From a virus: a DNA stretch of 31,053 nt. This document shows, piece by piece, positions 1-31,053 of the stretch (position 1 is its first letter; every line of letters begins with the position of its first letter). Below the pieces are notes generated by a model. That model worked only from the letters and a program-made list of their open reading frames with translations. It was not told the origin of the DNA and did not search any database. The stretch lies in the IMG/VR virus record IMGVR_UViG_3300027896_000145, positions 1 to 31,053 of that record; one strand, written 5' to 3'. A program made the translations under genes and the position numbers.

Positions 1-945
1 CCTACCCCATACAAGTTGATTATTAGAACTATCATCTAAACCATAATCTTTTGTACCAAAATAATATTCCAATTCATCATGAGAATCATTTTTTAATGAT
101 GTTTTACCTAAATTATCAATAAAACTTTGTGTGGCACCATATTGATTTATTCCAAGTTTATTTATTGTACTATCATCTAAAAATGAAATTAATGAAGTTT
201 TATAATTAGAATTGGCAAGAGTAATTCCCAAACCTGCATGATATTGATTAAAAGGATAAAAATTATCATCAATTCCAGTAAAAAATATTCTATTATATCC
301 ACTCATAAAATTTCCACCAACACCATTATATTGATTAAATTCTGGAATAGAACCTCTTTCTAATTTAAATCCCTTTGATTGAGAAGCATTTATAAAATCA
401 CTTGTATTTAATTTATATGGATTTCTATTAATATTTTGATATAAATTTTGTAATTGACCTTTTCCTGAATTTCTAATATAATCTCCAACAGTTGGATTAG
501 TTTTAAATGGATTAATTAAAGGATAATAACCAGTAAGATTGTCTAATATTCTAGCTACATTTGATTGACTACCTCTTTCTGTAATTTTAAAATCAATTTT
601 TCTCATTATAAATTTAGTTGAAGGATCACCATCAAATAAATTTTGAAAGTTAATTGAGGGAAGATAATCCGCACTACCTAATGATGCTGCTGTTTGTGCA
701 AACTGTTTTGCAAGCATTTTAATCCCAATTTGTGCTAAAGGAGTATTAGGACCTACCATTCTACCAACAATTGTATTAGTTAAATCAAATGCCCCAAACG
801 GTTGAATAACATTTACTAAAGTATTAATAGTATTAACAATTTTTGGGTTATTTAATTGATATGGATTATCAGGAGTATAAAGATTACGTGTTTCTAATGC
901 CGTTCTTATTTTTATCGAACTATTTTCTAACCTTGAGTTTGTCAT
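1..945 (-). CDS. Probable virion/baseplate protein, 3' end cut by window edge
   Basis: An uninterrupted minus-strand frame runs from an ATG at 945 to the left edge, 315 codons with no stop, so the C-terminus lies outside the window. I do not recognise the family. The protein begins MTNSRLENSSIKIRTALET and is rich in Asn, Gly, Tyr and Phe, as many phage structural proteins are, with no transmembrane segment or catalytic motif visible. The ATG is chosen because a GTATTTAT promoter-like motif (955-970) ends just ahead of it, as before other virion genes here, and no in-frame upstream Met is favoured. A virion or baseplate role is inferred from that motif, the composition and the neighbouring tail genes. 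Confidence 0.7.
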   Translation of the reverse strand, partial: MTNSRLENSSIKIRTALETRNLYTPDNPYQLNNPKIVNTINTLVNVIQPFGAFDLTNTIVGRMVGPNTPLAQIGIKMLAKQFAQTAASLGSADYLPSINFQNLFDGDPSTKFIMRKIDFKITERGSQSNVARILDNLTGYYPLINPFKTNPTVGDYIRNSGKGQLQNLYQNINRNPYKLNTSDFINASQSKGFKLERGSIPEFNQYNGVGGNFMSGYNRIFFTGIDDNFYPFNQYHAGLGITLANSNYKTSLISFLDDSTINKLGINQYGATQSFIDNLGKTSLKNDSHDELEYYFGTKDYGLDDSSNNQLVWGR

Positions 946-954
946 TTTATACTA

Positions 955-970
955 TTTTTTAATAAATACT
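955..970 (-). promoter_or_regulatory. GTATTTAT-class late promoter candidate (for 1-945)
   Basis: On the minus strand this reads AGTATTTATTAAAAAA, starting 25 bp before the ATG at 945. It is one of eight oriented copies in the window, all in the sense direction of the gene that follows. Confidence 0.6.
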
Positions 971-1311
971 TGACATTATGATTTATTAATGTTATTTTTA
1001 TATTGAGGAAAACTATGCCATTGCAAAAATGATTAAATTATCATCATAAAATTTTTAATTGGGTATAGTATTTTAAAAAAAATGTAATTTGAAAATTTAA
1101 ATAGAAATGTTAGTTAAATTTTTTATTAAAAAATTAAAGGGATAAAAAAAGTATACAACATGCCTTTACAGTAAAATTTTATAAAAATAAGAATTTCCAA
1201 GTATGCTTTTTTAATTCAAAATACTATTTTTTAAGTTATTAGTAAATTTTATCAAATATAGCTTGTGCTTATTTTAAGCAAAATTACAATTAATATTTTA
1301 TAATGTCAAGT
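968..1311. repeat. 12-bp inverted repeat pair flanking the intergenic region
   Basis: ACTTGACATTAT at 968-979 is the exact reverse complement of ATAATGTCAAGT at 1300-1311. The TTGAC/GTCAA core is the same as in the array inside the 1415-1861 gene, and ATAATGTCAA recurs at 1641-1650. They may be extra binding sites for the protein encoded next door (inference). Confidence 0.5.
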
Positions 1312-1357
1312 TTTTAATAAAATATTTTTTAATTAATTATTGTAACCTTCCTTTAAT

Positions 1358-1370
1358 ATTTTACGTATAA
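1358..1370 (+). promoter_or_regulatory. ATTTTACGTATAA promoter-like motif (for 1415-1861)
   Basis: ATTTTACGTATAA is followed by an A/T stretch ending in ATATAA, 57 bp before the ATG at 1415. The same 13 bases, with a very similar downstream stretch, occur at 5635-5647 before the other non-structural plus-strand unit. With only two copies, this is a hypothesis. Confidence 0.45.
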
Positions 1371-1414
1371 AAATAATATAATTAACTATTACAAATATAA
1401 GTAAAATTTTAAAA

Positions 1415-1861
1415 ATGAGCAAGTTATATCAAATTAAAGATTTACTTTCTTTGAAAAATTATTCCAAAAAATATAAAATTACTTTGAGAAAGGTCTATCG
1501 GTATATTGAGGGTAGTATTATTGATTCAGTTAATATTGATGGAGTATCATATTTATCAGATAAACCTATTAATACCTTAAAAGAAGATGGTAGAAGTAAA
1601 TTTATGCAAAATATTGTCAAAAATTTGACAAAACAGATACATAATGTCAAAATTTTGACAATGCTAAATAGTAATATTCCAGAAGTACCTGATAATCAGG
1701 AAGGTTATATTGACAAAAATTTGACAATAGAAGATAATCATATTGACAAAATTTTGACAATACGAGAAAGTGAATTAAAATTAATGGTTAAATCAGACGG
1801 ATCATTATCAATAAGAGAAATGAAAGAAAAAGAAATATTAATTAAAAAATATTTGAAATAA
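1415..1861 (+). CDS. Putative small DNA-binding (HTH-like) protein
   Basis: This 148-residue protein is not assigned to a named family. Residues ~10-50 (NYSKKYKITLRKVYRYIEG, then a short IDGVSYLSD beta-like stretch) look like a helix-turn-helix with a wing, as in excisionase or MerR-type binding domains. The rest is charged and contains a degenerate repeat encoded by the TTGACA array (YIDKNLTIEDN / HIDKILTIRES). It is a lone plus-strand gene between minus-strand tail genes, has its own ATTTTACGTATAA motif, and its stop at 1861 converges on the tape measure stop at 1865. The context suggests a regulator or replication initiator. The HTH call rests on pattern only. Confidence 0.6.
   Translation: MSKLYQIKDLLSLKNYSKKYKITLRKVYRYIEGSIIDSVNIDGVSYLSDKPINTLKEDGRSKFMQNIVKNLTKQIHNVKILTMLNSNIPEVPDNQEGYIDKNLTIEDNHIDKILTIRESELKLMVKSDGSLSIREMKEKEILIKKYLK
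1614..1760. repeat. TTGACA half-site array inside the 1415-1861 gene (iteron-like)
   Basis: Four paired sites are seen. TTGTCAA-AAAT-TTGACAA (1614-1631) and the perfect 16-bp palindrome TGTCAAAATTTTGACA (1645-1660) are inverted. TTGACAAAAATTTGACA (1710-1726) and TTGACAAAATTTTGACA (1743-1759) are direct pairs, 11 bp apart. TTGACA starts lie at 1625, 1655, 1710, 1721, 1743 and 1754, so from 1655 on all steps are multiples of 11 bp, about one helical turn. The hexamer falls in two different codon registers, which argues for a DNA-level role. Confidence 0.65.
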
Positions 1862-1864
1862 TTA

Positions 1865-4363
1865 TTATACCATTCTTGGTGCAGATTTTGCCGTTTGATA
1901 ATCTATTTGTTTAATTTCAACTTTACGAGCAAGATTTAATTTATGTTCTAATTTAGTACCATCAATATCAAGATCAATATTAGCAACAAAACCAACATTT
2001 TTATCTGCAAATTCAACTTTAATTGGTTGTTTTAATAATTGTGTTAATTCAGATAATCCATTAATATTTGAAAAATCTATAGTAGAAATTGCTTTAAGAG
2101 ATTCTTCAATTTCACCAAATTGTCCTTTTGTACCTGAAAGTACTACTCCTATTTTTTCAAATGCATTTCCAACTTGTTCCATACCAGCACCATATGATGA
2201 TATTTTACCAATAGCAAGTGCCATTGCACCCAATCCAAGAATAGTTAAAGGATTGGCGAATAATGCGGAAGCACCTGCAAGTGCAGTCATTCCACCAGAT
2301 AATGCTAAAACATCAAGTGGTGATGCATTTTTTAATAAGTCCGCAAATCCTTCTGCCATTGCTCCAACTCCTTTTGTTGCTAAATTAATTGCAAAACCAA
2401 CACCTACTGCGGCTGCACCAAATGCTAATAAACCAAGAGAAACCAATTCACTGGCAGAACCAAGAGCAATAACAGCAGGAACTAAAATTCCAATCATAGT
2501 TCCTCCCATTATTACTAATGACCAATTAAGTGCACTTATTTGTTTTGGGTCTAATTTAGAAAAAGCATCTGCCAAGGCAGAAATTCCTTTTGTTGCTAAA
2601 TTAATACCAACACCAATACCAGCAGCAGCAACACCAACAGCAGCAATACCAGCAGCAGCACCAAATCCACTTTTACCAGCACCTCCAGCTACTTCACCAA
2701 CACCACCTTTACCAATCATACCTATTATTCCTTTAGGAATAGATATAAGTCCTTTAATTAAACTAAGACCAAGATCAAGAACTCTTGGTATTCCTAATAA
2801 TAATGCACCAATCCCTGCAAAAAATCCTGCTGATTTCATAAATGTTTTTGACCATTCGGGTAAATGTGAAAACATTCCAGCAATACCATCCATTGCTGGT
2901 TTAATATATTTAGTTAAAAGATCATTAATTCCTCTTAATAATGGTAATCCAACTGCTTTAAGTTCGAGTATAAAATATTCAAATTGTTGATCAAACGTTT
3001 GTGCTGCTTTTGCTCTTTCTTGTAATGTTGTTTTTTCTTTAACTAATAAACCTAATTCATCCGCAGTTAAAGATTTTAAATCTCTTTTTTTAGTTCCGAT
3101 TGTAACAAAGAATTTACCAGTATCAGAATTTAATTGTGCCATTCCCTGAATTAATTCTCTTTGTTCTTTATTATAACCAGTACCAACCATTGCTTTTTGA
3201 ATATCATTTAATTTTTGTTGTTGAAGGGACATATCAGTCATTTGTTCAAGATTAAATCCAAGTGCATCTCCTGCTTGTTTTAACATATCACGTGCCATTG
3301 GTGAAGCTACTTGATATTCAAAACCACTTGCGGTTTTAACTAAAGCAGTCATTCCCTTTGTCATTTCAGAAATTCTTTTATTATATGCCTCTAAATCATT
3401 ACGTCCTTCATAAAACATTTGCAAAGGATCGGCAAGTTTTGCAAATTCACCACCGAGTACTTGTAATTTCGCACCCATTTCAATAACAGAATCAAGAGTA
3501 CGTGCTTTCTCAGCACTTGCCAATCCTGTTGTTATATCAATTTTAAATTTTTCAGCATATGATGCTAAACTACCCATTCCTTCAACACCTTTTCTAAAAG
3601 TATATGTTTGTAATTTTTTATAATTTTCACTGATTACTTTCAATACTTTAGTAGCATTAACTCCCATTCTTTCACTAACATCAAGAATACCCTGAACATT
3701 TTTTGAAGCTTGAACCGCATCTTTACCTGCCATTTCAAATTTACCTGCCAATTCACCCGCCTGTTCAATAGAAAGTCCGGTTCCTTTTGCTATATTTGTT
3801 AATGCAACTAATTGTTCATCATTCATTGCAACAACACGACCAGTTTGTTCAACATAAGTAGAATATAATTTTGTTAAATCTTCTGTAGATGCCCCTAATC
3901 TTGCTGCCTGTACCGCAGAACCTTCAATAGCAGTTCTAACATCATCTGCTCTTTTTCCTGTTAAACCAAAATCAAGAATCATTTCTTTCATTGATTTATC
4001 AGATGCCATTAAACCCTTCCAATATTCTTGAATATGACTTGTTAAAATACCTAAATTTTTAGTTAAAGATAAATTATATTCATCTTGTAATTTATTTTCT
4101 TTAATAAGAACATCCATTTTTTTCTGTTGTTCTTTAGTTATTTTTAAAATGGTATCATATTCATCTGTAGTTAGTTTTCTTCCTTTTATTCTTTCTTCTC
4201 TTATTATAGTTTCAGTAATATTTTGTTTTTCTAAATATTCTAGTTGTTGTGAAAGTTCTTTAGTTCTTTTTATATCTAAATCTAATATATCGGCAAGATT
4301 ATTGCGTGAATCCCTTTCAATTTTATTACTTTCTGCTTGATATTTATCTTTTCTTTTTGCCAT
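1865..4363 (-). CDS. Tail tape measure protein
   Basis: This 832-residue protein sets tail length and is expected to fill the tail tube. The first ~110 residues are charged and helical, followed by a long Ala/Gln-rich helical region. The last third has hydrophobic, glycine-rich segments (around residues 505-550, 560-600, 610-670 and 690-720) that could become membrane-active on DNA ejection. The motif GINLATKGISALADAF recurs as AINLATKGVGAMAEGF, an internal repeat. This layout is typical of tape measure proteins although the sequence is not close to T4 gp29. At roughly 0.15 nm per residue the length predicts a tail near 125 nm (inference). It follows the frameshift-linked assembly genes, the usual position, and has its own GTATTTAT motif at 4374-4388. 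Confidence 0.85.
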   Translation of the reverse strand: MAKRKDKYQAESNKIERDSRNNLADILDLDIKRTKELSQQLEYLEKQNITETIIREERIKGRKLTTDEYDTILKITKEQQKKMDVLIKENKLQDEYNLSLTKNLGILTSHIQEYWKGLMASDKSMKEMILDFGLTGKRADDVRTAIEGSAVQAARLGASTEDLTKLYSTYVEQTGRVVAMNDEQLVALTNIAKGTGLSIEQAGELAGKFEMAGKDAVQASKNVQGILDVSERMGVNATKVLKVISENYKKLQTYTFRKGVEGMGSLASYAEKFKIDITTGLASAEKARTLDSVIEMGAKLQVLGGEFAKLADPLQMFYEGRNDLEAYNKRISEMTKGMTALVKTASGFEYQVASPMARDMLKQAGDALGFNLEQMTDMSLQQQKLNDIQKAMVGTGYNKEQRELIQGMAQLNSDTGKFFVTIGTKKRDLKSLTADELGLLVKEKTTLQERAKAAQTFDQQFEYFILELKAVGLPLLRGINDLLTKYIKPAMDGIAGMFSHLPEWSKTFMKSAGFFAGIGALLLGIPRVLDLGLSLIKGLISIPKGIIGMIGKGGVGEVAGGAGKSGFGAAAGIAAVGVAAAGIGVGINLATKGISALADAFSKLDPKQISALNWSLVIMGGTMIGILVPAVIALGSASELVSLGLLAFGAAAVGVGFAINLATKGVGAMAEGFADLLKNASPLDVLALSGGMTALAGASALFANPLTILGLGAMALAIGKISSYGAGMEQVGNAFEKIGVVLSGTKGQFGEIEESLKAISTIDFSNINGLSELTQLLKQPIKVEFADKNVGFVANIDLDIDGTKLEHKLNLARKVEIKQIDYQTAKSAPRMV

Positions 4364-4373
4364 TTTAAATAGG

Positions 4374-4388
4374 TTTTATATAAATACG
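4374..4388 (-). promoter_or_regulatory. GTATTTAT-class late promoter candidate (for tape measure)
   Basis: Sense-strand CGTATTTATATAAAA lies between the 4404 stop and the tape measure ATG at 4363, its first base 25 bp upstream of the ATG. It would let the tape measure gene be transcribed apart from the preceding assembly genes. Confidence 0.6.
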
Positions 4389-4403
4389 AAAAAATTATAT
4401 TTT

Positions 4404-4598
4404 TCACCTAAATCTTTTTCCTCTTCCTGACACGATATTTACTTTTTTAGTGATTTTTTCTTGTTCTGATTTAATAAAATCTGCTTCTTTTTTTAATAAA
4501 CTAAGGTAGTATCTTCTATCATGAACAGGAATATTTTCAATATATTCTGCTGAAAATCCACCATGTTTGGTAAGAAGATATATTTCTTCTCTTACCAT
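4404..4598 (-). CDS. Small tail-assembly protein / frameshift extension (GT-like T part)
   Basis: This 64-residue frame has the pattern GFSAEYIENIPVHDRRYYLSLLKKE, resembling the short C-terminal modules of phage tail or baseplate assembly chaperones. Translated alone it would start at the ATG at 4598, 17 bases after the upstream stop. However, its frame is open upstream of that ATG back through the T9 run at 4629-4637 (adding PKSLAGEYRK before the Met). That frame is exactly -1 relative to the 4616-5551 gene. I therefore read it mainly as the C-terminal extension of a frameshift fusion; independent initiation is the alternative. It lies directly before the tape measure gene. Confidence 0.65.
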   Translation of the reverse strand: MVREEIYLLTKHGGFSAEYIENIPVHDRRYYLSLLKKEADFIKSEQEKITKKVNIVSGRGKRFR

Positions 4599-5551
4599 TT
4601 TTCTATATTCACCTGCTAAAGACTTGGGAAAAAAAAATCTATACCCATTAAAATTGGTGCGGTAAAAAGTTTTCCATCAGGAGTAATAAATTCATAATTA
4701 AGATCAACATCTGGTTTAACTTCATTATATTTTCTTCTAATTGTAAGAGAATCCAATGCTGGCATTGCATCAACAAAACGATGAATATAATCTCTATCTT
4801 TACGATCATTAATTTGCATAATAGAACTTTTTAATCTCAATGTTCCAGTTTCAGCAAAATTAGTTTGATATGATTGTTGGATTGATTCAGCATTTTTAGT
4901 TATTAATCTTTCTTCTTTATGATTTAAAAGTTTAAATTTAACTAATTTTTTTCTCATAGGAATTTCAACATTAAACCAACCATTTTCATCTGGAGATATA
5001 TTTATTTCTTTATATTTTAGTTTTTTAAGATCAACTTCAGTTTCAAAAGGAATTCCAGTATAAGGATTAGTTACAGTAACTTTATATTTATGTCCATATG
5101 AAGATGCCCTTAAAAATAATAATACTGCATTTTTATCACCAACTAGCATACTTTCAACATCAATTCCTTTTGTTTTAATTTTTCTTTTTAATAAAGTATC
5201 TAACACTGTTCCATTTTCAAGTAATGCTGGAGTTGTAAGTAAATCTTCGTCTTTAGCAATTAAATATTCAACAGTTACTTCTGAAATAATATTTGGATAA
5301 AAAATTCCCTTTGAAGGTAATGGAATAATATCAAAACCAATCATTAAATCAGGATCGGTTTCTTTTGACATAGCATTTTGATATTCATCAGGATTAAAAT
5401 TCATACGTGGTGCAACAGTAGCAGCAGTTGCAAAATTTTCTTTTGAAGGGTTTAATTCTCCTTTTGATTCATGAAATCTCCTAAAAGCATCACTACGTGC
5501 TTTTTCATTAATTTCTTTTTCTGTGAGTTCTTTTTTTTGATTTTCTGCCAT
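4404..5551 (-). CDS. Predicted -1 frameshift fusion of the tail assembly protein (G-GT type)
   Basis: A -1 slip on the T9 run (plus coordinates 4629-4637) would join the 4616-5551 protein to the 4404-4598 frame, giving about 382 residues. In the zero frame the run reads GAT TTT TTT TTC, offering both T-TTT-TTT and T-TTT-TTC heptamers. After slipping the ribosome reads CCC AAG TCT TTA GCA with no stop until 4404. Long-tailed phages widely make such a minor extended chaperone just upstream of the tape measure gene (established for lambda G/GT). I saw no obvious downstream stem, and a homopolymer sequencing error could produce the same picture. Confidence 0.6.
4616..5551 (-). CDS. T4 gp26/gp51-like baseplate or tail assembly protein
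   Basis: This 311-residue protein has a charged N-terminal ~70 residues, then LPSKGIFYP and an AKDEDLLTTPALLENG stretch, a region with SYGHKYKVTVTNPYTG, and a C-terminal half with KLLNHKEERLITK. These resemble the T4_baseplate family (gp26/gp51-type assembly proteins; Pfam PF12322 from memory). It probably helps assemble the baseplate hub or tail and is not enzymatic. It is followed by the 64-residue frame and the tape measure, the position of lambda G/GT-type chaperones. Its last codons are GAT TTT TTT TTC CCA AGT CTT TAG, a slippery run three codons before the stop. A GTATTTAT motif lies at 5581-5595. Confidence 0.6.
   Translation of the reverse strand: MAENQKKELTEKEINEKARSDAFRRFHESKGELNPSKENFATAATVAPRMNFNPDEYQNAMSKETDPDLMIGFDIIPLPSKGIFYPNIISEVTVEYLIAKDEDLLTTPALLENGTVLDTLLKRKIKTKGIDVESMLVGDKNAVLLFLRASSYGHKYKVTVTNPYTGIPFETEVDLKKLKYKEINISPDENGWFNVEIPMRKKLVKFKLLNHKEERLITKNAESIQQSYQTNFAETGTLRLKSSIMQINDRKDRDYIHRFVDAMPALDSLTIRRKYNEVKPDVDLNYEFITPDGKLFTAPILMGIDFFFPSL
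4629..4637 (-). promoter_or_regulatory. Slippery T9 run, candidate -1 ribosomal frameshift site
   Basis: Nine T residues followed by CCC on the coding strand, three codons before the zero-frame stop TAG at 4616-4618. The -1 frame continues openly into the small downstream frame. Confidence 0.6.
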
Positions 5552-5580
5552 TTTTTTAAAAAATTATCATTTTTATTATA

Positions 5581-5595
5581 TTTTATATAAATACT
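5581..5595 (-). promoter_or_regulatory. GTATTTAT-class late promoter candidate (for 4616-5551)
   Basis: Sense-strand AGTATTTATATAAAA starts 44 bp before the ATG at 5551, inside the divergent region 5552-5751 that also carries the other promoter-like motif facing right. Confidence 0.6.
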
Positions 5596-5634
5596 TAACA
5601 AAATAAATATTTAAATTTTTAAGAATTTGAAAAA

Positions 5635-5647
5635 ATTTTACGTATAA
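5635..5647 (+). promoter_or_regulatory. ATTTTACGTATAA promoter-like motif (for the 5752-11856 operon)
   Basis: The second copy of ATTTTACGTATAA, followed by TAAATATATAAGATTAA. It lies 117 bp before the ATG at 5752, leaving room for a leader that contains the 5704-5738 hairpin. Confidence 0.45.
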
Positions 5648-5703
5648 TAAATATATAAGATTAAATTTTTTAATATTAATAATACAATTCAATTAAACAA
5701 GGG

Positions 5704-5738
5704 AATTAAATCTCAATCTAAAGTGTTGAGATTTAATT
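5704..5738 (+). promoter_or_regulatory. 13-bp perfect hairpin in the leader of the 5752 operon
   Basis: AATTAAATCTCAA (5704-5716) and its exact reverse complement TTGAGATTTAATT (5726-5738) enclose a 9-nt loop, TCTAAAGTG. The right arm ends 13 bases before the ATG at 5752. It sits between the promoter-like motif and the first gene, so a leader RNA structure (mRNA stability or translation control) fits better than a terminator, since there is no U-run. Confidence 0.6.
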
Positions 5739-5751
5739 CATTTAAAATAAA

Positions 5752-6078
5752 ATGACTACAGGAACAACAAAATGTGATACCATTAATTATTATGATGATG
5801 AAGTACATAAATCATTAATATTAGTTTTTTATATTTCAATAAATAATATAAGAACTATAGATATTGATGAATATGTGGATAAAATTATGAAAAAAATTAC
5901 TCCTATATCAATAAAAGCAGAATGTATTTTTATTCCAGTTGAAAGTGAAACAAGAATAGAATGTATTAATCCAAAGTATATTACCGATACTGATTTAATA
6001 AGAAAACATCGTTTACTAATGGATGAATTGCATGTAAAATTAACAGATCAAATAAAACTTTTAGATAAAAATGCCTGA
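5752..6078 (+). CDS. Conserved-looking hypothetical protein, first gene of non-structural operon
   Basis: This 108-residue soluble protein is of unknown function. It has no signal peptide or membrane segment. The C-terminal half contains TRIECINPKYITDTDLIRKH followed by a helical LMDELHVKL segment, which looks like a conserved core. It opens the plus-strand operon after the promoter-like motif and hairpin. Its TGA stop (6076-6078) overlaps the next ATG (6071), which suggests coupled translation. Confidence 0.7.
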   Translation: MTTGTTKCDTINYYDDEVHKSLILVFYISINNIRTIDIDEYVDKIMKKITPISIKAECIFIPVESETRIECINPKYITDTDLIRKHRLLMDELHVKLTDQIKLLDKNA

Positions 6079-6469
6079 TGGTAAGGAAGAATTTAAAAAA
6101 ATAGTAGAAAAAATAAGAGAAAAATTAGATAATAATTTTTATCGAAACAAAATAAATAATGCTATTACAATAATTCAAAACATTTTTGAGACTGAAATTA
6201 ATGTTACTGCTGTTTATAAAATAAATAATGAAGAATATAAAATAGTATTGGAAGATTATAAAAAAAATGATGAAATTCCATTATTACAAATAGATACAAT
6301 GAGATTAGAAGAATTAATTGAAATATTAAATAAAGAAGCTGGAAATAATTTTAGAGTTTGTATTGATCCCTTATATTTAAAAGAAGGTATTAACGAAATT
6401 AATAATCTTATTACAACCACACTTAATGATATGTTAATACTTGTGCCTAAAATTAAAGAAAAAAAATAA
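6071..6469 (+). CDS. Hypothetical protein
   Basis: A 132-residue acidic, Lys/Glu/Ile/Asn-rich protein that I do not recognise. It is predicted mostly helical at the start (KEEFKKIVEKIREKLDNNFY), then mixed. Its start overlaps the preceding gene by 8 bases and the next gene begins 8 bases after its stop, so it is part of the same operon. No catalytic motif is visible. Confidence 0.65.
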   Translation: MPDGKEEFKKIVEKIREKLDNNFYRNKINNAITIIQNIFETEINVTAVYKINNEEYKIVLEDYKKNDEIPLLQIDTMRLEELIEILNKEAGNNFRVCIDPLYLKEGINEINNLITTTLNDMLILVPKIKEKK

Positions 6470-6477
6470 CATAAAAC

Positions 6478-6675
6478 ATGGAAAGTTTAATTAATAAAAA
6501 TGGAATTACAATTCGAGAATTAAAATATTGGATAAAAGATTTACCAGAAATAAATGAAGAAACTGGTGAAGAATATGAAGTTTGGATTGATGGTACTAAT
6601 TGTGAATATGGGTTATCTAATGTTTGTACCGAAATAATGAAACTAAATAAAGGCGATATAATTTTAGAAATTTAA
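6478..6675 (+). CDS. Small hypothetical protein (TIRELKYWIKDLPE type)
   Basis: A 65-residue protein with ITIRELKYWIKDLPEINE, then EYEVWIDG, then LSNVCTEIMKLNKGDIILE. The helix-then-strands layout resembles small phage proteins that begin with an RELxxWLxxLPE segment. No function is known to me. It lies tightly between operon neighbours. Confidence 0.65.
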   Translation: MESLINKNGITIRELKYWIKDLPEINEETGEEYEVWIDGTNCEYGLSNVCTEIMKLNKGDIILEI

Positions 6676-6680
6676 AAAAT

Positions 6681-7487
6681 ATGAATAATAAAAAAAGAAT
6701 CGGTATAGATATTAACGAAGTATTAAGAGCTCTTTGGCAACAGTTTGATACATATTATATGAGTGAATTTGGAGAAGATAATGCTCCAGAAGAATCAGAA
6801 GCTTATACAATGGATTTTTGGAATAAATATCATTGGAAGGATAAGGTGGAAACAATAAAATATTTAAATGAAGACCTTCCAGATAATATATCACCAAAAG
6901 ATTATCAGGTTAATCCTAAAACAGGAGAAGCACCAGTAGATTTTTTAGCATTCAAACCAAAAACAGAAATAATACCAGCACGAGATGTTTATAAAAGATT
7001 TTTATATGAAGATTATTGTTTGGAAATTTTTGGACATTCAAGTATGATGTATAGAAATGAGGATCGTGATATTGAAAAATTTTTTCTTAAATATAAAGAT
7101 CAATTTGAAATTTCTATTATATCAAAAGAAAATTGGTTTACCATATCACCCACTCTTTTCTTTTTAAGTAAAATATCAACTAGAATAAAGAATTTTCATT
7201 TTGTTGAAGAGAATAATGAGATTTGGAATTATGTAGATATTTTAATTACTACCGATCCAGAAAAATTAAATAATGTTCCAGAAGGAAAAGAAGTAATTAA
7301 AATAATCAGACCATTTAATAATGATATTATTAAAAATTTTGAAGCATATAATATTATTGATTTAGTTGAAACATATATTAAAAATGATAAAGGTGAAATT
7401 ATAGAAACAAAACCTAATATTATTTTTGATAATTTAATTGGATATATAGAACCAATAAAATATGATTTTCCAGAAGGAGATTTCTAA
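6681..7487 (+). CDS. HAD-like protein with degenerate active site
   Basis: This 268-residue protein starts KRIGIDINEVLRALW, resembling HAD motif I (DxDx[TV]) of 5'(3')-deoxyribonucleotidase-like enzymes, but with Asn for the second Asp (D10-I-N12). FEISIISK (residues ~142-149) could be motif II with S148 and K149, and VDILITTDPEKL (~185-196) the motif IV region, where the usual paired Asp is not evident. Between motifs I and II is an inserted cap-like region of ~120 residues. The fold assignment is moderately likely, but the catalytic residues look incomplete, so it may be a binding protein or an altered phosphatase. It sits within the non-structural operon. Confidence 0.5.
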   Translation: MNNKKRIGIDINEVLRALWQQFDTYYMSEFGEDNAPEESEAYTMDFWNKYHWKDKVETIKYLNEDLPDNISPKDYQVNPKTGEAPVDFLAFKPKTEIIPARDVYKRFLYEDYCLEIFGHSSMMYRNEDRDIEKFFLKYKDQFEISIISKENWFTISPTLFFLSKISTRIKNFHFVEENNEIWNYVDILITTDPEKLNNVPEGKEVIKIIRPFNNDIIKNFEAYNIIDLVETYIKNDKGEIIETKPNIIFDNLIGYIEPIKYDFPEGDF

Positions 7488-7515
7488 ATTCCAAAAAAAG
7501 AAGAAAAATAATAAA

Positions 7516-7872
7516 ATGAAAATAGGAACTTTAATATTGAATAATAAAAAAATTGAAATATTATTTTTGGAAAATTTGATAATGTCAGAAGTTGAAGTTA
7601 TATCTTCAAGCAAAGAAATTGAAATGAATATTTATAAATTTAATAATATTAAATGGAATTTTTTTATTTTTTATGTAAAAGAAAATTTAAAATTATATTC
7701 TCATGATAATTCAATTATTATTAATAATATATATTTAATTAATTTAAAAATAAACATTCTTGGAGAAAAATATGATGTTCATATAATTAATGGTGAATTA
7801 GAAAATACTGGAAGTGATATGGAGGGTTATAATAGATATAGACTAAATATCATAAATGGGGAATTAATATAA
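7516..7872 (+). CDS. Hypothetical protein
   Basis: An unrecognised 118-residue protein, probably beta-rich, with alternating hydrophobic segments (IGTLILNNKKIEILFLENL) and a repeated INGEL motif near the C-terminus (VHIINGELENTG and LNIINGELI). An in-frame ATG exists at 7462, inside the upstream gene, but it would add a Lys-rich 18-residue tail. I prefer 7516, just after the preceding stop and behind an A-rich leader like the other genes here. Confidence 0.6.
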   Translation: MKIGTLILNNKKIEILFLENLIMSEVEVISSSKEIEMNIYKFNNIKWNFFIFYVKENLKLYSHDNSIIINNIYLINLKINILGEKYDVHIINGELENTGSDMEGYNRYRLNIINGELI

Positions 7873-7881
7873 TAATAAAAA

Positions 7882-8571
7882 ATGAAAAATTTAATAATTA
7901 AAAAATGGAAAGAAATGGGTCTTCTTTCTGGTAATTTAAATGAAAAAGATAAAAAATTATTATCAAATTATTATGAAATTGCCCAAATATATTTAATAAA
8001 TGAGAAAAATATTATTCTCAAAACATTATTTATACCAATAATAAGTAGAATATATAGGGAAACAAAAAATAAAAACATTAATATTAAAGACTTATATATT
8101 AATTTAAAAAATTATATAAAAATACTATATAATAATAAAACAAATATGACATCTGATGAAGAAGCAAAATTAGTTTTTGAATTTACAGAAAAATATATTG
8201 GAAATATTAATAAAGAAAAATATAAAATAGAAAAATGGGGAGAAATAGGATTTTTAAAATTTGTTAAAGTAAAAGATATGTTAAAATTATGTGAATTATA
8301 TAATAAGGCACTTTTTTTATTAGGAAAATATAATTTACATCTTAATGAAAATAGTAGTCAATATAAACAAATATTAATATTTCCTGCAATACAAAAAATA
8401 TATTCTTTAACTAATAAAACGGATATTAATATAGAAGATTTATTAAAAAAATTGACAATCTTTTTTAAAATAAATAAGGGAATAATAGATAAATATCAAC
8501 AATCTATTGATGGTGAAACAGAATTATTAACACAATTTTGTGATGAATATATAGAAAAATTAAAACAATAA
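7882..8571 (+). CDS. Hypothetical protein with two tandem copies of a helical domain
   Basis: This 229-residue protein contains two related halves. Residues ~7-105 begin IKKWKEMGLLSGNLNEKDK and residues ~117-229 begin YKIEKWGEIGFLKFVKVKD. Both contain an F/L-PxIxxIY segment (FIPIISRIY and FPAIQKIY), an NINIxDL segment and an E-L/T-Y-I ending. The domain is helical and of unknown function. A third copy follows at 8586-8986 in a frameshifted gene, so the family has grown by tandem duplication. Confidence 0.65.
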   Translation: MKNLIIKKWKEMGLLSGNLNEKDKKLLSNYYEIAQIYLINEKNIILKTLFIPIISRIYRETKNKNINIKDLYINLKNYIKILYNNKTNMTSDEEAKLVFEFTEKYIGNINKEKYKIEKWGEIGFLKFVKVKDMLKLCELYNKALFLLGKYNLHLNENSSQYKQILIFPAIQKIYSLTNKTDINIEDLLKKLTIFFKINKGIIDKYQQSIDGETELLTQFCDEYIEKLKQ

Positions 8572-8580
8572 AATAAATAA
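8531..8580 (+). repeat. 50-bp direct repeat, copy 1
   Basis: These 50 bases (the last ~13 codons of the 7882-8571 gene, its stop and the following bases) recur at 8946-8995 with one mismatch (T to C). Identity through the stop and into non-coding sequence points to a recent duplication. Confidence 0.75.
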
Positions 8581-8585
8581 TAATT

Positions 8586-8986
8586 ATGGAGAAAAAATCA
8601 AATTTCACTTTTGAAGATGCAATTGCTTTTGTAGGAGAAATAGATTGGATTGAAATGGGTTTAGTTCCCAATGAATTAAATAATCAAGAAAAAAAATATT
8701 ATCTAATTATTATAATGAAGCAATTAAAATATTAAAAGAAAATAATGTTTATATTACTTTTAATATTAATAATTTTAATATCATTGATACATTAGTACTT
8801 CCAGCAATATGTAGAATATATAGATATAACAAATTAAATATTAATATGAAAAATTTAATAAAAGAATTAAAAACTTTCTTTGAAAAAAATAAAACAAAAA
8901 TGGAAGAATTAAATCAATATATTGATATAGAAGCAGAATTACTTGCACAATTCTGTGATGAATATATAGAAAAATTAAAACAATAA
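8586..8986 (+). pseudogene. Frameshifted third copy of the 7882 domain family
   Basis: From ATG 8586 the zero frame gives MEKKSNFTFEDAIAFVGEID and so on, and stops at 8733-8735 after 49 codons. Shifting to the -1 frame at the A8 run (8689-8696) restores homology: ILSNYYNEAIKILKEN, then LVLPAICRIY, NINMKNLIKEL and the shared ending FCDEYIEKLKQ, to a stop at 8984-8986. The intact product would be 133 residues. The zero-frame codons at the run are GAA AAA AAA, so the heptamer A-AAA-AAA is present. Programmed -1 frameshifting, a true inactivating indel, and a homopolymer sequencing error all remain possible. Confidence 0.65.
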
Positions 8987-8995
8987 AATAAATAA
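8946..8995 (+). repeat. 50-bp direct repeat, copy 2
   Basis: This matches 8531-8580 at 49 of 50 positions. It covers the end of the frameshifted gene, its stop and nine further bases. Confidence 0.75.
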
Positions 8996-9003
8996 ACTTT
9001 AAT

Positions 9004-10200
9004 ATGGCAGATATTAGTAAAGAAAAAGAAGAGGCATTAAAAAGAGAACAACTTTCACAACAGGAAAAGGTAAAAGAAGCTTTAAGAAAAATAAGAAGCA
9101 AAGAATCTAAATTTTTGTTCGCTGTAGCACAAACACCTAATCCGGCAGCATCTATATATGAGATATACTTTCATGCAACAGTGGTCAAAAGAATGGGGTA
9201 TAATGTTAAAATTTTGACAGATGTTAGCAACTATGAGATTCCAGATTGGATTGAACCGGAATTAACCAATTTTGAACATATTTCAATGGAAAAATTAAAA
9301 TTAACAGTAGGACCTGAAGACATATTAATTATACCCGAAATATTTTCAAATGTAATGGAAGCGACTAAAAATTTACCATGCATTCGTGTTGGATTTCTAC
9401 AATCAATTGATTATATGTTAAATGCTTTAATTCCCGGAACAGACTGGTCTACATTTGGAATAAATAAGATTATAACAACTTCTGATAATTTAAAAGATAT
9501 TGTTAAAGAATATTTTGGAAAAAATTATGATATTAATATATATAATGTTGGTGTTCCAGATTATTTTGTCCCATCAAAAAAACCTAAAAATTTTATAATT
9601 TCTATTGTAGGTAGAAATACAAATGAGATTGCAAAGGTAGTGAAATTATTTTATGCAAAATATCCGGAATATAGTTTTGTTACTTTTGATACCATGCTTA
9701 CCAATTCAAAACCACCAAAAACAATGCGTAGAATTGATTATGCTAATAGACTAAGTGAAAATTTTGCGGGGGTTTGGATTGATAGAATAGCATCTTTTGG
9801 TACATTTCCAATTGAATGTATGAAATGTAAAACTATTCCAATTGCATTAGTTCCAGATATTATACCAGAGTATCTTATTGATAATGAAGGAAAGATAAAA
9901 GAAAATACGGGTATTTGGACGCAAGATATTTATGCAATTCCTATTCTAATTGGTGATTTAATAACTAAATTTCTTGATGACACTATTGATAATAATGTTT
10001 TTAATGTTATGACTGAAATTGGAGCAAAATATAATCAAAAAGATGCTGAAAGTCAACTTCAAGTAATATACCAAAAATTTTTAAATGAAAGAATTGAATT
10101 ATTTGAAAAAACAATAAAAATAAATGAACCATCAATTGTTGTTGAACCTCCAACCGTCCTTCAAAATAATACCGAAACAACAATAGAAGAACAAAAATAA
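9004..10200 (+). CDS. GT-B (GT4-like) glycosyltransferase
   Basis: This 398-residue protein probably transfers sugar from a nucleotide-sugar donor. Residues ~1-35 are a charged coiled coil. An N-terminal Rossmann-like half follows (SKFLFAVAQTPNPAAS). The C-terminal half has FIISIVGR (~197-203) and SFGTFPIECMKCKTIPI (264-280), which matches the FGxxPxEAMxxGxPV donor-binding motif of GT4-type enzymes with E271 as the conserved acid. The C-terminal tail (~365-398) is Glu/Thr-rich and probably disordered. It is cytoplasmic, with no membrane segment. It precedes a GT-A enzyme by 24 bases, so the two may act in sequence on host surface glycans, virion proteins or modified DNA; the acceptor cannot be told. 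Confidence 0.7.
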   Translation: MADISKEKEEALKREQLSQQEKVKEALRKIRSKESKFLFAVAQTPNPAASIYEIYFHATVVKRMGYNVKILTDVSNYEIPDWIEPELTNFEHISMEKLKLTVGPEDILIIPEIFSNVMEATKNLPCIRVGFLQSIDYMLNALIPGTDWSTFGINKIITTSDNLKDIVKEYFGKNYDINIYNVGVPDYFVPSKKPKNFIISIVGRNTNEIAKVVKLFYAKYPEYSFVTFDTMLTNSKPPKTMRRIDYANRLSENFAGVWIDRIASFGTFPIECMKCKTIPIALVPDIIPEYLIDNEGKIKENTGIWTQDIYAIPILIGDLITKFLDDTIDNNVFNVMTEIGAKYNQKDAESQLQVIYQKFLNERIELFEKTIKINEPSIVVEPPTVLQNNTETTIEEQK

Positions 10201-10224
10201 TTTTAATTAAAAAATAAAAAAGAA

Positions 10225-11052
10225 ATGGATGTAACAGTAATAATTCCCATACACGAATATAATGAAAAAATAGAACAGCAATTAAAAGCAGCAATTACTT
10301 CAGTAGAAAAACAAGAAAATCTCGATAATTTACCTTCAATATTAATAGTATTTGTTAATAAAATAGAATCGGAAATTATAAAATTTAAAGAAAGTTTAAC
10401 AGAAACAAAACTTAATATAAATTTTATTAAAAATGAAGGAAAAACCGACTTTCAAAGTCAAGTAAATTTAGGTGTTGAACAAGTTGGTACTGAATATTTT
10501 TCTGTTTTGGAATTTGATGATGAATATAGTAGTACATATTTTAAAAATGTAAAAGAATATATTGAAGCATACCCGGAAATTGATTTATTTCTACCAATTA
10601 TTATTGAAGTAAATGATAAAAGACAACGATTAAAATTAACAAATGAAACTGTTTGGGCAAGACAATTTGTTGGTGAAAATGGTGAAGTAGGATATTTAAA
10701 TACAAGGGCATTAAATGAATATACTGATTTTAAAACTTGTGGTGCCATATTCAAAAAGGAAGAATTTATTGGAGCTGGAAAATATAAATCTAATATTAAA
10801 TTAACATTTCAATATGAATTTTTATTAAGAATGTTAAATAATGGGTCAAAAATATTTACAATACCAAAAATTGGATATATGCATCTTGCAATAAGGGAAG
10901 GTAGTTTATTTGATTCATATGCAAAAACAATGTCAATGAAAGAAAGAAAATTCTGGTTTGATACTGCAAAAAAAGAATATAATTTTTTTACAGATAGACC
11001 AATTGATATGTCTTTATTACAATTAGCAACTGCTGAATCTGAAAAAAAATAA
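10225..11052 (+). CDS. GT-A family 2-like glycosyltransferase
   Basis: A 275-residue protein with the GT2 start MDVTVIIPIHEYNEKI, the NEGKTDFQSQVNLGVEQVG segment where family 2 enzymes bind the nucleotide, and EFDDEYS (D98, D99) as the metal-binding acidic motif. KTCGAIFKKEEFIGAGKY (~172-190) resembles the acceptor-side segment. No membrane segments are present, so it is a soluble enzyme. It lies between a GT4-like enzyme and the late sigma gene in the non-structural operon, so it is likely made before the virion proteins. Confidence 0.75.
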   Translation: MDVTVIIPIHEYNEKIEQQLKAAITSVEKQENLDNLPSILIVFVNKIESEIIKFKESLTETKLNINFIKNEGKTDFQSQVNLGVEQVGTEYFSVLEFDDEYSSTYFKNVKEYIEAYPEIDLFLPIIIEVNDKRQRLKLTNETVWARQFVGENGEVGYLNTRALNEYTDFKTCGAIFKKEEFIGAGKYKSNIKLTFQYEFLLRMLNNGSKIFTIPKIGYMHLAIREGSLFDSYAKTMSMKERKFWFDTAKKEYNFFTDRPIDMSLLQLATAESEKK

Positions 11053-11079
11053 TTACAATATGTTGTATTATACATATAA

Positions 11080-11856
11080 ATGGGAAGAAGAAAAAAGAAA
11101 AAAATACCAGAAAAAAAAATGTATTTTTCTGATAATGAAGAAAGAGCAGTAATAGATTATATCAATACCAAAAGTATATCAGAAAAACATAGAATATTCA
11201 ATGAAATATTAAGAAAACCATTTAAAAAAATGGTTGAAACTATACTACGAAGATATCCAATACATATAGGAAATTATGATATTACTGAAGTTGAATCAAA
11301 TGCCATGTCTCATTTGGTTGAGCATATGATAAAATACAATCCTGAAAAAATAACAAAATCTGGTAAAAAAGCTCGTGCATTTTCTTATTGCCAAACTATT
11401 ATAAGAAATTATTATAAGGATCATAGTAAAAAAAGTTATAATGAGAAAAAAACTAATTTACCTTGGGAAGATTATGCAGATGATATTGATCAAAAAAAAG
11501 AATATTCCTATCAAATTGAAGAAGAAACTAAAAATGAATTAGAAGAATTAATTCAAATTGTAATAGGTAAAATGAGACTAAAAATTGATGATGATAAATC
11601 ATTAAAGAAAAATGAAGTTATTGTTGGTGAAGCTATTATTAATGTATTAAATAATTGGCATATTTTATTTTTGGAAGAAACAGAAAATGGAAAATATACT
11701 AAGAAAGTAACTAATAATTTTGCAAAAAATAAAATTTTATTATTCTTAAAAGAACAAACCGGATTATCTACTAAAGAAATCAGAATGTCAATGAAACCAT
11801 ATAAAGAAATTTATTATATAGAAAAAACAATATTTTTTAATGAAGAAAATCAATAA
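11080..11856 (+). CDS. Putative late-transcription sigma factor (T4 gp55-like)
   Basis: This 258-residue protein has a very basic start (GRRKKKKIPEKK). Residues ~15-125 look like sigma region 2: FSDNEERAVIDYI, then SNAMSHLVEHMIKYNPEK, then KARAFSYCQTIIRNYYKDH. The last two resemble the T4 gp55 stretches around IKGLHNFDETK and PHAYITQACFNAF. The remainder has no clear sigma region 4, which fits gp55-type factors that bind only a short promoter element. It is the last gene of the 5752-11856 operon, and a GTATTTAT motif begins 16 bases after its stop, so it may drive that promoter class. Assignment is by pattern, without alignment. Confidence 0.6.
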   Translation: MGRRKKKKIPEKKMYFSDNEERAVIDYINTKSISEKHRIFNEILRKPFKKMVETILRRYPIHIGNYDITEVESNAMSHLVEHMIKYNPEKITKSGKKARAFSYCQTIIRNYYKDHSKKSYNEKKTNLPWEDYADDIDQKKEYSYQIEEETKNELEELIQIVIGKMRLKIDDDKSLKKNEVIVGEAIINVLNNWHILFLEETENGKYTKKVTNNFAKNKILLFLKEQTGLSTKEIRMSMKPYKEIYYIEKTIFFNEENQ

Positions 11857-11871
11857 ATAAATTTCAAAATT

Positions 11872-11887
11872 AGTATTTATAATAAAT
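11872..11887 (+). promoter_or_regulatory. GTATTTAT-class late promoter candidate (for 11914 block)
   Basis: AGTATTTATAATAAAT lies 42 bp before the ATG at 11914, between the sigma gene and the virion block. It is the plus-strand equivalent of the copies found in reverse before the minus-strand tail genes. Confidence 0.65.
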
Positions 11888-11913
11888 AACAAAAAGAATT
11901 AAAATTTATTACA

Positions 11914-12288
11914 ATGCCCAGGCCCACAAGACGACTTCTACAATTTAATGAAAAATCAGTAAATGATCTTCTTCAGGAAATCTATAATGATTCTCACAAC
12001 ATTAAAGCAAAAATTGCAAGATTATTTACCAAATGGGAAAAACATGCTAAAGAAGGTGGTGAAATTGCAGCAATAGGAGAATCTATTGTAAAACTTCTTT
12101 TAGCTGAAGCAAAAAATCAAGATCAAAAACTTGTATTATTAAGATATTTAAAAGAAGTAGTTTTTGATAGAGATAAGGCACAAAGTAAAAAAGAAAAAGA
12201 TGAAGATCAAGATGTTACTCCACAAAAGAGAAAAGATTTAATTAGAATGGTAGAAGAAGAATTAGAGAAAAGAGGAAATAAAGAATAA
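11914..12288 (+). CDS. Hypothetical protein, first gene of a late block
   Basis: An unrecognised 124-residue, almost wholly helical, highly charged protein, beginning MPRPTRRLLQFNEKSVNDLL and ending in an acidic/basic Lys-Glu-Asp tail from about residue 85. No membrane segment or catalytic motif. It stands directly behind a GTATTTAT motif and ahead of virion-like genes. A small assembly or packaging factor would fit, but nothing in the sequence decides it. Confidence 0.6.
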   Translation: MPRPTRRLLQFNEKSVNDLLQEIYNDSHNIKAKIARLFTKWEKHAKEGGEIAAIGESIVKLLLAEAKNQDQKLVLLRYLKEVVFDRDKAQSKKEKDEDQDVTPQKRKDLIRMVEEELEKRGNKE

Positions 12289-12296
12289 TATTTTAC

Positions 12297-13607
12297 ATGG
12301 GATTAATAGATGATAAAAAAAATATTTTTACTCAGATTGGTGCATATAATTCAATAAAAGAAAAAGTTAATATACCCGATCTTAATTCTAATTCTATTTC
12401 ATCTATAAACAATACTAAAGAAATTATTCCATATCTTCTTGATTTATTAGTTGTTCTTGTTGGAAGTGAAGTATTGAAAACGCTAATTGGCGAATTAATG
12501 ACTGGATTTATACGAGGTGTTGAACCGGAATTAAAAACGGAATTAAAAAAACAATTTTCTCAATATAATTCAGATCAATTATTATCAAATAATTTTACAT
12601 CAGCAGGATATTCATTAAACATGAAAGATATTGATTTATATGGTAAATTAAAAACTGATCCTGCATCACAGGTTGGTAGTTTATTATATAATAATAAATC
12701 AAATGATTTTGATAATAAATTATATAATTCAATTCTCAATGCTGGAACTGATGTGACTTTTAATAATATGACATTAAATTATAATGATACATTAGATAAA
12801 TTAACAATCAAACCATTAGATGGAAATCAAACTATTGGAAATTTTGTAAATAATTATATAGATGGATTAAATATTATTGATGAAAAACAATTTACTGCAA
12901 GTGTTATTGATAGAATTTTTGGAACAATTACAATTAATCAAAATAAAACATTACAACAAACAATAGCAGAAGAAAAATTAAATAATACAATAGATAAAAT
13001 TATTAATGATAATCAAACTATTGATATTAGTAATGAAGAATTAAGAGATATTGAAAATAACGCAAAAAAAAGAAATTCTGGTATTCAAAATGTTGATCTT
13101 GGTTGTGGCACTTTACGAAATATTCTTACTCTTGATAGTTTACAAAATTTAATTAAAACAACTACAGGTTCAACTGATCCAACAACGGTTGGAAATGCTT
13201 ATATAAACACAGTAATGGGTGGTTTTAATTCATCAAATCCAACACAAGCACAACAAGATAATCAAACAATAAAAGATGGTTTTTTTAAAAAATTAATTAA
13301 ATCAATTGTATCTATTTTAGTTGGAGCAATAACAACACCACCACAAATAAGAGCATTATTAGGAATATTTAGTGGTTTTAAAAATAATGATATTCCAAAT
13401 ATTGGGAATCCTATTAATGATATTAAAAATAACCAAAATTTAATTACATGTCTTTCAAATAAGGTAAAATCTACAATAAATGAATTTATATTCAATTTAG
13501 TAAAAAAAGAATTAATAGCATTAATAATTCCAGTTACTAAAACAATACTAAAGGAAAAAATTAATCAGTATTTAGCAATAATAAGAAGTTTAATATCATT
13601 TACATAA
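12297..13607 (+). CDS. Probable virion/baseplate protein of unknown family
   Basis: A 436-residue protein, Asn/Ile/Thr-rich. A hydrophobic helix occurs near residues 43-62 (IPYLLDLLVVLVGSEVLKTL), and the C-terminal third holds further hydrophobic stretches (LIKSIVSILVGAITTPPQ and LIALIIPVTKTILKE). The middle is polar with NNT/DNQT-rich sequence. I do not recognise the family. The operon position, 8 bases after the 11914 gene and upstream of the OB-fold hub protein, suggests a baseplate or tail component; the hydrophobic segments could be helical packing in an assembly or membrane-contacting. Confidence 0.6.
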   Translation: MGLIDDKKNIFTQIGAYNSIKEKVNIPDLNSNSISSINNTKEIIPYLLDLLVVLVGSEVLKTLIGELMTGFIRGVEPELKTELKKQFSQYNSDQLLSNNFTSAGYSLNMKDIDLYGKLKTDPASQVGSLLYNNKSNDFDNKLYNSILNAGTDVTFNNMTLNYNDTLDKLTIKPLDGNQTIGNFVNNYIDGLNIIDEKQFTASVIDRIFGTITINQNKTLQQTIAEEKLNNTIDKIINDNQTIDISNEELRDIENNAKKRNSGIQNVDLGCGTLRNILTLDSLQNLIKTTTGSTDPTTVGNAYINTVMGGFNSSNPTQAQQDNQTIKDGFFKKLIKSIVSILVGAITTPPQIRALLGIFSGFKNNDIPNIGNPINDIKNNQNLITCLSNKVKSTINEFIFNLVKKELIALIIPVTKTILKEKINQYLAIIRSLISFT

Positions 13608-13632
13608 AATTAAACATTAAAAAACATAAGCC

Positions 13633-14040
13633 ATGACAATCAATTATACTGACATAAATTCAATAATAGCGGGTTTTAATAAAATATTAACTCTACAAAA
13701 TGTTGGAATACCAACAAATATTCCAACACCTTTAATTTTAATCGGAACTCAAAAAAGACCCGGACTTTCACCAGTAAAAATTGCTTCACGAATTATTGCA
13801 AGAAAGGGTGAAGCTGGAATTCCGATTGGTGCATTACCTTCTGGTGGAATTGCACCTGATGAAATAATGGAACGTATAAGAATTGAAGAAATTGTTAGAT
13901 CATTATTAGAAGATGTATTTATACCTGTCGCAGTACCTCCGGGAATTGCATTAACAGCAGCAGGGTCATCAGATTCGGGACCAGTTACAGTATATGGAAG
14001 TACAATAACTTATATTAAAGGTTACGGGATAATTCAATAA
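13633..14040 (+). CDS. Small probable virion protein
   Basis: An unrecognised 135-residue protein. The N-terminal ~50 residues are hydrophobic and Pro-rich (NVGIPTNIPTPLILIGTQ), the middle is helical (EIMERIRIEEIVRSLLEDVF), and the C-terminus is Gly/Ser/Val beta-like (GPVTVYGSTITYIKGYGIIQ). It is followed after a single base by a 72-residue coiled coil and then the OB-fold hub protein, so a baseplate role is likely from context. Confidence 0.6.
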   Translation: MTINYTDINSIIAGFNKILTLQNVGIPTNIPTPLILIGTQKRPGLSPVKIASRIIARKGEAGIPIGALPSGGIAPDEIMERIRIEEIVRSLLEDVFIPVAVPPGIALTAAGSSDSGPVTVYGSTITYIKGYGIIQ

Positions 14041-14041
14041 T

Positions 14042-14260
14042 ATGAACGAAGAATATAAAAATAACACACCAATTGAAATTTTAAAATTTTTAAATGATAT
14101 TAAACAACAACATGATGGAATAAAAAAGGAAATTTTAGATGAAATTATTATTATTGAAGAAAAACAAAAACAAATAGATTTCATGCTTGCAAAACTTGAA
14201 AATTTAGAAGGAAAATATGTTGAATTAATGGAGGTATTAACGGAAAAACAAAACGAATAG
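14042..14260 (+). CDS. Small coiled-coil protein
   Basis: A 72-residue, highly charged, almost entirely helical protein (EILKFLNDIKQQHDGIKKEI, then EEKQKQIDFMLAKLENLE) with heptad-like Ile/Leu spacing. It is probably an oligomeric linker or assembly protein. The TAG stop shares its last G with the GTG start of the next gene, so translation of the two is coupled. Confidence 0.65.
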   Translation: MNEEYKNNTPIEILKFLNDIKQQHDGIKKEILDEIIIIEEKQKQIDFMLAKLENLEGKYVELMEVLTEKQNE

Positions 14261-15141
14261 TGTACGAAAAAAAAACCATATTACAATCAGACCCATATAA
14301 AAGAAATATTAATACTGAAAAAGAAGTAAAAAATATTTATTGGGGACAGGTAATATCTATTAATGATGAAACCGATGGTGGTAGAATACAAGTAAGACTT
14401 CCTGATTTAGATAGTAAAATTTTAAATGAAAACATTCCTTGGGCATATCCTATGTTACCAAAATTTTTTCATCTATATCCCAAAGTAGGTGAAATAGTCA
14501 GAATATTTATTGAGGATACTAAATATCCTCAAAGAAGTAGATTTTGGATGGGTAGTGTCATTTCACAATTACATAAAATAAATTTTGATGCATATTATAC
14601 CGCACTTTCAACCACAAATATTGGTTTAGTTGCACCCGAAAAAGCACCATCAACATATCCTGATGCAAAAGGAGTTTTCCCAGAATTAGAAGATATCGCA
14701 TTAATTGGTAGAGATAACACCGATTTTATATTAAGAGAAAAAGATGTTGAAATAAGAGCAGGGAAACATGAAATTAATAATATTTTATCTTTAAATAAAA
14801 AAAATCCCGCATCTGTTAGATTAACATATGAAGTAACGGGAAGTAGTACTATAAGTAGTTCAATAGTAATGGCAGACCGTATTGGTTTAATTTCACATAG
14901 TGGAAATCCAAAATATAAATTCGGTCAATTAGACCAAAAAGATAGAAATAATATATTTAATACTGGGCATCCTATTGCTCGTGGTGATGTTCTAGTTGAT
15001 GCACTTGAAGTAATACGCAAAGCATTATTACAGCATTTACATCCTTATTCTAACCTGCCTTCAGATAAATCAGGAATTATTATTGATCTTGAAAAAATTG
15101 ATTTTTCACAAATATTACAAAAAAACATAATAACTAATTAA
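14260..15141 (+). CDS. Baseplate hub/spike protein with gp5-type OB fold
   Basis: This 293-residue protein has an N-terminal OB-fold region (residues ~28-105: YWGQVISINDETDGGRIQVR, LPDLDS, WAYPMLPKF, GEIVRIFIED) as at the N-terminus of T4 gp5. There is no lysozyme domain and no long VxGxxxxx beta-helix repeat. The C-terminal segment DVLVDALEVIRKALLQHLHPY resembles endings of hub proteins in other T4-like phages. It should sit at the tail axis joining tube and spike. The start is GTG at 14260, overlapping the upstream TAG by one base; no ATG precedes the OB fold in frame. Confidence 0.7.
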   Translation: MYEKKTILQSDPYKRNINTEKEVKNIYWGQVISINDETDGGRIQVRLPDLDSKILNENIPWAYPMLPKFFHLYPKVGEIVRIFIEDTKYPQRSRFWMGSVISQLHKINFDAYYTALSTTNIGLVAPEKAPSTYPDAKGVFPELEDIALIGRDNTDFILREKDVEIRAGKHEINNILSLNKKNPASVRLTYEVTGSSTISSSIVMADRIGLISHSGNPKYKFGQLDQKDRNNIFNTGHPIARGDVLVDALEVIRKALLQHLHPYSNLPSDKSGIIIDLEKIDFSQILQKNIITN

Positions 15142-15186
15142 TTAAAATTTCTTGATTATTAATATTTTTTAATCTATTTTTGTTTA

Positions 15187-15966
15187 ATGAATAATAAAAT
15201 TTCAAAATTTTTTACATCCTTTAATAAAGTTAAATTTGATGACATTCCCCACAAATACTATGTTAATGGTAAATGTTTGATCTCTGTAACTGAATTAATA
15301 AGCAAATATACTGAAGAATTTGATGAAAATTATTGGTCAGAAATAAAAGCAAATGAATTTGGATTGGAACAATGGGAAGTTATTGATGCTTGGAAATTTA
15401 TAAATAAAAAAGCAACATTAAAAGGTTCTATTGTTCATAATTATGGTGAATATATATTTAATAATAAAATATTTACATATCCAAAACAACTGGTTCTTTC
15501 TGAATTAGGCTATGATCCAATATATAATGAATATATTATACAAAAAAATCATATTGATAAATTATATCTAGATTATAAATATATTCTAATTCCAATTAAA
15601 ACAGAATATGTTCTTTGTGATGAAGAATATGGTATTGGTGGAATGGTTGATTTATTAGTTTATAACTTAAAAGAAGATGAATATCAGATTTGGGATTATA
15701 AAACACATAGAGAATTTACAGAAGAATCAGAAAGATATTTATTAGGAAGATTAGGTATGATAGAAGCTTCTGATTTAGAAATATGTTCATTACAATTATC
15801 AACATATAAATATATAATTGAAAAAAATACAAAAATAAAAATAGGAAAATGTAATATTATTTGGTTACCACCAGATAAAGATGATACTTATAAAATTTAT
15901 GAAGCAAAGGATAAAGAATATTATGTGAAAATAATGCTTGAAGAAAATAAACTTTTAACGACATAA
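15187..15966 (+). CDS. PD-(D/E)XK superfamily nuclease (RecB/Cas4-like)
   Basis: A 259-residue protein. ISVTELI (~32-38) and the KGSIVHNYGEYI block (H84, E88) correspond to the N-terminal motifs of RecB-type nucleases. GIGGMVDLLVYN (D155) and YQIWDYKTHRE (D170, K172) form the metal-binding D...DxK core. A C-terminal ICSLQLSTYKYIIEK helix resembles the QxxxY motif. There is no CxxC cluster, so no Fe-S site as in Cas4. It probably acts as a DNA exonuclease or endonuclease in phage DNA processing or host DNA breakdown. The 45-base gap after the hub gene shows no promoter of the classes described. Confidence 0.75.
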   Translation: MNNKISKFFTSFNKVKFDDIPHKYYVNGKCLISVTELISKYTEEFDENYWSEIKANEFGLEQWEVIDAWKFINKKATLKGSIVHNYGEYIFNNKIFTYPKQLVLSELGYDPIYNEYIIQKNHIDKLYLDYKYILIPIKTEYVLCDEEYGIGGMVDLLVYNLKEDEYQIWDYKTHREFTEESERYLLGRLGMIEASDLEICSLQLSTYKYIIEKNTKIKIGKCNIIWLPPDKDDTYKIYEAKDKEYYVKIMLEENKLLTT

Positions 15967-15978
15967 CTTAATTTTATC

Positions 15979-16656
15979 ATGATCAATCTCACAATTAACT
16001 CAGTTGAAAATATTAAAGAATTTCCAAAATTAAAAAAAGAATTAAAAGAAGCGTTTATTATTATTCAGAAAGTATTAAAAAACCAATATTTGAAATATGA
16101 TTTAACCCCTTTAAATAAGATAAAAATTATATTAAAAAAAGATGGAGGAAAAACGTTTTATCATGATCATATAATAAATAGACATATTGTATTGTCAATT
16201 ATAAAAAACAAAGTAATATTTTTTTATCCAAGAAAAAAAAGTAAATATTTAACCCCAATAAAGGGATTGCTATTAACACCAAAACAATATTTTGAATCAG
16301 TTTTAATTCACGAATATACACATGCAGTACAGGAATTAATCCTTAAAACTAATTTTAGTGAAATTGAAACAACTAATAATCAAATTTATCATTTGAAAAT
16401 ATATTATCCAAATTTATTTAAAAAATTAAAAAAAATAAAAAAGAATAAATATAAAAGAGGAGATATTGTTAGTGCAAAAAAATGGAGAATAAAAGAAGGC
16501 AAAATATTAAAAACTAAAATACTTCATTATGGTAGACATTATGATATTAATACTTATAAATTTTATAATAAATTTTATGATATAAAAAATTATCCAAGGG
16601 AAATAATTAAAAATGTTCCGGAAAAAGAGATAAAGAAATTAAAAAAGGATTATTAA
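15979..16656 (+). CDS. Small HExxH zinc metalloprotease-like protein
   Basis: A 225-residue basic protein with SVLIHEYTHAVQEL (H111, E112, H115), the classic HExxH zinc site in a hydrophobic helix. A third ligand is not certain; E127 or downstream His (HYGRHYD) are candidates. It has no signal peptide. The rest is Lys/Tyr/Ile-rich. A role in virion or host protein processing is possible, but the substrate is unknown. It lies 12 bases after the nuclease gene, and its last codons and stop are part of the 16644-16677 hairpin. Confidence 0.6.
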   Translation: MINLTINSVENIKEFPKLKKELKEAFIIIQKVLKNQYLKYDLTPLNKIKIILKKDGGKTFYHDHIINRHIVLSIIKNKVIFFYPRKKSKYLTPIKGLLLTPKQYFESVLIHEYTHAVQELILKTNFSEIETTNNQIYHLKIYYPNLFKKLKKIKKNKYKRGDIVSAKKWRIKEGKILKTKILHYGRHYDINTYKFYNKFYDIKNYPREIIKNVPEKEIKKLKKDY

Positions 16657-16677
16657 TAAAATAATTAATAATCCTTT
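16644..16677. terminator. Bidirectional terminator between convergent units
   Basis: A perfect 14-bp stem (AAAGGATTATTAAT / ATTAATAATCCTTT) with a 6-nt loop, AAAATA. On the plus strand it is followed by a T-rich stretch (ATTCCTACCTTT), and on the minus strand by TTTTTAATTTCTTT. It sits between the converging 15979-16656 and 16703-17194 genes, so it can end both transcripts. Confidence 0.75.
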
Positions 16678-16702
16678 ATTCCTACCTTTAAATCCAATAG
16701 TA

Positions 16703-17194
16703 TTAAAGATTAAGTATACATCTATACGGTTGTATTGTGAGAGTAATCATCTGAACTGCATCTGAATCCATATCATTATTGCCAGCGTTAATATTAGTGA
16801 TCATAGCTTGTTCTATAAACCATTTTTCAACTTCTACACCAGTAGGATCAAGTGCTTTCAATAATATATTTTTCTTGTATGCAGCAGCATATCCCATACG
16901 TCCAGTTAAAGATTCAGCATGTAAACGAACCCATTCCATTAATTGTTGTGATGTTGACGGACCTATCGTATCAATAAATGTAATATCCATTGTTTCCCAA
17001 CGGTACTTTCCTGCAACATAATTCATTTCATTAATATAAGGTATTTCTACTGAATTTATAACCATTGAAGGTCTTTTAAATGTTTGTACTTTCCAAACTT
17101 CAATTCCAAGTTCATCTGCAAATTCTGCAAAGAATCTATTTTCACGCTTAGGTTCGTAATCAAACGGAATCCCACGCACAAGCTCATTAGCCAT
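16703..17194 (-). CDS. Tail tube protein (T4 gp19-like)
   Basis: This 163-residue protein has the same length as T4 gp19. It forms the stacked hexameric rings of the inner tail tube. Visible family features are FDYEPKRENRFFAEF at the N-terminus, FKRPSMVINSVEIPYINE (the strand crossing that contacts the next ring), WETMDITFID, and the C-terminal MITLTIQPYRC strand. It follows the sheath gene on the minus strand with a 91-base gap carrying its own GTATTTAT motif, so it can be made in excess of sheath. Confidence 0.88.
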   Translation of the reverse strand: MANELVRGIPFDYEPKRENRFFAEFADELGIEVWKVQTFKRPSMVINSVEIPYINEMNYVAGKYRWETMDITFIDTIGPSTSQQLMEWVRLHAESLTGRMGYAAAYKKNILLKALDPTGVEVEKWFIEQAMITNINAGNNDMDSDAVQMITLTIQPYRCILNL

Positions 17195-17257
17195 TTTATT
17201 TTATTTATGTTTAATCATAATTATTATTTAATTATTCATATAAAAACAATATGAATA

Positions 17258-17274
17258 TTTTTATATAAATACTT
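17258..17274 (-). promoter_or_regulatory. GTATTTAT-class late promoter candidate (for tail tube)
   Basis: Sense-strand AGTATTTATATAAAAAT starts 80 bp before the tube ATG at 17194 and lies just after the sheath stop at 17286. Confidence 0.6.
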
Positions 17275-17285
17275 TTCTTTAAATT

Positions 17286-20039
17286 TTATATTCCAAGATC
17301 AGCAAATGATGCACCCGCAGGTGTAAGTGTAAATGTTATACCTATATATTCTAATGCTGGAGTTGGTTGTATATATATTTCTCCATATAATTCTTTTCTA
17401 TCAATTGATTCAGGGGTATTATTTGAACTATCCATTTTTATTTCAAATGTTGTAAGACCTCTTTCTCTACGAATAGTATCTAATACAGGATTTGCTTTTG
17501 CTAAGAATTGATCAATAGTTGTTTGGTCATTCTGTTCAAATATAAGACGAACTGCAATATTAGAAATAAGAACCTTAACCTGAAGCAATAATCTACGAAT
17601 ATTGATTCTATCAAGTGCACTTTCTTTAATTTGAAGAGTTTTTTGCCCAAATATTGCAGTACCAACGTCTGCAAAATCAGCCATTGGATTAATTCTACCT
17701 GCATAAAGGATATCACGAGCATCTAATGACATTTTATATTTAGATTTACGTGCATCAATAACTCCACGAGTTAAACCAGCAGGAGCAAACCAAGGGAATT
17801 TAACATTATCCGTAAATGCCATTGCTTTTACAACTTCTCCTGTGGGTGGTAACCAAACATTTACATTATTTTCATTATCACGTTTTTGTATCCAAGGAAA
17901 ATATGTTGCTGAGTATGAAGAATCAATATCAGCACTACTAAGTAAATCAACAATATCTTCTGCTGCAATAACATCTGATCTTTTATCACCAAATGAAAAA
18001 TCAACATCAACATTAGGGGTATCAATAACATAAAGTGAATCCGCACGTGATTGCTCAATCATATCAATAGTATTTGTAATAAGTATATTTTGATCAGACC
18101 AATTAATACCGGGAGTAGTAAACAAATTAATAGTAACTTCTTCGGGATTTGAGAAAGTATCTATTGCAGTTGACCAAGCAATAAAGTCTGTTTTTGGAGT
18201 GATGCCAGCAGCAACACCATCATAAATACCACCAGTTCTATATAAATCGCCATATGATCTACCACCACGATTTTCATCCCAACCATCAAATCCTCCATAA
18301 GGAACCAGAGTGAATTTTCTACTTCTTTTATCACCATAAATTTCACCAGTAACTATATCTGCTGCTGATTGGAATTTACCCGCACCAACATCAAAATATC
18401 CGATTTCATATGTTCCATCATAAAAAGGAGTAGGAGTTCCACCAGTAGTAGTTAAAGTTGCTCCTGAGTCCATATGGAATCCTTTTGATTTTACAAAAGC
18501 ACTTTGTCCAATATAATTAAACAAATTTTGATTAATACCACTTCCTTTTAATCCAGTTGCATCATAACCCTTTTCTGAAATACCCAAATAAACACGATTA
18601 AGTCTTTCATTTGAAGCATATTCTGTTTTATAAATAATTAATGGTGTTCTTCCACTATATGATGCTGAAGTTGCTGAAATAGCATAATTTTTAAAATTAT
18701 ATCCTTCAAACCCAGCAGGAAATGCATTTTCAGGAGCATTTGGATCAAGTTCTACCATTACATATTTACTTAAAAGATCATATTCACCATCAGAAGTTCC
18801 AATACGTTGTGCAACATAATTATTTAATCCCTTAGCCATTGTACAACGAGTAAATGATTCAAGAACAATTACATTTTCATCATTATCATTAAAATCACGA
18901 ATTATAATATCAAATTCTTTTGCAACAGGATCAATATTTACTATTGAGATTTTAATTTCCTGATTTGCAGAATTTCCATCGGAAATAGAAATTAATTTAA
19001 ATAATTTTTCAATTTTGTTACCACGTAATTCCGAAACAATCCAAGGTGTTTCAGGTGTTTGAAATTGTTCTTTATAATTTGTAAAAGCATCTGTTGTTGC
19101 TTTCAATATAGAAGTATTAACACCATATCCCCAACCTTCTGCATCTATTTTTTTAATTAAATCAGGATAGATTGCTTCAACCCAAATTTTAGTATTTTTT
19201 CCTTTTGGTTCATTACCAACAACATTTGGTAAATATTCTCTTCCATTTGAATCAAGTGAAACAATATAATCTTCACTCGTTGTACCACTTTTTGCAGTTA
19301 AAGTAAATTTACCAAATAAATCACCAGTTCCAGTATTTGTATTATTTGCTGTTATAGTTAAACTATTAATATCAAAATTAGTTAACATTGAAGCATTTTC
19401 AACATCTTCAATAGTTGCTCTTGAACGAATAACAGCTAATACCATGTTTTCATATTCAATATATGATGTTGCCGAAAGATCATATGTCTTTTTATCTACA
19501 TTACCAGAACCACCAGTATATGTAGTAGCAGTAAAAGCTATTGTTGAACCTGTAAAAGTATTTAAACCTATTTTAACCCATCCAAGAAAAACACTACCAT
19601 TATCCCCTATTTGGTTAATAGCAATGCCAAGATAAACTCCATTAATATATGATGCCGTTCCCGGTGTTGTTGAAGTAATTCCAGAAGTAGAATCATCTGC
19701 ACCAGCACTTAAAGTAATTGCCCATGCATATCCTGCATCATATCCAGATAATCCAAGTACTCTAGTTACCCATAGTTGATTAGATTCTTCAAGATAAGAA
19801 TTTACAGTATATGGTAATTGATACCTTAACTGTCCATTATTATCAAATTTTTCAGTACTTTGACCACCAAAACGTGTTCCAAATTCTCCTTTATCTTGAA
19901 GATAGATAGGCTCAAAAGCAGGACCTTTTTGAGTTTCTCCAACACTACCTAATGTTGTTATTCCTACATTTCTCTGTACAAATGTCAAATCACGTTCACG
20001 AAATTTAGCACCCGGTGATGTGAAAACAAATTCTGCCAT
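17286..20039 (-). CDS. Contractile tail sheath protein (T4 gp18-like)
   Basis: A 917-residue protein. The N-terminus FTSPGAKFRERDLTFVQRNVG and the GFDGWDENRGG and TPGINWSDQNILITNTIDMIEQ segments are typical of sheath proteins, as is the C-terminal domain (about residues 730-917) with PWFAPAGLTRGVI, LQVKVLISNIAVRLIFEQND and PALEYIGITFTL. It is well above the ~660 residues of T4 gp18; the extra length lies in the middle Ser/Thr/Gly-rich part (roughly residues 80-480), probably surface-exposed insertion domains. It is the first gene of a minus-strand pair with the tube and has its own GTATTTAT motif at 20091-20106. Confidence 0.92.
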   Translation of the reverse strand: MAEFVFTSPGAKFRERDLTFVQRNVGITTLGSVGETQKGPAFEPIYLQDKGEFGTRFGGQSTEKFDNNGQLRYQLPYTVNSYLEESNQLWVTRVLGLSGYDAGYAWAITLSAGADDSTSGITSTTPGTASYINGVYLGIAINQIGDNGSVFLGWVKIGLNTFTGSTIAFTATTYTGGSGNVDKKTYDLSATSYIEYENMVLAVIRSRATIEDVENASMLTNFDINSLTITANNTNTGTGDLFGKFTLTAKSGTTSEDYIVSLDSNGREYLPNVVGNEPKGKNTKIWVEAIYPDLIKKIDAEGWGYGVNTSILKATTDAFTNYKEQFQTPETPWIVSELRGNKIEKLFKLISISDGNSANQEIKISIVNIDPVAKEFDIIIRDFNDNDENVIVLESFTRCTMAKGLNNYVAQRIGTSDGEYDLLSKYVMVELDPNAPENAFPAGFEGYNFKNYAISATSASYSGRTPLIIYKTEYASNERLNRVYLGISEKGYDATGLKGSGINQNLFNYIGQSAFVKSKGFHMDSGATLTTTGGTPTPFYDGTYEIGYFDVGAGKFQSAADIVTGEIYGDKRSRKFTLVPYGGFDGWDENRGGRSYGDLYRTGGIYDGVAAGITPKTDFIAWSTAIDTFSNPEEVTINLFTTPGINWSDQNILITNTIDMIEQSRADSLYVIDTPNVDVDFSFGDKRSDVIAAEDIVDLLSSADIDSSYSATYFPWIQKRDNENNVNVWLPPTGEVVKAMAFTDNVKFPWFAPAGLTRGVIDARKSKYKMSLDARDILYAGRINPMADFADVGTAIFGQKTLQIKESALDRINIRRLLLQVKVLISNIAVRLIFEQNDQTTIDQFLAKANPVLDTIRRERGLTTFEIKMDSSNNTPESIDRKELYGEIYIQPTPALEYIGITFTLTPAGASFADLGI

Positions 20040-20090
20040 TTTTAAATATATTTAAAATCTTTATTATTTTATTACTAATTATTTTTAGTA

Positions 20091-20106
20091 TTTTTTTATA
20101 AATACT
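20091..20106 (-). promoter_or_regulatory. GTATTTAT-class late promoter candidate (for sheath)
   Basis: Sense-strand AGTATTTATAAAAAAA starts 67 bp before the sheath ATG at 20039. On the other strand an AGTATTT copy at 20086 makes an imperfect dyad with it. Confidence 0.65.
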
Positions 20107-20141
20107 TTTTAAAATCTCAAAATCAATGTTTTTTATAATTT

Positions 20142-20158
20142 AGTATTTATTATTAGAT
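20142..20158 (+). promoter_or_regulatory. GTATTTAT-class late promoter candidate (for 20187 block)
   Basis: AGTATTTATTATTAGAT lies 45 bp before the ATG at 20187. With the minus-oriented copy at 20091-20106 it makes this 147-bp gap a divergent late promoter region. Confidence 0.6.
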
Positions 20159-20186
20159 GTAAAAAACACTTATTTCTTAAATAAAA

Positions 20187-22391
20187 ATGAATAAATCGCA
20201 AAGAATCAAAGTTGACATTAATACTATCAGTGAAAAATACATAAAATTTAATCTTGAACAAAATATTGATTTTTTAGAAATATTATCATTAGAAATTAAT
20301 CAAAAAGATATTTATCAGAATTTTAATGCAGATTATGGAGTTTTAGTTGGTAGAGTAACTGCTAATGGTGGAGTTGGAATACCAAATGTTAAAATTTCAG
20401 TTTTTATTCCAATTACAGATATAGATAAAAATGATTCAGATATTTTTTCTTTATATCCATATGAAAGACCAACTGATAAAAATCAAGATAGTAAAAGATA
20501 TAATTTATTACCAAGAGTTGGTAGATTAAACCCCGAAACTTCAACAATAAAACCTAAACAACCATTTGGTTCATTTCCAACTAAAGAAGAAATTGTTACT
20601 AATGAAACAATTTTAGAAGTTTATGAGAAATATTATAAATATGTAACAAAAACAAATAATGTTGGTGATTATATGTTATTTGGAGTACCAATAGGTATTC
20701 AGACAGTACATATGTCTGTTGATATAACTGATATTGGGAAATATTCAATGACACCAACATCAATGATAACAAATCTTGGATATTCATCTAATTTATTTAC
20801 AGATAATAATACAAAAATAAAAGAACAAAGGGAATTAAATGATTTACCAAATATTGAAACTCAGGAAATTTCTGTAGAAATATATCCATTTTGGGGAGAT
20901 TCATCAAATTTTACTATTGGCATTACCCGTCAAGATTTTAGGATTAGAGCTGAACTTATGTCTACTTTTGTTCTTTTTGGGTCGACATTTACTATGGGAC
21001 AAGATGCGATATGGGGGTCACCAGAACATAATGATCTTAATGACGGATTTTATAAAATATCAGATGATCCAAATGTTAATCTAGATGCAAGAATAAATAG
21101 AATTGGGAAAATTACAGCTAAAATATTTACTTATCCAGCTTCTATTGATCAAACAATAATTGATAATGATATATCTAATAGTGGTACGACAATTAATACT
21201 AAAACAGATATTATTGAATTAGACCCAAATTTATATTATAGCTATATTGATAGTGGGCAATTTTTATTTGAAATTCCATGTAATAGAAGAAGAGTTATTA
21301 CTGATGAATTTGGAAATGAAATTGTAATTAGCGATAATTCTTCAAATGGGGTTTTTAGTCAATTTTTAGGTATGATTTTTTTAGAATATGAAAATCTTGA
21401 TATCACAAAAGCATATGATGAAAAATGGAAGGGAAGAAATACCCCAAATAATGCAAGACTTCGATTTAAAATCCCCCAATATAATTTTGGATTGAGAGAT
21501 TATGATAGAAGTGATACTACTTCAGATAATTATAAACAATCTGAAATATGGAGAAAACAATATTATATTTTTGAAGCAAATAAATTATATAGTGTTGCAC
21601 AATTTTTCCCAACGCAAACAACAGAAAGTGGAATACCAAACTATTTACCAGTACCACCTACATTATTTACCCAACAAATAGGTGCATTTAAAGTTCAGGG
21701 AGACGTTGATTATCTTTCCGGATCATCATATGCATTTAAAGCAGTTGGCAATTTTGACTATTTATCTGGTTCAACATATGGTTATGATATTCAAAATACT
21801 ATACCAATAAATAATGGTTATAAATATGATTTTCCCGCAAATATTCAAAATCTACAATCAAATGAATATTATTTTGGAGCACAATGGTTAAATTTTGCAA
21901 TGTATTTTCCACAAATCAATTGGACTTATAGTTCTGCTACTGGAAGAGATATGAATGCAGCAGATACTTGGTTTGAACCATATAAAGACGGATTTAAAGG
22001 TAATAATGGAGAATTTTTTGTCTCTCCTAATAATTATAATGTAGAACAACATCTCATTGGTAATAATTATAACACAAGGTTTGTTGCAACAAGAGCTAAT
22101 GCGATGCAAACAACATTTGTTGAAGTGCCAAGAGTAGATATTGTTAATTTAAATACTCTTCCTTTAAGAGGGTTAAATAAATATGATATTACTATTGGTG
22201 GTACTAATTTAATTGGTAATTATTTATATCGTGAACCATCAAATTTAGGAGTAAGTCCGGATTATGAATTAAATGCTATGGATTATCGTAATGGAATTGA
22301 TTATAGTGGTGCAACAAATCAAGCATTCCTTTTTAAAGGAATGTATAATACGGATTGTATAAAATTAATATTCGATTTAAACATTTTATAA
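20187..22391 (+). CDS. Large probable virion protein with carboxypeptidase-regulatory-like domain
   Basis: A 734-residue protein. Near residues 48-175, YGVLVGRVTANGGVGIPNVK and later NNVGDYMLFGVPIGIQTVHM have the layout of a CarboxypepD_reg / prealbumin-like beta sandwich, which is common in Bacteroidota surface proteins. The long remainder is beta-rich with many Asn, Tyr and Phe. A short tandem repeat, VDYLSGSSYAF / FDYLSGSTYGY, lies at about 21700-21783. There is no enzyme motif. It opens a plus-strand late block behind a GTATTTAT motif and is coupled by TAATG to the next gene. A baseplate-wedge or tail-surface role is inferred. Confidence 0.65.
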   Translation: MNKSQRIKVDINTISEKYIKFNLEQNIDFLEILSLEINQKDIYQNFNADYGVLVGRVTANGGVGIPNVKISVFIPITDIDKNDSDIFSLYPYERPTDKNQDSKRYNLLPRVGRLNPETSTIKPKQPFGSFPTKEEIVTNETILEVYEKYYKYVTKTNNVGDYMLFGVPIGIQTVHMSVDITDIGKYSMTPTSMITNLGYSSNLFTDNNTKIKEQRELNDLPNIETQEISVEIYPFWGDSSNFTIGITRQDFRIRAELMSTFVLFGSTFTMGQDAIWGSPEHNDLNDGFYKISDDPNVNLDARINRIGKITAKIFTYPASIDQTIIDNDISNSGTTINTKTDIIELDPNLYYSYIDSGQFLFEIPCNRRRVITDEFGNEIVISDNSSNGVFSQFLGMIFLEYENLDITKAYDEKWKGRNTPNNARLRFKIPQYNFGLRDYDRSDTTSDNYKQSEIWRKQYYIFEANKLYSVAQFFPTQTTESGIPNYLPVPPTLFTQQIGAFKVQGDVDYLSGSSYAFKAVGNFDYLSGSTYGYDIQNTIPINNGYKYDFPANIQNLQSNEYYFGAQWLNFAMYFPQINWTYSSATGRDMNAADTWFEPYKDGFKGNNGEFFVSPNNYNVEQHLIGNNYNTRFVATRANAMQTTFVEVPRVDIVNLNTLPLRGLNKYDITIGGTNLIGNYLYREPSNLGVSPDYELNAMDYRNGIDYSGATNQAFLFKGMYNTDCIKLIFDLNIL

Positions 22392-23551
22392 TGGAAGATA
22401 AAATACAATTAGGACTATTCAAAAATATAAATTCTATTAATCAGGATTTGAATATTCCTTTACCATTATCATCTTCAAAAAATTTATTAATTGAATATGA
22501 CATTAATAATGTTTTAGATATAAGTCAGGTTTTTGATGAAGAAAGACAAGATACTGATGTTTATAGACTATACGGCAAAATTGAATATTTATCTCCTTTA
22601 AATAAAATAATAAAAAATTATAATGCAATAGAAGATTTTTTTACCATACTTTCTCCTTCTACTACCGCAGAAACTAAAACAATAATAACTGATTTCAAAT
22701 TTTATTTGGTTGCTTCAACAACGGCATATACTGCATTAATAACCGGAAATACTGGAGGTACTTTTATTAAAAATTATCAAGTAATATCAAATTTAAATAA
22801 TTTTGAAATTTATAACGCAGGATTTTCAACAAATGTTTTTGGAGAACAGGAATATGCTTGGAATTTTAATACCGATTTTAATCTTGAAAATCGTTATGAT
22901 GGACTTAATTTTCCATTAACAGAATTATATCTTTATTGTGAATATCAATCCCAAGAAAATAATAGTGGTAATTATGAAACTATGGAATACAAAACATATG
23001 ATTCATTTGGCAATACCGTAATTGCCAAATTTAATTCTATTCCATTAGTAAGTGGAAATACATTAACGGGTGATATTATTATTTGGGATAAATATCAATT
23101 TACACAACAAACAATTAATCAACAAGAATTTTATATTTATACTCCTTATTCTTCAAATACATTAACATTAAAGTGGAAATACTATCCCTTTATTCCAATA
23201 ACAATTAGAGTTTTTGATGATAGTATTCAAACTGCAAATATTTCAGGAACCTCATATGAAAACATAATAAAAGTACCTACTTATGCGACTAAAATTGATA
23301 ATGATGGAAATTATGTTTGGAGAAATTTATTAGATAGAGGATTTCTTGATCCTTTAACAGCTGCCGGGGTAAATTATCCTTTTGTTAATCAGAAACAATA
23401 TGTATTTAACAACATAATATTAATAATAAAACCAGATTTTACTGATGATAATACTGCAAGCGTATTTAACCAAATTTCATATGCAGAAGATACTTTCATT
23501 AGTTCACAACCTAACAGTAATTTAACCGATATTGGGAAACCATGCAAATAA
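22391..23551 (+). CDS. Probable virion protein, IPLPLSS paralogue A
   Basis: A 386-residue protein starting at ATG 22391, whose A is the last base of the upstream TAA (TAATG coupling). An in-frame ATG at 22355 would begin inside the preceding gene and is less likely. Near the N-terminus DLNIPLPLSSSKNL closely matches DFSIPLPLSSDENF in the next protein, and NAGFSTN matches NAGFTQN there, so the two are related. The rest is beta-rich with many aromatic residues. The family is unknown; position suggests tail or baseplate. The gene overlaps the next by 10 bases. Confidence 0.65.
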   Translation: MEDKIQLGLFKNINSINQDLNIPLPLSSSKNLLIEYDINNVLDISQVFDEERQDTDVYRLYGKIEYLSPLNKIIKNYNAIEDFFTILSPSTTAETKTIITDFKFYLVASTTAYTALITGNTGGTFIKNYQVISNLNNFEIYNAGFSTNVFGEQEYAWNFNTDFNLENRYDGLNFPLTELYLYCEYQSQENNSGNYETMEYKTYDSFGNTVIAKFNSIPLVSGNTLTGDIIIWDKYQFTQQTINQQEFYIYTPYSSNTLTLKWKYYPFIPITIRVFDDSIQTANISGTSYENIIKVPTYATKIDNDGNYVWRNLLDRGFLDPLTAAGVNYPFVNQKQYVFNNIILIIKPDFTDDNTASVFNQISYAEDTFISSQPNSNLTDIGKPCK

Positions 23552-24315
23552 TTAAAACTAAAATAAGAAACACAGGAAAAGATTTTAGCATTCCTTTGCC
23601 ATTATCATCCGATGAAAATTTTAATGGTTTAGAACAATCCATAAATAATTTTATTGAAAAAGAAACTGGGTTTTCCATCAATCCAGCTGTTGACAAAGAT
23701 ACTTTTAAATTTACATCTTCTTCTTATCCTGTTGAATATAATTTCAATTTTTATAATGGTAACAATTATAACTATTCATTATTAAACGCTGGTTTTACTC
23801 AGAATGAAATTGATTTAAATACTGAAATGATATATCGAAGTTTTTATATTATACAAATATATGATTCTATGAAATCAGAAAAGCAAACTTTATTACACTC
23901 AGGATATTATAATGGATTTCTGTTTGTTCCTATATATAATATTAATACACAATATATTTTAACCGTAGATGATGAATTTACTAATTATTATTTACCAAAT
24001 TGGTATATTGATAGTTTAACCGGACAAACAAATATATTATATTCTAAATTTTATTTCTATAATGCTAAAACAGGAAAATTACAATTGTTTTATAATCAAG
24101 ATAATGAGGAATTAATTACTGAAGAAAAAATGTATTTTAAATTATCTCTCAATCCTCTTTTAAAAAATTATGAATATCCAAGTAGTATTAATGCTAAAGA
24201 ATTAGTTAATACTATTTTTGTTAATAAAATAAATGATACTCTTGATTCATTCATAAATAAAAAACCTACTTATCCTTCGGGTGGTACTTTTTCAGTAACA
24301 GGAAAATACATTTAA
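23542..24315 (+). CDS. Probable virion protein, IPLPLSS paralogue B
   Basis: A 257-residue beta-rich, Tyr/Asn-rich protein of unknown family, overlapping the end of paralogue A by 10 bases. It shares the N-terminal IPLPLSS motif and the later NAGF-T/S-N motif with that protein. There are no membrane segments or catalytic motifs. It is the last gene of the 20187 block. Its stop at 24313-24315 overlaps the stop of the convergent 24312-25001 gene by four bases, and I see no hairpin there. Confidence 0.65.
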   Translation: MQIIKTKIRNTGKDFSIPLPLSSDENFNGLEQSINNFIEKETGFSINPAVDKDTFKFTSSSYPVEYNFNFYNGNNYNYSLLNAGFTQNEIDLNTEMIYRSFYIIQIYDSMKSEKQTLLHSGYYNGFLFVPIYNINTQYILTVDDEFTNYYLPNWYIDSLTGQTNILYSKFYFYNAKTGKLQLFYNQDNEELITEEKMYFKLSLNPLLKNYEYPSSINAKELVNTIFVNKINDTLDSFINKKPTYPSGGTFSVTGKYI

Positions 24316-25001
24316 ACAGTAGTTACTTCGTTAGATATTGCCCCAATAATTCTTGGTAATATATCTTTAAACATAGTCGCAATTTCATTTGCCCTAATAT
24401 TTCCAAGAGTATTTTCAAGAGTTGATGATCCAACACTTCCTTGTTGTGCAGACATAATTGCTCTTTGTGCCGATATAATTCCGATACCAACAATAAATGA
24501 AAGTAATATATTTTCCGACCAGATTTTTTTATTTTCAGGACTCAAATTTTTAGTAAAAGGAATAATTGCTCTTTCAATTGGTTTCAAATAAAGAAGATGC
24601 CACTTTTGTCCTAAAATACTTAACTTTTGACCAAAATTTCTAATTAAATTAACATCTGTTTTGAACCCAAGTTGTCTAACTGATCTATTTAATAATTCTG
24701 TTATTTTTGGTGCTGTTAATGTTGTGCCAATATTTATTCCAATCCCAATTTCATTAATTTTATTTTCTTCACCTGTAATTGTCTGAGTTTGAGTTTCTTT
24801 TGCTTTTAATATTTGATTGGTAATGAATGGCATTTGTTGTGGCAAATTTTGAATTGCTAATTTCAATCCATTTTCCAATTCATTATCAATGGCAAGTGCT
24901 TGTTGAGTACTTTGATTGTTATTTACAGATATTTCATTAATAACTGAAAGTTTTTTCATTCTTAAAACCTGCTCATTTATATTTCTATATTTTTTTGGCA
25001 T
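24312..25001 (-). CDS. Hypothetical protein of a late single-gene unit
   Basis: A 229-residue protein beginning MPKKYRNINEQVLRMKKLSV. The N-terminal half is Gln/Asn-rich (NNQSTQQALAIDNELENG). The C-terminal half is more hydrophobic, with ILLSFIVGIGIISAQRAIMSAQ (about residues 168-189) as a possible membrane or buried helix. I do not recognise the family. It has a GTATTTAT motif 54 bp upstream, which suggests late expression and a virion or lysis-stage role, but no lysis motif is visible. Confidence 0.6.
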   Translation of the reverse strand: MPKKYRNINEQVLRMKKLSVINEISVNNNQSTQQALAIDNELENGLKLAIQNLPQQMPFITNQILKAKETQTQTITGEENKINEIGIGINIGTTLTAPKITELLNRSVRQLGFKTDVNLIRNFGQKLSILGQKWHLLYLKPIERAIIPFTKNLSPENKKIWSENILLSFIVGIGIISAQRAIMSAQQGSVGSSTLENTLGNIRANEIATMFKDILPRIIGAISNEVTTV

Positions 25002-25040
25002 TTTTTATTTGAATTTTTATTATTACCATATATATTTTAA

Positions 25041-25055
25041 TTTATTATAAATACA
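25041..25055 (-). promoter_or_regulatory. GTATTTAT-class late promoter candidate (for 24312-25001)
   Basis: Sense-strand TGTATTTATAATAAA starts 54 bp before the ATG at 25001, in the 106-bp gap after the FkbM gene. Confidence 0.6.
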
Positions 25056-25107
25056 AAAAATAATAATCAATTCTTCTTAATGTTTCATAATTTGAATCTG
25101 TGATATT

Positions 25108-26346
25108 CTAAAATTTGTTCAACATATGATCAGCACCTCTTTTGACATTATTTGACACATCTTGCATTTTATTAATAATTTCTTGACTTACAAGATCGGG
25201 ATGTACCCACCAATCTTCATAACTATTATATTTATTACACCCAATATCACCAACACATAAAACATAACCAAATGAAGATAAATATTTTCTTGATTTTTCT
25301 TTTATTTCACTACTTTCGCTTAAATAATGGTCATGTTCAAAAGTTATAACTGCAAATTTACACAATTCAAATGGTATTTTTAATAAAATTTGATAACTAA
25401 TAATTGGAGGGTCACAATCAATTTGGAGATAATCATAAGTGTTTTTTTCTAAAAGAGTATTATAATTTAACTTAGTAGCATCTGCACATATTGCTTTACT
25501 TTTTCTTACTTTATTAAATTCATTAACATAATATTCATCAATATCAATTGATATACCAGACCAATTAAAATTTTCTTCCAAAAGAACAGTATTACTTTTA
25601 TAATATGGTTCTCCACAGCCAATTTCTACATATGTACCATTTTGTTTGCCATTAAGCATTGTAAGAATAAACATATCTTGATATGATTGTGAATAATTTC
25701 TTTTAATTTTAATGGATTCTGGAAATTTTATTTTAAGTCTTTCATATAAAATTTCATCATATTGTAAATCTATACTATAATTTATAAGATTATTAAGATT
25801 ATTTTTAACGGATTGAATATAAATTGATTCCATATTTGGGTTTTTATTTAATTGTCTGAATAAATGAAGGGATTCATCATAAAGTCCAATCCACCATCCC
25901 GTAACCGCTTTTTCAAAAGTAAAACCATAAAAGCCAGGATATTCTACATTTGTTTTTAATGGTTCGTATACTTTTTTTGATAATTTTAATCCAAGATTTG
26001 CCCATGTATATGCTTCTTGCCAATCTTTGTTATATTCATATGTTCTGCTTAATAAAAAATATGCTTCAGGTCTATCGGGAAGTAAAGCCACTGCTCTTAA
26101 TAAAATACCTTTTACCATAAATGTTCTTGAACCTTGTTTAGAAAGACATAAGGATAATCGTAATAATGCTTCATAAGAAAGTAATTCATCATCTCCAAAT
26201 TCTGTAGTTCTTATATAAAAAGACGAAGCAGATGCGGTGTGCCCCTCTTCTTCATAAAACCTACCCAATGTAAAATTATAATGGGGATTTTTGGGATCAA
26301 AAATAAATTGTTGTAATGCTATGTTGTAATTGTAATCGTTAATCAT
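25108..26346 (-). CDS. TPR - FkbM-type methyltransferase
   Basis: A 412-residue protein. Residues ~20-170 are TPR-like helical hairpins (FTLGRFYEEEGHTASASSFY, PEAYFLLSRTYEYNKDWQEA), a layout often seen in phage and bacterial glycan-modifying proteins. Residues ~220-400 are a SAM-dependent methyltransferase of FkbM type: SQSYQDMFIL, TYVEIGCGEP (motif I, ~238-247), SIDID (266-270), CADATKL with D289, and LQIDCDPP (307-314). It probably O-methylates a sugar or related acceptor. It is the last gene of the minus-strand cluster led by the tail fibre and the two radical SAM proteins, 12 bases after the preceding stop. Confidence 0.8.
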   Translation of the reverse strand: MINDYNYNIALQQFIFDPKNPHYNFTLGRFYEEEGHTASASSFYIRTTEFGDDELLSYEALLRLSLCLSKQGSRTFMVKGILLRAVALLPDRPEAYFLLSRTYEYNKDWQEAYTWANLGLKLSKKVYEPLKTNVEYPGFYGFTFEKAVTGWWIGLYDESLHLFRQLNKNPNMESIYIQSVKNNLNNLINYSIDLQYDEILYERLKIKFPESIKIKRNYSQSYQDMFILTMLNGKQNGTYVEIGCGEPYYKSNTVLLEENFNWSGISIDIDEYYVNEFNKVRKSKAICADATKLNYNTLLEKNTYDYLQIDCDPPIISYQILLKIPFELCKFAVITFEHDHYLSESSEIKEKSRKYLSSFGYVLCVGDIGCNKYNSYEDWWVHPDLVSQEIINKMQDVSNNVKRGADHMLNKF

Positions 26347-26358
26347 ATTTATTCATTT

Positions 26359-27168
26359 TTAATAATACCATTCGTTAATATTTTTTCTTGTATATTCCCA
26401 TTCTTCTAAATTTTTATCAAGCCCACGACAATACCCACAAAAATGAGGAACTTTATCTCTTTCTATTTGTAATTCTTCCCAAGTATTTATTTTTTCTAAA
26501 TCAATACAATCTGTTTCATTTATTTCAATAATGTGTTGATCTTTAAATTCTTCATCAAAAAATTTAAAATAAGCAATTAAAGCACATAAATATATTTTTC
26601 CATCCACTAATTGAGTACACCATTCTCTCCATCGACAATTATAATGTAATTGCTCATAATTTTCATCATGATACGGATGAAAGAATTTAGTATCAAATAC
26701 TCTTATATTTTCTTTAAGAATAGTATAAGTATTAAAATATTCTATTCCTTTATTACTAAAAAAAGTTCTTAAATTTTCATAATCAATGTCAATAGGATAA
26801 AAAGAAATTGTTATTGAAATATCATTATCACGTATCATTTTGTAAAAATTATTTCCCATGTAGAAAAGGAGAGAGCCATTAGTAAGTAATGTAATAGGAA
26901 CGTTTTTAAAGAGAGACCTTATATAAGGAATTGCTGTATTAATATTCTTATAAAGAAGAGGCTCACCACCCATTATACTTACTTTTTCAACCAGATTATT
27001 ATCGCCATTATTAGTTAATTGATAAATTTTTGCAAAATCCTGTTCAATTTTTTTTAGTGTTTTTGGTTCTTCATGTTTTACTAAACAGGAAAAATGGGAA
27101 CAACTTTTACAATTTATGTTGCATAAGTCCGTTAAATGATATTCTAAACGTAATTTCCGATCCGTCAT
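26359..27168 (-). CDS. Radical SAM protein with SPASM-like C-terminus
   Basis: A 269-residue protein. LTDLCNINCKSCSHF holds the CxxxCxxC cluster ligands (C16, C20, C23) for the [4Fe-4S] that cleaves SAM. GGEPLLYKNI and TLLTNGS are further radical SAM core motifs. The C-terminal part has CRWREWC, KIYLCALI and FCGYC, spaced like a SPASM or twitch auxiliary-cluster domain as in peptide- or sugar-modifying enzymes. Its ATG overlaps the TGA of the upstream fusion gene (ATGA), so the two are co-translated. The substrate is unknown; association with glycan genes and a fibre suggests virion or envelope modification. Confidence 0.8.
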   Translation of the reverse strand: MTDRKLRLEYHLTDLCNINCKSCSHFSCLVKHEEPKTLKKIEQDFAKIYQLTNNGDNNLVEKVSIMGGEPLLYKNINTAIPYIRSLFKNVPITLLTNGSLLFYMGNNFYKMIRDNDISITISFYPIDIDYENLRTFFSNKGIEYFNTYTILKENIRVFDTKFFHPYHDENYEQLHYNCRWREWCTQLVDGKIYLCALIAYFKFFDEEFKDQHIIEINETDCIDLEKINTWEELQIERDKVPHFCGYCRGLDKNLEEWEYTRKNINEWYY

Positions 27169-29726
27169 AAAATTTTTCCGTTTTCACACGATTTACATAA
27201 TTCAAAAGGAGTATTAATTGCAGGAATTATATCTTCATAATTTTGTGTTAATAAATTTCCTAATTTATGTTCAAGACCCCAATCCTGACAACATAATACC
27301 ACATCTCCATTAGGCAGAAGAATATTGTGACGAACATTTTCGGCTTGGTTGCAAGTTGTTAATTTATCTCTTTTAACTGTAGTAAAATATTTTATATTTC
27401 TAAGATTTTTAAGTTCTGGTTTATATATTTCTTCCTTATCTAAATTTCCTGCTCTATTCCACAGATTAAAATTATATCTTTCTGTAAATAAATCTTTTAT
27501 GCTATCATGCATTGTTCCCATACACATAATATAAAATGATGATGGGGGGTCTAAACTAATATGTTTTAATAGTTCAAGATATTGTTTTGTAATAATATGT
27601 TTTGCATAACCTTCATTATCTGGTACGTGTAAATAAAATCCTCTATTTTCCCCTCTTACAAAGGGAATTGTTTTAATCTTATCATAATCATCTATAGTCA
27701 TTCCTATACCAGTAGTAAATAATGCAACTTTATGAAAATGATGATAAGCATAATAAATCATTTCAGTACAATCTTTATGCATATAAGGTTCACCAAATCC
27801 TGCAAACACAATATCAACATCGCCCGGAATTTTATCTATTATCTTTTTAAAATTAATTAATGAAAGTTTTCTTTCTCCAAAATAATTATTTATTAATGTT
27901 TTTTGAGGACAGAATAAACAATTAACAATACACCCACCTTCTGGAATAATTGGGGTAATTTCTAAAGACAATTCTTCAATTTTTAAGCATTCATCAAGAT
28001 TAAGATTTTTACCCTTTTCTTCCCATAAATTTTTAATTTCAATATATGATTTTGTGTGCATTTCATTTTCCAAAGTTGTATCTTTTTGTTCTATATAAGT
28101 AGTTTTTAATTTTTCATATTCTTCTGAAAATAAAGGAAAATTATATGTTTTACCTAAATTAAGAAATAACATATTTTCTGTTACGGGAATATAAGCAGTA
28201 TTTAAAATGAAATCTTTATTTGGATAGTAAGTGTTTAAAAGTTTTTCAACATAATTTCTTTTCATAATATAAGCACCACTACTAAAATCAAATGGATTTC
28301 GTATTCTTAATTTCAATTCAAGTGGCATATATTTTACTATCATTAATTGAACACATTCCCAATTTTCTGGAAGTTTACATATAAAATCTTGCCATGTAAA
28401 ATTCCATTTTCCTATTATATCAAAACAAAAATCATCTTCACAAAAAAATCCATAATCTTCAAGTGTTTCATTATACCATTTTTTTATAGTTTGCAAATGT
28501 GATGTAATACCTCCCTTGCAATGGTTATTTAATTCAGGAACATTTATGCCTAAAATATTATGCATTCCTTCATAATACCTTTTATAAATATTAGGAATAA
28601 ATTTTACTATATTATATTTTTTAAACTGATTTTCAAGATTTATTCGTCTATTTTCGGATTCTTCTATACTATTATAATATATTGTTGGTAATCCAAATAA
28701 TTTATTAGTAATATTTTGTTCGGCTAGAAAATTTTTTTCATTTTTAAAATCAATTAATTCTTTAATTTCTTTTTTAGGAACTTTTAATATAAAAGCAAGA
28801 TTATCCTGAAATCCAAATGTAATTAATAAATCTTCTTTGTATAATGCCATTCCACAACAAAATTCAATTTCACCTGTCATAAAAGAAAATTGATTGGAAA
28901 TATGTACTATATTCCAATCTTTATCCCATACAATAAAACGATGAAAATATTTACCATCTTTTTGTTCTTGTCTATTAAAAAATAAAATATCTTCATGAAT
29001 AATACATATTCTATAATTTTCCCAAGGTATCACTTGAGAGCTTCCACGAAAATCACCCATATTTGGAATAATTTTTTTTGATAAAAAAACAGTTTTGGAA
29101 GTTTCTATTATTGGATTAACTACAACTATTTCAGTAGGATTTGTCCATTTTATAAAATGATAAGGCATGTCAATAATAGGCATCCAATTTTTTTCACAAT
29201 AAGAATTTGGGTCATTTGGTGGTTGAATTCTGTATCGAGCAATTTCTTTTACAATATCTTTATCAAAAACAATTTCAGATAATTCGATTCGACCCTCTCC
29301 ATTTGTTTTTGTGTCACGTCTTACACCACACATATATAATTTATTATCCCATTTAACAAGACGAGCATCTTCAAGACCAACAAATTCCCAAACAGGTTCT
29401 TTATCTAATTTCGAAGTATCTACTTTAAAATGTTCTTTTATTGAAAGATCATTGTTTAAAGTACAGAAATAATTCCATGTTCTTAAATGAATATCATTTT
29501 CAGGATTGAGATAAGTAAGCGGACCATATCGGGAATTAAAAAGTTGTTCTCCTTCGCAATGATAAAGAGTATAATTAACATGACGTAAATTCATAATTAA
29601 TTTATCGTCATCAATAAATATTGATGGATTCATTAAACCAGTACCATTTGTTTCATTACTTGGAATTATTAATGGAGTAATAGTGCCACCAACAGATAAA
29701 ATTTCTTTACAAAGATTTTTAAGCAT
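27165..29726 (-). CDS. Beta-propeller / GT25 / radical SAM-SPASM fusion protein
   Basis: An 853-residue protein with three parts. Residues ~10-320 resemble a GH43/GH130-type five-bladed beta-propeller (WEFVGLEDARLVKWDNKLYM at ~113-132, CEKNWMPI, FRGSSQVIPWENYRICIIHE). Residues ~335-535 look like a GT25 (LPS-type) glycosyltransferase: GLPTIYYNSIEESENRR, GGITSHLQTIKKWY (405-418), the FFCEDDFCF acidic motif (E430, D431, D432) and GAYIMKRNYVEKLL. Residues ~585-853 form a radical SAM domain with CIVNCLFC (599-606), FGEP (644-647), and SPASM-like cysteines C792, C812, C813, C844 and C847. It is coupled by ATGA to a second radical SAM gene. The domain calls are separate judgements; the substrate and the order of reactions are unknown. 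Confidence 0.75.
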   Translation of the reverse strand: MLKNLCKEILSVGGTITPLIIPSNETNGTGLMNPSIFIDDDKLIMNLRHVNYTLYHCEGEQLFNSRYGPLTYLNPENDIHLRTWNYFCTLNNDLSIKEHFKVDTSKLDKEPVWEFVGLEDARLVKWDNKLYMCGVRRDTKTNGEGRIELSEIVFDKDIVKEIARYRIQPPNDPNSYCEKNWMPIIDMPYHFIKWTNPTEIVVVNPIIETSKTVFLSKKIIPNMGDFRGSSQVIPWENYRICIIHEDILFFNRQEQKDGKYFHRFIVWDKDWNIVHISNQFSFMTGEIEFCCGMALYKEDLLITFGFQDNLAFILKVPKKEIKELIDFKNEKNFLAEQNITNKLFGLPTIYYNSIEESENRRINLENQFKKYNIVKFIPNIYKRYYEGMHNILGINVPELNNHCKGGITSHLQTIKKWYNETLEDYGFFCEDDFCFDIIGKWNFTWQDFICKLPENWECVQLMIVKYMPLELKLRIRNPFDFSSGAYIMKRNYVEKLLNTYYPNKDFILNTAYIPVTENMLFLNLGKTYNFPLFSEEYEKLKTTYIEQKDTTLENEMHTKSYIEIKNLWEEKGKNLNLDECLKIEELSLEITPIIPEGGCIVNCLFCPQKTLINNYFGERKLSLINFKKIIDKIPGDVDIVFAGFGEPYMHKDCTEMIYYAYHHFHKVALFTTGIGMTIDDYDKIKTIPFVRGENRGFYLHVPDNEGYAKHIITKQYLELLKHISLDPPSSFYIMCMGTMHDSIKDLFTERYNFNLWNRAGNLDKEEIYKPELKNLRNIKYFTTVKRDKLTTCNQAENVRHNILLPNGDVVLCCQDWGLEHKLGNLLTQNYEDIIPAINTPFELCKSCENGKIL

Positions 29727-29744
29727 TAAAATTATATTTGTACA

Positions 29745-29769
29745 AAAATAAAATATAATATTTTATTTT
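29745..29769. promoter_or_regulatory. 25-bp A/T palindrome in front of the fusion gene
   Basis: Two perfect 12-base arms (AAAATAAAATAT and its reverse complement) flank a single central base, 19 bases before the ATG at 29726. It could be an operator or, on the minus strand where it ends TTTTATTTTTG, a weak terminator for the fibre-end genes. All pairs are A/T, so the RNA hairpin would be weak. Confidence 0.45.
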
Positions 29770-29787
29770 CCAAGTGATTTAATAATT

Positions 29788-30030
29788 TTATTGCAAATTT
29801 TTAATATCTTCAAGAATTGAAATCAATGCTTCTAATTGTAAAGAAAATTCTTGTTTATCTTTTTCAAGATTTTCAATAGTGATATATTGTGGTTCTGGTG
29901 AAATTTCTTTACCTGTTTCATTATCAAATCGTTTAAAAAATACTATATAAGTATCAGTATTAGTTTTATCTTTTTCTACCCAACACAAACCTTCAGGATG
30001 TAATCGGTAATAACGTTTTAAATCAATCAT
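29788..30030 (-). CDS. Small hypothetical protein
   Basis: An unrecognised 80-residue acidic protein. The N-terminal half is beta-like (KRYYRLHPEGLCWVEK, TYIVFFKRFDNETGK) and the C-terminal 30 residues form a charged helix (KQEFSLQLEALISILEDIKN). It follows the YkgJ-type gene by 16 bases in the same minus-strand cluster. No catalytic residues are visible. Confidence 0.6.
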   Translation of the reverse strand: MIDLKRYYRLHPEGLCWVEKDKTNTDTYIVFFKRFDNETGKEISPEPQYITIENLEKDKQEFSLQLEALISILEDIKNLQ

Positions 30031-30046
30031 TTTTTATGTTTTTAAT

Positions 30047-30502
30047 TTATTTATTTTTTATCCAAGTTTTTAAATTTAATATATACATTTCTGTAGCTTG
30101 AGGAAGTATTTCTGCTTCATCAATTTGTTGTTGTAATCCTTCATATTCATTTTTGAATGAATTTAAATCCCATGCTCTCTCTTTATTTAGTTTTGTAAAT
30201 TTACACATACCAAATTCAATTTTATTGAAATCTGATAAAGGAAATGATTTACAACTAACTGGACGATTTTCATATATTTTGCAAAAAGAAAAACTATCTT
30301 TAAAAAAAAGATTCGGACATATATTTACCCCTACTTGATAAGCAATGATTTGGTTTTCACAACGAAATAATGGAAATACACTATCTTCAGGAAACCATTT
30401 TATTTCCTTTGGACTAAGATATAATCCAAATGAATAATTAGGATAAATATTCATTAAATGACTACAACAAATACCACATCTCATACATTTAAAACTTACC
30501 AT
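30047..30502 (-). CDS. YkgJ-type cysteine cluster protein (Zn/Fe-binding)
   Basis: A 151-residue protein with FKCMRCGICC (C6, C9, C12, C13) and then NICPNLFF and FCKIYENRPVSCKSFP. This is the CxxCxxCC ... CP ... C-x-IY-x-x-RP-x-x-C-x-x-FP signature of the YkgJ/CxxCxxCC family, thought to bind zinc or iron (possibly an Fe-S cluster). Its exact reaction is not established. The C-terminal ~50 residues are helical. The ATG at 30502 lies inside the last codons of the fibre gene (14-base overlap), so translation is coupled to the fibre. The metal-binding role may relate to the nearby radical SAM enzymes (inference). Confidence 0.8.
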   Translation of the reverse strand: MVSFKCMRCGICCSHLMNIYPNYSFGLYLSPKEIKWFPEDSVFPLFRCENQIIAYQVGVNICPNLFFKDSFSFCKIYENRPVSCKSFPLSDFNKIEFGMCKFTKLNKERAWDLNSFKNEYEGLQQQIDEAEILPQATEMYILNLKTWIKNK

Positions 30503-31053
30503 TTGTTAAAATATTTATATTGTTTTTCAATTTATCAACTTCGTTTTTTAATTCTTTTACAGCATTTACAAGAACTAGAACAATTGGAGTTAAGTCGAAA
30601 TTCATAATTTCAGATTCTGGTCCATCATGATATAGTTTTCCTGTATTTTTCCAAACTGCATATGGTAAAATACGTTCAATTTCATTAGCAATAATTCCTA
30701 CAATATCTTTATTATCATTAGTATATCCTCCAAGACCATTCCATTGAAAAATAACAGGATTAATATTTTCAAGAATATCTAATCCGTTAATAAATGGACG
30801 AATATTCTTTTTTAAACGAATATCAGAAGAAGCTCCTTGTTTACCTTGAATACCTTGTGTACCTTGTGTACCAGTAGTACCTTGTTTACCTTGAATACCT
30901 TGAGTACCTGTAGTACCTGAAATTCCTTGGATACCCTGTGTACCTTGTGTACCCGTAGTGCCTTGTGTACCAGTAGTACCCTGAGCACCTTGCATTGAAG
31001 CACTTGCTCCCTGAATACCTTGTGTACCTTGTGTACCTGTAGTACCTTGTGTA
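30489..31053 (-). CDS. Collagen-like tail fibre with S74 intramolecular chaperone, 5' end missing
   Basis: The frame continues past an internal Met at 30995 to the right edge, so the N-terminus lies outside the window. The visible N-terminal part is Gly-X-Y repeats built from GTQ, GIQ, GTT and GKQ triplets, broken once by ASASM, which shifts the Gly phase. Then comes ASSDIRLKKNI, the start of a peptidase S74 endosialidase-type chaperone domain with its self-cleavage Ser and the RxK motif, ending in NPVIFQWNG, IVGIIANEIERILP and a coiled-coil tail (ELKNEVDKLKNNI). The domain trimerises the fibre and normally cuts itself off before that Ser. It is probably a receptor-binding or side fibre; it overlaps the YkgJ-type gene. 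Confidence 0.85.
   Translation of the reverse strand, partial: TQGTTGTQGTQGIQGASASMQGAQGTTGTQGTTGTQGTQGIQGISGTTGTQGIQGKQGTTGTQGTQGIQGKQGASSDIRLKKNIRPFINGLDILENINPVIFQWNGLGGYTNDNKDIVGIIANEIERILPYAVWKNTGKLYHDGPESEIMNFDLTPIVLVLVNAVKELKNEVDKLKNNINILTNGKF
30820..31053 (-). repeat. Tandem 9-bp-based repeat coding for Gly-X-Y
   Basis: The minus strand has repeated GGT-ACA-CAA, GGT-ATT-CAA and GGT-ACT-ACA units encoding collagen-like triplets, continuing off the right edge. One break occurs at about 30985-31005. Such repeats can expand or contract by slippage, altering fibre length. Confidence 0.8.

Follow-up and report, generated by a model that had tools for sequence, protein, structure and literature searches.

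The window, that is, the whole stretch of 31,053 nucleotides analysed here (IMG/VR virus record IMGVR_UViG_3300027896_000145, positions 1 to 31,053), carries on its minus strand a gene of the T4 gp26 family whose end leads, in the −1 frame, into a small open frame that is followed by a tape measure gene. The features considered below are:

4616–5551, minus strand: putative short form of a tail assembly chaperone (TAC-N, G-like), T4 gp26 family, 311 residues (PF12322, phrog_150, AlphaFold2/Foldseek)
4629–4637, minus strand: T9 slippery run, in which the zero frame (GAT TTT TTT TTC) offers both T_TTT_TTT and T_TTT_TTC; identical in 8/8 unfused clade members
4404–4628, minus strand: putative extension in the −1 frame (T-like, C-terminal domain of gp51 type), starting at CCC and comprising 74 codons and the stop, giving a long form of 382 residues
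4596–4598, minus strand: in-frame ATG, taken by mechanical gene callers as the start of a 64-residue ORF
4568–4597, minus strand: candidate downstream RNA hairpin (GGUAAG...CUUACC), from clade covariation
1865–4363, minus strand: tape measure protein, 832 residues, starting 40 nt after the extension ends
16703–17194, minus strand: tail tube protein (context), phrog_4542, E 7e-25
17286–20039, minus strand: contractile tail sheath (context), PF17482, E 1e-8, and phrog_23, E 1e-58

From 4639 to 4616, at the end of the gp26-family gene, the minus strand reads GAT TTT TTT TTC CCA AGT CTT TAG. A ribosome that slipped by −1 on T_TTT_TTC would go on to read CCC (4628–4626), then AAG TCT TTA GCA GGT GAA TAT AGA AAA ATG, and the −1 frame continues from the T9 run through PKSLAGEYRK into the 64-residue frame (4404–4598) without a stop. 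The slippery site lies near the 3′ end of the short gene, past whose stop the −1 frame is open for 71 codons, and the predicted products are a short protein of 311 residues and a long one of 382 (308 + 74). The gene end, the T9 run, all coordinates and the uninterrupted −1 frame down to 4404, as described in the original prediction, were confirmed by re-reading and translating the minus strand.

The window has a GC content of 26 %, and TTT accounts for 90 % of its Phe codons (409 TTT, 45 TTC). A chance model that kept the protein sequences and sampled codons according to their usage in the window predicts about 1.4 T9 runs in the coding DNA, and in 83 % of its shuffles one falls within the last 10 codons of some gene, the chief source being the FFF of the gp26-family gene itself. 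Since codon usage often yields such runs, the T9 alone is not evidence of frameshifting. A random frame would stay open for 71 codons past a stop with P ~0.0015 by base composition; other gene ends in the window likewise run into overlapping genes, so that a comparison of homologues is needed beyond these chance figures.

Searches of viral contigs yielded eight further members of the window's clade (51–58 % identity in the best segment). The sequence GATTTTTTTTTCCC is found exactly in eight of the nine members (the window and seven others), all of them unfused, and in the same eight the zero-frame stop lies four codons after the last Phe codon. Past this stop, the −1 frame is open for 61–71 codons as compared to 2–4 for the +1 frame. 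Over the ten codons between slip and ATG, pN/pS within the clade is 0.28 in the −1 frame, 0.77 in the zero frame and 1.39 in the +1 frame, and over 50 codons the corresponding values are 0.24, 0.69 and 1.91. Judged from these ratios, the −1 frame is under purifying selection already upstream of the first ATG, with selection at the protein level acting before any start codon. The ATG itself is present in seven of the eight unfused members, L023 having ATA at that site, and is probably internal to the extension rather than a start. At the level of sequence, conservation among the clade members is the decisive evidence for the −1 frame, and the homologue comparison constitutes strong evidence for its translation as a fusion. 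An alignment of homologues had been proposed as the check on the original prediction; slippery run and −1 open frame proved to be conserved in all eight unfused members, which, together with the purifying selection, bears out the predicted match in run type, frame and direction to the G/GT chaperone frameshift.

The ninth member (L024) reads GAG TTT TTT TTG CCC AAA AAT TTA GCG at the junction, and short gene and extension form one continuous ORF there (L024:4242–4481), for which an indel error in the contig is also possible. In the AlphaFold2 model of the L024 protein (pLDDT 84), a helix (residues 304–325) starts right at the junction, for which reason the codons before the ATG would, according to this model, belong to the folded extension. 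A +1 slip in L024 would meet a stop at once (FFCPKI*); the arrangement may be reversed, so that zero-frame reading gives the long form and a +1 slip onto the stop gives the short one. A single continuous ORF had been named beforehand as the case that would speak against frameshifting: it occurs once, in L024, and in none of the other eight members, which makes L024 an isolated exception in a clade that otherwise keeps the slippery site.

At the level of the clade, there is a modest covariation signal (0.286 vs 0.211 for shuffled alignments, 4/500) for a two-helix RNA structure that begins 7 nt downstream of the run and would be a candidate stimulatory element; the window's own downstream RNA folds no better than its shuffles (z −0.08).

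The short protein matches Pfam family PF12322 (T4_baseplate; E 3.1e-8, 34 bits vs a curated cut-off of 24.5) and phrog_150 (baseplate hub; E 2e-8), and its AlphaFold2 model (pLDDT 83) retrieves predicted phage baseplate hub and T4-like hub assembly proteins in Foldseek (best E 1e-23). A search of NCBIfam gave no match, and solved structures, searched by sequence and by fold, gave no significant match and none to solved chaperone folds. A lambdoid (HK97-type) chaperone fold was considered for the short protein and rejected, as the Foldseek match to the solved HK97 chaperone fold 2OB9 was not significant (E 3.0, probability 0.08); the protein is therefore assigned to the T4-like family, with a G/GT-like mode of action proposed for it, and not classed as lambdoid. 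The 64-residue frame weakly matches phrog_634 (gp51 "baseplate hub assembly catalyst"; E 0.038). In T4, gp26 (208 residues) and gp51 (249 residues) are separate, divergent genes without a frameshift; both belong to PF12322 and gp51 alone has the extra C-terminal stretch (phrog_634), so that in T4 each of the two forms, short and long, has its own gene. The window would thus hold the same short/long pair as T4, but as one gene plus a −1 frame. By sequence comparison, the extension corresponds to the C-terminal domain of T4 gp51, and the fusion is one of a gp26-type protein with a gp51 tail. Of the predicted gp26/51-like assembly protein with a small frame, the former therefore stands, now placed in the gp26 family (PF12322), and the latter is corrected to this gp51 counterpart. 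The next gene, starting 40 nt downstream, was rightly called a tape measure: its 832-residue product is locally similar to a protein of Flavobacterium phage immuto that is annotated as tape measure (E 3.5e-5), resembles the next gene in clade members and contains hydrophobic stretches at 511–719.

Beyond the clade, the same domain is reached by different routes. Among 155 Flavobacterium/Microcystis-type relatives, all but one have the extension in the +1 frame, and the slip sites are TTT_TTT_TGG (T7), TTT_CTT_TGG or similar. Of the 149 extensions in this +1 clade that are complete, 107 lack any ATG, GTG or TTG among the 25 codons that follow the slip; separate initiation therefore cannot account for the conserved domain there. 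In the immuto-like subset, the +1 frame has a pN/pS of 0.28 over 40 codons. The exception, L092, has its extension in the −1 frame at AAT TTC TTC TGG, at the end of the gp26-like gene, which is possibly a further direction switch or an indel error. Cyanophage-type relatives have T_TTT_TTY in 86/86 cases and the extension in the −1 frame, which is open wherever the sequence reaches far enough and has a pN/pS of 0.29 over 45 codons; an early ATG is common in this group, and an independent start is therefore possible for it. In SP-15, LIS04 and Streptococcus phage GXN1, +1 arrangements are found near CCCGA. In L007 (LR756511.1, a 595 kb phage; 4894–5166), the short gene runs about 20 codons past GFFFPRRRR and overlaps by 115 nt with the gp51-like domain in the −1 frame, which places the slip site further upstream than usual.

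That these extensions are homologous rests on profiles, because tblastn of the 76-residue extension against phage records gave two weak matches only. Profiles of the window-clade and +1-clade extensions score 98 % against each other in hhalign (E 2e-14), and the +1-clade profile scores 95 % (E 5e-8) against the cyanophage set including the T4 gp51 C-terminus, while the direct comparison of the window clade with the cyanophage/T4 set is weak (54 %, E 1e-4). By these alignments, the extension and the T4 gp51 tail are homologous, weakly so in the direct comparison and strongly through the sister clade.

Taken as a whole, the locus very probably encodes the tail assembly chaperone pair of a contractile-tailed, T4-like phage, made by a −1 frameshift in the manner of lambda gpG/gpGT and with a gp51-type extension. 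Most ribosomes would read the gp26-family gene to its TAG and yield TAC-N (311 residues), and a minority would slip back by one base on the T_TTT_TTC that closes the T9 run, most likely by tandem −1 slippage of two tRNAs, and add 74 codons to yield TAC-NC (382 residues). On the lambda model, the role of TAC-N would be to coat the tape measure, whose gene comes next, and that of the extension to bring in subunits of the tail tube. We infer the slippage itself and its rate, as well as the chaperone function, the latter by analogy with lambda G/GT.

Nine identical bases are in the range in which bacterial RNA polymerases slip, and the fusion could also arise by normal translation if the polymerase slipped on the T9 run, so that some mRNAs carried one extra U (or lacked two). 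The invariance of T9 within the clade fits this idea, and the protein outcome would be the same. The junctions of the relatives, however, are too short for it (T6 in cyanophages, NNT TTT TTC, and TTT CTT TGG in immuto-like phages), and it is considered unlikely. Because these relatives achieve the equivalent on T6 or TTT_CTT_TGG, the common mechanism would be ribosomal, although polymerase slippage may contribute in the T9 clade.

Fusion would be dispensable altogether if the 64-residue frame were a small gene of its own, whose translation began at the ATG at 4598 through coupling to the end of gp26 translation 18 nt upstream. An AGGTGA-like stretch precedes this ATG in the window, seven of eight clade members have the ATG, and gp51 is annotated as its own gene in many cyanophage records. 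This reading is nevertheless very improbable, given the conservation as protein of the ten codons between slip and ATG, the missing ATG in L023, the 107 of 149 +1-clade extensions without an early start codon, the fused L024 protein with its helix spanning the region, and T4 gp51, which has the domain only within a longer protein. Still more remote is the explanation that the split of a single gene reflects faulty sequencing or assembly, or an indel that recently disabled it: L024 does have one continuous ORF across the same junction, but eight separate contigs share the identical run and split and keep the zero-frame stop, and about 240 further relatives are also split.

In the lambda system (Levin 1993; Xu 2004; reviewed in PMC5009743), as proposed for the window, a short protein and a long one extended through a −1 shift are encoded immediately ahead of the tape measure, and the short gene has its slippery site at the 3′ end; the review assigns the short form to the tape measure and the extension to the tube protein. 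The window differs from it in its slippery sequence (T9), and no sequence or fold similarity to solved chaperones was found. The same 2016 review names T4 as the exception to an otherwise wide conservation of G-T frameshifting. The original prediction knew of no description of such a frameshift in a T4-type family, a claim to novelty that fails, as T4-like chaperones and poly-T −1 sites have been credited to Vladimirov, Gautam and Davidson (2022, Virology 566:9-15): according to passages in the PRFect paper (PMC10885494) and PMC12846349, they identified the tail assembly chaperone genes of T4-like phages, the former citing them for T4-like phages with a short gene and a long fused gene, and the latter, from 2025, for poly-T −1 signals in TAC-N genes. 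From the T4 anatomy observed here, we take these chaperones to be of the gp26/gp51 family. The window's locus is therefore a clear new example of a mechanism already described for T4-like phages. As described in PMC12846349, the TAC locus of the Vandenendeviridae and Andersonviridae, likewise contractile, has a poly-T (GTTTTT) −1 site and a small "hypothetical" frame before the tape measure, as in the window, although these are different phage families and the likeness is one of description. The window adds a clean, well-conserved chaperone frameshift case in an uncultivated T4-like lineage, and suggests that in many records a small gene listed as "hypothetical" or "gp51" is in fact the last part of a frameshifted protein.

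A tree of 76 gp26-type proteins requires four changes between −1 and +1, at least three of them forced by well supported branches, and nests the window's −1 clade inside a larger +1 group; the tree is quick and midpoint-rooted with long branches for T4, L007 and L011, so that the exact number of changes is uncertain. On balance, we favour, with some reserve, a single homologous chaperone family that obtains the same C-terminal domain via −1 (window clade, cyanophages), +1 (Flavobacterium/Microcystis- and SP-15-type), direct fusion (L024) or gene duplication (T4), with about four direction changes, the window's clade having switched from +1 to −1 and L024 perhaps having reversed. That different phages use −1, −2 or +1, and thus direction diversity in general, is on record in PMC5009743, as far as cited here; in the literature searched, no description of repeated direction switching within the gp26/gp51 chaperone family was found, and the +1 route to the same domain in close relatives is possibly less documented. 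If confirmed, such turnover would make the family a natural series for how a phage swaps its recoding direction while keeping both products.

Some further observations concern the surroundings of the tail genes. The sheath (17286–20039, minus strand) has 917 residues, about twice the 496 positions of the general sheath profile phrog_23, so that large inserted domains are probable. On the plus strand, two large ORFs (20187–22391 and 22355–23551, the second listed with a TTG start only) overlap by 37 nt in −1 register and may represent a second frameshifted pair, a single gene that was split or an ordinary overlap. An 853-residue gene product (27165–29726, minus strand) joins a glucosyltransferase-type region (phrog_2835, E 1.6e-33, residues 341–591) to a radical SAM/SPASM region; its gene adjoins those of a radical SAM protein (26359–27168) and a TPR/glycosyltransferase-like protein (25108–26346), an unusual cluster beside tail genes.
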